Below, in pieces: positions 1 to 64,000 of a stretch of 64,000 nucleotides of DNA. This stretch comes from Plicaturopsis crispa FD-325 SS-3 (lineage: Eukaryota; Basidiomycota; Agaricomycetes; Amylocorticiales; Amylocorticiaceae), in the NCBI GenBank assembly GCA_000827205.1, contig KN832561.1, positions 1,353,890 through 1,417,889 on the forward strand. Direction: 5' to 3'. A program made the position numbers and the translations under genes. The first letter of the stretch is position 1. Each line of letters opens with the position of its first letter. Below the pieces are notes generated by a model, which did no database searches, was not told the origin of the DNA, and saw only the letters and a program-made list of their open reading frames with translations.

Positions 1-1865
1 TATGGATATGAGACTAGGTAAGTAGCTGATTCGAAAAGATGGTTAAATATCAGGCTCCTATCGCAAATCGTGTAGAGCTGACCCTTATGGTACTACGTCG
101 CCCTTCATGTCGCTATGGACAAAGACGGATCCGTTACTGCCCTATCTCGGCCGCTCCGATCCCGAAAACACCATCGGTCTCCACAATGCGACACTTTTCG
201 ACGTACCAGAAGATAATAGTGGGGTCAACAGTATCGATGTCGGTGCCACCGCATTCAACGCAACTTGCGGGATGATCCACAATGCGACAGCACTCAATAT
301 CAATGTAGACAACCCGGCACAACCTTGGTACGTGAGGATCTCGTACGAAGGGTCGAGTTTCGCGTTCGATGCTAAGCGCATGGGTGAGTCTCATGAAGAG
401 CCCGGTCGTAACGAGCTAATCTCGTGTCAATTCAGCGCCGTATGTGATCAGGCAGAAGACTTATAGTGACATGTCATTTGTGTCCCACGCGGGAGAACTT
501 CTGGTACGCTCCTCGTGCTCCACGTTTACCCTTTGCTTTCCCTGATCACTTACAGGCCCGGAATGTCGTGTTCTACTCGTCCATCAATATCTCCGACTCC
601 AGTGGCAACAATGGATCCTCGATTATATTGCAGCCTCCCATGGTTCAAGGTTCGGCTACGTGCTTCTCGACTTTTTGGATCGAGATATTAACGCACAGAT
701 ACTAGAGGCCACGGACCAGCACCCCAACCGGACGATGGATCGTCTCCAGATTATGGGATGCACGATATCTCTTGTAAAGCAGCAGGCGGTAGTTGACGCG
801 CAGAAGAAAAGCCTCATTTCTGTGTCGCCGACAGCAGAGAAGACAGCTTCTGCTTGGTCAGACTGGCACCCTGAGCTACAGCCTAGTGACTCCGGTCATT
901 GGTCGTGGATAAAGGACCCCAACATCGATGCGGTAAGTGGCCTTGTGACTGAAGGCGTTTCCTGTGCTCATGTTTCGGGTGTCAGTGGGGAGATATGCTT
1001 CATGCGATGCCTATAACTGCAATAGATGCTAATGGGGCGTGCTCTCGGATCAGTGATGCTTGCGACGAGTTGAATTATGCTGAAGAGTAGTGCTTCATCC
1101 TTCGTGACAATTTTTGGCAGCGAGCTTAATCTTCGTTCGCAGATATCTTATGGGAAGGCTTGGCCTGTATCCCGAAGCCTCGTCGACCAGTGGCTTCGAA
1201 ATAGATACGCCGCCGACTCTCCACGCATTCGAGAATGCACTGGCAGCCATGACTGCGTCACTTTATTGGGCAGGTGCATGCCTCTTGTCCAGTTGAATCC
1301 TCTCTTCCAAGTGCTAAGTTTTTTTTTCAGCCGCAAACGTTCGAGATGACCAGTTTGTGATGCCAGGCCAGCCCACCAACCTAAGGAGTCACGCTCAACT
1401 ACTTCAGGGCTCCGCTCGTATCTCACTCACAGAGTCGCGGCTTAACGCAAGTACTTCCCTTGTATCCCACAATATATATGCTAATTGCCGCGCTGCGTAT
1501 AGTTGAGCATCGTTCCAGTAAGTGCACATTGCATCACCCCCTCCTTTCTCGTTGTTCGATTATTGACGCAGGCATCATTGTAGATTGCATTTGGTCTGGG
1601 CGTATCTATCGTTCTTTTGGCCCTCGCAGTGGTCCTGACGCGTCCACCCGATGGACACGGTGCTGTCATAGACAGCGTAGGCGTCCTTCAACTCCTCTGG
1701 TTAATGAATAGGCGGCCATCCCTTCACGAGCGCGTGTCTCAAGTCGACGTGCCAACCATGGATAACCTGCGCGCTGCCGGGATGTTCAACGTACGCGTTG
1801 CAAGTGCAATACCGATACATCAGCAAAAGTCGATTTTTCTGGCCGCGTCTTACAGCATCTTATAA
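1..1865 (+). CDS. Hypothetical agaricomycete membrane protein, 3' part (5' end outside window)
   Basis: Multi-exon gene that starts before the window. A donor GTAAGT at 18 and an acceptor at 53 define the first visible intron; further introns lie near 384-435, 504-555, 642-690, the GTAAGT at 932, 1086-1140, 1280-1330 and two short ones between 1455 and 1583. Joined exons give an uninterrupted protein with the motifs AFNATCG, VVFYSSINIS, QAVVDAQ and LGLYPEAS. Near the C-terminus is one hydrophobic segment (IAFGLGVSIVLLALAVVL), followed by a conserved-looking tail (LHERVSQVDVPTMDNLR). The large region before the helix has several N-x-S/T sites and is probably extracellular or lumenal. This layout resembles a large family of uncharacterised agaricomycete type I membrane proteins. 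I do not know its function. Exon borders are inferred by eye, and the stop is TAA at 1863-1865. Confidence 0.6.
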
Positions 1866-2030
1866 GATGGATAAGACACGTAAGACACGTCAGACGCTAA
1901 GACATCGGCATCTTGGCCAGTAGATCCACTTTTCGGCTCAGACGTCAACAAGATACTTTGCGTCTTAACGAGGCCGTGTAAGACAGATACCAGACAGGTC
2001 TCAGACATCACAGATAGCATTTTATGATAC
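1864..2030. repeat. AGAC-rich block, left
   Basis: About eight AGAC tetramers occur in roughly 170 bases, usually as TAAGAC or TCAGAC, with irregular spacing. A similar block lies at 5036-5190, on the other side of the inverted repeat. I see no coding potential. It may be the subterminal part of a transposon or simply a dispersed repeat. Confidence 0.45.
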
Positions 2031-3085
2031 AGGAATGGCCTGCTTTCGAGGGTGGCAAGCGCGGGTTGGACGAAAAAAGGTGTATTGCAGACGGAACATG
2101 TATCATACAACATCATCTAAGCAAATCTATGCATACTACTATCCAGAAACCGCCTAGCCAGTCCCCATGAGCGCGCGTCCGCACGGCCGCGACCCCATCT
2201 TCCCCTACTACACACGCCTGCAAATGGGCTTCAAACACGTCGGGTCACGCTGTAGTACACTGGGAGCACGAGGGAGTCTTCAGATGGTGTAGGGCAGGCG
2301 GCTCCCGACTACAATGCGAATGGGCGTCGCTGTATCCAATATTGTAAGCGCGCGAAAGCCTAAGTAGCTCGGAAGGATATGGACTCACTATCGACTTTGA
2401 ATGGAAAGCAGCTGGCGAGAACCACACGACACAGGTCGGATTAGCCGTAATAGCCGCTACCAATACGCGAGAACTTGCCCGACTGACGTACTGTAGGATG
2501 ACCCAGGCTAAAACACAACTAGATGACCTGTGCTTTGAGTGCCCATCGAGCTGGTGTGAAGTGGGCATGCAAGACATCCTCGGGATGCGCGCGACGGGCG
2601 TGTGACACGCTGACCTACATCGGGTCGGAGATGATGGCGCGCCCTGTCGCTGCGGACTCCACTTGCGTAGGTTGGCGAGCGTTTGCGCATGGTGATATCT
2701 GCTTTACACGTCGGTCGGCTGGTGGCCGTGGGCGATACTTGCAATTGGAATTACAAAGGGCATCTTGAAATAATGAGCAAAGAGATGCAGATGCTGAGGC
2801 AATGTAGTACGATACCTAGCAGACAGAGAGCCGGGAAGGTCTACGAATGGTCTCCTTGTACTGATTTCGAAAGCCTGAGATGAGTGCGAGGAAAGAGACC
2901 AGGAGCCAGGCTTCAAATTTCAAAGCTTCAAGACTTAGCAAAAACTCGAAGTTGGAAACACGACGCGCGTATGCGCCTGACGCTCAGCGGAGCTGAAATT
3001 TTGGTACTGTATAGCACCAAAACTCACGCCACATTCTATCGGTCACAGTGTTCAGCATCGTTCGACCTTAATTGCTCGCTCCTGG
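2031..3085. other. Gene-poor stretch left of the inverted repeat
   Basis: Only short overlapping frames on both strands, none with a recognisable domain or a convincing exon chain. The part from about 2320 to 2570 has the most coding-like look, including the peptide QVGLAVIAATNTRELARLT on the plus strand, but I cannot extend it into a gene. It could be a decayed gene fragment. Confidence 0.4.
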
Positions 3086-3555
3086 CCAGGCTCCTACCCA
3101 TCCGTCGCTTCGAGGGTCAATAAAATCAATGTTACGACGATGAGTTGAATGTACAGTAATATTGCGGCGTACGGACATCTCCGTATATTTGAGCTCCGAT
3201 ACAAACAACTTTCAAACTCAGTACTCTTATTTTCTTGACCCTCTCAGCGACGGATGGCACAATACACGAGTAAACAAAGATGTGGCGTTCCGCGGGGTCC
3301 AGTTTGCTCGATCTTCCGGACACATTTGCACAACGGTCATTGCACGTAGCACAAAACATGTACAGAGCTGAATACTCGCTTTTTTGAGCGCTAGTGCACC
3401 CTATCTTTTGTTTGAGAAAATTCGAAGAAATGAGCGAGTACCAAATTAATGACACTTCAGCCACTGGTGCTCTAAGGGCATGCCTCTACTACAGCACAAC
3501 TGCTGCACGGATTGACAAGGTTTCGCAGACGAATATTCTCGTCTGTAAGAGGGCA
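3086..3555 (+). repeat. Left arm of a 470-base inverted repeat around the assembly gap
   Basis: Base 3555 pairs with base 4131 and base 3086 pairs with base 4600. The two arms are each 470 bases with no insertion or deletion, and I saw only one mismatch (near 3405). Identity stops abruptly outside 3086 and 4600. Because of the arms, the same 110-residue frame appears on the minus strand at 3132-3464 and on the plus strand at 4222-4554; I regard that frame as part of the repeat and not as a gene. Each arm also contains a nested pair of 23-base inverted repeats. Confidence 0.9.
3098..3257. mobile_element. MITE-like 160-base unit with 23-base terminal inverted repeats (left copy)
   Basis: The ends 3098-3120 and 3235-3257 are inverted repeats matching at 21 of 23 positions (core CCATCCGTCGCT and AGCGACGGATGG). 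The interior is non-coding. Size and ends fit a small non-autonomous DNA element, but I cannot show a target-site duplication. The mirror copy is at 4429-4588. Confidence 0.5.
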
Positions 3556-3563
3556 TTAGTGCC

Positions 3564-3578
3564 CCATATTTAATATGG
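3564..3578. repeat. Short perfect palindrome beside the gap
   Basis: CCATATT and AATATGG flank a single central T. It lies in the 99 bases of unpaired sequence between the left arm and the run of N. Confidence 0.6.
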
Positions 3579-3654
3579 CAAAAGGAGCCCACTGTGTACG
3601 GTCTTATAGGTAGTAAGGTGCTACTGGTCGGCTTCAGGCCTCTACCACATAGAA

Positions 3655-4130
3655 NNNNNNNNNNNNNNNNNNNNNNNNNNNNNNNNNNNNNNNNNNNNNN
3701 NNNNNNNNNNNNNNNNNNNNNNNNNNNNNNNNNNNNNNNNNNNNNNNNNNNNNNNNNNNNNNNNNNNNNNNNNNNNNNNNNNNNNNNNNNNNNNNNNNNN
3801 NNNNNNNNNNNNNNNNNNNNNNNNNNNNNNNNNNNNNNNNNNNNNNNNNNNNNNNNNNNNNNNNNNNNNNNNNNNNNNNNNNNNNNNNNNNNNNNNNNNN
3901 NNNNNNNNNNNNNNNNNNNNNNNNNNNNNNNNNNNNNNNNNNNNNNNNNNNNNNNNNNNNNNNNNNNNNNNNNNNNNNNNNNNNNNNNNNNNNNNNNNNN
4001 NNNNNNNNNNNNNNNNNNNNNNNNNNNNNNNNNNNNNNNNNNNNNNNNNNNNNNNNNNNNNNNNNNNNNNNNNNNNNNNNNNNNNNNNNNNNNNNNNNNN
4101 NNNNNNNNNNNNNNNNNNNNNNNNNNNNNN
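3655..4130. other. Assembly gap (476 N)
   Basis: All bases are N. The gap lies in the loop of the inverted repeat, which is where short-read assemblies commonly fail. Its true length is unknown. Frames running through it are artefacts. Confidence 1.
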
Positions 4131-4600
4131 TGCCCTCTTACAGACGAGAATATTCGTCTGCGAAACCTTGTCAATCCGTGCAGCAGTTGTGCTGTAGTAG
4201 AGGCATGCCCTTAGAGCACCAGTGGCTGAAGTGTCATTAATTTGGTACTCGCTCATTTCTTCGAATTTTCTCAAACAAAAAATAGGGTGCACTAGCGCTC
4301 AAAAAAGCGAGTATTCAGCTCTGTACATGTTTTGTGCTACGTGCAATGACCGTTGTGCAAATGTGTCCGGAAGATCGAGCAAACTGGACCCCGCGGAACG
4401 CCACATCTTTGTTTACTCGTGTATTGTGCCATCCGTCGCTGAGAGGGTCAAGAAAATAAGAGTACTGAGTTTGAAAGTTGTTTGTATCGGAGCTCAAATA
4501 TACGGAGATGTCCGTACGCCGCAATATTACTGTACATTCAACTCATCGTCGTAACATTGATTTTATTGACCCTCGAAGCGACGGATGGGTAGGAGCCTGG
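4131..4600 (-). repeat. Right arm of the 470-base inverted repeat
   Basis: Reverse complement of 3086-3555, same length with no indel. It begins at the first base after the gap, so the repeat may continue into the unsequenced part. Confidence 0.9.
4429..4588. mobile_element. MITE-like 160-base unit (right copy)
   Basis: Mirror of 3098-3257. Terminal inverted repeats are at 4429-4451 and 4566-4588. Being inside the arm, it is a by-product of the inverted duplication and not necessarily an independent insertion. Confidence 0.5.
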
Positions 4601-5035
4601 CTCCTGGCTCGCTCACTTACATTGTGCATGGACTTGGCATGGACCATCTCAAATTTGCCCTCTCCCGGACTAGCTCGATGCGCTGAATGAAGGGGCGCTC
4701 TAGCTTGACAGTGTTCCCGCAAACCGATTCCACGTTGACTGACACAGGCAAATCACTATGTCGTGACAACAGTCAGAGTGAGGACGGTGCGTATCTTTGT
4801 GGTTGAAAACAATTTTCGTGCTAATATTGGTGACTCGAGGTAGTGATGGCGCGCAGCGCTGAGCGTTTAGCGTGTGCGCTCTCCAGTCTCCCTTGCGATT
4901 AGTAGTGGTGCTAGCTTGATGCCAGTACTAAAGCTCACCTATCTACCCGCTTGCACGCTGTAGGCTCTTGAGTTGAGCACGGCAAGTTTTCTTTCAATGA
5001 AAATGGCTTCAAATTCTATCTGCTCGCAAGAACTT

Positions 5036-5190
5036 GTCAGACATTATCAGACAGGAATCGTCTGGTGCTCGTCTGGCTGGTCTTTGGGCAGACTGTCCCA
5101 GACACACCCAGACAAATTGTACCATTTCTAAGACAATTTAAGACCAAGACGGCATCAGACAGGTGTAAGATCGTCTAAGACGCCTAAGAA
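5036..5190. repeat. AGAC-rich block, right
   Basis: About ten AGAC motifs (CAGACA, TAAGAC) occur in about 155 bases, plus a few GTCTGG on the same strand. It resembles the block at 1864-2030 in composition but is not a clean copy of it. Confidence 0.45.
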
Positions 5191-7293
5191 AAATTCAGTT
5201 TTCCTGATGTAGACGACGAGTCGCACAATCTACTACGGCGGGACGCACCCGACAAGAGGGGGCGTTACGGTGTGTAGATAAGATACCATTATTTTCCTCG
5301 TTCCTACATCCCCTTCCCTTCCTTTTGATGTCTGTCATTTTTTGACCCACAATGACACCGGAACCATGGTAAACCGCATGCATTACTTCCACAACCCACT
5401 CTATTTTTTTTGGATCGTTGTCGACACCGTGAGCCATTACATCCAATCCGTGCGTCATGCCTTCATATTTTGAGCACTTGTATACTGGTCTTGTCTCACT
5501 TTCAGGGCTGTTTCAGACCTCTGGCTTCGATTGGAGTCAGCTGTCTTATTGCTCGCTGTCAGGACATTCATTTGATCCGCGCATGTGCAGTCGTTTCGGT
5601 GGACGTCAGTTTGGGAGCTTGGTGAGTCCACTCTTGTTCAACAGCGCGTGACTTCAAGTTTGCGATAACTGTCTTCAGGTTTGTTCACCGTGTCGATTGC
5701 GACATGGATTTGAGTGCCTCGAGACTGTCCAGACACGGTTACTTAGGACGACGCCTCATGTATATTCAAGCTCCGGTCCGGAGGAGGGATGATCGTCTGG
5801 CTATGTTTTTGCCATTAACATTGACGATCTACATCGAACAACCGAAATTCATCCCGTTTAACCCAGTGACTCCTCTCACTCCTCCTGTGACTAGATCGTC
5901 GAATTCAACACGGAGCTAAGTACTCTCTGTAAACTGAAGTGATGTCCGAGACTTTTATATCGGTCTCCCATCTTACTGATTCTGCCGGCTCCACAGAATC
6001 CAATCTGAGCCGTCCATACAGGTTTACTCAGACGTTCGCCGTATGAGTCGTATGCGGCGCGTCCGTCTTAATACTAGGCACTTAAGTGAGTGTCATGATA
6101 GCATTCCTAACGCACCTAGAGGTACGTCGAGCAGGCACATCGGTATGCAATAAAAATGCTTATACCTGTAGTACGCCGCAAGCAGGACATGGTTTCCCGA
6201 GCGCCGGTGCACATGATCGCGAGCCTGCGACATCTCCATTTTTGCTGGAAAGAACCTTTTCGAGCTCGTCTTCTGAGTTCCTCGAAGCCTCGAATGCAGA
6301 GAGTTACCGAAAGGACCAGGATTGCATCATCTATCCTCCCACGAAGTTCTCTCACGACAGCGGGATGTCTACGCAACACCTGCGGGTCAGAATTACCAGG
6401 GGAAACTGCACGCGCCCATGCTGCTCGTAGATGTGCCTCTGAGCACCCATGCGCAGAGCACTGGCTAGACTATCCATTTGGTGTAGATGCCATATGCGAC
6501 TTGAGAGTCAGGGCGCCCGCCAATACCAATCCTACTCATTCCCGTCTTCCATGCCCACATCTATCCAATTGTGTCAGAGTGTTGTATGCGAAAATTCCAC
6601 GCCTACCTTCTTCGAACGCAGACTCCCGCAACGTAATTTGCAACATAATATATCGTGATAACATGAAGCCACGTGGTTGTGTTTCTGGCGTTGAGTCGCG
6701 GCAGCTGGTCGACCAGGGACCGCCTGCCAGGTCCCAACCAAGGTTGCTCACAATTATCAGAAAGACACCTAAAGACGCTTGAATTTCTCCTCCCAGAAAC
6801 AACTACCACCTGATCTTCGCTGCCACGTCGAGCGAGTCGACGGCACTTCCCCAGTACTGCTCTCATCAGTGAGCGCTGACAACCTGACGGTCCAGGGAAC
6901 CGTGCAACGCGAACCTCGTTGACAATGCTACCAGGTGATCTCGTAGTGTTGTTTTTAGGTCTACAAGGCTGAAAGAATCCGTGAGTCCCAGCATGATCAT
7001 TGTGCAACGTCTTACAATCTTGCCGTACTTCGGTTTCAATATGGGTCTCTCGTCCAGTTCTCTAGCTCGCGGCTTTTCCCCGATGGCACGCGATACGTGT
7101 GCGAAGGCCCGTGTTCTACATATGTAGATGCACTGCTAGTTCTGTGCACGCATACCCATTCAGCACCTTGTGCGTTGGCCCTTGTCAAGTATAAAAGTTC
7201 GACCGTCACTTGGTATCCTCTCAGACTGGTCACAGTGATTCTCGCCCCCTTTGCCCCCCACCCGTCCTTGGGATATTCAGCTAAAGCCTTATC
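5191..7293. other. Gene-poor stretch upstream of the first GH55 gene
   Basis: Several frames of 60-208 codons exist on both strands (the longest is plus-strand 6156-6782). They overlap one another, lack domain signatures and do not join through plausible introns. The minus-strand frame 5195-5458 (87 codons, ATG start) is the only one with a protein-like composition, and I do not recognise it. The last 150 bases hold the GH55 promoter. Confidence 0.4.
7190..7196 (+). promoter_or_regulatory. TATA box of the first GH55 gene
   Basis: TATAAAA lies about 100 bases before the ATG at 7294, a usual spacing for a fungal gene with a short 5' leader. Confidence 0.6.
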
Positions 7294-10200
7294 ATGTTTT
7301 CTAGTTTCGTCTTTCTATTAGCCGGTTGGCTGTTGAACTCTGCGACAATGGCGTCGGGACTAGGGTCGACATGCTCCACTCCTCTGGGCGCGGGCACGGC
7401 AGCAGCTGGTGATCCCTTCTGGCTAGAAACCATTCAGCATCAAGGGACGTCTGCCTACAACTCCGACCCCACTGGCTACCAAGTTTTCCGAAACGTCAAG
7501 GATTTTGGTGCCAAGGGTGACGGCGTTACAGACGACACGGCCGCGATAAAGTAGACCATCCTCATTCGTAGCGCGATATTTTGACGCTCAATTGATCCCG
7601 TTAGCTCGGCTATGACCGCAGGAAGTCGCTGTGGAGGTGGAAGCTGCGACTCATCAACGTCGGCATTTTTCAATCTATTCATGCCTCCAAGATTGAGTCT
7701 GTTTGCAGCATTACCCCCGCCCTGGTCTATTTCCCTCAAGGGTAAGCCCCGATCTCGCTCGAGCCTTCTCCGACCATCGATCAATTTGGATTTTAGGACT
7801 TACGTTGTATCTTCTCCCATTATCGCATACTACTACACGCAAATAATCGGAGACGCCAAAGTTCCCCCGACTCTTCGTGCGAGTGCTAGCTTCTCTGGCA
7901 TAGCCGTTATTGGTACGGTCTTAGCTTCCGAGAAAACCCTTCTTTGTTGACCAGGATTTACGCAGATGCCGATCCATACATTGACGGCGGAAATGGCGCG
8001 CAGTGGTATACTAACCAGAACAATTTCTTCCGCTCCGTCCGCAATTTAGTGATAGACTTGACGCAAATGCCTGCAGCCACATCTGCCACTGGATTGCACT
8101 GGCAGGTCTCGCAGGCGACTTCGCTGATTAACGTCGTCGTCAACATGTCCACCGAAGACGGGAACGCTCATCAAGGTATGTGAATCGCTGCAGGAACCCA
8201 GATTCGCTGGCTTATCTCACGACAGGCATTTTCATGGAAAATGGGAGCGGAGGATTCATGGGAGGTATGTCAAGCAAGCTAGTGATTCCTCAATCTGAGA
8301 CTGATATGAGAACAGACATCGTTTTCAACGGAGGTAAACAATATACCTGACGCAGTTCTTGTGTTGTCTGACATGCATCTGCAGGAAAATATGGCATATG
8401 GGTCGGCAACCAACAGTGCGTGACAGTCTTGAATGATCATCGCCGAATTTGCGCTTACCCTTCCTCCTACGATATTAGATTCACAGTACGAAACATTACG
8501 GTGAACAACGCCAACACAGGTATACATATCCTCTTCAATCTATAGTTGGAGAAACTCGCTGAGTGCAATGACAGCTGTCTATGGCATATGGAACTGGGGT
8601 ACGCACATTGGCCTTGCAGATAGATATTAGAACTGATTTCTCCGTAGGATGGACATTCCAAGGTGTCACGATCAACAACTGCCAAGTCGGATTCGACTTG
8701 ATGACAGGAGGCCTGACCCAAGCCACCCAAGTAAGCCTATCGAGGCACCTTTTTGACAGTCGTGCTGACTTGGCTACAATTCTGTTTCCCAGACCGTCGG
8801 CGCCGAGGCCATCATCGATGCAGTCGTTGCAAATACGCCGATATTCCTGCGCTCGTCTACTGCAAGCAGCAGATCTCTCGCAGGATCCATCGTTCTCAAC
8901 AACATCCAGCTCACTAACGTGCCCACAGCCGTCGGTGTTGTCGGCGGGGCTGTTGTCCTGCCTGGTGGAACTCTGACGATCGATTCCTGGGGACAAGGCA
9001 ATGTCTACTCTGGGACAAACGCAGCCGGCACATTCACACAGGGCAACATTGCAGCGCCGACGAAAGCGGCGAGTCTACTCGATGGCTCAGGGCGTATCGT
9101 CGGCAGGACGCACCCTCAGTATGAAAGCTACGCTGTCAGCCAGTTTGTTAGTGCGAAGTCGCAAGGATGCAAGGGAGACGGAGTTACGGATGATACTGCC
9201 GCTATCAAGGCATTGTTTGCACAGGTTCGCATTCGTGCGCCTTTCATTCTCAAAGCCAGACTAAAAGTTTGCCTCCATAGTACGCAGGCTGCAAGATCAT
9301 ATTCTTCGACGCTGGTACCTACGTCGTATCGTCGACAATTCAAATTCCTGCTGGCACCCAGATTGTCGGAGAAGTATGGTCCGTTATTGCTGGTACAGGA
9401 AGCGCTTTCCAGGATCAAAACAATCCCGCGGTCGTTGTGCAAGTCGGCGCTAGCGGCTCGACAGGTATAGTAGAGATCACGGATATGATTTTCAAGACGA
9501 TAGGAACCAGTGAGCGACGCAGGCAAAAACAGCAGCGAGGACGATGCTCACTCATTTTCTATCAGCGCCGGGTGCCATCGTTGTGGAATGGAATGTTCAA
9601 GAGCCGGCAGGGCAGCAGGCGGGTGCAGGGACATGGGATAGCCATATCATGTAGGAGTCTACTTACTCTCTGGTGCCCTTGTTATCCAGCGTGCTGACCT
9701 AGGCCTACTGTAGACTCGGCGGAGGTTCGATCCCTTACGATTCTTGCTCAATGCTGTTACTGAATATTTCTTCCAGCGGCTGGCACTAATCTTCAGAACG
9801 CGCAATGCCCATCGGGCTCAAATAACGACGCGTGCATGGCCGCGTTCCTATCCTTGCATCTGACTGCTCAATCTACAGCGTACTTAGAGGTGAGTATCGA
9901 CCCTTTTTCTGGCCATCTCCACTGCTGAGCTTCTATGCGTGCCTAGGGTATGTGGGTCTGGACTGCGGACCATGACCTTGACACTGGCAGTAGCCCTCAA
10001 ATCACCCTGTTCAGCGGCCGAGGGATTCTCTCCGAATCTGCAGGACCCGTGTGGTTGATCGGAACAGGTGAGTTGAAACCCTTAATTCATGTCTAAGTAG
10101 TATTGACTTTCCGTGACTTCTCAGCGTGTAAGGCCGTTAGGTTCTCTAAGGCATCGCTCACGAGACTAACCTAATCATAGCGGAACATCATACCCTGTAC

Positions 10201-10737
10201 CAATACAATTTGGTCAATGCGAAGAACCACTATATGGGCCTAATCCAGACGGAGACGGTACGTTGTGCCCGTGCTGATTAAATGCCGCCTCAATTCATCC
10301 CTTATAACTGACACGATTTGCAGCCTTACTACCAACCTATACCTGCCACACCAGACCCATTCACAATCAATAGCGCCTACCACGATCCGACATTTGCTTC
10401 AGGTAGTCCTTCAGCATGGGGCTTGAACGTCGAGTCATCTACAGACATCTTCATCTTCGGCGAGTGCAGATCTGTCTACTTCGCACATAGTCATTATTGA
10501 CAGCTGTTTGTAGGCGCGGGTCTGTACAGTTTCTACCAGAATTACGGGCAGACTTGCTTGGACAGCAATTCGTGTCAGTCGCAGTTGATCAACATCGACT
10601 CGACGTCATCCGTATTCCTCTACAGTCTTGCAACTGTCGGGACGACCTACCAGCTCAGCGTCAACGAGGCAGGCATCATCAATGCCAGCGACAATCCAAA
10701 TGGCTTCCAAGCAACCGTGACGGCTTGGACACAATGA
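7294..10737 (+). CDS. GH55 exo-beta-1,3-glucanase, copy 1
   Basis: Predicted secreted exo-beta-1,3-glucanase of glycoside hydrolase family 55, which releases glucose or gentiobiose from beta-1,3/1,6-glucan of fungal cell walls. The N-terminus is a signal peptide (hydrophobic FVFLLAGWLLN). Two parallel beta-helix halves each start with the pectate-lyase-3 motif KGDGVTDDTAAIK, near residues 75 and 390. The family block GPVW...EHHTLYQYNLV...IQTETPYYQP is present; a Glu here probably acts as the general acid. I place 19 introns, leaving 2334 coding bases (777 residues) with no internal stop. Intron 19 (10460-10513) has a GC donor (GCGAGT): only that choice keeps the frame and restores FIFGAG. Its paralog follows 1.7 kb downstream in the same direction. 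Confidence 0.92.
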
Positions 10738-12443
10738 CAATAGCCGGAGGCTTGTCTCGACCCATGAGTGATTTCTGCTCGGTCTTTCAAGTTTATCACG
10801 ATTGATATTATCACCTGCCTTCCACTGTATCTCCAACGGGCGTGTAGAGAAAAGCTACGCTGTAACATACGACACCGTACCTAGCTCTCACAATAATATA
10901 ATTTCCGCGGTGAATGCTACGGAGCGGTGTGCACGAGACACTTGAGCTTCTTCACCATGTGCATCGCAGTCTGCTGAGCAGTCTACGATCATATATATTG
11001 ATAGCCAAGCACGACCGTACTCGCTGAGGCTCGAGGAGGGTGGATAACGCATGTAACTCGTCGAAGGGGTCTTTCAAGCAGCCAACATTTACTTTGCGGC
11101 GAGCGGCAGACGAATTGACAGATAGTGCGTCAGACAATAGATTTCAACGTCGGCGCCCTTTCGAATTTGCAGAAGTAAAGCTGTGCGACGACAAGGGAGC
11201 AATCATGTAACTTTTCTCAGGACATATATAGTACCTACTTTATTCCTGAGAGCATTTCTGTTGTTGCACACCATTGTAGGAATGGCGCGCTCTGATGTCG
11301 CTGTGTTGTTGTGGACAGAATCGTCACGAGAGCTTCGTCCACATGGTATTCCCGACGTCGAAAGTGTCAGTCTGTTTGAGTCAAGAACTTCAGTACGTTT
11401 TCGTGCCTCGCAAGACGATACAGGGCACAGTGATCTACCCGACACTTTTTGCAGAGGGCGGGTCTACTAGGTGGACCCGTCGATCTGCCTGCCCAAACGA
11501 AGGTGAATTTCGGCTAAGGGAACGAGACCTCAGGTGATACTTCGAATTACGGTCTCATGCTACTCTGCGTTGCATGCAGCATTAGATTCTGGTAGAGCGT
11601 CCACATGTAACGAGGAAGGCATCAGGAACACCTGCCCGCCGTGATCGGCCAGCGACAACGACTACGGTCCGTCGTACCAGTACTGGTAGATTGAAATTTG
11701 GATCTTTGAGACACGCAAAGTTGAAAGTACTCTTCAAGAAAGCTACTTACATCTCGTGTATCTCTGTGCTTTTCTTGCATACTACACTCTGACGGATGCG
11801 TTGGATGGTAAATTGGAAGCACTTAAGCTGGAAGCCGCGATGAGACGAGAGTTGAACAAGACGACATTAGAAAAGCATCCGCCACTGCCACCAGCGAGTA
11901 ACAACTCCGCATCCCAATTAGGCAACCATAGAAGTTGTCTTCATTTCAAGAAACTGACAACGTCTCTCGTTCTTCCCTCCATCTCCTACCTTATCCGACC
12001 TGTTCTTCAAATACGGTGCCCGGTCGCTCCCAAAATGGATCCATTTGATTAGCGTTGGATCGACAAGGCCCATCGAAGGCTTTGTGTCGCATGGCCGCTC
12101 GACTCAAGGACTCTGTACGCCCATAGCGGCATCAGCGTCGTTGCGCAATTGCAAGCGTATCCCTCAGTGCGTGCTTGCTCACATTCGCCTTTCCTCGCAC
12201 GAAACCAGTGCTCAATCATGTCGATATCTTCATCGTTCTTTAGTGGAGCGAAATTGCATGGACCTTGTGTCATGGTACGCGCAAACACGCGGAAAGTAAC
12301 ACATCGCTAGGTGCGTTGTGTCTACGCCCGCAGCAGACTTCTGCTGATTGTGTATCGCGGTCAGTGGCGAAAATCCTATAAGAACGCGGTCTCTCGTTCT
12401 GTGTGCCTTACACCCCTCCCCTCGTTCTCGTCGTTCTTTTACC
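10738..12443. other. Intergenic region between the GH55 copies
   Basis: No supported gene. Frames at 11183-11537 and 11756-12052 are short and without recognisable features. The right end carries the promoter of the second GH55 gene. Confidence 0.5.
12377..12382 (+). promoter_or_regulatory. TATA-like box of the second GH55 gene
   Basis: TATAAG lies about 65 bases before the ATG at 12444, which itself sits in a good start context (ACCATGG). Immediately before the ATG is a pyrimidine-rich leader, common in highly expressed fungal genes. Confidence 0.5.
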
Positions 12444-15400
12444 ATGGTTCAAGGCGTCGGCATGCTCTTATTGAGCTGCATACTAGGCTCGGCCTCATTT
12501 GTCGCTGGTCTCGGATCCTCTTGCTCTACCGGCCTAGGTGCTGGTAATGCCTCTGCTAGCGATCCATTCTGGCTGGAATCTATCAAGCACCAGGGCATAT
12601 CGGCATTTAATTCCGACCCGAGCTCTTACCAGGTCTTCCGAAACGTCAAGGATTTCGGCGCAAAGGGTGATGGTGTAACTGACGACACCGATGCAATCAA
12701 GTACGTTACTTGCTCTGACCATTATACAGACGGTCGTTTACTCTTCTGTCTTGTAGCAAAGCAATCACTACCGGTGACCGTTGCGGTGGCGGCTCGTGCA
12801 ACTCGTCTACGATTACGCCGGCCGTGGTATACTTCCCTTCAGGGTCAGTCGCAGCTCCCCTCGTGATGTGTGCGAATCTCATTCTTGCTGTATAGGTCCT
12901 ACGCTGTCTCAGCCCCCATCATTCCTTACTACTTCACTCAACTCATTGGAGACGCCAAAAATCCCCCTACTCTCAAAGCAACTGCTGCATTCGCTGGACT
13001 GGCCGTTATCGGTTCGTTTACGCGATATAAAGTTTTACTCGTTTTAACCCCTCATACTCCCAGACGCGGACCCATATATCCCCGGTGGCAATGGCGCGCA
13101 ATGGTGGACCAATCAAAATAACTTGTGAGCTCAACAATCTCTCGTTTGACGCGAGAGGAACTGACAAATCCACCGTCCAAACCTTCAGCTTCCGCTCCGT
13201 CCGAAACTTCGTTATTGACTTAACCGCGATGCCAGCGGCCAGTTCCGCAACAGGGCTGCACTGGCAGGTCTCCCAGGCCACCTCCCTGGTGAACGTTGAA
13301 GTCAACATGTCCACGGAGGACGGTAATGCCCACCAAGGTATTTTCATGGAAAACGGAAGTGGTGGCTTCATGGGAGACATTGTGTTCAACGGCGGTCAGT
13401 CGCATTCTTCTTATATATGAAGAGGACCTTGTTTCTCACGAACTTTGCAGGAAAATACGGCCTCTGGCTCGGAAATCAACAGTCAGTGCAACTCTGCGGT
13501 GTGGTATGATCGCGTTCAATCCACTGACATGTGTGAAACTAGATTTACCGTCCGTAACGTTACCGTCAACAATGCTGCCACTGGTGTGTTGGAAACCTCT
13601 TAAATGCCAAAAGCTTTTACTGATTTCGATTTCTCAGCTATCTGGGCACAATGGAACTGGGGTAAATCCAAACGTCGTCCTCGCCGCGGAAAAATTAATC
13701 TAACAATAATTTAGGATGGACTTTCCAGGGAGTCAGGATCAGCAACTGCAGTGTCGGATTCGATTTAACGACCGGTGGACTCACGCAAGATACCCAGGTG
13801 AGGAAATCGTGTACTCGCTCATCTGAAAGTGCTAACATATCCCCACCCTATAGACTGTTGGTGGCGAAGCCATCATCGACGGCGTCATCTCCGACACGCC
13901 GATCTTCGTCCGCTCCTCCAACGCCAGCACCTCCCTCGCGGGCTCCCTCGCGCTCAACAACATCCAGCTCACCAACGTCGACACCGCCGTCGGCGTCGTC
14001 GGCGGTAAGACCCTCCTCGCCGGCGGCTCCTCCACCATCGACAGCTGGGGCCAAGGGAATGTCTATTCCGGCTCCAGCGGCAGCGGCAAGTTCACGCAGG
14101 GCACCATCGCGTCCCCGACGAAGGACAAGAGCCTGCTTGATAGCTCCGGCAAGATCGTCGGGAAGGCGCACCCGCAGTATGCGGCGTACTCTGTCGACCA
14201 GGTCGTCAGCGCGAGGGACCAGGGCGCCAAGGGAGATGGAACGACCGACGACACGAAAGCTCTGCAAGCGCTCTTTGACGCCGTGCGTTTCTCGTTGCAA
14301 TGTTCATGGATGATTGGCGCTTACCTGTCTATCTCCAGTACGGTGGTTGCAAGATCATCTTCTTGGACGCGGGAACGTACATCGTCACCTCGACTCTCAA
14401 GATTCCCGCTGGAACACAACTCGTTGGTGAGGCGTGGTCGGTCATCGCGGGCGAGGGCTCTGCGTTCACGGACCAGGCGAACCCCACCGTCGTCGTCCAG
14501 GCTGGCGCGAGTGGGTCGACCGGTACCTTGGAAATCACGGACGTTATCTTCAAGACTATTGGACCTAGTACGTGCGCAATTATGGAGACGATCTGTGCAT
14601 GGGCTGATGATGAGACCTCAACAGCCCCGGGAGCTATCGTTCTTGAGTGGAACGTTCACGACCCTTCCAGCTCGCAGGCTGCCGCTGGCACCTGGGACAC
14701 GCACATTGTGTAAGCTCCTTTGCACCTTGCTCTCTTTGACTCCATAGCTGACCCTTGTCTGCACAATTCAGTCTTGGTGGAGCCGATGGCACCAACCTGC
14801 AAACCGACAAATGCTTGGCAGGCTCTGAAAGCGAAACCGATTGCTTCGCCGCTTTCCTAGGATTGCACATCACCTCTAAAGCCAGTGGCTACTTCGAGGT
14901 ATGCTCAGCGGATACTCTGCACACCAACCGAGCTGACTTCATACTATTTTAAGGGACTCTGGGTCTGGACTGCCGACCACAACCAGGACGGCGATGGCTA
15001 CACGGACATCACTGTTTACAGTGGTCGCGGAATTCTGTCCGAGTCTGCCGGTCCCGTCTGGATGGTCGGGACAGCCTCCGAACATCACACTCTTTACCAA
15101 TACAATTTGGTCGGGGCAAGCGCGCACTACATGGGTCTCATCCAGACCGAGACGGTAAGAGAATCCTTCGGCCGCGCATGCTCGCTTTACTTATGTGATC
15201 TTTTTATCATCTTCAGCCCTACTACCAGCCCAAGCCGGCGCCACCTGCGCCATTCTCGATCAACAGCAACTACAGCGACCCTTCCTTCGTAGACTCCAAC
15301 CCTGCGGCTTGGGGTCTCTACTCGCAGTCTTCGTCGAACATCTTCATCTTCGGCGCCGGTCATTACAGCTTCTTCAGCAACTACGACAAAACATGCCTCA

Positions 15401-15582
15401 ACACCACCGTCTGCCAGAACCAGATCGTCAACATCGACTCCAAGTCGTCCGTGTCGCTGTACGGCCTGGCGACCGTCGGCTCGACCTTCCAGCTCAGCGT
15501 CGATGGTGATGGTGTCATCAAGGCGAGCGACAACGTTGACGGGTTCCAGTCCACGGTCACGACCTGGACGGAGTCGTCGTGA
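12444..15582 (+). CDS. GH55 exo-beta-1,3-glucanase, copy 2
   Basis: Second member of the tandem GH55 pair, with the same predicted activity on beta-1,3-glucan. It begins with a signal peptide (MLLLSCILGSASFVAG core) and has the double beta-helix layout with KGDGVTDDTDAIN and KGDGTTDDTKALQ as the two half starts. The block GPVWMVGTASEHHTLYQYNL and IQTETPYYQP is intact. Fourteen introns totalling 787 bases leave 2352 coding bases (783 residues). Thirteen introns share position and phase with copy 1; copy 2 lacks six introns of copy 1 and has one of its own (13125-13188). Exons from about 13854 onward are strongly G+C-rich at third positions, unlike copy 1. The stop TGA is at 15580-15582. Confidence 0.92.
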
Positions 15583-16141
15583 GGGGAGGAGTATCTATAA
15601 GTTATTTATCGCCAAGCGCCTTCACGTCTGTTTGTATTTAAGTATCAACTGTTGTTACAATGTCGAATATATTTTCACGAGAAGAAATCTGAAACACTCG
15701 GCTGTCGTAGACAAGTCTTGCACAAGTCGTATACAGCGTCGCGGTGCTGGTACTCCGGGGAATTAACCCCTGTTTTCCTTAAGAGCCAATAAGTTGCGTA
15801 AATTTAAGCCAGTCATACAGTGACTGTAAATTGAGAGCGCGTCCCCACCGGGGCCCAGCGCGTCCCACGAAATTTCGTTTCCGTTCCTCGGCGTTGCAAT
15901 TATATGGACTTGGACAAGTAATTCCAGGAAACCGAGGTATACGCTCTACTGACAGCTAGCACCTGATGGATAGTTTAGTCTTGTGGTATGTATGTATTGT
16001 CAAACACCAAACTTAGTCGATACAACACCTCGCGATAATTTACGAGCCCATGGATGAAAAAAAAACAGATTAAGCAGCATGCGTCGACCACAAGCGCAAG
16101 TAGAAGGGATGAACCAGAAAATAATCAGTCGTAGCGAACAA
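15583..16141. other. 3' flank of GH55 copy 2 and of CDC45 (convergent)
   Basis: AT-rich downstream sequence with no frame worth calling. The two genes converge here, so it should hold both polyadenylation regions. Confidence 0.5.
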
Positions 16142-18579
16142 TCAGTCGTCCACGCTGTCACAGAGCGCTTCGAGGAATATCTTCAGATCGTCCTTGGCGA
16201 CCTCGACGACATTCGTGTCGAACGTCCCGTGCCGCGTGCGCGCGCGCGACCGATCTGACGCGTCTAGAAACGCCAGATTGAAGTCACTGCACCATCACAC
16301 CCCTTAATCAGCACAACAGCACAAAAGCACAGGGGGTGAGGAACAACGAGAGCGACGCACTTTCTCCTAACATCCCCATATTCAAGCGCAGCCGTAACAC
16401 CCACCACAACATAAATACCCTCCCCCTCGTCCTTAAGGCACGCCACCACGAACGGCAGGCTCCTCTTCGCCTTCCGCCCCGCCCTCCCCGGTATCGGGCT
16501 CACGCGATCGCGCAGCGCGTCGACGAGCCACAGCGCGAGCCGCGCGAGCACGCCGGGGTGCGCGAAGAGGGCGAGGTCGGGGCCTTGGGTGAGGATGACG
16601 ACGCGGTGCGAGCGCATGGTGCGGATGTCCTGCTTGTCGATTATGGAGGTGCCCTGCCGGACGATGGCGCGGTGGAGGGACATGGCGAGGGGGAGTGCGG
16701 CGCGGAGGGGCCGGACGCTGGTGATCCATCCACGGACGGTTAATAATGAGGCGGACACAACGAATGAGATACTTACTCGCTGAGAGCGTCGTACGCCGCC
16801 CAGAAATTCCGGATCCACCAAGGCACTTCCTCAGGATCCTCCGCGGCGCCTTCAGGTGCCTCCGCCTCCTCGCCCTCCTTCGGCTGTGCCTTCACCTTCT
16901 GCACAGGCCGCTCGTGCCCCGCCTTCCCCGAGCCCTCCCACACCCGCCCACCCCCAAACCACTCCCCGCCATTCCTTGCACCCTCCACCTCCACGTCCAT
17001 CCGCACCCCGCCGGCGACGTCGAGCAGGACGCCGACCGCCTCGACGGCGTCGGCTGCGGAGAGCGGCTGCCCGCGGTAGCCGTAGGTGCGTATGAACGAC
17101 GGGTAGGTGAGTTCCAGCAGCCCGTATTCGGGCGCGATGCTTTCGAGCTTGGTGCGTAAATGTCGTTTGAGGTCCATGTCCATGTGCGTGTAGGGCTGTT
17201 GTGTTTGTGGTATCGAAAAGCTTCCAACGGATACCCATCAGCGATTCGTATGTATGTATCGACGATGGAGGGGAGCATACGTACCCCATTTTCGCGAGCA
17301 GCCCCGTCAACCGCTTCCGTCCGCGCTCTTTCCATATGCCCAGTTTACTCGCGACGTAGCTCGAATGGAACATCGCGTCGTACAGCGTCCAATGCCGAAA
17401 CAGCATAAACCGCAACTCCTCCGACGCGCGCACGCTCATATCCTCCGGGCCCGCCGCCCTTGCGCCCCCCTCCGCAGGGTTCAGCCTTGCGACCTCGTCG
17501 AAGTACACCCCATGGTACCCGTCGTACGTCTCCCGCGAGATCAGCGCCGCGGTGTACTGCGACGTCAGCCCCATGATCGCGAGCCACAGCAGCTCGTTGT
17601 CGACCGCGCGCTCGAGCGCGGTGGCGAGGATGTAGATCGTGCACGCGCAGCTTTGGCCGTACCACGAGCCGGAGGTGTAGTGCCGGTCGAGGAGGGCTTG
17701 GTAGTGGTCGCGCTCGGAGAGGGTCATGCGCCGGGGGGCCTGGGGGGGTTAGGATACGTAGGGGAGGAGAGGGGATGGGACGTACTGTATTGGTGTCTGT
17801 GCGACGGCGCTTTCCTGGGGCGCGGGAACCGTCGCCGAGGGATCGACGCTTGCGCGAGGGGGCGCCATCTTCGTATTCATCCTCGTCTTCGTCTTGGTCT
17901 TCTTCTGGTTCATCCTCCAGATCGGAGTCCTCTTCGTCCGAGTCGGGTTTGGGCTCGTACTAACGGGCGATGCTAAGTAAGCAGGTTGGCGGGTAATGCG
18001 AACAACAACGCACCTCCAGTGCCTCCCAAGCCTTTCTCAGCTCGGTCAGATTTTCTATCCCGCCGTCATCCCACACAACTATCCGCTCTCCAATCTCCCC
18101 GCCAGTGAAGAGATTCCCTAGACTATATGGCCGAGCCGAGTCTATAACGTGCACCGTCAACGCCGTGTCCCAGTTCCCAAACCAGTCCCACGAGATCAAA
18201 TCCAAAATAGCGCCTAAATTGAGCAGGATGAGCGTATGCAGCTACTCCGCGTCAGCACTTCAATACAATGCAATTTGCCAGTAAGTAGAGAGAAGGAAGG
18301 CGCGCGCACCTCGGCATAACCCCCCAACACCGCGCGTATGCGCTCGAACTCTGCGACGCCACTGATGGGGATGATGCGGTGCATGAGGTCGTCCTGCTTG
18401 AAGAGGTCTGCGAGCATGCGCGCGGCGCAGATGGCGTCGACGTTGGGCGCGACGAGCACGATCACGGAGGAGGCGGAGGTGAGCGGCGAGCGCCGGTGCG
18501 AGGCGAGGATTTGAGCGTAGGCTTCGGCGTAGGACGGACGCGATGCTGACGCGAGATTTGGTGGTGGTAGGTAGACCAT
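16142..18579 (-). CDS. CDC45: DNA replication initiation factor Cdc45
   Basis: Cdc45, the DHH-family-fold subunit of the CMG (Cdc45-Mcm2-7-GINS) replicative helicase in the nucleus. The start MVYLPPP at 18579 is followed by the N-terminal core (SSVIVLVAPNVDAICAARML, then FKQDDLMHRIIPISGV). A long acidic stretch (YEPKPDSDEEDSDLEDEPEE) and a basic KRRR patch lie about a quarter of the way in, where Cdc45 proteins carry their acidic loop. The helical middle contains ELLWLAIMGLTSQY and FMLFRHWTLYDAMFHSSYVA. The C-terminus ends KDDLKIFLEALCDSVDD. At least five short introns are needed. The intermediate exons are very G+C-rich, which produces long spurious frames on the other strand. Exact exon borders are approximate. 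Confidence 0.9.
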
Positions 18580-18889
18580 TTGGTGAAACGGAGAGGGAAG
18601 TGGGGGAAAACGCGTGGATGCGGTGGTTTGTTGAGAAACGGAAGGAAAACGTTGGGCGAACTTGAAAGCGCGTTTATCGAGTCTAGGGGCCACGTGCTCA
18701 CGCGACAAACAGGCACTTCAACTTCAAGTTATTCGCATAAATTATGCGAGCCCTTTACTGCAGCAAGATATATATACGATTGGCGACTAGTGTAGTAGAA
18801 CAGCAGAGGAAGCAAAGTCAGGACAGGCAGTTGAGTTTTGGCAGGTTTTAGTGAAGTTTGAAGAGATCAACAGAGCGACACGACAATGA

Positions 18890-20037
18890 TCAAGCCAGCT
18901 CTTTCAAATCCATGACTTCCTCATTCATGACAAAGCCCTCCAGCATCGTGAGTCGCCCATCAAGCATGCGGTGGCGCGTCCAATCGTCTACCCAGTCTGC
19001 CATGCCGAGTACTTGCGGCTTGGTACGCACGCCCGATTCGAGGAAGAGAGGGAGCAGGTGAGTGAGCGCGGGCTGCGTCTTGGACAAGAACTCGACAATG
19101 TAGTCTGGGGAAGGCTGCGGGCGGGGCCTTATGACAGCGGGTGGTTCCACCTTTGACGATCCAATAAATCAGCGGAGTCTAGTAGTATGGGGAAGGAACC
19201 GTACACTCACTACCTGTGTGTTTTTCTTGTCGCGAGTCCGTAGACGCGGTAGAGCTGGGAGCTGCAATGGATATCGCGTCAGGCGACTCTGCCAATGCCG
19301 TGGATTTTGCAAACTCTTACCGGGGCAACATTCTCCGCGTTCCCGCGTTTCTTCATTTTCGCAGCCTTCGAGACAGCTGCGGTTTTTCTAGTGGCCTGGA
19401 GCGGCGTCTGCGTACATCGGTGGGATCAACAGGCCAAAGAGGTCAGCCGAACGAGGAAGACCAACCCCAGCGTGCCGCTTTCTCGTTTTCGTGCTCCCCA
19501 ATGCAGCAGCTTTATTAGCAGCACGGGTGATACGCGCCCTATTGCCTCGGATATTGTACGAAGCGTAACGCAGCACCGCGGATATTTTCTCAGGTGTCCT
19601 GACCACAGCGCCATGGGTGCGTATAACCTGCGAAGCGGACTGCTATTAGTATACTCATCCTTGGGCTAGCCACGGTGCACGTAGGTACCTCGACCTCGAA
19701 CGCTTTCCAGACGTCTTTGCTGTACGCGGATGGCTTTTGAGTGAAATCAAAGTGCTTTCGTATGATAGCCACTATGGATTCCTGCGAAAAATGGATAAAT
19801 TTCTAGTGGAAGCACATAAGCACTAAGCACCGGCGTACTTACCTTTAAGAAGAGAAAAGCGCGTGGGTCATCCTGCAAGTCGAAGGCAACCCTCAGGGGT
19901 GTATTCTTGCAGTAAGCTGTACCGTGTTCGAGTTTTGAGAGTTGTGTACATTCTAGGTGGTCAGGTGGACTCACAAGGTGATGGCATGGCAATGAACTTG
20001 GTAGGAGGGGGAAACGGGAGGTGGGTTGGAGCGCCAT
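18890..20037 (-). CDS. Hypothetical basic protein
   Basis: Multi-exon minus-strand gene. The proposed start MALQPTSRF at 20037 leads through an exon ending DDPRAFLFLK, then ESIVAIIRKHFDFTQKPSAY, then VIRTHGAVVRTPEKISAVL, a lysine/arginine-rich stretch (ANKAAALGSTKTRKRHAG), and a last exon with SPDYIVEFLSKTQPALTHLL that ends MDLKELA. Splice signals between these blocks are good (for example GTAAGT after FLFLK). I do not recognise a domain. The basic middle suggests a nuclear or nucleic-acid-associated protein, but that is inference. The start codon and the second-last exon border are uncertain. Confidence 0.5.
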
Positions 20038-20215
20038 TTGAACATGTTTTTGTACGCCGTGGCCTGTCAAGCTGTCAGTTTCCTCAACGTTCTTGTCCAA
20101 ATCCAGTCATGTATCCGTCCATAATAATACGAAATTCGAAAACGCGAGTGCAAGGTGTCGCCGATTTACAGTCACACGACTTAAATCCACGCAACTTAAC
20201 GAAACAGGGGGGGGG

Positions 20216-20295
20216 CTAAATCAGATAAATGTCCTCTAAATCAGATAAATGTCCTCTAAATCAGATAAATGTCCTCTAAATCAGATAAATATCCT
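20216..20295. repeat. 20-base tandem repeat, four units
   Basis: Four head-to-tail copies of CTAAATCAGATAAATGTCCT, the last with one G-to-A change, directly after a run of nine G. It lies just past the stop codon of the minus-strand DUF6533-like gene, so it is probably in its 3' flank. Confidence 0.95.
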
Positions 20296-20328
20296 GCAGT
20301 ACGATACATGCACAACGATAAACTCGCC

Positions 20329-22197
20329 TCAACCCGCCGCCCCGCGCAGCTCCAGCATGATCCGGTCGATGCGGTCGCTGACCTGCTGTATGTCATTCGA
20401 GTACAACGGGTCGTTCGAGTACGACGGCTCCTCCTCCTTGCGTGTGGACTCCTCCTTGCGTGTGGACTCCTCCTTGCGTGTGGACTCCTCCTTGCGTGTG
20501 GAGGGGGGCAGCTCGTTCGAATTCAAACACAAAGTCCTGCCATCCTCCTCCACGGACTCGAGGGGATTGACCATAGCGAGGGAAGTGAGGTTCCGGATGG
20601 ACAGATCGGTCCATAGGCCGGTGCTTCCCCCCGCGGACTCGTGCAGGTTGAGCATGAGCCGGGACATCATCGTCACGGAGACGCTGTGCACGTTGAGTCC
20701 AGTAAACGAAAACGGGTTAGAAGATGATAACGAACTTACTTGCTGGCGAAAGTCGATAGAATGCCTTTGGTCAATGGCTACGAGCAACGTAAGGTATTGT
20801 ACAGCGGTGCTGCAAGATGCGACGCACGGAAGCAAGCTACACCAGGACGGAATCAGACCTGGAGTTGCACTTCACAGAAAGCAGACACGCACGTAGAAAG
20901 TGAGAACATTGGCCAAGTTCGCCAATATCATAACCCTACTCGCCGATCAGGAAGTGTCACGCATCCCTAGCCGCCAACGACTTACGCGTAGTAAATTATG
21001 CCTATTGCCGCCCTCGTCATCTTTACAGTAAGTAAAAGAAGTGAGGATATGTGTACATACCATCGCGAAGCATGAGGTTGACGAGGGGAAGTGCGCCCAT
21101 ACGTATGCCCTGAGGAAAATTTCCTCGTTCCCGATAAGTGGCATAGATGGTAAGGATGAATATCATGGAGTCGAAGGCCATGAGAGACTCCCATGAGGTA
21201 GCGAGGTCTTGTCGGAGTGGATATTCTAAGTAAGCCTGAGGTAGCCTCAGAGAAGCGGATTTATCACTTACGAATACCGCTGTGGAAAACGAAGTGATGC
21301 TGAGTTACAACCGCGTACGAGAGAAAGATTGGAACGTACGTATCTGTCGGATTCGCAACATGACAGCCTCGCACAAGTGGGCTCGCGAAGCCATGCTGCC
21401 CAGTCAATGCCACCTAAATATGGAGCCATGTGTCGGCATAGGTCGGTGTCCATCAGGGGGGATAAGAGACGTACAGCGTTCACCCCGATACATAGTGCAG
21501 CCATGGCGAGCATCAAGAGGAGTACACGTCTACTACGGCAATACAGCGCATATGTCCGACACATAAGAAGCACTATAACAGAGTTATTAGTGCACAGAAA
21601 GATCGATAATTGCCCTCTATCTCACCACAAACAACGACTTGGGATCCTACAAGCAAAAATTCGCGGAACATGTTGAAATGGGAGCAGCTGCGGGCAGCCT
21701 CAGCGGATGGTTCACATTAAGGAGATATGCACACATATTTACCCCTGCCATAGCATCTGGATATGAGTCAGGTAGGTTACAAATAACGCGAAATACCGAC
21801 CTTGCGAGACAGCGTGATGAAGCTGGTCGATACCACCGCAATGTTCCCGAAGAACGAAAGATAGCGGTTCAGCGTGAACAAGGCGAAGGAGAGCGACCTT
21901 GGATTCCGCCATATGTGCGATATCTCATCGCCGAAAGTTAACACTACAGTCGCGCATTGCGTTCAACGCGAAGAATGACTTTGCAGATGAAGATTGTAAC
22001 TCACTGTGATCGTAGTACAAGATAGCTTTTCAATAGCACTCAGGATGCGCACTCTTCTACCATAGAGTGCGGACTTACCAATCCCTAGAAACTCAAGGTA
22101 ATTGTGAACCAATCTGCGGGCCGCGGGTATTAGCCTGCTAGACTCGTGTTTTATAGGGTTCTGAGTGCTCACACGTCTCTATTTGCGCTGAAGGCAT
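20329..22197 (-). CDS. DUF6533-like basidiomycete 7-TM protein with coding minisatellite
   Basis: Member of the basidiomycete DUF6533 group of predicted seven-helix membrane proteins, function unknown. Exon pieces in order are LVHNYLEFLGIAILYYDHML, LTFGDEISHIWRNPRSLSFA, LFTLNRYLSFFGNIAVV, LLMCRTYALYCRSRRVLLLM, WESLMAFDSMIFILT, and the C-terminal VSVTMMSRLMLNLH. The cytosolic-type tail contains four perfect STRKEE hexapeptides encoded by an 18-base repeat at 20431-20502, followed by a YSND doublet. The first in-frame ATG is at 22197 and needs a tiny first intron (donor GTGTGAG) to reach TRLIPAARRLVHNY; that start is an inference. At least six introns. A second family member lies at 55496-57229. 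Confidence 0.7.
20431..20502 (-). repeat. 18-base coding minisatellite, four units
   Basis: Four identical copies of CTCCTCCTTGCGTGTGGA. Each encodes STRKEE on the minus strand, in frame within the tail of the DUF6533-like protein, so copy-number change would alter tail length without shifting frame. Confidence 0.95.
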
Positions 22198-22667
22198 CGG
22201 TGTCCATCTCCAGCGTCTAGCACCGGGGCAGATATCTAAGTGGACAGCAGGAGGAGGCGCAGAGTCGCCGTCAATCTTGCCGACGGACCATACTTTATGG
22301 TAGAGGGATCGCGAGATAAGACATGGGATTCTGATACCGCTCGTCGCACATTGTCCCACTACGAGGACGCAGAAGCGCAGCAGCTCTGTGCGTTCACGTT
22401 CGTCCCACTGCGAGTGTAGCCAATCCCGGGGAGCATCGAATCTAAACCAACGCAGGGCGAGCATTTGGGCATGGAGCATATGGATGCCTGCCGCGATACG
22501 GATGGCACTAGCGTCGAGAAGAGAGCCTGGGAGGGCGATGACTACTACGAGAGGTCTTGTGAGAGTGGCGGGAACTGTATACAGAGCGGAGAACGTGAAC
22601 TAGCGCGTCTGATTCCCAGGATGGACAGTTCCATCACGTGTTGTCGCTTGCAAAAATATGGCTGTGT
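22198..22667. other. Spacer with an unassigned minus-strand open frame
   Basis: A minus-strand frame of about 150 codons is open from roughly 22595 down to 22138 (for example VVVIALPGSLLDASAIRIAAG). It has no recognisable domain and overlaps the start of the DUF6533-like gene. It may be chance, or an exon of an unidentified gene. Confidence 0.3.
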
Positions 22668-24154
22668 TTATTCTCCAGGTATTGTAAACATGCCTATACC
22701 GCCGTGCCTATGGTGCATTAAAACAGTTAGAACGGAGAAGATGAGACCAAGCGTCGACTAGCGCACCCGGAGTGGCGAGAGAAGTAATCAAAATCTATGT
22801 TGATAGCGAGAGCCAGAATCGACTGAAGCCGTTTTCGCGTCAGATTTCAACGGGGGAAAAAGAGACAGAGCGTGCGAAGGTACATACCGCACGCTCCTCC
22901 AACGTGAGATCACGGATGATAGCAGTGCGCTTAAAGGCTTCATTTGGGTCTTCGCCGAACCGCACAAAATACCGACCTGCGCGCAGGATAGTAAATTGAG
23001 TTCAAGCGTCATGTGCACCCCTCTCACCTGTATCCGTGAATATCTGCAGGGTGATGAGTATGCGGGAAAGCGACAAGCGCACGCATATAGACGCACCTCA
23101 CGGCCAAAGCCCCGAAATGCCCGGTTGACGCTGGCCACCTGCTGGCCACGGCCGTCGCGGAGGCTGAAAGACCACGCCAGGAAGCCTTGGTCGACCACCG
23201 CAAATTGGCGAAAGAGATCCGTTTCGGGCTCCGGCTGCGCCTCGGACACCGTGGAGAGAATGTGTCGCTGTTTCTCTCTGCGGACGCGACGCTCGTGAGC
23301 GCGGGAAGACGAGGGGCACGGACGCACCTACCGAAGGAACAGGTCGTAACGCCTCCGCCACAGGTGCCAGCGCTGCTGTACCTCGGCAAACGTGTCGAGG
23401 ACGGGCTCGCCTTGTGCATGGGACTCGTCCACTCGCTGCACAAACATGCGCGAATTTATCCACGTGAACGGACGACGGAGCTGCGTTGGAGGTCAGGCCG
23501 CATGCGCAGAGAGCGGAGGCACGAAAGTCCCGACCCATAGAATCGGATCCCCATGAAGATCCATGACGAGCGCGCGGAACGGACGGTGAGTGTGCAGGAC
23601 CTGGCGCGTGAAAATGGAGAGCAGGCTTCGTGGTTCTTCCGCTATGTAGCCTAACGTCTCGCCTTCTTCATTTGCTGTTCGAAGGCGATGTGAACACGCG
23701 ATTCAAAAGCGGCGGATGGGTGCGACGAGTACGAACAGATGACATATTTGTTGGTTTGCTCGAAGCCCAAGAATATGTTGGCCATCTCGATTTGTCTGGG
23801 CTCGGTGAAAAGGCTGGTTCATCGAGCGCAGAGCAGGCTTACTTACCTCGTCACGACGAGAGTATCGTGCCCAAGTAGCAGCCTCCCCAAGCCCTCTTGA
23901 GGGTTGCGAGCAGGAGACCGTTGGCCCCATATATCTGAGTCCTCACTCGAAGGCCGTTCTTCGCGCTCTAATGTGTCGAACGGTGGGCTCGACGGACGCT
24001 CGCGCGTAGCAGACTTGCCCCGGAGAGTCTCGCGACGAGGTTTCCTGCCGCTACCGACCTGCTTCTCTGGGAATCGGGATAAAGCGTACGATCGTGCATG
24101 TACCAGAGGCCATGCGGCTCGTAGGTGGCCACAAGTGGTCAGACGAGCAAGCAT
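22668..24154 (-). CDS. Mitochondrial-type phospholipid scramblase (AIM25-like)
   Basis: Scramblase-family protein. Fungal relatives such as yeast Aim25 are mitochondrial. The start MLARLTTCGHLRAAWPLVHA at 24154 has the Arg-rich, acid-free look of a mitochondrial presequence. The family blocks follow in order: GYIAEEPRSLLSIFTRQVL, FRALVMDLHGDPIL, RPFTWINSRMFVQRVDE, QQRWHLWRRRYDLFLRE, QFAVVDQGFLAWSFSLRDG, VASVNRAFRGFGRE, RYFVRFGEDP, RDLTLEERA and the terminal ILALAINIDFDYFSRHSGHG. The last two exons are joined through an intron with donor GTGCGC, ending MFTIPGE with stop at 22668. The divergent neighbour (IF-2) is also mitochondrial. Classic animal scramblases bind calcium near the C-terminal helix; I make no claim about calcium here. 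Confidence 0.87.
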
Positions 24155-24356
24155 CGGTTGTCGCTCGCTTGGCGTAGGTGCTATAGCGTGTAGTAGGCAG
24201 CAATATTTGAAGTGCTTTCAATTGTGGCGCAAATAACATTGCAGTGAATGCTTTTACATGCCACGTGGCTACGTACCATAGCAGTCCGTCACTTTCCGAC
24301 TTTTATTTTCAGTTTCTCCTGCGCGTTTCTTGCGCTCCTTTATCTTCTGGACGGTC
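24155..24356. promoter_or_regulatory. Divergent promoter shared by the scramblase and IF-2 genes
   Basis: 202 bases separate the two start codons, and both products are predicted mitochondrial. No clear TATA box was seen, so co-regulation is only a suggestion from the layout. Confidence 0.4.
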
Positions 24357-27300
24357 ATGCACCGACACCGGACCAGCTTACTTCCAATTATCTCTGGGCA
24401 GAGGTCACACAGCGCCCGCAAGGCATCCACTGCGGCGAACCTAAAGGTACGTCTCTTCCAATCCCACTCGGTCCAATTTGCTTATCCAATGTACGCAATA
24501 CATTGCAGCCCAGGACAGAATGGGCTGCTGAACCGGAGAGCGTCGCCCCTCCAGCACCCAATCTCAGTAAATGGGCCCGTCCAGCTCCAGCTGTACAGAC
24601 GAAGGCCCCTGCAAGTTCTAGCTTCGCTGCCCGCCAACCTTCATCCTCGGCCCCAAACTGGAACGCGCCTGATAGGGCTCGGCCTGAGCGGTCGTCGAAT
24701 GGACAGGATAGAGGGAGTAGGAAGGGATCAGCTGGGAATGCGAGTACTAGCAAGTGGGCTCGAGATGTCCCGCCATCGTCCAATGCCGCTGGCAGATTTG
24801 CTTCTGGCAGTGGCTTGAACAGGTGGACTCAACCATCCCAGCCGCCAGCAAGGACTCCCTCGAGCTCGGGCTCGTTCCAGCGCGACGTGGCACCCCACCA
24901 AGAACCTACGATGGGGACAGACTTCCTTAACATCGGGGGGAAATTGCGGCCTACGAATAGTAGAGCCCCCGTCGGCCCAACGCCAAGAAGAGGAGGTGAT
25001 TCTCTCGACTCTCGCAGCACAGATACGCGCCAGATGAATCCAGTGCGAGCGAAAGACCCGCAGCGGAAGGGAAATGACGCTTCTTCCTCCAGGAGAGTTG
25101 TCTACGACGCTACGCCGGTCGCAACCACAGGAGAACTCGAGAAAGACTCGCGGAGGCGCGACCGGGAAAGGTTCAAGTCTCGAGGCTCTCTCGTTTCGCA
25201 TACTTACGGGGAAAATGCGACCCTTGGCGCTACACGGAGCTCGAGTGCAGGCGCATCGTCCAACACCGCGTCCAACGTAAGGAGAGCCAAACAGCGAGCT
25301 CGGCCGCGGATCGAGGTTTATATCCCTACTGTCGTGTCCGTAGGGATGCTTGCGAGGCTGCTCAAAGTGCGGCTAGGTGTGTTCAATTGTCTTATCTTTT
25401 ACACGGTACCGACATTTCTCATTCTGCGCCCCTACCTAGAAACACTGCAACGCAAAATGGCCCAAGCCGGCATGGGCCAGGAATCCCATTATGACTACGG
25501 TAGGCAGATCATTTTATGAATCTATTGGTGATAATAGCTGAGGCCTATGCAGTCCTCACATCTGACTACGCTGTTTTACTGGCCGAGGAATTCAATCGAA
25601 AACCAATAGTCAGCGATGAAGCAGCATTCGATATTTATCCTTCGTCAGTCCCATTCTCGTCTTTCTCGAGGCAATCCGTAACTCACCTTAATTAAGACCC
25701 ACGCATCCCAATCCGTCGACTCTGCCTGCTCGGCCACCTGTAGTTACAATTATGGGCCACGTCGATCACGGAAAGACAACGTTACTTGATACGCTTCGAC
25801 ACTCCGCTGTGGCCAAAGGCGAAGCGGGCGGTATCACGCAGCACATTGGTGCATTCTCCGTACCCGTACCATCCGGAAATGCCCAGGGACCGCAATCTAT
25901 CACTTTCCTAGACACCCCAGGTCACGCAGCGTTCTCGGCGATGAGAGCGCGCGGTGCCAGTGTGACCGACATCATCGTCCTCGTTGTTGCCGCCGATGAC
26001 GGTGTCATGCCCCAAACAAAGGAGGTCATCGAGCTCATTAGAAAAGACGCTGGGAAAGTCGGCGTCGTCGTAGCTATCAACAAAGTCGATAAACTTGGGG
26101 CCGACGTCGTACGCATGCTTTTGCTTGTAGCGACTTCTCTCTTTATTCATCTATCATTTTTAGGAGAAAGTGCAGATGGCACTGGTACAAGAGGGAATCC
26201 AATTGGAGTCGATAGGAGGCGACGTTCCCTCCGTCGAAGTTTCAGGTCTCACCGGGCAAGGTTTAGACACCCTCGTAGAGACTCTGTCTCTCATGGCTGA
26301 AATGCAAGACTTGCATGCTGAACGTGACGGCCCCGCCCACGGATATGTCCTTGAATCGAGGGTCGAGAAGGGTCTAGGGTGAGTCATCATCTCTTTTGCC
26401 AGCAGACCGCCGTCTGATACTGTCCTCAGACCCGTCGCAACAGTGTTGGTCACGCGTGGATGCTTGAAGACCGCTGCACACATCATCAGTGGAACTAGCC
26501 AGGCCAAGGTGCGGATCATGAAAGACCAAGTCGGCGCAGCCGTCAAGGCCGCGTACCCAGGCATGGCTGTCACTGTTTCAGGCTGGAAGGAGCTTCCCAG
26601 CGCTGGTGACGAGGTCCTCCAGGGATCGGAGGCGGACGTCAAAAAAGCTTTGGCTAACAGGGTGCGGAAGGAGAAGGTAGAGGCAACGCTGGTCGACGTT
26701 GAGGCTATCAATGTCAATAGACGGGAAGAACGGGAACGGAAAGAGATAGAGGACAAGGACGCGAAGACTAGACAGGGACTAGCGAGCGCCCCGGTCGAGG
26801 AGGTCGAGCATGGTCCCAGGCAACTCCGACTGGTGGTCAAGGGCGATGTCAGCGGCAGTGTAGAAGCTGTCGTTGGCGCCATAGAGAGCATAGGTAACAA
26901 GGACGCCGTCGTAAAAATCGTTTCTAATGGTGTCGGCGACGTGTCCGAGACCGATGTGATGATGGCGAAAACAGCAGGAGGTAACGCATCGTTTTTGTTG
27001 TGTAAACTCCCTGCTCACGTCCGTTTTGACAGCTATGATCGTGGCCTTCTCCGTCAACGTTCCCCGTGCCATGGAGGTCCTGGCTGCTCAAAATGAGGTC
27101 CCAATATACTCGACACCGATCATATATCGCCTCATGGACGAAGTCCGGGACCGTATCATTGCGTTGTTGCCGAAGACGATCGAGACCACGGTGACGGGGG
27201 AAGCCAATGTCCTCCAGCTGTTCGACGTCTCCGTCAAAGGGAAGATAACGAAAAAGGTCGCGGGATGCCGTGTTTCGAACGGCATCGCCGACAAAGCCAA

Positions 27301-27552
27301 TAAGGCTCGGGTGGTGCGCAATGGCACCATCGTCCACGCTGGTACGTTGACTTCCTTCCTTGCGCCTCAAACCGATTCTGACGCGGAGCGTTGCTTACAG
27401 GAACCATCGAGACATTGAGGTACTTGAAAAAGGACGTCACTGAAATTCGCAAGGGCTCGGAATGCGGTATGGCCTTCACACAATTCGAAGACATCCGCGA
27501 GGGAGACCTTATTCAGTTCTACCGGGAGGTCGAAGTACCTGGCGTGTTATAG
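24357..27552 (+). CDS. IFM1: Mitochondrial translation initiation factor IF-2
   Basis: GTPase that delivers initiator tRNA to the mitochondrial ribosome. I chose the ATG at 24357 because it gives a presequence ([20 protein letters not shown]). Its exon also joins in frame across the intron 24447-24508 to [11 protein letters not shown]; an earlier ATG at 24248 is in a different frame and would not. A low-complexity Ser/Pro/Arg-rich N-terminal region is followed by the IF-2 N-domain ([15 protein letters not shown]). The G domain has GHVDHGKTT (G1), [10 protein letters not shown] (G2), DTPGHAAF (G3), NKVDKL (G4) and an SGL (G5). Domains II to IV follow, with [11 protein letters not shown] and a C-terminal [13 protein letters not shown]. 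At least six introns. The stop TAG is at 27550-27552. Confidence 0.93.
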
Positions 27553-27643
27553 TCGTACACCATAGCCGGCCGTATATCACCCACATATTATTATTGTATT
27601 CTCTTCTAATCAATTACATTTGTTAGCGCTCCTGGCCCCCCCT

Positions 27644-29068
27644 TCACGATGTGCCAACTTTGCTAGTACCACCTTCTATGATAATCTCCTTCCCCCCGAT
27701 GGTCCCTGTTCTACCTCCGACCCCGAAGGTCAAGCTGATATTTCCAAGGCTTTTATCCGTCTTCTCCAGGACAGTCCAGCTCCTGCCGTCTTGTTTCTTG
27801 AGCAGCACTTCGACCTGTAGATGATCAGCAACATGAACAAAGTACAGAAACTGATATCATACTTTCGTCCCGAAGTACTTGAACGAAGACGCCGCACTGT
27901 CGACAGGACCAAAAAGTTCCAGTGTGCGCTTGAAACGTTTTGATCCAGGCAGATACAAGTTGAAGTGGACCTACCAGAACGTTCAGTCAGGCCATGAAAG
28001 ACAAAGGACAGCACGTCAAACGCACATGTGTATCGCTAATCTCGACGGAGCTTTTGTCCTTGTCCGCTTGTTTGGCAAAAACTGAAACGTGTACTTCTTC
28101 TCGAGTTTGATAGTGGTCTACACGACATTCCGTGAATTCTTCAGTCTTTGTAAGGATATACGATGAGAACAGCTGCCAGGGAAAGCAATGAGATGTACTT
28201 ACCGTTGGTTCCGTGACTTTCGGGGCGAAGATATGACGCCCCGTCTTGCATCCTTTGATCTTCAAGAACTCGTCGAATTCGAGAACACGGCGTTTGCAGC
28301 ACAGATAGCCCTGATGGAAAACCTAAGACCTAGAGACGTTCACGAAGAGGATATAAATTTACCTTGCTTCCTTCTCGGAAAATAGGCTGCGTAGATAGCA
28401 CACATTATTGAAACAGCATGTGGAGAGACAAGAATACTTACAGGTGCTGGATGGTAAGTGCACACGGTGCCTTCCCCGTCTCCTTTCCGATTTATCTCGT
28501 CGCTCACAAATGCAACGCCGCAACCCTTGTGCCGACATGTCGTGCCAGGTTTTACGGTAACGTCAAGGTCCTCTTCCTCCTCGACAATTGGTGCGGGCTT
28601 CGGTGTAGCAGAGATTGCTGAGGCTGCAGGAGGGCTCTTTGCACTGATCCCACCATTGCCGGACGTATACACCTCCTTCCCGCCTACTACCTCGGCTACA
28701 GTGAGGGTCTCGTTGGGGCTAGGTTTTGGCGCCTCTACTTGTGGCTTTTCGTCTGTGTGAGTTCCTTTCGTGCATCCCTAGACATAGACCATATGAGCGG
28801 ATACAGTGGTTATTAAACGCAGAACATACCGGAATATTAGTAAATTGGTCGAATTCCATCACTGGCTTGTTCACGTCCGAGCAGCACGACCAGGACTTGA
28901 GCCCTTCGTGGAAGACCTGTTGAGGTGTCGAAAGTTGGCCGACCGTTTTCTGAGCTTTCTCCTGGCGGATGAGCTCACCGGACCACCCGAGTGATAGGAG
29001 CAGCTCTCAGCGGTATTAGCCGCTGCATCGTACTCCTGGCGGCACCCATTTCTTGTGCAGCGTGGCAT
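27644..29068 (-). CDS. CHORD-CS domain protein (CHORDC1/CHP1-like)
   Basis: Hsp90 co-chaperone-type protein with two zinc-binding CHORD modules and a CS domain, expected in the cytosol. CHORD I starts at the first residue (MPRCTRNGCRQEYD, then SCSYHSGGP, then a CC pair and GCT). A linker rich in Ala, Pro and Glu leads to CHORD II (TCRHKGCGVAFVSDE, VCTYHPAP, YLCCKRRVLEFDEFLKI, GCKTGRH). The CS part includes CRVDHYQTREEVHVSVFAKQ and KRTLELFGPVD, and ends near IIIEGGTSKVGTS. In metazoans and fungi this architecture belongs to Chp1/melusin relatives; the plant RAR1 counterpart lacks the CS domain. About six introns. The start ATG at 29068 lies 75 bases from the divergent neighbour's ATG. Confidence 0.92.
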
Positions 29069-29143
29069 AGTAGATGGCAGTCAAAGACGCGGTATATCGT
29101 CGGCGGTCGCGTTACTTATAGGTTGTGGTCAAAAAGTGAATCG
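29069..29143. promoter_or_regulatory. Very short divergent promoter
   Basis: Only 75 bases separate the start codons of the CHORD gene (minus) and the carrier-like gene (plus), so the core promoters must overlap. Confidence 0.4.
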
Positions 29144-30607
29144 ATGAGCTCAGCCTCAGCCACACTGCACGCGTTTACCATCGGAATTCGGAGTTGTCTC
29201 TCCTTGCTTCTCCTCCGGTGGTTAACGTTGGGACTCTGCCGCACTCAGTGCTCAGTGAACGGTCTCTTGGTATCTTATTTGCGGTCTTACTTCTGTGGAA
29301 GGCGCCAGTGGACCTATTCTATGCTTGGGGCATGTCGGTGTCGCTTTCTCAGGAAAACAGCCAGGACCATGGAAACTCTCTATACGCCGCCCTAGCTCGT
29401 ACGGCAACACGCAGCGTCGCGCTCTATTTTTCGAGGCCCATGCGTTTGTTTAGACCCGCCAAAGGTACGCCTCTTCATATTTTCTTCCTTTCTGAGCTGA
29501 CGTAGAGCCCCAAGTGAGCGGATGGCAATCTATGCGTGGCCTGGCCATGCAACACGGCGAGTCGTTGACGCCAAAGTATATGTATGGGCTCGTGAAACAG
29601 CAAGGGGTTAGTCCTATCGATATGTCCAGCTTGATATGCTTGATCACGGAATGAAACGAGAGGTCCCTAGTTCACAATAATTGCGAAACATTTTATTCCA
29701 CCGATCATGATCAACGCGGCGCTGGGCACTATACTTTGGACGACTTATTCAGAAACATCTGCTGCACTTGGTGACGATAGTCACCTAGGAGTTGCCGCTT
29801 TATCGGGCGCTGCAGCTGGTGGCGCACAAGCCGTCTTTGCTGCCCCTGCGGAGAATGTGCGCCTTGTACTTGAAGGTGGCCGGGGCCGGGGCTGGTCCCA
29901 CGCCTGGAAAGAGGTTTTCCGCGGAACTGAGCCTCCAGCGCGACCCCGGGAAAATCTTCGAGAATTACGACAGGTCAGACACTGGATGCACGAAGTTGGT
30001 GAGATGGCGGGGCGAGGGTGGGATGGCTGGGGGTGGGGATGTGCGAAAGACGTGTGCGGTGAGCATTCCGGGGATGCAGCCGTTGATATCCTTAGGAAAC
30101 TCATGCCTACTCTCGATTGGTGCCGACGAAGGGTTTGCGGCATTTTTCACCGTGTTTGAGATCACGCGCCGCATCGCCGTACAAACCAGGGAGGCGTCAC
30201 AAGGCATCGTCGCTCAGCGCTTCACGCTGTTTTTCGGAGAGGACGAAACACGGCTACAACATATCCGGCGCCATTTCCCGCGTACCGTGTATGGCTTAAC
30301 GCTGGTCACGGGCGGTGTCATCGCGGGGCTGTCCTACGAGCTTGTTTCCCGGCCATTCGACTTTGCCCGAAAGGCAATCCACCTTGAGACTGTGACGCAT
30401 GCACCGAAGGACCGCTCTGTCATCAGGTCGATGAGGCACCTAATCGAGGAAGAGGGCGTCTCTGCCTTTTTCAAAGACCCCTCCGTCATCGCCTCTGGCG
30501 AGGGCAAACCCTCTAAAGGACGTGCGGCCTTGCGGACTCTTGGCAGAGTAGGCCCCTGGGGTCTCGGATTTCTGGTTTGGGAGGCGTTTGGGCCTGGACT
30601 GTCCTAG
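29144..30607 (+). CDS. Mitochondrial-carrier-like membrane protein
   Basis: Probable inner-mitochondrial-membrane protein distantly related to the SLC25 carriers. The start ATG at 29144 is supported by a 53-base intron (29196-29248) that brings MSSASATLHAFTIGIRS into frame with LLSERSLGILFAVLLLWKAP. Later blocks are NSLYAALARTATRSVALYF, HFIPPIMINAALGTILWTTY, LSGAAAGGAQAVFAAPAENV (carrier-like small-residue helix followed by PxExVR), GWDGWGWGCAKD and VYGLTLVTGGVIAGLSYELV, then RPFDFARKAI (second PxD-like turn). It ends GFLVWEAFGPGLS. The classic PX[DE]XX[RK] repeat is only partly kept, so transport activity is not assured and the substrate is unknown. About four introns. Confidence 0.72.
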
Positions 30608-33074
30608 GCTTTCGCATTCAGCAAATTTTGCGTGTTTATTTCTACAAGACTAATCAGTAATGCATCTTCTAGACGGACGATGGGCAGTTCGCGCTGTGCG
30701 CTCCCCGTAGACCATCCCACTTTAGCTCAGTCCACGGTTTTCGTTCTCATGAGGAGCCATGACCGCACAATTATTTGACATCCTGTGTGGTCTCGCTCAG
30801 TCTATCTTGCCATGCTTTCGAACGCTCGGTTCTATACGTGAGTCGGCTCCTAGCTCAAGCTATATGTCTGGACTGACTCCTTGATCGAAGTTTATAATAT
30901 TTGCTAACAGTTTTCACGGCGCAAAGTACAGTATCACTTCGCAAATCAACGGATTCAAAGGTCCTATTTTTCCCATGGGGTACAGCAGTTGTTATCACGT
31001 ATGGTGGAAGACAGGCATCCTCAGTGCCGGAAATGTGAGCCAAATGTATATATTGGTGAGCACCTCATGTAAAGCTGAATTTGCATTTACACATATCACG
31101 AGTCGACAGCCTCAGTCCTCAGAGTCAAGAGATAACGGTGTCCGATGAATCAGGGCTCACCCTGTATGACACCTTGCTCCCCCTCGTCAATCTATATCAG
31201 AGGTCTGAATATCCACGCGGTTCTCCGATTTTCCTCAGCGCCACGTACCCCGTCCTTACGTGTACCGCATCCCCCGTGAGTCCTGGGCACGATAAGCCTG
31301 CACACCATCACGATGAAATTTCACTGTCGTCTACCAATGGCCTTTCCTTCAGCGGGCCATGTGTTTGCGGTCTGTACAACGGTTTGCGCTATCCGAGAGC
31401 CGCGGAGTGCCACCGGGGACTGCGCAGGTGGTTGTCGACCATATTTGGGAACGGAACTGCCAGGAAGACTGACAGCAAGTAGCGTGTTAGCAGGTATTCC
31501 GTCGTCCGTGACCCCTGCCCAATCAATTCGACCTGGCTAGTGGGCTGTATCTCCACAAGCCCGAAATCTAGCAGGAGGAAAGAGATCCTGTCCGCATCGT
31601 CACGTAAGTCCTCAAGCAACGTTTGCGATGTGATTTAACGCATGGTCTCCCTATCCTTGCCGGAGGCAGTACACCCCCCATGGCGTCCAGTCTAGATGTC
31701 ACCCCGGCAATGATGAGTGTGTATGGGCAACGGGTTGTTTGCCCGAGGGCTTGCGCCCAAGCTCTAGCCCCTCGAACATGGATGTGCAACCTCCCCTGCT
31801 GTTTAGGGAGGTGACAAAAGCTCGAGGCGTCGTCCACCGTCGAAACGGTGTCTGGCCACTGGTCTGATACATGTGCGTTTAGCTCAGGGAGATCTGTGTG
31901 TACACGCTCACTTCTCCGCTCCTGTACACTACGCTGGCTCTCCACGTCAGACGAATGGGAGGCGACGTTACATGTTGCGTACGATCCTGGGCGATGTTGG
32001 ACCCGTCCTAGGAAAGCTACCTCGCCCCTCCTCGTTGATGCTATTTCCGCCTTGGAATGTATAGTAGTGAGTTCAAGTCACAGTTTCACCGAGGACAGGC
32101 ATGTCAATTGATAGTGAATTGACTTTACCCACTCAAGCTTTGCTGTTAATAGCAGCATCTGTATACTCTAAGATTGTCACCCTCCAGCTCTCGTTTGGTT
32201 GTCCCTTACCTTCAATGGTCGGGGGCTTATCATGCGAAGCACTACTGTCATGAGTGCAGTCATAACCTGCGTAGCCTGTGGTAAAACTTCCATTCCAAGT
32301 GAGTCACCACGTTCATCTTGTGGTCATAAATCCGCTGAAACCGCAGTTGTGCTCGTCGTCACTCACGGTCAAGGCATTGGTGTGTCCCGGAAGCTTACGG
32401 GCATTCTCTTCCCGACCCCCTCTCTAGTCTCCGTGGAATGCGATAGTTCCCTTCACGGTGCTCGCCGGCGCCTCGAGCCTGCTGTAGGCCTATCGCTATT
32501 AATACCCCTCAGAAACTGCCTAATACTGTTTCTCAGGGTAGATTTCATGGACGGCGATCGATGACTCCATGTGAAGCTACGACAGCCGGGTTTCATTTGT
32601 CTATCAAATCCATTCTATTCCTCTATTTAATCTCAGGCTCTTCTACACCGAAGATGCAGAGACCCTGGGAAGAGGGCGATAGAAAGTCTTTGTATCGCTT
32701 CGAAACCCACCATGGACTCCGGCTACAGAGGCATGTCTCTCGTACGATAGGTTTCATGGTATTTGCAATAGTCCCTAACCATGCCAGATACTTGGGAGTA
32801 GAAAGAATGATACTACCTCACAATATTACAGCTATTAGCAAGCATCGTGCCAATCTCCAACGTTCTCGATTTTGTGGCGTCTACATGTTCAGAATACTTC
32901 CTCACCCGCGGACCCGCCACTGAGATTCGGAGTGTGAAAGACTCGTCCGCGGCGACGGGGAGAATCAAACCGTGTCTCTCTACCACCAACTCTCGCGTTC
33001 GTACCCTGGTTTCGACACTACTCCTTCAACAACTTCTCCCTCAACAATTTTCTCAGCGGGAGCAAGTGCTCTGG
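30608..33074. other. Gene-poor stretch
   Basis: Many frames of 60-130 codons on both strands, none with a family signature. The plus-strand piece at 32340-32564 (AVVLVVTHGQGIG) faintly recalls a helix of DUF6533-type proteins, but no other part of that family is visible, so at best it is a relic. Confidence 0.4.
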
Positions 33075-34037
33075 ATGACTTCAACCTGGAGAAATCTCGC
33101 TGTAACACGACAAAAGGTTTTCAGGTCGACAGTACAGAGCAATAAAAGATGCGTTAGCAACTTTATTGACTTCAAGACAAATGCTGCCATAGCTCCACGA
33201 GATTACGCCTTATACCCCGACTTTTTCTCAGTCCCAGAGCAAACCTTATTGCTCTCCGCCGCCCTCCAGAAATTGAATTCGGCCGAGTCCGCGAGGTTCA
33301 GGAAACGGAGAAGAACCTTCGAGTCTGCTATTAAGCACGACCCCAGCTCCTCATCCATGCAATCATTATTTCTCCCGGACGAGTTCTACGAGTTCCAGCA
33401 GGTCCGTCTCCCTAAAAAGCACCTGACATGTATTGACATAGAACTGCCTCTCTCGAGCAAATAGGGACACTACGACGGTGTCATCCACAACTACCGCGAG
33501 ATGCATGTTTCCTCCTGGCCCGATATTCCCGAACTCCCCCCTCTCCTCGCACGCTTGCGGCAGCTGCACCCCGATGTTGACACACAGACCCATTTGCTAC
33601 ACCTTGCATCGGACGGGGAAATACTCCCGCACGTCGACAATGTAGAAGCGAGTGGCACTTGGATACTGGGTGTCAGCCTCGGCGCCGAGAGAGTTATGCG
33701 CATAGAAAGCGTGGAAGAGAGCGGGGAATCTTTCGACATATTACTGCCATCCGGAAGTGTCTACTTGCAAAAGTGAGCGTCTACGCTGTTATTTGCGCTG
33801 TTGCTCTAACGGTGCCGATGTATTCAAAGAGACTCGGTCCGATTTCAATATAAGCACTCCATTTGGAAAAAGGCTTCCTTCAAAGGGCGCCATATTGAAG
33901 GAGGACAGCGCGTAAGTATAATGGTCCGGGTGAGTCGTTTCATGGCACCTGTACAAAAAGGCTTCTCAACATGGGCATATAAGGATCTCCTGCGGACGAC
34001 CGATGGAACGCATACCCTATCCAATACAGTTGCTTAA
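33075..34037 (+). CDS. ALKBH7-like mitochondrial Fe(II)/2-oxoglutarate dioxygenase
   Basis: AlkB-family dioxygenase closest in look to ALKBH7, a mitochondrial member. The N-terminus MTSTWRNLAVTRQKVFRSTV is Arg-rich and free of acidic residues, as in a mitochondrial presequence. Core: YPDFFSVPEQTLLL, then after intron 33402-33464 HYDGVIHNYREMHVSSWPD. The HxD motif follows (ILPHVDNVEASGTWILGVSL), then LPSGSVYLQK, the distal His in QYKHSIWK, and the 2-oxoglutarate-binding Arg in GGQR. All three iron ligands (H, D, H) are therefore present. The end is uncertain: splicing at GTGAGT near 33930 gives VRDLLRTTDG and a stop at 34035-34037; reading through uses the same stop in the same frame. Confidence 0.82.
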
Positions 34038-34102
34038 ACACCTACACCTTCTATACAACTACAGTCGTGTCCAATGTCGTAATGCATGATACTCAGACTC
34101 CT

Positions 34103-35673
34103 TTAGAATAAACTGTGGACTAGCAATTGGACGGATGACGGCGCCGCACTGAGTAGACATCGCAGCCGTGCATGCATACCGATGATGTACTCGAACCTGG
34201 GATACCTAAATCGATAGGACGGCAAATGACCTCAGAGCGGTACAGATAGCAGCGATTCGGACGAGATGACTTACCTCGACTGCAAGATCCGCTTGATCAC
34301 GGAGAAAACCTCCTCCTCACTACCGGACAACGAAGCAAATACACTCTGCCAATGCCGCCGACGTTCCGATATTCTTCCTGTCAGAGGTAATAGCTGAGCT
34401 CACGAAGGTATGGCATATTAATTTACGTCTCACCAATTGAGTGGAGTATCTCAACGTCAGTACGTTTGGCACACACATTCCTGGGGACGTAGGTCAGCTG
34501 TAATTCGTGGCGAGGAAGTGCATAGGTAACGTGCCTCCGGTCCAAGTCGAACGAAGCCCGTTTAAAATCTAGCGGTCCGGCCACGACCGACACGACTTTG
34601 ATCCCGAACGGCTCCAATTCAAAGTTCATAGTGCGAGCGATGGACCTTCGCGCCTCATCCATAGGCGAGCAAAGATCGATGCCTATGAAGTATGTCAGCA
34701 CTAGAAATGTAGCTATTGCACCAGATGAAACTTGCCAGTAATGCTGCTGTCTGAACATCCGGAAACCATGATTATCCGGCCAGCAGATTTCCTGAGCAAC
34801 TTTATGTAGTCCCGCAAAAGCAGAACTGGTTCAGTCACTTCGCGCGTGACAAGACTCTTCCAGGCGCTGTCTTTGGCCAAAAAGACCGGCAGATAATTAC
34901 GAGATTCTGACAGACCAAGGTCTGTGCTACTAGTAGCGGCATGTCGTTGGGAAGCTGTCCGAGAGGGCATGTCGTCCGGTGTCGGAGGGAGTACGACCAG
35001 CGCAGCGAGATGCAACAGATGGTCGGAGCAGTATGCCTTGATAGTCTCGTAGGCATGTTGTCTATGTGATTTCGAGGAAATGTCCAATGAAATTGGGGCA
35101 ACTAAGCCCCAAGGACGATTAGGGAAGCGCCCCTTCTGGATATGCCAGGAGTATAGCAACTGTCCGTTGTGAAAGCTAGTTAAAAGGCGACTGTTAGAAG
35201 AAGCAAAGGTGCTACTTGCAGATGATACATCAGAGGAGGTTTCAAAAGCTACAGAATTGGCTGCGTGCTTGTCGGGGCAAATTGCGAAGACCGTGTAACC
35301 AAGTTCCGACAGTTTCATTGTAATATCCTTGCCGATACCTAGATAGATTCTTGAGATATTATGCACACAAGGTTTGCAGAAAGTAGCACGCACCATGGTC
35401 CGCTCCAATCACTAAGATCGCGCTTTCTTGCGCGTCTGTCACGATACAGGGCCGCAAACGCATGACAACACAGAGCGCGCGAAACAAGAAGGACGACAGA
35501 TTACCCAAGATGCTGAGTAGAATCGACAACGAGTACATCCACAGATAAAAGACCAGGCGCATCAGTTCCGCCACTCTGCCTGAGCGGTTTGGAGGAGCCA
35601 GTGTTGTCGCCTGTCGGTTCACTCGCCAGTACCCAAAATTTGCTGCAGCGTATGGGTGGGTATACCGAGGCAT
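34103..35673 (-). CDS. SDR-fold protein with altered catalytic residues (DUF1776-like)
   Basis: Short-chain dehydrogenase/reductase fold protein behind an N-terminal membrane segment (LVFYLWMYSLSILLSILG). The nucleotide-binding turn VIGADHGIGKDI is restored by splicing at a GTGCGT donor. Later parts are RIIMVSGCS (position of the catalytic Ser), then ELEPFGIKVVSVVAGPLDF. The active-site YxxxK is not conserved: aligned against the usual SPYSMSKAAL, the Tyr position is Cys and the Lys position is Asp (CSPMDEARRS). That joint depends on an inferred GC-AG intron (donor GCAAGT, acceptor TTCATAG). Two more exons follow, ending RYPRFEYIIGMHARLRCLL with stop at 34103. It resembles fungal DUF1776 proteins, which have the fold but no known activity. 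It converges with the ALKBH7-like gene, 65 bases apart. Confidence 0.65.
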
Positions 35674-35837
35674 GTCGCTGTGAGACGCGTATGGCTATAC
35701 CTGCCTTTAACGTAGTTCAGGTCTAAAGCGTTGATAAACAGCAAGAAGCATGTCGTAGCGCATCCAGTTGACCGCAGGCGGCGGCACTGGCAGATGCACT
35801 GATTGGGCTCATGGGGACCGGCATCTACTTTATCTAT

Positions 35838-36298
35838 CGATTTTGCTTCCGTCTCTCGATCAATTTGCATCTTTACAGTTGCCGGATGCGCATATGCAGT
35901 TGTTCCCAGTCTCAGCTTTGGTCTCACCTGCAGTACAAGTAGTCATTGATCTGCTTCAAATTCGTACCCTCAATCTTTGATTGAACGAACAGTGCGCTGC
36001 ATGTTGCCTGACAAAACATATCTTGCACATCCGCATCGACCCAGCCGGTAATACGAGACGAGTCGATAGCGAAGCAAACGCCACTGATTTTTGCGAATAC
36101 ACGCCGAGTGGCTTGAGCCTCGGGGTTTCCGGCACAGCGCACTTTAATTATGACGATCTGAAAGGACCAGCTGACCGACGCCCCCCGCTCTCGAGGACGA
36201 GGGCAGATCAAACTTAGGGATAAACGATTTTTCTGTTCTATAAGTCCTTCCGGTGGAGAAGATGTCGAATATTGTGACCGGTCAAGCGCATGGGACAT
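35838..36298 (-). CDS. Possible small gene of unknown function
   Basis: A 124-codon frame from the ATG at 36298 reads MSHALDRSQY...ITGWVDADVQDMFCQATCSAL...EGTNLKQINDYLYC. A GTGAGA donor then joins to a short final exon ending at about 35838. Composition is protein-like and the splice site is good, but I recognise no family. It could be a real small gene or a fragment of a larger one. Confidence 0.35.
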
Positions 36299-36686
36299 AT
36301 CTTGAGTTCGCGTCGAAAATGGGGACTGAACCTACGCGTAGCCTCCCATGCCCGACGAGCCTATCCGAGCTGATCATGCCCTTCAGCCTGGTCCGAAGAT
36401 TTTTCTATCGCAAAGGTACATGATATGCCTGCACATCGAGGTGGAGAGTCTATCTCATCAGTCGAGAGTACCGAGTCGTCGTCATTCCGGAGAACTATCT
36501 AAGGTCTACGCAACACATGTCCTGTATGAAGACAACGAACCGGAAAGGGAGAGAAAAATACAAGTCAGACTACGTAGCTACAGATCGGGAAGGGTCCGAG
36601 AAAAGTCCATGCAATGCGTTTGTGGTTTGTCCAGTTTGGCTGTTCGAACAGAATTTGGAAGGTCCGTGAATGGGAGGGTGATCCCT

Positions 36687-37034
36687 CTACTCTACTTTTG
36701 AGATAGTGGCAGCTCTAAGGGCCATGGTGAGTGCTAGCGTGCAGCCAGAGAATAGCGGACATACGGAAGGCTAACAGTGGTGCCGTTGTCCACTTTTATG
36801 ACGACTACCTGTGTGCCCTGCGGAATAAAAATGGAATTTCCATGAATAATGAGTATGAGTAAATACTACTAGGGACTCACTTCGGCCATATGGCTCGTCG
36901 ACTGGACAGTGCCGTATTTTATGTCGCCATCCGGACCCCAGAAGAAGACTCTGGTCCCATTCTGTGGAGACAGTATAAGCAATGCATATTGAAAAGCAGG
37001 AGAAGGGACAAGTAGATACAGGGTAAGCGTTCAT
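36687..37034 (-). CDS. 58-residue micro-protein, small beta-barrel type
   Basis: Four tiny exons give a complete 58-residue protein. Exon 1 is just MNAYP (37020-37034), exon 2 NGTRVFFWGPDGDIKYGTVQ and seven more residues, exon 3 GTQVVVIKVDNGTTVSLP, exon 4 AATISKVE with a TAG at 36687-36689. All three introns are GT-AG, 45-65 bases. The pattern of short beta strands broken by G/D/N turns (GTxVFFWG, xxxYGTVQSTS, TQVVVIKVDNG, VSLPAA) recalls SH3/Tudor-like barrels. I infer a small interaction domain; no function is known to me. A TATA box lies 112 bases upstream. Confidence 0.6.
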
Positions 37035-37780
37035 AGCCTAAATAGTAGAGGGGGTATGCGATTTACAGGGTGGGTGTATGCAATACAAGGGAGACGCACG
37101 AGGACTTGGGAATGTTGGAGACATCGACTTGGTCCAACTTCGTCCTTTTATAACGCTTCAAGAATAAGAACGATGAAATAGTGATGGGCGAACTGTGTCG
37201 ATCGACGCAGTGGTGGCCCTTTACCAAACGAACGCGCACTTCGCGAGACGCAGATCGGTGATAGGGCATCTGAACGAGGGGGCAGGACCAAATGTGCACG
37301 AAAAGAACCTACACGGCTCGGTCAATTTCACAGATTCATTTTGGGTTGCGGAAGCGCTTACGGTAGAGGTTCATGGTTGGAGACAACGAAGAGAGATTCG
37401 ATTAACCGACGGACCAAATAGTGATGATGTGCTGGCGTGAAGTCAGGAATATTTTCGCATCGTCGGTGGGATCGGGTGCTCAAACGAAGGGGTCAGATTC
37501 CGGGGAACAGGTCCAGATTTTCCAGCTCGTGGCTTGCGTGCCGACCCCCAACCTTCGCGGAATGGGAAGCAGCAGCTGAAGTTGTGCAGGAGGGTAGGCA
37601 GAGGCACTGGATGAGCTTTCGTCGCACGACCAATGATAGAAGCAGGCACGCACGAGTTGATCCAAAAAGACGCGGCTCGGGAGACACGTAAATTAATTTA
37701 CCACGAGCTAGCCATCCCCAACTAGTGAGCTTGACACCAAGCAGCCTACGCTACAAGCTTTCGCAAGGCAGTGCAGAGCC
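37035..37780. other. Upstream region of the micro-protein gene and spacer
   Basis: Apart from the TATA box at 37146-37152 I see nothing convincing. Frames on both strands at 37437-37691 overlap each other and look random. Confidence 0.4.
37146..37152 (-). promoter_or_regulatory. TATA box of the 58-residue gene
   Basis: TATAAAA on the minus strand (within TTATAAAAGG), about 112 bases before the proposed ATG. It supports the view that this tiny gene is transcribed. Confidence 0.5.
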
Positions 37781-38077
37781 CTACTTCTGAGCTGCATCGT
37801 GAGTCGAATATCCGAAGAGGCCCATGTCAATTTTGGAGACTACACGCGCTGGAAAGTCTGAGAGCATTGCAATGTACGAGTTCGGATACGAGTTGCCTAG
37901 ACCGATAACTTCCTTCGTAGCGTGAATTCGTGTAAGTGAGGCGACAAAAGCTATGCAAGCTGCCTTTTGCAAGAGGTAAGTTGCCCATGCATGGGTAGTA
38001 GCCAGAGTACCGTGGAGGAGGAGAGGAACCCCAGAAATCGGCGAGTACTTGACGATTACTGATCGGAATTCGGACAT
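37781..38077 (-). CDS. Small ORF of unknown function
   Basis: An uninterrupted 98-codon frame from an ATG at 38077 (MSEFRSVIVKYSPISGVPLL) to a TAA-type stop. It lies 119 bases from the divergent LST8 start, which is a typical gene-to-gene spacing here. Part of the frame (after LLLHG) could be an intron with donor GTACTC, giving a shorter protein. I recognise no domain. Confidence 0.4.
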   Translation of the reverse strand: MSEFRSVIVKYSPISGVPLLLHGTLATTHAWATYLLQKAACIAFVASLTRIHATKEVIGLGNSYPNSYIAMLSDFPARVVSKIDMGLFGYSTHDAAQK

Positions 38078-38196
38078 GTGTACTCAGCCATAATCGACCA
38101 AGCGGCTGCATAGTCTTTTACTTCTAACTTCTTCATTCACAGTCTCCTTACACTTGACACTCGTTTCATTCTCTGAACTTGAAGCAAGGCAACCGG

Positions 38197-39762
38197 ATGC
38201 CTGCACCGAACTCGGGCCAAAAGACCTCGGCTGCACGCCATGACATGTCTGTGATTCTCGTAACCGGTTCATACGACCACGAAATTCGGTTCTGGGAGGC
38301 TTGGAGCGGTATATGCTCTCGGACCATAGCGCGCTCTGGTGAATCTGGAGTGAGGCCGCTCCCTTCGTAGTCCGATATGCGTCCGCTCACGGATCTGTCA
38401 TTGTTCCTCGAAACAGCAAGTAAATCGTCTCGCAATATCGCCCGAGTGCGTCTGCACACGCTAATATCCATATTTACCCGAGCTCACGCACGCGTTTATC
38501 TGCAGTAAACGCCTTCTCGCTGCTGCCATACACAAAAATGTAAATATATACGAGATAGCTAGCGCGTCTTCGACTCCGGTATTTGCTATCATTCTTAATT
38601 GACGCCTCTGCCCCTGATCACCCAAGGTCGACAGCTTGTCGTGTTCGAGGGCCATAAGCTCAATGTTACGTCGCTCTCTTTTCATAGCGAGGGCAAGTGG
38701 CTAGTCACAGGAAGCGAGGATGGCACGATCAAGATATGGGACCTGAGGCAAGTCGTTCCTTGCATTCTCTCGACGCACGCGGCTGAAATGAGATTGGCGC
38801 ATACACAGAAGCGCTTCCGTTCATCGGACATACGACAACTCTGCCCCCGGTACGAATCTACATTTACTTGCGGGAGTATCATCGACTGACTTCTCTATTC
38901 AATCAAGTCAATGATATATGTGTCCACCCGAATCAAGGGGAACTCATCTCGTGCGACCAAGCAGGAGCTATCAAGCAGTGGGATTTGTCAGAAAACCTGT
39001 GCTCCCACGAACTCGTATGTGCTTCCGTTTGCATTTCTCGAGGCCTTTTTGTTAAAATTAGACGTAAGACACCGGCAGGAGACGTTCCTATAAGATCGGT
39101 CAGTCTCGCATCGGATGGCTCGTGTCTAGTAGCCGGGAATAATAAGGTATAGACATTCAACCTGTGAAATGATTCCGTTTGACACTCACCCTAAACAGGG
39201 AAAATGCTATGTTTGGAGAGTCAACGACGACAGCTCGGGATTGCCTCGTTTCCAAGCTGTGACAAAATTCCAAGCTCATGGAAAATATGTGACACGGGTC
39301 TTACTGAGTCCCGACGTAAAGTGAGCCCGAAATCATCCTGGTACAAAACGATGTGAACCTAGAGCCTTCTTCAGATATCTGGCCACATGTTCTGCAGACA
39401 CAACAGTGAAGATATGGTCGATCTCCCATAACTATGAATTCCGACAAGAGAAAGTTCTTCAAGGACACCAGCGATGGGTATGGGATTGCGCATTCAGCGC
39501 TGATTCCGCGTACCTTGTTACAGGCAAGCCCCCTCGTTTCGGCTCCTTATGTGTCCGCTGAACTTAGGTATTATTGATACGCAGCTTCTTCAGATCACAC
39601 TGCCCGCCTATGGGAAATGGCGTCCGGTGAAACAGTGCGACAGTATAATGGTCATCACAAAGGTGTGCTGCGCGCGCAGCTGCTCGTTTTTTGAACGCAT
39701 CGGGGACTGACACGTTGCTCACAGCCGCAGTTTGTTGTGCGCTTCATGATGGAGCAAGTTGA
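38197..39762 (+). CDS. LST8: TOR complex subunit Lst8/Wat1
   Basis: WD40 propeller subunit shared by TORC1 and TORC2. It binds the TOR kinase domain and relays nutrient signals. WD repeats in order: [27 protein letters not shown]...[25 protein letters not shown] with [30 protein letters not shown] with [25 protein letters not shown] with [26 protein letters not shown] with VKIWSI, and [19 protein letters not shown] with [10 protein letters not shown]. It ends [15 protein letters not shown] after a last intron. About nine introns. I chose the ATG at 38197 (MPAPNSG); an internal ATG 48 bases on (MSVILV) would also serve. GLT1, a nitrogen-assimilation gene, is the next recognised gene downstream. 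Confidence 0.92.
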
Positions 39763-42700
39763 CACATCTGAGTGGTTTCTTCTCTTCTTCCAGATAGGCT
39801 CAGCTTCCCTCTTGCTGCAGCTTTGTATTTTTTGTGTAACGTATGTTACCGTAATCCACCCGAACGGTAACACACCCAAGAGCAAGACATCGTCGAAGAT
39901 ATATGCGGCGCCCCACGAACAGGTCTTAAACTGGCAGTTTGCACCCACCCGCATGTTTTGGAGCCCTGGGTGAATGTCGATATGAACGGAAAGTTGCCTC
40001 GTTGCTTGCCACGTCTTTGCCCAGACCTCGACTTGCAACATAATTGCGATCTGATCCTCCAAAGATAGCCGGCGGGAGTATAGGGTATGTCCTCCGCCTA
40101 GCTCTATCCGATAGTATGCTTAGTGGGCTCCTACTGGGATTCGGGGTACAAGAATGAAAGGTTCGATCGAACAGTTTGACGTTTTGATCAGAACACTCCG
40201 CTAAATTTATTAATTCTGCTAGGAAGCCCATTACATGCAAAACATGCATATGTCGTAGCCCGATGGCATTAGCAAGCGGGAGCGTCTCCCGCGATTAAAT
40301 GTGAGACTGCTGGCCGACGAGGGTCGACCGAGCCGACACGTTGGACAGGAGGATGTCATCCTGTTACCCGACAATGCCCTACGATGCCGCCGCGGGTTGG
40401 ACTGTAGTCTAGCGCGGCGGAGCATATGTTCGCTCCGCGCCCGTAGCTTGGAGGTAGTGGACGAATGCCCTCGCACGAGCACACACACCTCGTTCCACGA
40501 ACTCACCCGTAACATCCCCGCAGACCCTTAATAACCGAGAGCACAGCAAAATTCCTCCGCGCGACAAACTCCAAAGTACGCATTGTCATGCTCACTGGGG
40601 TAAATTTGCCGAGCACTGACTTTTTACTTGACTTGGTAGTTGAGGGGTACTGAGCCTAGGCCGGTATGATCGCGCTCCAAGTTACCGTGAACGTTACGTT
40701 TATCGCAACATACGATTGTGAGCCCAGCGTGCTGCGTGCCTCTCGGTATCGACTGGTGTGTCCATCTCAGCGTTTATGTAATCTACACCCACTGCACTTG
40801 GCAGATCACTCTCCCGCGACCATCGTCGACTCGCGCAAGTCGTGCCGCGGAATGCACACAACGTTTATCATGTACCCTTGATCATACCATACGATCTGGA
40901 AAAGGGGAGTCCCGTGTCTTGGTTCTTCCGCATTTTCGAAATGTTGCGCAAAGCTCTACTCACTTCCGGATGGACGACCGCTTCGTTGCAGGAGCATGGC
41001 CGGGTGTTCTCTGTCTATAAGTGTCGACATCGTCAGGGTTGCTCTGTGTCTGCGAACGAATCCCATGTCGTCTACCCATCCCATACACCCCTCTGCCCAG
41101 CTCTGCCCTTCATCTTACTCTCCTCCCCGATTCGAGTTCGAATTCGGCCGAGTTCATTTCGCTGATAATCATCAGATTCCACCGACCGGACGAGTTGGTT
41201 CTCTCATACCCTTTCAATGAAGCTGGCGTCCTTCTTTGCAACGTGCCCCATCTACGAGATCGTACGCTCTGCCGGACGATCATGACGTCCATCAAACAGC
41301 CACTCCCCGCGGAAGCAAATCACCATCATAGACGACGCGAACATAGGGCAACACGTTGGCCCGTACGCATATTCCATCTTAACTGGAAAAATCAGCGTGG
41401 TAGCCGGAACCCCGTATGTAATCTGTGGGCGATCCTCCCCCCTCTTCCTGACCCTCGACTAATAATAATACTCGCTTGCAGCGGCCGCAATGGGAAGCAC
41501 ACACTCTGGGGACGCGTCTACAATTGTGTTCCCGCGCATACTTGGTTGTGTGTCTTATGACGATGTGCACTTGCCCCGCGTGCCTGCCATCGACGCGTTC
41601 GCGTCTTCGCGACTTCTTTCGCAGGTCTTATCTATCTGTGAGTTCCCTTCGGACGGTGCCTCTCTTAAAACCTTGCGCAACTCAAATGCATCTGCTCATA
41701 AAACGTGCCCAGTTGCCCTTCCCGCCACTGTCTGCTGGTCCGACCGATTCTTCCCGAAAGCTCTTTTTTCGCCTCGAGGATGTTACTTTCTAGAAGCTAC
41801 GGGAGATCTGAGAACAGAACAGACAATGTGCGTTTCAGACATATAGAGAAAATTCAGGATGATACCTAATGATGTTGCTTTGGTTCGGGCCAGATACTGC
41901 CTTTTTTATTTTTCGCGTCTGGATACGCTCCGGATAAAACGACCAGCATAGTCTGTCGTATTTCGGGCAGGCTTTCGTCCTCTCCGACGTCGAAGAGGGG
42001 GGATTTTGCGCGGTTCATCAAGGTGCCTATTCATCGTGGACTGCCTTGTGTTTTCCCAGTCGTGGAGTTTCACTCTAGCGTTTGGGAAACACAGACAGTG
42101 TCGACGTCAAGTGCGATCGCGACCCGAAAACTTGGGGATGCATTTCATTTCAGACGCACGAAGCTGGAACGGGAGTGAACTTTATGTTTATCGCCCTCCC
42201 GTGCGTTCTCTCGGCTAAGCGAGTCATCGAACCCTCCTTTCTGGACGCAGTCGCTGATACAACATACAATTGTCCAGCTGCAGCCTTCCTTCCACACCCA
42301 CCACTGCTCTCCTCCCAAACGGATACATGTCGGATTATTTTTCCTAATTGCGGATGGTGGACAGGGCTCGTGGTGATGCACGACGACGGTCGTTCAAGGC
42401 AGCGTTTCTTCGCGAAAAAAACAGCCCCACCGTGCACGGATGTATACGGCCCGACTGGGGGTTCTGTCGACGCATGGATGGTCTTAGCGGTGCTTGGGTG
42501 GCTGCTGCCGACGCATGGGCAGCTGCTCAAGACGTTGAGTACTTGCGTGCATACCATGCGGCCTGCGGCATATATGGCACGACTTTCGCTACACGATATG
42601 GTGAGACGTTTGTTCGCCCGTCGCTGTACTCATTGGCAGTCAACTTGTCGGCTAATACGGTGCGTGTGCAATTACACAATGTTATTCCTTGCACACTCCA

Positions 42701-43304
42701 CTCAAATCCCGCTCAGGCTGGAATATACGGCCTCTGCGTTATAGATCTCGGGTGTCCAGAATGAAATGTGGTCATTCCGGTGCAGCATTGGGTGTTATCA
42801 CTGTGTTATCTCGCTCACTCCCTTCAACCTTTCGAGATAGCGGATCCCATAGCATGCTATAGCCTCTGCCAGCAGGAAAATAACGGTGCCGCCTGTGGAG
42901 ACGGAGGGCCAGAGACCTGCTTGAGCAAGCGGCAGGCCAGGCCGGGAAAGGGGAAGGGTCGCTGGTCCGTCGGCCGCCCACGTGTAAATACGAAAATGAA
43001 TTAAAAATGAAAATTGAAGCGCTGTGATTGGCTGTCGGAAGGCTGTCGGGCGGAGATCCGAGCGTTCGGGCGTTATCGGCTTGCGTTTATTGGTGCCTGG
43101 AATTGACTCAATCTCCTGGCAAGTTTCGTCGCCTTTGCGTTTCTCCGCAAGACCTGGACTTGGAAATAAATTTTATGCCGCCCAGAGACGCGACGCCCTT
43201 TCTCTCTTGACCACCATCATCGTCCTGCGTTTTTCTCTGCGACAGCGCCCTACTTTTCCCTCCGTCTTAGCGCACACACAGTATCGAGCTTTTAGTTCCT
43301 TTCT
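39763..43304. other. Long gene-poor stretch upstream of GLT1
   Basis: No gene I can support. The plus-strand frames at 41490-41846 and 42348-42764 (138 codons, includes AWVAAADAWAAAQDVEYLRA) have a somewhat protein-like composition, but they are in different frames and show no domain or consistent splice chain. They may be remnants of a decayed gene. The final 500 bases form the GLT1 promoter. Confidence 0.4.
42795..43077 (+). promoter_or_regulatory. GLT1 upstream region with GATA and CCAAT elements
   Basis: TTATC (the complement of GATAA) occurs at 42795-42799, 42806-42810 and 43073-43077, the first as TGATAA on the minus strand. ATTGG (inverted CCAAT) is at 43027-43031 and a CACGTG near 42979. 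GATA factors control nitrogen genes in fungi, so these are plausible sites. They are short motifs and may occur by chance. Confidence 0.35.
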
Positions 43305-46300
43305 ATGGCCCCCTCTGCCAGTCCTTTCGACGACAGAACCCCTTTAACCGATGCTCTACCTCTAGTCACCGATCCTGTGGACCCAAAAGTCGATAATGGA
43401 TTTGACGCGGTCAAGCGCGATCCCGAGTCCTGGGCCGGCACTCTGCCTGCTGACCAGGGATTGTACTCCAACGAAAACGAAAAGGATTCTTGCGGCGTAG
43501 GCTTTCTGTGCCATATCAAAGGCGAGCCCAGCCACAAAATTGTTTCAGACGCTCGTTCGCTGTTATGTGCCATGACGCACCGAGGCGCTACCGGCGCTGA
43601 CAGCCGCGATGGCGATGGTGCCGGAGTCATGACCTCGATCCCCCACTTCTTCTTTCAACGTGAAGCCGAAAGAGACATTGGATGCACTCTTCCCGAGCCT
43701 GGAGAGTATGCTGTCGGAAATGTTTTCTTCAAGCCGAACGATCCCGTACAGCTTCAAAGCTACCAGTCCGTCTTTTCGAAAATCGCTAGCGACCTAGGTC
43801 TCCGCGTCCTTGGCTGGAGGGAAGTCCCCACCGACGGTTCGATTCTGGGTCCGGCCGCGAGCAGCAAGGAGCCTGCGATCCTACAGCCCTTCGTGGTCCT
43901 CCGTGCCCACTACGGCAACGGAAATGCGAGCCAGGCAGGACCTTTCGACGCGAAGCAGTTTGAGCGGCAACTCTACGTCCTCCGCAAGCACGCAACGCAC
44001 AGCATGTTTGTGGTTTCTCTTCATACTGATCATAACGCAAGGCTTATCATCTACAATTTTCTCGCCCTTTTTTTAAAGTACTCTCGCAAAGGGATTCTAT
44101 GTGTGCTCCCTGTCGTCAAAAAACATTGTTTACAAGGGACAGCTTACCCCTCCCCAAGTATACAATTACTACCATGATCTTAATCATGTCCTGTACCGTT
44201 CTCACTTTACCTTGGTGCATTCGCGTTTCTCGACAAACACATTCCCAAGTTGGGATCGCGCTCAGCCTATGAGATGGGCCGCACACAACGGTTAGTGATC
44301 AGTCCTTCAATGCGAAGGTAAGCCTTACACGATCGCTTTTCCATAGGTGAGATAAACACCGTGCGCGGTAACAAGAACTGGATGCGCGCTCGCGAGGGTG
44401 TGCTGAGCTCCACGCTATTCGGCGACCAACTCGACCTCTTATACCCCATCATCGAGACGGGTGGCTCCGATTCAGCCGCGTTCGACAATGTTCTTGAGCT
44501 GCTCGTCGTTAATGGCGTTGTGACCCTCCCTGAGGCCATCATGATGCTTATTCCCGAGGCGTGGCAGGGCAACGAGAACATGGAGCCGGAGAAACGCGCG
44601 TTCTACAACTGGGCGGCGTGTCTTCAGGAGCCCTGGGACGGCCCTGCGCTGTTCGCGTTTAGTGATGGGCGTTTCTGCGGTGCTAACCTCGACCGGAACG
44701 GGTTGCGGCCTTGCCGGTACATCGTCACGAACGAGGACATCATCGTCTGTGCGTCTGAGGTCGGCGCGCTCTACATCTCGCCGGAGAAGGTCGTGTCGAA
44801 GGGCCGCCTGAAGCCCGGGCGCATGCTCCTCGTCGACACGCAGGAAGGACGGATAGTCGACGACAAAGAGCTGAAAAGAGCCACCGCGGCCAAACAGAAC
44901 TTCGCCTCTTGGGTCGAGACGCACGTCCTCCACGTACCCAACATCGTAAAGCGCGTGAAGCGCAGCCTGACCTCCATCGACCCCGTCCTTGACGACTACC
45001 CCCTCAGCTTGGACCCGAAGCTCCTCGCATTCGGTTTCACCGTCGAGCAGCTCAACCTGCTGATGCTTCCTATGGTTTCTGACGGAAAGGAAGCGCTAGG
45101 GTCTATGGGTAACGACGCGCCGCTAGCCGCAATGGCCACCCAGCCCCGCATCATCTACGACTATTTCCGCCAGCTCTTCGCGCAGGTCACCAACCCGCCC
45201 ATCGACCCCATCCGCGAGAGCATCGTCATGTCGCTCGAGGCGTACGTCGGGCCGGAGGGCAACCTCCTCGAGATGAAGCCGGAGCAGTGCCACCGCATTC
45301 TCCTTCCCTCGCCCCTGATCAGCATCGAGGAGATGAACGCGATGAAGAACCTGAAGCAGGCGTACTCTACGTGGCCGTCGCGCACCATCGACATCACGTT
45401 CCCCAAGGAGGAGGGCCTTCCGGGCTACCAGCGCGCGCTCGAGCGCGTGTGCAGCGAGGCGACGCAGGCGATCGACGACGGCATCAAGGTTGTCATCCTG
45501 TCGGACCGCACCACGGGCCCTACCCGCGTCCCCCTGTCTGCACTCGTCGCATGCGGCGGTGTCCACCACCATTTGACGCTGCAGAAGAAGCGTGCGAAGA
45601 TCGCGCTCATGATCGAGACGGGTGAGGCGCGCGAGGTGCATCACATGTGTGTGCTCGTTGGGTACGGCGCGGACGCGGTCTGCCCGTGGCTGATGATGGA
45701 GGCGATCCACAAGGTTGGCAGGGAGGGCCTGTAAGTGCTATATTCTCATTCGACGTCTGGTGTCCTTGACTAATTCCAACCGTTCCGTCTCTAGCGTCAA
45801 GAATGATCTGACAGTTGCCGATCTTATGGACAACTATCGCCACTCCGTGGATGGCGGCATTTTGAAGGTCATGTCGAAGATGGGCATATCGACACTGCAG
45901 TCGTACAAAGGTGCCCAAATTTTCGAGATCCTGGGTATTCACAGCGAGGTCGTCGAGCGCTGCTTCACCGGCACCGCCAGCCGCGTACAGGGTGCCACCT
46001 TCGACTTGCTCGCTCTAGACGCGTTCGAGCTGCACGAGCGTGGCTGGCCCTCCCGCGAGACCATCATCCCGCCGGGCATGCCGGAATCCGGCGAGTACCA
46101 CTGGCGTGCCGGTGGCGAGGCGCATATAAACGACCCCGCCGGTATTGCGAGCCTGCAGGACGCCGTGCGCGAGAAGAACCAGACCGCGTACGACGCGTAC
46201 GCGAAGAACGCGCACGAGCAGACCAAGGGCGTGCAGCTCCGTGGTCTCCTGGAGTTCCGGTACGAGAGCGCGACGGCCATCCCGATCGAACAGGTGGAGC

Positions 46301-49300
46301 CGTGGAACGAGATCGTCAGGCGGTTCGTCACGGGCGCCATGTCCTACGGGTCCATCTCCATGGAAGCGCATTCTACGCTTGCGGTCGCGATGAACCGGCT
46401 GGGTGGCAAGTCCAACACTGGTGAAGGAGGGGAGGACGCCGAGCGCTCGCAGGTCTTCAGCAACGGCGACACGATGCGGTCTGCGATCAAGCAGGTCGCC
46501 TCCGGGCGATTCGGAGTGACCTCGAACTACCTGGCGGACTCTGACGAGCTGCAAATTAAGATGGCGCAAGGTGCGAAGCCCGGAGAGGGAGGTGAACTTC
46601 CTGGGCACAAAGTCTCTGGCTCCATCGCTCGGACGCGTCATTCAACTGCAGGTGTCGGTCTCATCTCCCCTCCCCCTCACCACGATATCTACTCCATCGA
46701 GGATCTTAAACAGCTCGTGTACGACCTGAAGTGCTCCAACCCTCGCGCGCGTATCTCTGTCAAGCTCGTCTCCGAGGTCGGCGTCGGTATCGTCGCTAGC
46801 GGCGTAGCCAAGGCGAAAGCAGACCACATCCTCGTCTCGGGACATGACGGTGGTACCGGTGCCTCCAGATGGACTGGTATCAAGTACGCTGGTCTGCCAT
46901 GGGAGCTCGGTCTTGCGGAGACGCATCAGACGCTAGTCCTGAACGATCTACGTGGCCGCGTAACAGTGCAGACCGACGGTCAAATTCGTACTGGTCGTGA
47001 CATTGCCATTGCGTGTCTCCTTGGTGCTGAGGAGTGGGGTTTCGCGACCACGCCTTTGATCGCTATGGGTTGTATCATGATGAGGAAATGCCATCGTGCG
47101 TATATGCCGTTCCTTCTCCCGGTATCTCAATCGCTGACTTCTTTCCTTCGTTAGTGAACACCTGTCCTGTCGGCATCGCCACGCAGGACCCCCAGCTTCG
47201 CGCGAAGTTTGCAGGCCAGCCTGAGCAGGTTATCAACTTCTTCTACTATCTCGCGGAAGAGCTTCGGGGTATCATGGCGAAGCTCGGGTTCCGCACTATC
47301 AACGAGATGGTCGGCCGCGCTGATATGCTCAAGGTCGACGAGAAGCTACGGACGGTGAAGACCGCTCACCTGGACCTGTCGGCCGTGCTCAAGCCTGCGT
47401 GGCAAATGCGTCCCGGCGCTGCTACTTACCGCGTCCGCCAGCAAGACCACAAGCTCTATATTCGCCTCGACAACAAGTTCATCGATGAGTCCGAGCCCGC
47501 GCTCACCAAGGGCCTTCCCGTCCACATTGAGTGCGATGTCACGAACACCGATCGCGCACTGGGTACCACGTTATCCTATCGCATTTCGAAGCTGTATGGC
47601 GAGGAAGGACTTCCCAAGGACACTATTCATATCGCCATGAAAGGTTCTGCGGGCCAGTCGTGCGGTGCATTCCTCGCACCGGGTATCACCATCGAACTCG
47701 AGGGCGACGCGAACGATTATGTTGGAAAGGGTCTTTCCGGAGGCCGCCTCGTTGTCTACCCGCCGAAGCAATCGACGTTCAAGGCTGAGGAGAACATCAT
47801 CATTGGGAATGTGTGCCTTTACGGAGCGACCTCTGGAGAAGCTTTCATCCGTGGAATCGCCGCCGAGCGTTTTGCTGTCCGTAACTCTGGCGCAAGTGCT
47901 GTTGTCGAGGGCACTGGTGACCATGGATGCGAGTACATGACTGGCGGTCGTGTCGTCGTTCTGGGAACTACGGGCCGGAACTTTGCTGCCGGAATGAGCG
48001 GAGGAATTGCGTATGTTCTCGACACTGCGCACACCTTCGCATCGAAGGTCAACATGGAGATGGTCGAGCTCGGAAAAGTCACCGATCCGCGCGAGATCGC
48101 AGCTCTTCGCAGTCTCATTGAGGACCATCGCCACTACACTGGCTCCGATATTGCCGACCGCGTTCTCCACGACTTCCACCATCTTCTGCCCTTGTTCGTC
48201 CGTGTCATGCCCCTGGACTATAAGCGTGTGCTGGACGAGCAGACCGCGAAGCTCAAGGAGGAGAAGCTCCGCCAAAGCGTGATCGATCTCGTTCCATCTC
48301 GTACCGCCAGTCAGGTCGATCTTGCCTCCGAAGGACTCGAGGACATTCTCATGCCGAAGGAACCTCTTGCGAGTGCCATGACGCCGGTGAGAAGCCGCCA
48401 CGAGCCCTCTGTTGGCGATCTGGAAGACTCTACGGTGGACGACTCGACGACTAAGCAGCGCCTCCACAAGCTCGACAAGACCCGCGGTTTCATGAAGTAC
48501 AAGCGCTTGGGCGAGGCCTACCGTCCCCCTCGCAAGCGGGTCAAGGACTGGAAAGAAATCTCCACGCGTCTTACGGAGACCGAGCTAAAGTACCAGGCTG
48601 CACGGTGCATGGACTGTGGTGTTCCCTTTTGTCAGTCTGGTTCCGGCTGTCCGATCTCGAATGTCATCCCGAAGTGGAACGACTTGGTGTTCAAGGGCCA
48701 GTGGCAGGACGCCCTGAACCGGCTACTGCTCACGAATAACTTCCCTGAGTTTACCGGTCGGGTATGCCCTGCTCCTTGTGAGGGCGCGTGTGTCCTGGGG
48801 ATCAACGAGCAGCCAGTCGGCATCAAGAGCATCGAATGCGCTATCATCGATAAGGTTCGTTCACGCCATCTTAGAGCTCACCTTCGATATTAACACGTTC
48901 ATTTGCAGGGCTTCGAGATGGGCTGGATGGCCCCCAATCCGCCTCGCTTCCGCACTGGAAAGAATGTTGCTATCATTGGATCTGGACCGGCGGGATTAGC
49001 TTGTGCAGACCAGCTCAACAAAGCGGGTCACTCTGTCACTGTCTATGACCGCAACGACCGCATGGGTGGTCTCCTCATGTACGGTATCCCGAAGTAAGTG
49101 CACATAATTTCTGTTCCTGCTGATCATATTCTGATCACCCTTCGCGTAGCATGAAGCTTGACAAGGCAATCGTGCAGAGGCGTTTGGATCTTATGGCAGC
49201 CGAGGGTGTGGTAAGCTCGCCATTCGTTCTTCTATATCGACACACTCTCACATCTACAATAGACATTTGTCCCCAATGCGAACGTCGGCGTGAACGTTGA

Positions 49301-50508
49301 CGCCGAACAACTCCGTGCGGAGAACGATGCCGTCGTGGTCTGCACTGGCGCGACATGGCCCCGTGACCTGAAGATCCCGAACCGTGACGCGGATGGTATC
49401 CACTTCGCCATGGAGTTCCTCCAGGTATGTCTCCTCATGCTTATACGATATATAGCGGTCTGACGTTCCTTGTAGCTCAACACGAAGAGCTTGTTGGACT
49501 CCGAGTTGCAGAACGGCGGGTACATCAACGCCAAGGGCAAGGATGTTATCGTCATCGGTGGTGGAGACACAGGCAACGATTGCATTGGAACCTCTATGCG
49601 CCACGGAGCCAAGTCTGTTACAAACTTCGAGCTCCTGCCCAAACCTCCTGCTTCCCGAGGCCGCGACAACCCATGGCCGCAATGGCCCAGGTAAGCATTC
49701 AAATGATTCCCCATAGTAATTTTCAGTTCTCATTTCGCTTTTCAGGATCTTCCGCACTGACTATGGCCATACCGAAGTCGCCGCACACTTCGGCAACGGT
49801 CAGTCATAATTCTTATGATGCGTCGCAGCACATTCTGATTCCCTCCCACAGATCCCAGAGAGTACAGCATCTCTACCAGTGACTTCGTTGTCGATGACGA
49901 AGGCAAGCTCTGTGGCCTCAACACGGCTCGTGTGGAGTGGACCAAGGACAGCGGCGGCAGATGGAAGATGGAAGAAGTCCCCGGCTCTCAGAAATTCTTC
50001 CCCGCGCAGCTCGTGTTCCTAGCGCTCGGATTCCTTGGCCCCCAGCACGAGGTCATCAAAGCTCTCGGAATCAAGCAGGATGCTCGCTCGAACATCCAGA
50101 CACCGAACAAGGTTCGCTTCATAGTTATCTTCATTCGCAAACGGCATACTGAATGTCTGTGTCTTATAGAAATACTCGACGAACGTCGAAGGTGTCTTCG
50201 CTGCGGGTGACTGCCGTCGTGGACAGTCTCTCATTGTATGGGGCATCAAGTGCGTATATCGTCTCGTTCAGAGTCGTTTTCTAGCTAACGTCATTGCAAC
50301 TACAGCGAGGGCCGTGGCGCAGCCGCAGAAGTTGACGCATGGCTCATCGGTTCCACCAGATTGCCCAGCGCCGGTGGCATCAAGACGAGGGTAAGTGAAA
50401 CCTTATACAATGCTCCACGAATGTTTCTCAATATTACATCTTCAGACATTCGTCCCTCCTCCGACCACCCTGCACGAGCCGTCGCGCGACGTTGAAGTCG
50501 CGGCCTGA
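43305..50508 (+). CDS. GLT1: Glutamate synthase (NADH-type GOGAT)
   Basis: Fused glutamate synthase converting glutamine plus 2-oxoglutarate to two glutamates, the second step of ammonium assimilation. After a propeptide of about 62 residues comes the class II amidotransferase domain with its catalytic Cys in KDSCGVGF, then [10 protein letters not shown]. The central domain runs through SFDNVLELL-like and [16 protein letters not shown] segments. The FMN domain has [38 protein letters not shown] and the 3Fe-4S cysteines in [10 protein letters not shown] and NTCPVGIAT. The GXGXG repeat region contains [12 protein letters not shown] and GMSGGIAYV. The C-terminal small-subunit part carries two 4Fe-4S motifs ([23 protein letters not shown]), a FAD site ([13 protein letters not shown]) and a NADH site ([13 protein letters not shown]). 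About a dozen introns, mostly near the ends. Stop TGA at 50506-50508. Confidence 0.97.
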
Positions 50509-51241
50509 GGACATCTCGGTAGCCTGCTATCCTTCAACGGACGCTCTCTTTCTCGCGGACCGTGCTGAAAACAGCTGTAGCTGTAACGTTGCTGTATCTA
50601 TGACGGGGGCTGCGTGCTGTAGCATCTACATGGTTACGTTCCGGTTCACACTATCTCTACTTATGTTATCACCATCTTTTCTACTTACCATCTCATGTCT
50701 TTTTTGTATTCACACCGTACACACAGGCTGCTCGATCTATCTGCAAGTTCAACACTCCTGTATTCCATATATCTCACAATGCTATTTGGATTTCCTTCTC
50801 TCGTCGATGTTTTGCAGACCTCGATGTTGAATTTCCAACGTTGCGAGAGTATCTCCTCTGCTCAGTGAACAGTCATGGCTCTACAATGCTCTAATTTGTC
50901 GTAACATGCATGCAGGCCGTAAAACGATACAACGGTTACAATGTAAGCCTGATCGTGAAAGAATGCCTGTAACGGCCCGTAGAAATAAAGTTAAAGCAGG
51001 ATGAAGAGATATTAAGGATGAGTTAAGAGTAGTAAGTAGACTTAGGTCCCAAGGGGGCAAGTACGGCGAAAATACATGGAGATAGGATGATGGAGGAAGC
51101 AATAAATGCGAAGAGCGAGGATGGGTCGTGGATTCATGAAGGCAAATGAGGTCGTGAATTCGGTCATATCTAGTACTTCAAAGTAGGGTGTCGATCACTT
51201 TGCGGTCGTATGGTGGCATGCAAGGAGATGTACCTCAAGGA
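50509..51241. other. Convergent 3' region of GLT1 and the four-TM gene
   Basis: T-rich sequence just after the GLT1 stop, consistent with polyadenylation signals. No gene seen. Confidence 0.5.
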
Positions 51242-51796
51242 TTAGACCTTCTCGCCAGACGGCGTCTGCTCATGCCAGTGGCCCTCGTCCGCAACCTCCA
51301 ATCCGAGGGACCGGTAGCAACCGTACCAGTAGAACGCGATTGCAAGCACCTCCGCCCCCGCAAGCGCGATCGACGCGATCTGCGTGCCCAGTGCCGACGC
51401 GAGGATGAAGTAGTCCCCGCTCACAACTGGCGTGTTCACGGCCACGGCTATCCATATCGCGACGCCGATCGCCGCGCACCACAGCAGCTCGAGGAACCCG
51501 AGGAAGTAGAAGTTCTCCTGCGCCTTGTAGTGCGCCAAGTACATGCTCTTCGGGTACGTGTTCGACGCGATGTGGTGCGTGTAGTCGTGCCGTGCGAGGT
51601 GCAGGAGTATGGAGTGGTATAGCACGGTGAGGAACGCGGAGAGCGGGAGGAGCCAGTAGGACAGCGTCCCGAGGTCGAGGATGGAGAAAATGAAGACGAG
51701 CACGGACAGGATTATAGATAGGATGCTGCGTCGGAACACGGGCGCGGGGAGGTATGCGCCCATGGCCATGGATTTTGCGGACACTGTGGCGGTCAT
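51242..51796 (-). CDS. Four-TM membrane protein, unknown function
   Basis: Intronless 184-codon gene, unusual in this intron-dense window. The protein has four hydrophobic segments: ILSIILSVLVFIFSILDLG, YWLLPLSAFLTVLYHSILLHL, FLELLWCAAIGVAIWIAVAV and SIALAGAEVLAIAFYWYGCY. Short polar ends and a His-rich loop (HLARHDYTHH) lie between helices 2 and 3. The four-helix layout is MARVEL-like, but that is only a topological guess. The start MTATVSAKSMAMG at 51796 has no competitor upstream. The reading frame is strongly G+C-rich at third positions, which generates long shadow frames. Confidence 0.75.
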   Translation of the reverse strand: MTATVSAKSMAMGAYLPAPVFRRSILSIILSVLVFIFSILDLGTLSYWLLPLSAFLTVLYHSILLHLARHDYTHHIASNTYPKSMYLAHYKAQENFYFLGFLELLWCAAIGVAIWIAVAVNTPVVSGDYFILASALGTQIASIALAGAEVLAIAFYWYGCYRSLGLEVADEGHWHEQTPSGEKV

Positions 51797-52721
51797 TATT
51801 ATTGCAGATCAAGGCGCGATTTAATTAGGGCGTAAGGGGGGTGGTGTGGTGGGCCGTGGCTCGAGGGCATTGACCCAGTTGGCCTCGCCATAATAAATGA
51901 ATCGGCACACCGAGACTGACCGCAAAATCGTGAAAATTTGGGAGGATCATGTGAATATGGCCACCTACATCACTCAGTCTTTCATTGGGTCGCGAGCGGT
52001 CCCGGATGTTCTTGAGCCTTCCTCTGGATTGATAGCCCATGATTTTCGACGCAGAGTCCAGGCTGAGTGCTGTCCCGATGACCTCCTCAGAGTTCACATA
52101 GCGCGTCTGAATCCCTTGGAATTGCCAGGGTGAGGGTTTGCAACTGGAGCACTGTGATTAGAAGCGAGTCCGATGCGATGAAACACCGTTACAATTAGCG
52201 TGTATAGAACGCACCTTCTGTGCAAGCATCAAGAGCACAAAGGGCTAGACATGCTAGAGATTCAAGCATTACTTGAACGGAACCCAGACGGAACCTTAGC
52301 GGTTTGAACATATGCATCATTTGGCGGCGCGGCCATGTGGCAAGATGACACGAGGATATTGTGGCGTCGGTCCTCGGACAGCGTCGGACATGCGTACGGT
52401 GGTAAGTACGATTGTTACTCTGGTAGATTGCTAGTGGAAAGGGGAAGATGTACAGTCGGACAAGTTGGTTACCATACTACGAATTGGAATAACATGCAAC
52501 TACGAATGTGCGCCAAAGTTAGATTTAACGAGCTGTCGTCTGAACAAAATAAGCGGTATATATCGTATGCACTGGAAACAGATGAGAATCATACAGTAGA
52601 TTAGGTAGCCATTATATTCGTGTCGCGGTCATAATGCATCGCCCTCCACAACCGCAAGCCAAACCAATTTGCGAGGTATGGGCCCGGGAAACACCAGCAC
52701 TTCCCGTGCCGGACGACAGAC
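51797..52721. other. Spacer between the four-TM gene and the first RNase III-like gene
   Basis: The four-TM promoter should lie at the left and the RNase III-like 3' end at the right. A 90-codon minus-strand frame at 51825-52097 has no recognisable feature. Nothing else seen. Confidence 0.45.
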
Positions 52722-54109
52722 TCAGTCGTAGTCGTAGCGGTGTCGAGATGCCGACGGCGTGCGGTCGTCATACGATTGGTACGTGCTCGTGGACGCACTA
52801 GGATATGCATACTCGCCGTAGCGATCCGCATCCTCATAGTCGTCATATCTCGGCGGACGATAAGGCGCCACATCCCGCGTCGGAGTGACGGGGCGGTAAG
52901 ATGGATGCGTGCGCCTATAATATTCGTTGTTTCTGGCAACCCAGGCGTCGCGCTCCGGGTCACCCGGTCCTGGGATACGACCGCTACCACCAGCAGCTAT
53001 GCCGCTGGCATACAGTTTGCCACCCCACGACGGCCTGTACTCGGGGCGGTAGTCGCGGTCGTAGGAATGGCGATCCGCGTATGGTTCGGGGGAGGGATAG
53101 CGCGAGCGACGGTAGTCATTGGATTCTGACAGGGAGTCCTCGTCGTCTACATAAGAGTCCCCGGACTGGGAGCCTTCGTACGAGCCACGGCGGTCGTACG
53201 ACCTGCGAGAATGCGGGGTCTTCGATATGTCGTAGTACTCGGAGTCGTCTTGGGAATCAGAGTCTGGCGAGGTGCTGGAGTAGTCGTATTCATCGTCATC
53301 GTCATAATCATCCTGCTCGGGATCGTAGGGGACGATCCGCATGCCGCCCACTCGTACAACACTCGCAACGCCCTGCGACTGTCCGTATGTGCGATCGTCG
53401 TTGCGGGTTCGCGACTCTTCTCGTGCATTGCGCGGTCCACGGCGCCTCCCGCCTCTGCGTTTGCCGCGCCTTTTATTGTTAGATCGAGTAGGCTCGCCAG
53501 TCGGCTGGTTCCTAAAGAGACATTGTTCAGTAAATGCGTCATAGGACATCTGTCATCCCGGCAACACTTACAGCTGATCCCAAGCAGCGACCATGGCTTC
53601 TATAGCGGTGCCAAATAACCCCCAAAGCACATACCGGGTCTCTTTCTCTCCGTAAAGCTCGTAATGCAGCCCAATAATCGTCTCGAAGTAATCCGCTAGG
53701 CACTTGCGGTCTGAAGGACGGGGACCGTAGTTCTGGGCGATCCCTGCCATGCCTGTTGCTTTCATGACGACTGTGAAGAGTTCATTTGATTGGAGTGGCT
53801 GTAGTATCGCCTGTATGCAATTTCAGCCACAAGTCTTCTACGAGCGCGCTGGCTAATAATGCTCACCGTCAAAAATTGGACGGATCCGCCGTAGCGTTCT
53901 AGGAGTTCTGCACCGAGACACGATGAGACGTATTTATCTCCCATCCATTCCATCTGGTCCATTTCCTGGTCGCTCAAGCCGTAGAGCTCGGCTTCGAAAT
54001 TCTCTGGCATCCACTCGAACAGAAAGCGGTGGTCCCTGTGTCGTTTGATTGTTCGCAGCGCCACATGCAGCATTCGCTGATACATCGTGGGCGGTCCTTG
54101 CAGTGCCAT
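52722..54109 (-). CDS. Single-domain RNase III-like protein, paralog 1
   Basis: Predicted RNase III fold protein of 423 residues in three exons (243, 239 and 790 bases, sum divisible by three). The signature helix reads MEWMGDKYVSS (family LEFLGDxxL) and the second motif LADYFETIIGLHYELYG (family xADxFEALIGAxY). The four metal-binding acids are E54, D58, D121 and E124. The E-D, D-D and D-E spacings (4, 63, 3) equal those of the bacterial enzyme. No dsRNA-binding domain is visible. The C-terminal tail begins with a very basic patch (NNKRRGKRRGGRRRGPRNAR) and continues as acidic and Ser/Tyr/Arg/Asp-rich disordered sequence. A paralog lies at 61465-63076. Substrate and role are unknown. Divergent from ECO1. 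Confidence 0.82.
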
Positions 54110-54292
54110 AGTAGCAAGTGGTAAAACAGAAAAAGTGTCTGTAAAATGTTAGAATTTGACAGTGGACACGACCAAGACACGACGCCGCAGGCGCGATCAC
54201 ATGAAGAACCAAGCAAGCGCACACGACGCGCCTCATTGTGTTTGCGTGATTTTGTTGATTTCATTATTTCCGTCTTTCTTTCCGCTACCACC
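54110..54292. promoter_or_regulatory. Divergent promoter of RNase III-like 1 and ECO1
   Basis: 183 bases separate the two start codons. No TATA box stands out. Confidence 0.35.
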
Positions 54293-55353
54293 ATGTCGAC
54301 TACCAAAGTCAAGCGTACATACGGCTCGCGCACGCCTCGCCCGGCATTTCCACCGTCGTCGCCACCATCCGCACTGTCCTCGTCGCCCCCGCGTCCAGCG
54401 CTCAAGCGGTCGCTCTCGGACGCGTTCGCTGCGGCGGGCGCATCGCCGGCGAAGAAACAACGGTCTCTGGCACTCAGCACTAAACCAAACAAGGCGACCA
54501 GAACGTCCAAGTCGAAAGCAAAGGCGCCCGCTCCGAAAAAATCGTTTACACAGCTCCATTTCAGCCTCGACACTACTGTACTTGTCTCATGCCCGCTCTG
54601 CGACCTGTCATACACGAAAGGTGCGCCCGCCGACGAGTCGCTGCACCGCTCGCACTGCGCTCGCGTTCAGCGTGGAATGGAGTGGGGCCGTGAAGAGGAG
54701 AAGGAGCGCGTTAAATCAGGCTTGGAGGTCGTTGAGACCGGCGTGAAGTTGGCTGATGGAAAGAGAGGGAGGATAGTCAGCTTTCGCGCAGACGCTGGTG
54801 GCAGGCTTGGAACCAAGGTCTTTATACTTCTTTCTCTGCTTTTATTCTCGAAATTGACTTGCGCATATAGCTGAAGACCCTCTTGGAGACCATCAACCTC
54901 TCCCTGTCGGCGCCTGCTCTCACCCCCGCAATCCTGCAAGCGTCCAAAGTCTACCTATTCCTGCTACCCCACCCATCGCTCGGCTCTGCAGGACGCGAGA
55001 AGATCGTTGGCTGCGTCATCGCACAGCGAATCTCCACCGCTATGGCCATCGCCTCACCGACAACTACTCCCCCCGAGCAACCCACCACACCGCTCTTCTC
55101 TGCGTCGTCTTCTCTCTCCTTGCACCCCACGCCGCTGCCGACGCCTCTCGGCATTCCGCGGCTGTTCACGCCCACGGCGCACCGTCGCCTCGGTATCGCG
55201 AAACACCTTCTTACCGCGGCGGCGCGTACGGCTATTCACGGGTGTGCGCTCGACCCCACGAAGGGCGAGGTTGCGTTCACGCAGCCGACGGAGGGCGGCC
55301 GGGCGGTCATGGAGAGCTGGGGCCATGGCGGTGTCAGAGTCTATGAGGAATAG
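54293..55353 (+). CDS. ECO1: Cohesin acetyltransferase Eco1/Ctf7
   Basis: Acetylates the cohesin subunit Smc3 during S phase to establish sister-chromatid cohesion; nuclear. The start MSTTKVKRTYGSRTPRP leads into a Ser/Pro/Lys-rich tail. A C2H2-type zinc finger follows (CPLCDLSYTKG...LHRSHC), preceded by FTQLHFSLD as in the family. The acetyltransferase part includes KIVGCVIAQRI-type and TAHRRLGIAKHLLTAAA (acetyl-CoA loop) segments and ends AFTQPTEGGRAVMESWG. One intron (54818-54870) leaves 1008 coding bases (335 residues). The ATG at 54293 is preceded by ACCACC, a good start context. Confidence 0.93.
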
Positions 55354-55495
55354 ATCTCATCGGTCATCGTCAAGTGAGGCTTAGGTTGGGCTTAGAAGAC
55401 TGGTTATACGTTTGCAAGTCTGCTCGATTATATTCTACAGTTCCCCGTTCTCGTCAATGTATTTCCAGCGTATTTATACCCATCATTATTGGAAT

Positions 55496-57229
55496 CTATG
55501 TTAAACTCGTGCTTCGTCTCCGTACCTCGAGTGCTATATCGCTCTCTGCTGGCTCCGCCGCCCTCGATGTCGAAATCGCAGCCTCGTCATCTCCACGAGG
55601 GTCTGCAACATGGTCATGGTCTGATGTCGCCCCCGATAGTTCTACCTCAGACCACAATAACCTCGATGTGAACACCATACCCGTCCGCGGGTCGGACGGG
55701 CCAGAGGTCATGATGCCCACCGTCCCTACGCTGTGTAGATTGAGCATAAGGCGCGACATGAGCGTTACGGAGAGGTTGCTGGCGAATGTCGATAGGAAGC
55801 CTTTTAGGATGGCCTGTTGTCGTGAGGGTGGGTGTCAGCTAGGAGGGCGAGAATGGCAGGGCGTGGCTTACCGATGAGAGCTATCGTCGTGTAGAGCTGG
55901 TAAGTTTTTGACCCGTCTCATGTGAGAGAGCAACATACGTAGAACGTTAAGATATTTGCAAGGTTTGCGAACGCCATGCCACTGCAGGTGATTGCATGTC
56001 TGTCAGACCAGTAAGCCTGTGTGGTCTACCCACGGCGTCACGTACCAGAAATACATGGCACCTGTATGCATCCCGTCGACACCGTGAATAATCGATAGCG
56101 GGCACGCTGGAGCAGCACATACCATCACGAAGTAGCAGCGACAGCAATGGGAGCTTGTCCCCCGTAAGCATGAGCCCTTCATGCCGGTGCTGTCCTTTAT
56201 ATGTCGCGGAGAGCGTCAGGAAGAAAATCATGGTGTCGAAAGCGAAGAGGGCCTCCCATGGCACTGCCAAATCTAAGACCACACATGAGAGCGAACCTGG
56301 CACCACTGCCGTGCGCACTCACGAATACCGCTGCACACAGAACCGCTGCGAGTCAGTGGTTTCATACGGGTTTTAAAGTGTGGGATACGCACGTCATGGG
56401 CGTGTTGCCGATGTGGCATCCTGAGTATATGTTCGGTGTCGCAGAGCTCTTCTGTCCTGTCAAAGACCACTGTATATGTAGTACATATATGCATTAGATG
56501 CAGCCTTCGTAAAAGGAGCACACAATGATGCATACACCAGTGAGTCCAATAAACGCGAAAGCCACGCCGAGTATGGAGTAGAGAATGCGGCGACTGCGCT
56601 GGTACAGGGCATATGTTCGCAGCATCAGGAGGTCTGCACTACTTTATTAGCTTGAGGCATGAGCTAAATAACAGTTAAACTCACAAGACACGATAACTTC
56701 GCTGATGATGAGAAGAATTTGACGAGCAAAGTTGTATGTATGACATCTAATGCATATAGGTCAATGGAATTAAATGCTGGGAGCCTTGTGGCCTACCTCT
56801 AGAAGTACGTCAGTACATCCATTCCCGTAGGTCTAATGCCGATTTATTTCTCACCTCGTCCGGGATGTCAATAAAACTCATCACCGTTATTGTGAGATTG
56901 GCCCAGAAGCCAAACCATCGGTTGAACAGAAAAGCAATTGAGGAGGTTGACCGAGGCCGCGCCCATATGTACATTATTTCATCGGGTGTCGTGAGTAGTT
57001 GATCGTAGTAGAACAGGGCTGCATGCGTAGACACTTAGCAGGGGTGGGAGTATCGCGAGTGATGAAGTCTGTTCACCGATAGCAAGGAAGTGGAAGTAGT
57101 TGTGCGTTATTCTAAGTAGAAGTAGGAGTATGGAAACAACGTCAGCGTGGTATTGAAGCCAAAGGGCAAAACAACTTACATGTCCCGCGTAGCAGACACT
57201 ATATCCTCGTTCGGGGAGTCGTCGCTCAT
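55496..57229 (-). CDS. DUF6533-like 7-TM protein, second copy
   Basis: Same family as the gene at 20329-22197. The start MSDDSPNEDIVSATRD at 57229 joins through a GTAAGT intron to ITHNYFHFLAI, then AALFYYDQLLTTPDEIMYIW, STSSIAFLFNRWFGFWANL, a middle exon with LLMLRTYALYQRSRRILYS, PWEALFAFDTMIFFLTLSA, KLPLLSLLLRDG, and the terminal SVTLMSRLMLNLHSVG. It ends VRRRSTSLT with TAG at 55496-55498. The tail lacks the STRKEE repeat of the first copy. Seven helices are plausible. The family is basidiomycete-specific as far as I know, and its function is unknown. About seven introns. Confidence 0.72.
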
Positions 57230-58343
57230 CCTTACGGGGGGTGTCAAAGGTTAAACGGTACGCACGACACGACCTGTCAAGGACGTATAAGTATGGTCGA
57301 AGCGCCTCGGCGACACACACGGCGCGTCTCATGCCCCGTACCAAGAACAGCATGCCAGGGGCCAGGGCGACGTTAGGTATTAGACGTTTGAACGAAACTC
57401 TCACCGCTTGACATATCATGAACCTAATCATCGCGAGGGGAATCGATACCGACAACCGCTGCTGTACGAGATGATGCGGTGGGACTTTAAGCGCCCACGG
57501 CGGCTGTAGCGGCCTCTACGCTGCGTAGATGATGTACCGTGGTTTTGTATCGCGTCTTGCTCGTCAGGGCTACGCGTTACGCCATGATATGCACTTGATG
57601 TAGTTTTGACAGATAGGAGGAGCATTTACGATGCCCTGAGTTGAAAGCGGATGCTGCAAAGACGAGTACATTGTCTCCAGTGATTTCGGAGGCTTCGACT
57701 AGCCTTGCAAGCAGTGAAGATGCTGTGAACGGACTGGGTCGCGGACAGCTATCAATGATACTTGTCAAGTGGGGAGACGGGACGAACATCTTTAGATGCT
57801 ATGAGACCTCCGAGAAGCCAGGCGTTGCTCGCGCTCCGGAGTCCGGACGGAGTATTGAGGCTGTCCACGTATGGGGCGTCCAATGAGCTGTTGAAGGAAC
57901 AGCCGTGGTTAAAGCAGCTGAAGGGAGGAGTGAAATCATGAAAAAAACTGTGTGCGATGCAAGTACGATTGGTCTCTTAAGTATTTCGAGTGGAGCGTAG
58001 GACGCTCCAGACAGTATACGTAGGGAGAAAATCTGACATGCGGACGTTCTGGGCATTCACTGCCGCTTGAGTGCTTGATTGCCTGCGCGTGTACCAGTCA
58101 ACGCTATACCCGCAGGACTCTAGTAATGCAGATGATGGCACTCACCCTGCTCGAGCGCACCCTGAAAACAACGGCTCAGCGAGAAATCGTTGCAGAAAAT
58201 GCAAGGCTTAAGGGTATGCATCCAGATGGGAAACACGGCACACGGCATTCCAAAGGCGGCGAATTCATTCAAAGGAATCCATATTAGAGGCACGGTTGCC
58301 TGAGATGTGAGCAGGGGTTTGCCAAATATTGCAAGGAAATAAG
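57230..58343. other. Spacer without a supported gene
   Basis: Frames at 57577-57789, 57799-58056 (both minus) and 57641-57886 (plus) overlap. The minus-strand stretch at 58200-58340 (LFVTYFLAIFGKPLLTSQ) could be a helix from a decayed membrane-protein gene. I cannot build a gene from them. Confidence 0.35.
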
Positions 58344-60097
58344 TTACGAAGAGAAACCAAAGCCCCCCTTCTTCCGCACCTCCCTGGTCTTTCCTCTGAT
58401 GCCCCAGATACCCCAGTTTGTCTTGACCATCACTCGCGGATCGAAGTCGGCGACCTCCCACTTCTCGCTGCCAAACGCATTCGGGCCGGGCGTAATGACC
58501 CAGTCGAACTCCCCTGCAACGTCTGGCGCACTCGATAGTGAGCGAACGTCGCGCTCAACGTCTGCGGGGGAGAAGCCCGTGACGAATATCGGGCATTTGG
58601 AGGCTAGGAGCGCCGGCATGACAGGACCCCATTCGGTCGGCGACGCAATCTGGAGCATGGGCTCGCCAGTCTCGGAGATGGATTCGGGGGAGGGGAAGCC
58701 GAAACCTGGCGAGAACATGAAGAAACAATCGCTGTAAGGATCGAAAGTCTCCTGGAATTGGGCGTGCACATCCAGGTAATTTGCCTGCATGCCGGTGATT
58801 GTCAGGGCATGCGTATATGGCACTGTGTATGACGGAACACCGTAGCGCTCAATAGACGACCGCGTCCGCTTCAGACGCGCAATTGGCGCTGGTGTGGGCG
58901 GCACATAAACGTTAGGCACATATGTGGGTTTCTCCTCTGCTTTTTCAGCGACATCCTTTGCTTCCGAAGAAAGCTCTGGAGGAGGTGCCGTCTTTTCAGT
59001 CGCTGCTTCCGCTGATGGGTTTTCCGCCGAAGACGAAGAAGCCTCCGGAGTGGCGCCTTTGGTGGCTGCTGTCGGAGCTGGCGCGGTCGGCGGTTTTGGC
59101 AAGGACACCTGCGGTCCGATGAAGAAAAGATGGAGATTTCCAGCAGGGAACAGCATAGTCAGTTGCTCCCATACATGAGGGGGCAACGACGACTCGGCAC
59201 GGGCACCGAGGATAAACACCCGTACTTGCGATTTACCGACACCAGCCTCCTGCGTATCCGGAGAGCCTGGAGCGACGTGTAAATTGGTCCGTAGGGCTAA
59301 CACGATACTTCTTCAGAGGATATGCTGATGAAGAATGTAAGAGAAACGCACCTGCGAGGGAGCGACTACCCTCTGGGGTCACTCTGTGGTTGCTGAGGGA
59401 CAATCCACTATGCTGATGAAGGACGTTGCCGATGGTCATGGGGTACGTCAAGAGTTTACTAGCATGTCTTCGCGATCGTTCTGTGTCCATGGAGGGAAAC
59501 CCACGCGTGTACCAAAATAAGTCCCAGTTCGCAAATGAGACGGCCTCCTCGGTAGACTGGGGTCCTTCAGAGAATGTCAGATGCGCACCAGTGGCATTTA
59601 CAGGCATGAGACGTACCAGGGAGGTCAAACTCGCGCATTCGTCTACCCCTCCTTAAATCATGCTCGTCCTCGTTAACCTCCCTTAGTCGCGAGCAGTATT
59701 TCTTGTGTTCTTCGTCAGCTGCCCAATGCTCTTCCGTGCAATGCGTTGGCCAACCGCAGTCAGGACATTCGAATTTGACCGCATGCGGTTGGGCTTGAGT
59801 GTGCGCGTGAAGGTGACTGTGCGAAGACGCGCATACGGGACATGGCGCGAGCGATTGGATGGCCTCGCCACGAGCGCGTACGGCGGGAAAGGGTGACTTG
59901 GAGAACGAGTGGAATAAATCATCGTCGCCCAGGAGCGGCTCTGGCTCCTTCGCCTTTTCTTGCGACTTTTTCGATGATTTCCGCAGGAAGTTGAATAGCA
60001 ATCTCTGGTTTGCTGGCTGCGCCAGTCTCTGTGGTCGACATGGTCGGATCCCTGTCGCCAGCAGCCCTGGCCGACGAGGCAGTGGAAGAGGAGCCAT
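58344..60097 (-). CDS. MSS51: Mss51-type mitochondrial translation/assembly factor
   Basis: Mitochondrial protein that in yeast activates translation of COX1 mRNA and chaperones Cox1. An Arg-rich presequence-like N-terminus (MAPLPLPRRPGLLATGIRPC) is followed by a zinc finger with CPVCASSHSH, CPDCGWPTHC and HKKYC. Then come REVNEDEHDLRRGRRMREFD, and after an intron EEAVSFANWDLFWYTRGFPS, RHASKLLTYPMTIGNVLHQ and LSNHRVTPEGSRSL. The last exon has VRVFILGARAESSLPPHVWE, a Pro/Ala/Glu-rich linker and a C-terminal fold containing PTEWGPVMPALLASKCPIFV. It ends KKGGFGFSS with TAA at 58344-58346. About two introns. The start codon near 60097 faces HIS3. Confidence 0.9.
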
Positions 60098-60282
60098 GTT
60101 TGCGACACCTTCTGTAGGTTGTGGAAGAAGGAGGAGGCCGACGACTGCAGCGGAGGTTCGGTCCTGGTTTGGTCGGCCGATACTTTCTTGACCGCGACCA
60201 CGACAGTCAAATCAATATTGTATACTACTCGTCCGACTCCGACATCTTTTCCTGACTCTTGGTTGCCTATAATACTCCCAAA
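60098..60282. promoter_or_regulatory. Divergent promoter of MSS51 and HIS3
   Basis: 185 bases between start codons. An AT-rich CTATAATA near 60268 is too close to the HIS3 ATG to be a normal TATA box. Confidence 0.35.
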
Positions 60283-61126
60283 ATGTCTGCAAGACAAGCG
60301 ACAATCAAGCGGAAAACAAACGAGACCGAAATCGAGGTCTTCATTGACCTCGATTGTGCCCCAGGTTCCGCCAATGTCCAAACCATTGACGTTCATACGG
60401 GCATCGGTTTTCTCGACCATGTGCGTATTGCAAGTGCTTAAACTATCCGAAGAAGCTGATGGGTTGGGTGTTTCGTAGATGTATACTGCTCTTGCAAAGC
60501 ACGGGGGGATGTCATTGACTATGAAATGCACGGGAGACCTATGGATAGATGACCACCACTCAGCAGATGAGTGGTTGCTTCGTTCAGAAACGGTCTTCTT
60601 TAATTAACAACTGCGTCGGGTGTCTGTACAAGACAGTGCCATTGCCTTGGGAGATGCATTCAAGAAGGCGTTGGGCGAAGTGAGGGGCATTCGCCGGTAT
60701 GGCACCGGATTTGCGCCCCTTGATGAAGTAAGTATACCCGCCGTTCTGTGTTCTCCATGCCTGACTGATCTAATGTTCATGGCGTCCAGGCACTTTCAAG
60801 AGCAGTCATCGACATATGTTCTCGGCCTTACTGTGTCACCGATTTAGGCTTAAAACGCGAGAAAATTGGAGATCTCTCGACAGAAATGATTCCCCATATC
60901 TTCTACTCGTTCTCGATAGCGGCTGGTGTAACATTACACGTCGACGTCCTTCGCGGAGAGAACGACCATCACCGGTATGTTAACGCGCCGCTCATATGAA
61001 GTCACCTTACCGATGCAATATCTTTTCAGTTCCGAATCGGCGTTCAAAGCGTTGGCATTGGCTATCCGACAAGCGATAGAAAGAACGGGAGGAAATGATG
61101 TACCAAGCACAAAAGGGGTGCTATAA
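60283..61126 (+). CDS. HIS3: Imidazoleglycerol-phosphate dehydratase
   Basis: Histidine biosynthesis enzyme that dehydrates imidazole glycerol phosphate, using two manganese sites. Sequence marks: [42 protein letters not shown] with the metal-binding [56 protein letters not shown] and [14 protein letters not shown]. Five exons: 60283-60420, 60479-60570, 60637-60727, 60790-60974 and 61030-61126. They sum to 603 bases (200 residues), a normal length for the fungal enzyme. The acceptor at 60636 was chosen because it restores HHSADDAIALG. Confidence 0.96.
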
Positions 61127-61464
61127 AAAGCGTTTGTCAACTTTTTCCTCTATGGATGTTGTTCTTCTATGTATGACTTACGGAAACTCGGAAATGTTCA
61201 GGAACTACTTTTATTCAGGCTGAAAAGGCAAATTACTGAGGCATCATGAACCTGAGGTTGTTTGGTGCCGTGCCGTCAGTGTTGTAACTAACAATGACTG
61301 CTGACCTCCGCTTTCGCCGCTTGCAGTTCGATGCAGGAAATTTCGCAGACTCAGGGCCCAGGAATTCGTTCCTTTGTCTGAGCATGCTGCATGCCTCGTT
61401 GCCTTTACTATCACACTACCTTCTTGGAGACCTCTTACTCTGCGTGCACGGTTGCTAACAGGAT

Positions 61465-63076
61465 ATGTTAGTGAAACCTGGCTCTTCGAGTCAGCCCCGT
61501 TCGAGGCACTCACTTATCCCACGTCGATCTGCAGCTTCGGGGCCCAACATGTACAATAGGATGTTGCATGTCGCCCTGCAATCCATCAACAAAGGAGAAA
61601 ATGCCGACAGCCTCAGGCAGGCCATGCCAACGCTCCAGGAAGTCGACGGGCTGTTCGAACTATCACCCGAGGAAATGGACCAATATGAATGGATGGGTGA
61701 TAAATATATCTCCTCGTGTTTGGGGGCGGAGATTCTCGAGAGATACGGTGGTCCCGTCTGGTTTCTAACGGTGAGCTTTACAGGCAGTTTTGGAACATGC
61801 GAATCCTTGAATCTTCTTGTTTGTAGGCTATGCTACAGCCATTGCAGTCCAATCGTCTATTCAGCAAGCTCATGCATGTGACTGGCTGGGCGAAGCATGC
61901 ACAGCTGCACGGTTCGCGACCAACGTCGCGGAAATGTGGCGCAGATTACTTCGAAACGATCATTGGATTATTTTATAAGATCCATGGCGAAGTGAAGACG
62001 CGCGATTTGTTGTTGCGCCTTTTTAGCTTGTCAATCCAAGCAATGAAAAGCGTCTGGGACGAAGAGTGAGTACTAAACTCCACAGATATACTTTGATCCA
62101 TATGTGTACTCCATCTCCTGATTGACAGTCGATTCATAGACATCCCGAGGTCGCTTTAAATCGGCCACGAGCCATTTCTATTCTACGCGAGCCAGCTGGC
62201 ACTACTCATTGTAATTCGAAACCCCTCCCTTCAACTTCGACACAGACCCATGTGATTCCGCCGAGCAAGTCCGCCCAGTCTGTCGATATAATTCCTGACG
62301 CACTTCCTGACGCAGGAGAGCTCAAAGGCCTCGCGCACGCTATCATTGAACGGGGTGACCATGAACAGAAGGATTCCTCATATAACAGGCCTCTGTCTTG
62401 GTCTGATGAATCTGTCTCCGAAGATAGTCCCTCTTGCGAGGTCGACTTAGGCGAAGATCATATTCCCGTACCGACATCGCTTCTCGTCTATGCGACACAT
62501 GTTCACGGTCGCCTTACGCCCTCCTTTCCCGATCAAAACAGTGTTGAGGCACCGATTGGACACCCCGGCCTTTCTGGGTCTTGTCAAAATAATCTTCCAT
62601 TCCTATACTCGACACAGCGGCCCTTAGCGAACTCGTGCGCCCACAATTCGACAATTCGACGCCTCTGCCAGGCCGTCGAAGGCCATAGCATGGTACGATC
62701 AACGAACTTGCACTCTACGAACTCATTTGAGAGTCACCCCCCTCAGAGTCCACGATCGCGATACGTCCCTAAATACATTGGCCCTTGGCTAGATTTCTAT
62801 CCGTTTCAATCTTCGCCCCCTCAGGATCCTACCTTTCGACCAACTCTGAGTCCGGCGTGTCGCGCGATCGACCCAGACGATTTTGACACAATAAACGATA
62901 TTTACTGGCCAAATTCCCCTTGGGAAGGCGAACGCGCATACCCCGGTTATTGGATACCGGATGGTCACTGGGAACCTGAGCGGCCCTCCCGACAGCGGGA
63001 TATGCTGGGCCGCAGGGTGTTTACCGTACGGGAGGCTCTCGAGGCTCGCCGTCGTCACCGTGACTCCCCTTCGTAG
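61465..63076 (+). CDS. Single-domain RNase III-like protein, paralog 2
   Basis: Second RNase III-like gene, 493 residues in three exons (61465-61770, 61827-62065, 62140-63076; sum divisible by three). The signature reads YEWMGDKYISS and GADYFETIIGLFYKIHG, giving E75, D79, D142 and E145 with the same 4-63-3 spacing as paralog 1. The first intron (56 bases) and exon 2 (239 bases) have the same length, position and phase as in paralog 1, proving common descent. The Ser/Arg-rich start (MLVKPGSSSQPRSRHSLIP) is about 20 residues longer than in paralog 1. The C-terminal tail is unrelated: Pro/Ser-rich, then DIYWPNSPWEGERAYPGYWI and REALEARRRHRDSPS. There is no dsRNA-binding domain. The acceptor at 62139 was chosen because the earlier AG at 62128 leads to a stop. 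Confidence 0.82.
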
Positions 63077-63594
63077 CGAGTGACCGTCTCGCGAGATACA
63101 CTGCAGCATCTCTCGAAGGCGGAAATCGAGACAGGTCGGTAGCGCCAACTGACATGCTCTCTCGACCGCGTTTCTCATCATCAAACTCGATTCACTCGCT
63201 CCTTCACGCCCTTATTATCATGTTTTTACTCACATTTCAATCTCTACACCATCCTGCCATCCTGCGCACCTCCAAATCTAATGTATGATTCATACTCTAT
63301 CGCACTCTCATTTTCAGTTCACTGGTTTTCATTCTGTAAATTTCTCCAGTATTGCACTAGTCTCCATATCCTCTTAGCTCTTGGCTTTCACCTCCCCACC
63401 CTGCGCACCCTCATAGTTCTTCTTTCATCCTCAGTTGGACCTTCGTTTCGGACGCATCCCCCGGGCGCTCATTCGGCCAAGTCCTGACAGAATATAATGG
63501 TGCCCGCTTGCACCCTCTGTCCACTTGGGAAAAACATTTTCCTGCAGGGGGAATTGAACCCAGGTCTCTTGCCTGAAGAAATTCACGTCAACTT
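63077..63594. other. 3' flank with a tRNA-like B-box relic
   Basis: Mostly T-rich downstream sequence. On the minus strand, 63550-63560 reads GGTTCAATTCC, a good match to an RNA polymerase III B box, followed by a T5 run. The T-stem pairs at only three of five positions and no A box is visible, so this is not a working tRNA gene; a SINE or tRNA relic is possible. Confidence 0.35.
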
Positions 63595-63946
63595 TGATGG
63601 ATGACGTGGATGCTGTATCCAAACCTTAATTCGGTTACACGATCCACGTCATCGTCGGACATTTCCTCTGTTTCTTCTCCTCATGCGGACGGTCTTTTTC
63701 CCGGAACTTCCCGAACCTCATATACATTCGTTTCGTTCGTCTTTGTCCGCTTTCCTCGGTCGTTCCACTATTCTTGCAGTGCGACTGAGGTATGTTACTT
63801 TATACTACTTTACACTTTTACTTTAATACTTACGCATGTACCAGACGCGATACGCTTCGCACTTATAGGTACATATAATCAGGTCGTTCCACTATTCTTG
63901 CAGTGCGACTGAGACGCGATACGCTTCGCACTTATAGATTCTGTCA
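63595..63946 (+). mobile_element. Probable 5' LTR of a Ty1/copia-type retrotransposon
   Basis: The segment starts TGATGGATGACG and ends CTGTCA, so it has the TG...CA ends of an LTR. It is followed directly by GGTTATGAGCCCC (63947-63959), complementary to the anticodon arm of initiator tRNA-Met, the priming site used by Drosophila copia-type elements. Inside is an inverted repeat (ATGACGTGGAT at about 63599 and ATCCACGTCAT at about 63643). Two direct repeats also occur: 63758-63789 with 63882-63913, and 63843-63868 with 63912-63937. The coding part and the second LTR lie beyond the window. Confidence 0.6.
63758..63937 (+). repeat. Interleaved direct repeats inside the LTR
   Basis: A 32-base unit beginning GGTCGTTCCACTATTCTTG (63758-63789) recurs at 63882-63913. 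A 26-base unit beginning AGACGCGATACGCTTCGC (63843-63868) recurs at 63912-63937. The pattern fits a tandem duplication within the LTR followed by divergence or insertion. Confidence 0.85.
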
Positions 63947-64000
63947 GGTTATGAGCCCCGGTTGGCGCTAAGGGACCAACCTCGTATCCAGAATCTATCT

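Follow-up and report, generated by a model that had tools for sequence, protein, structure and literature searches.

A small local family of divergent, single-domain RNase III-like genes in Plicaturopsis crispa

Two adjacent genes and a broken third copy

The window, i.e., the whole 64-kb stretch of DNA that we analyzed from the wood-rotting fungus Plicaturopsis crispa FD-325 SS-3, contains two adjacent genes located 7.4 kb apart. Their splice structure, re-derived from the sequence, is the one first described in a sequence-only reading of this DNA, and both match deposited P. crispa proteins. Gene 1 (minus strand) has exons at 54109–53867 (243 nt, with the N-terminal helices and the first RNase III motif), 53810–53572 (239 nt, with the SN and ADYFE motifs), and 53511–52722 (the tail), and its product of 423 amino acids is identical at every residue to the deposited protein P0001. 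Gene 2 (plus strand) has exons at 61549–61770, 61827–62065 (239 nt), and 62140–63076 (the tail) and encodes 465 amino acids in our model. These correspond exactly to the last 465 amino acids of the deposited P0002 (493 amino acids), which starts 28 codons upstream, at position 61465; with that start, exon 1 spans 61465–61770 and the ATG at 61549 is internal. The position and phase of both introns are common to the two genes. Intron 1 (phase 0) is 56 bp long in each (53811–53866 on the minus strand, with GT-AG borders and 7 residues upstream of the SN motif; 61771–61826 on the plus strand), whereas intron 2 (phase 2) measures 60 bp in gene 1 (53512–53571) and 74 bp in gene 2 (62066–62139). The splice models confirm that the first intron and a 239-base exon 2 are shared.

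The tails are 263 and 312 residues long in genes 1 and 2, respectively, and are unrelated by BLAST, as had been proposed. The gene 1 tail is rich in Arg, Asp, Ser, and Tyr and mostly disordered by prediction, and the gene 2 tail is Ser/Pro-rich with a basic C-terminal end, its disorder being judged from composition. An Arg/Lys/Gly patch lies at residues 172–191 of the gene 1 product (53421–53480, minus strand), where the most basic 20-residue window has a net charge of +11, versus +5 in the gene 2 tail, in agreement with the sequence-only reading.

The two genes had been described as a pair. However, a third copy with a broken reading frame (gene 3) is found 12 kb outside of the window and retains metal-site acids on either side of the break, and further single-domain relatives are located on contigs C5 and C2. 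The three copies span about 25 kb. Matches between the tails of genes 2 and 3 are weak and non-significant (BLAST, E-values of 0.016–0.022 in a four-sequence database). Genes 1 and 2 belong to a small local gene family that is largely missed by standard domain searches.

Conserved motifs and evidence for RNase III identity

The ExxxD, SN, and DxxE motifs that define membership in the RNase III superfamily are present in that order in both genes. In gene 1 (minus strand), these are EWMGD at 53936–53950 (E54, D58), LQSN at 53784–53795 (L87–N90, corresponding to LVSN of RNase IIIs in the alignment), and ADYFE at 53682–53696 (D121, E124). In gene 2 (plus strand), EWMGD is found at 61687–61701, LQSN at 61842–61853 (identified by sequence and profile comparison), and ADYFE at 61941–61955, and the four acids are E47, D51, D114, and E117 in the numbering of the 465-residue model. 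The ExxxGD-type and ADYFE motifs and the 4-63-3 spacing of the acids were thus correctly read from the sequence in both genes. As a sign of RNase III, however, this spacing carries little diagnostic weight, because 25 of the 29 bacterial RNase IIIs have 4-69-3 (row L079, with Gly where the second motif should have its first acid, yielded no spacing), and EhRNaseIII has 4-61-3 by its residue numbers (PMC5357909). Among the other single-domain genes of P. crispa, the middle spacing is 61 in C5, 74 in C4, and 57 in C2, with the acceptors of C5 and C4 being predicted.

The Lys that precedes ADYFE is retained in both proteins. The first motif is altered to EWMGDKY. In an alignment with bacterial RNase IIIs, both proteins have Val at the position of the Glu in the bacterial 'PEG' loop, as well as a shorter loop ahead of ADYFE. 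The domains of genes 1 and 2 are 59 per cent identical, and over 152 codons the proportion of synonymous differences (pS = 0.83) is near saturation, whereas that of amino-acid-changing differences is not (pN = 0.29). The two domains are under strong purifying selection.

The standard profile check suggested by the sequence-only reading gave scores below the curated cut-off of Pfam PF00636 (RNase III; 27 bits) for both proteins (whole proteins, 14.3 and 13.2 bits; domains alone, 17.8 and 16.1 bits). No Pfam domain exceeded its cut-off in either protein, and scans of genes 1 and 2 against NCBIfam returned no matches. In gene 1, a model of the unrelated viral VP2 slightly outscores RNase III through a match in the tail (E-value of 0.017 versus 0.074). 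Against solved chains, the gene 1 domain alone has weak matches to two unrelated chains only, and a profile built from genes 1 and 2 has its best RNase III match at an E-value of 0.19.

A stronger signal comes from the comparison of the profile of genes 1 and 2 with a profile of the single-domain RNase IIIs from C5, C2, and C4 (score of 62.4, E-value = 7.2e-10; best of 100 shuffles, 19.7). Two of these three relatives (C5 and C4) themselves exceed the PF00636 cut-off, and their domains and that of C2 are 20–26 per cent identical to the gene 1 domain, in sequences that are four residues short. With the four acids present in both genes, this score upholds the earlier proposal of an RNase III domain with a preserved metal site. 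Additionally, the position of the phase-0 intron is common to six genes, with predicted acceptors in three of them (C5, C2, and C4); in C5 and C4, where two possible AG acceptors lie 12 nt apart, we used the upstream acceptor, with which the sequence regains the common length.

When the domain was modeled by threading on bacterial RNase IIIs, the nearest solved structures in a Foldseek search were RNase III enzymes, with no match at an E-value of 0.001 or better; the threaded model is not independent evidence, since its alignment already presupposes RNase III, and an unthreaded model was too poor for fold comparison. In a phylogenetic tree, genes 1–3 together with C5 and C2 are separated from the Dicer, bacterial, mitoribosomal, and C4 domains (SH-aLRT/UFBoot support of 93.5/97, and 88.5/85 after removal of gene 3 and C10), a split that is only suggestive because the branches are long. 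Of the 29 bacterial rows, 10 went into the tree; domain 2 of the Dicer-like gene on C1 is absent from it, as open frames did not suffice to assemble that domain. The nearest relatives located are the broken gene 3 and the single-domain genes on C5 and C2.

The branch of the family is approximately 2.4–2.5 substitutions per site long, and its function may therefore have shifted. As an alternative to active enzymes, the proteins could be catalytically silent RNase III-fold scaffolds, serving as dimer partners of another RNase III (e.g., that of C5) or as RNA-binding regulators. The very long branch, the altered first motif, and the loss of the PEG Glu are compatible with this scenario, but it is improbable given that both genes keep the four acids and the Lys before ADYFE, and that the acids also persist in gene 3. 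The profile match, the shared intron, the purifying selection, and the threaded model make the RNase III identity of genes 1 and 2 well supported at the level of sequence and modeling; the RNase III fold itself is predicted from the threaded model.

Class assignment, genomic context, and distribution

Several known classes were considered. By the criteria of a recent survey (PMC12663654), Dicers are recognized by a tandem pair of RNase III domains accompanied by helicase, PAZ, DUF283, or dsRBD, whereas genes 1 and 2 each have one domain and no Pfam domain over the cut-off. They are not Dicer fragments either, as each has its own start and stop and a separate deposited protein. In hhalign comparisons with genes 1 and 2, the probability is 94.5 for C5, 7.7 for the three Dicer-like 'a' domains, and 0.9 for two 'b' domains. 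Proteins of the mitoribosomal mL44 type commonly have lost the metal-site acids, which genes 1 and 2 retain; the mL44-like C10 has an hhalign probability of 0.18 and is placed elsewhere in the trees, ruling out this class. The clustering with Dicer or mitoribosomal proteins that the earlier reading had asked to be looked for was thus not seen within the P. crispa genome. Bacterial class I RNase III, Rnt1/Pac1, and yeast Dcr1 resemble genes 1 and 2 in domain fold (as threaded) and in their acids but carry a dsRBD. The dsRBD required for class I or II was not found here: dsrm has no match in either protein at E-values up to 10 and none at the locus. The proposal that these genes are neither Dicers nor Rnt1/Pac1 agrees with the lack of Pfam matches to dsRBD, PAZ, or helicase and with the weak match to Dicer domains. 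Bacterial Mini-III (MrnC), in turn, is a small, stand-alone RNase III domain without a tail. It is ruled out for these fungal proteins of 423 and 493 amino acids with no NCBIfam match, and the 'mini-RNase III' label previously given to them is misleading.

PF00636 matches nine places in the genome: six in three tandem-domain genes, which are probably Dicers, one in the mL44-like gene, and two in the single-domain genes on C5 and C4. Like genes 1 and 2, the C5, C2, and C4 genes have a single RNase III domain and the same position and phase of intron 1 (with predicted acceptors), and the C5 protein also resembles that of gene 1 in that its basic patch precedes a tail that is acidic and contains Tyr. 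Unlike genes 1 and 2, C5 and C4 have the canonical LEFxGD and pass the Pfam cut-off; C2 has LDYLGD and falls below it. Three dsrm matches exceed the cut-off (C1:413 kb, C3:1546 kb, and C2:3315 kb), one below it (17.2 bits) lies within the frame of the C7 Dicer, and a second dsRBD model, PF14709, has no match in the genome. Because none of the three is near an RNase III gene, no gene combining RNase III with a dsRBD was detected, although this absence is unproven, since a six-frame search ignores introns and may miss short exons.

Rnt1 processes pre-rRNA, snRNA, and snoRNA. The single-domain proteins could replace a missing enzyme of the Rnt1/Pac1 type in such housekeeping processing, together with a dsRNA-binding partner, as the outcome of the six-frame search would allow. 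Yet that search leaves the absence of the enzyme unproven, and housekeeping enzymes are usually well conserved, whereas genes 1 and 2 have diverged strongly; C4 or C5 would be a better candidate, and we consider the replacement unlikely.

Protein searches returned only P0001 and P0002, both from P. crispa, and nothing from other species, so that the earlier assignment to a basidiomycete group finds no backing in them. This is weak evidence for the absence of outside relatives, because the search requires exact five-residue words and is limited in length; the C5 query (four residues short) did not recover even its own deposited copy at an E-value of 0.01. The failure to find relatives beyond P. 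crispa, the tight cluster with one dying copy, and tails that vary in length and composition would fit fast-diverging, lineage-specific genes of genome defence or incompatibility. The domains, however, are under purifying and not diversifying selection between copies, and the search detects only relatives with such words in common, which makes this origin rather unlikely.

In the literature covered, searched by title and the start of the abstract with subscription journals outside coverage, we found no single-domain RNase III proteins in basidiomycetes. Among surveys of fungal Dicers, funRNA dropped sequences with one RNase III domain (PMC4290597), and a 2025 Dicer survey demands two in tandem (PMC12663654). 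Surveys that keep two-domain proteins only thus remove genes of this type, and genes 1 and 2 also fail the Pfam cut-off.

Proposed function and comparison with known systems

We propose, with a probability of roughly 0.6, that the products of genes 1 and 2 are endonucleases of a divergent, single-domain RNase III type that act as metal-dependent dimers recruited by tails or partners. Each chain would bring one RNase III domain with four metal-binding acids, and two chains, same or mixed, would dimerize, so that two active sites could cut both strands of double-stranded or hairpin RNA. As there is no recognizable dsRBD, substrate capture by these proteins alone is expected to be weak; RNA might be captured via the tails (in gene 1, the Arg/Lys/Gly patch) or partner proteins, by analogy with EhRNaseIII. 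Catalysis, dimerization, and the role of the tails are predicted from these features, and the proteins may serve in RNA processing or small-RNA production, our most likely guess being a role alongside the three Dicer-like genes. If active, they would be a naturally reduced system in which to study how RNA is located by an RNase III domain that lacks a dsRBD and would allow one to ask whether tails or heterodimers provide specificity; if they replace Rnt1-type processing in this fungus, a core RNA pathway would have changed in a way open to direct testing. Much more speculatively, and in our opinion quite improbably, a basidiomycete lineage in which no enzyme joining RNase III to a dsRBD is detectable may have built its non-Dicer RNase III functions from stand-alone catalytic domains, with paralogs at this locus differing mainly in their disordered recruiting tails and perhaps forming obligate or optional heterodimers, i.e., a modular cutter-plus-tail for structured RNA.

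Among fungal proteins, R3B2 of Mucor (PDB 6zdw) is likewise a non-Dicer protein with a single catalytic RNase III domain, and in the Foldseek search with the threaded model its ribonuclease core ranks sixth. R3B2 binds single- and double-stranded RNA and cuts only the former (PMC11943222). A similar fold turned to single-stranded RNA cutting in an mRNA-degradation pathway would accord with the shortened loop before ADYFE. However, R3B2 is described as having two dsRBDs (PMC7763443), which were not found in genes 1 and 2, and as conserved only among Mucorales (PMC11943222). With nothing specific to R3B2 in the P. crispa genes, such a role is very improbable.

The dimeric endonuclease that we favor has its closest parallel in EhRNaseIII of Entamoeba histolytica (PDB 5f3o, 5f3p, and 5f3q), which has one RNase III domain, four acids, and a C-terminal region without a dsRBD, and for which substrate capture has been proposed to rely on the tail or partners (PMC4521922, PMC5357909). 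In EhRNaseIII, the flanking helices alpha1 and alpha7 pack on the core; in the present case, helices are predicted at 9–23 and 116–161. EhRNaseIII is approximately 256 amino acids long, to judge from the construct name EhRNaseIII256, whereas the P. crispa tails alone have 263 and 312 residues. It is also the sole RNase III protein of its organism (PMC4521922, PMC5357909), whereas P. crispa has three further single-domain genes, a third copy in the cluster, and three Dicer-like genes.

Two old paralogues and a third copy

Gene 1 (window 52722-54109, minus strand) and gene 2 (61465 or 61549 to 63076, plus strand) lie ~7.4 kb apart on one of the 49 contigs of the 33.2 Mb Plicaturopsis crispa FD-325 SS-3 genome. 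Each has three exons, of which the first two encode a domain of ~155 residues (59% identity between the genes) and the third a tail of biased composition (263 residues in gene 1, 312 in gene 2). Among the deposited proteins of this strain, one is identical to the gene 1 product and another contains the gene 2 product, and the sequence-only reading of both genes was accurate, including the 4-63-3 spacing of the acidic residues. Across 152 codons, the two domains differ at 62, 36, and 88 first, second, and third codon positions, with a pS of 0.83 (near saturation) versus a pN of 0.29. Genes 1 and 2 are old paralogues maintained by purifying selection.

A genome search with either protein located a third copy, gene 3 (L019; G000:C8:1429650-1431639, plus strand), on the same contig, 12 kb past the window; beyond it, no more close copies were reported. 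Its exon 1 is 71% identical to that of gene 2, and, between the SN motif (the counterpart of RNase III LVSN) and the ADYFE motif, its frame changes at a tandem repeat of 7 bp. Because the sequence on either side of the break retains the look of constrained coding, gene 3 either broke recently or reflects an error in the assembly. When spliced by eye, the gene 3 tail has 471 residues and is Arg/Ser-rich with repeated motifs.

The neighbouring frames in the window (44322-48890, 54125-54871, 58347-60208, and about 60250-61126) are ordinary: glutamate synthase, an ESCO-type zinc finger, and MSS51 (from Pfam), and an imidazoleglycerol-phosphate dehydratase-like frame (by eye). Near the window end (63758-63937), short direct repeats occur as two exactly matching pairs, of 32 and 26 nt.

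Evidence for an RNase III domain

Against the Pfam RNase III model (PF00636), genes 1 and 2 score 14.3 and 13.2 bits as whole proteins and 17.8 and 16.1 bits as domains alone, below the cut-off of 27; in the gene 1 tail, a viral VP2 model, unrelated to RNase III, reaches 15.6 bits. The gene 1 domain alone matches only two solved chains, both unrelated and weak, and a profile of both genes reaches the solved RNase III 2a11 at E 0.19.

Further single-domain RNase III genes are found on three other contigs: two match PF00636 clearly (L006 on C5, E 3.7e-9; L022 on C4, minus strand, 7.6e-11) and one weakly, below the Pfam cut-off (L030 on C2, minus strand, E 0.015). In a one-template comparison, the profile of genes 1 and 2 matches a profile of these three with a probability of 96.5% (E 7.2e-10), scoring 62.4 versus 19.7 for the best of 100 column shuffles. 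Singly, the probabilities are 94.5 (C5), 78.4 (C2), and 75.6 (C4), compared with 65.1 for 29 bacterial enzymes, 7.7 and 0.9 for Dicer 'a' and 'b' domains, and 0.2 for an mL44-like protein. In trees, the cluster groups with the C5 and C2 genes with moderate support, on very long branches.

A phase-0 intron of 53-57 bp fits at one place in all six genes (gene 3 included), seven residues upstream of the [SQ]N motif and with Gln at the fourth residue past the junction; in genes 1 and 2 this site is consistent with the deposited proteins. For C5 and C4, where a second acceptor is possible 12 nt downstream, the acceptor fitting the common site was chosen. Finally, in an unguided MAFFT alignment the three motifs of genes 1 and 2 fall in register with their counterparts in the 29 bacterial RNase IIIs. 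As the profile match to the genomic relatives, the common intron site, and the motif alignment agree, genes 1 and 2 very probably encode RNase IIIs, as had been proposed from the sequence alone.

A divergent subfamily in the RNase III inventory

PF00636 matches nine places in the genome: six in three tandem-domain genes (on C11, C7, and C1), which we infer to be Dicers, one in an mL44-like gene on C10, and one each in the single-domain genes of C5 and C4. In Basidiomycota, three Dicers are common (49.5% of proteomes; PMC12663654), so P. crispa appears ordinary in this respect. In the mL44-like RNase III-fold protein (L021, C10), non-acidic residues, as judged by eye, occupy three of the four acid sites (LASLGN, TDAWT).

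The dsRBD model (dsrm) exceeds its cut-off at three places, all elsewhere than the RNase III genes, with a weak match in the C7 Dicer frame. No gene combining RNase III and dsRBD (Rnt1/Pac1 type) was detected; since this search ignores introns, the apparent absence is a lead and not a result.

Protein searches, which depend on exact shared words, found no relatives outside P. crispa. Genes 1 and 2 very probably belong to a divergent single-domain RNase III subfamily, lacking a recognisable dsRBD and with a local three-copy cluster.

Tails, dimers, and a working analogue

A strongly basic patch opens the gene 1 tail and is followed by an acidic stretch rich in Tyr; a matching order (a basic patch, then an acidic Tyr-containing stretch) is seen in the C5 protein. 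In a threaded model, the gene 1 tail is predicted to be disordered except for a lone helix at residues 346-362 (52908-52958, minus strand; block-mean pLDDT 67-79), possibly a short docking motif. By eye, tails 2 and 3 likewise finish in stretches that are basic and look helical.

Any catalysis, dimerisation, substrate, or pathway that we give for genes 1 and 2 is inferred. Since efficient cleavage by RNase IIIs is reported to need a dimer (PMC5357909) and each gene encodes one domain, active products would have to form homo- or heterodimers. Their closest working analogue is the Entamoeba histolytica enzyme EhRNaseIII, which likewise is described as having a single domain without a dsRBD (PMC4521922). 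One study reports that robust in vitro cleavage by EhRNaseIII was absent, and that in yeast the enzyme processes dsRNA and partly supports silencing with a yeast Argonaute (PMC4521922). Its C-terminal truncation reportedly increases binding and cleavage (PMC5357909), which, together with the basic-then-acidic order in gene 1 and C5, makes it plausible that the tail would attract or shield RNA.
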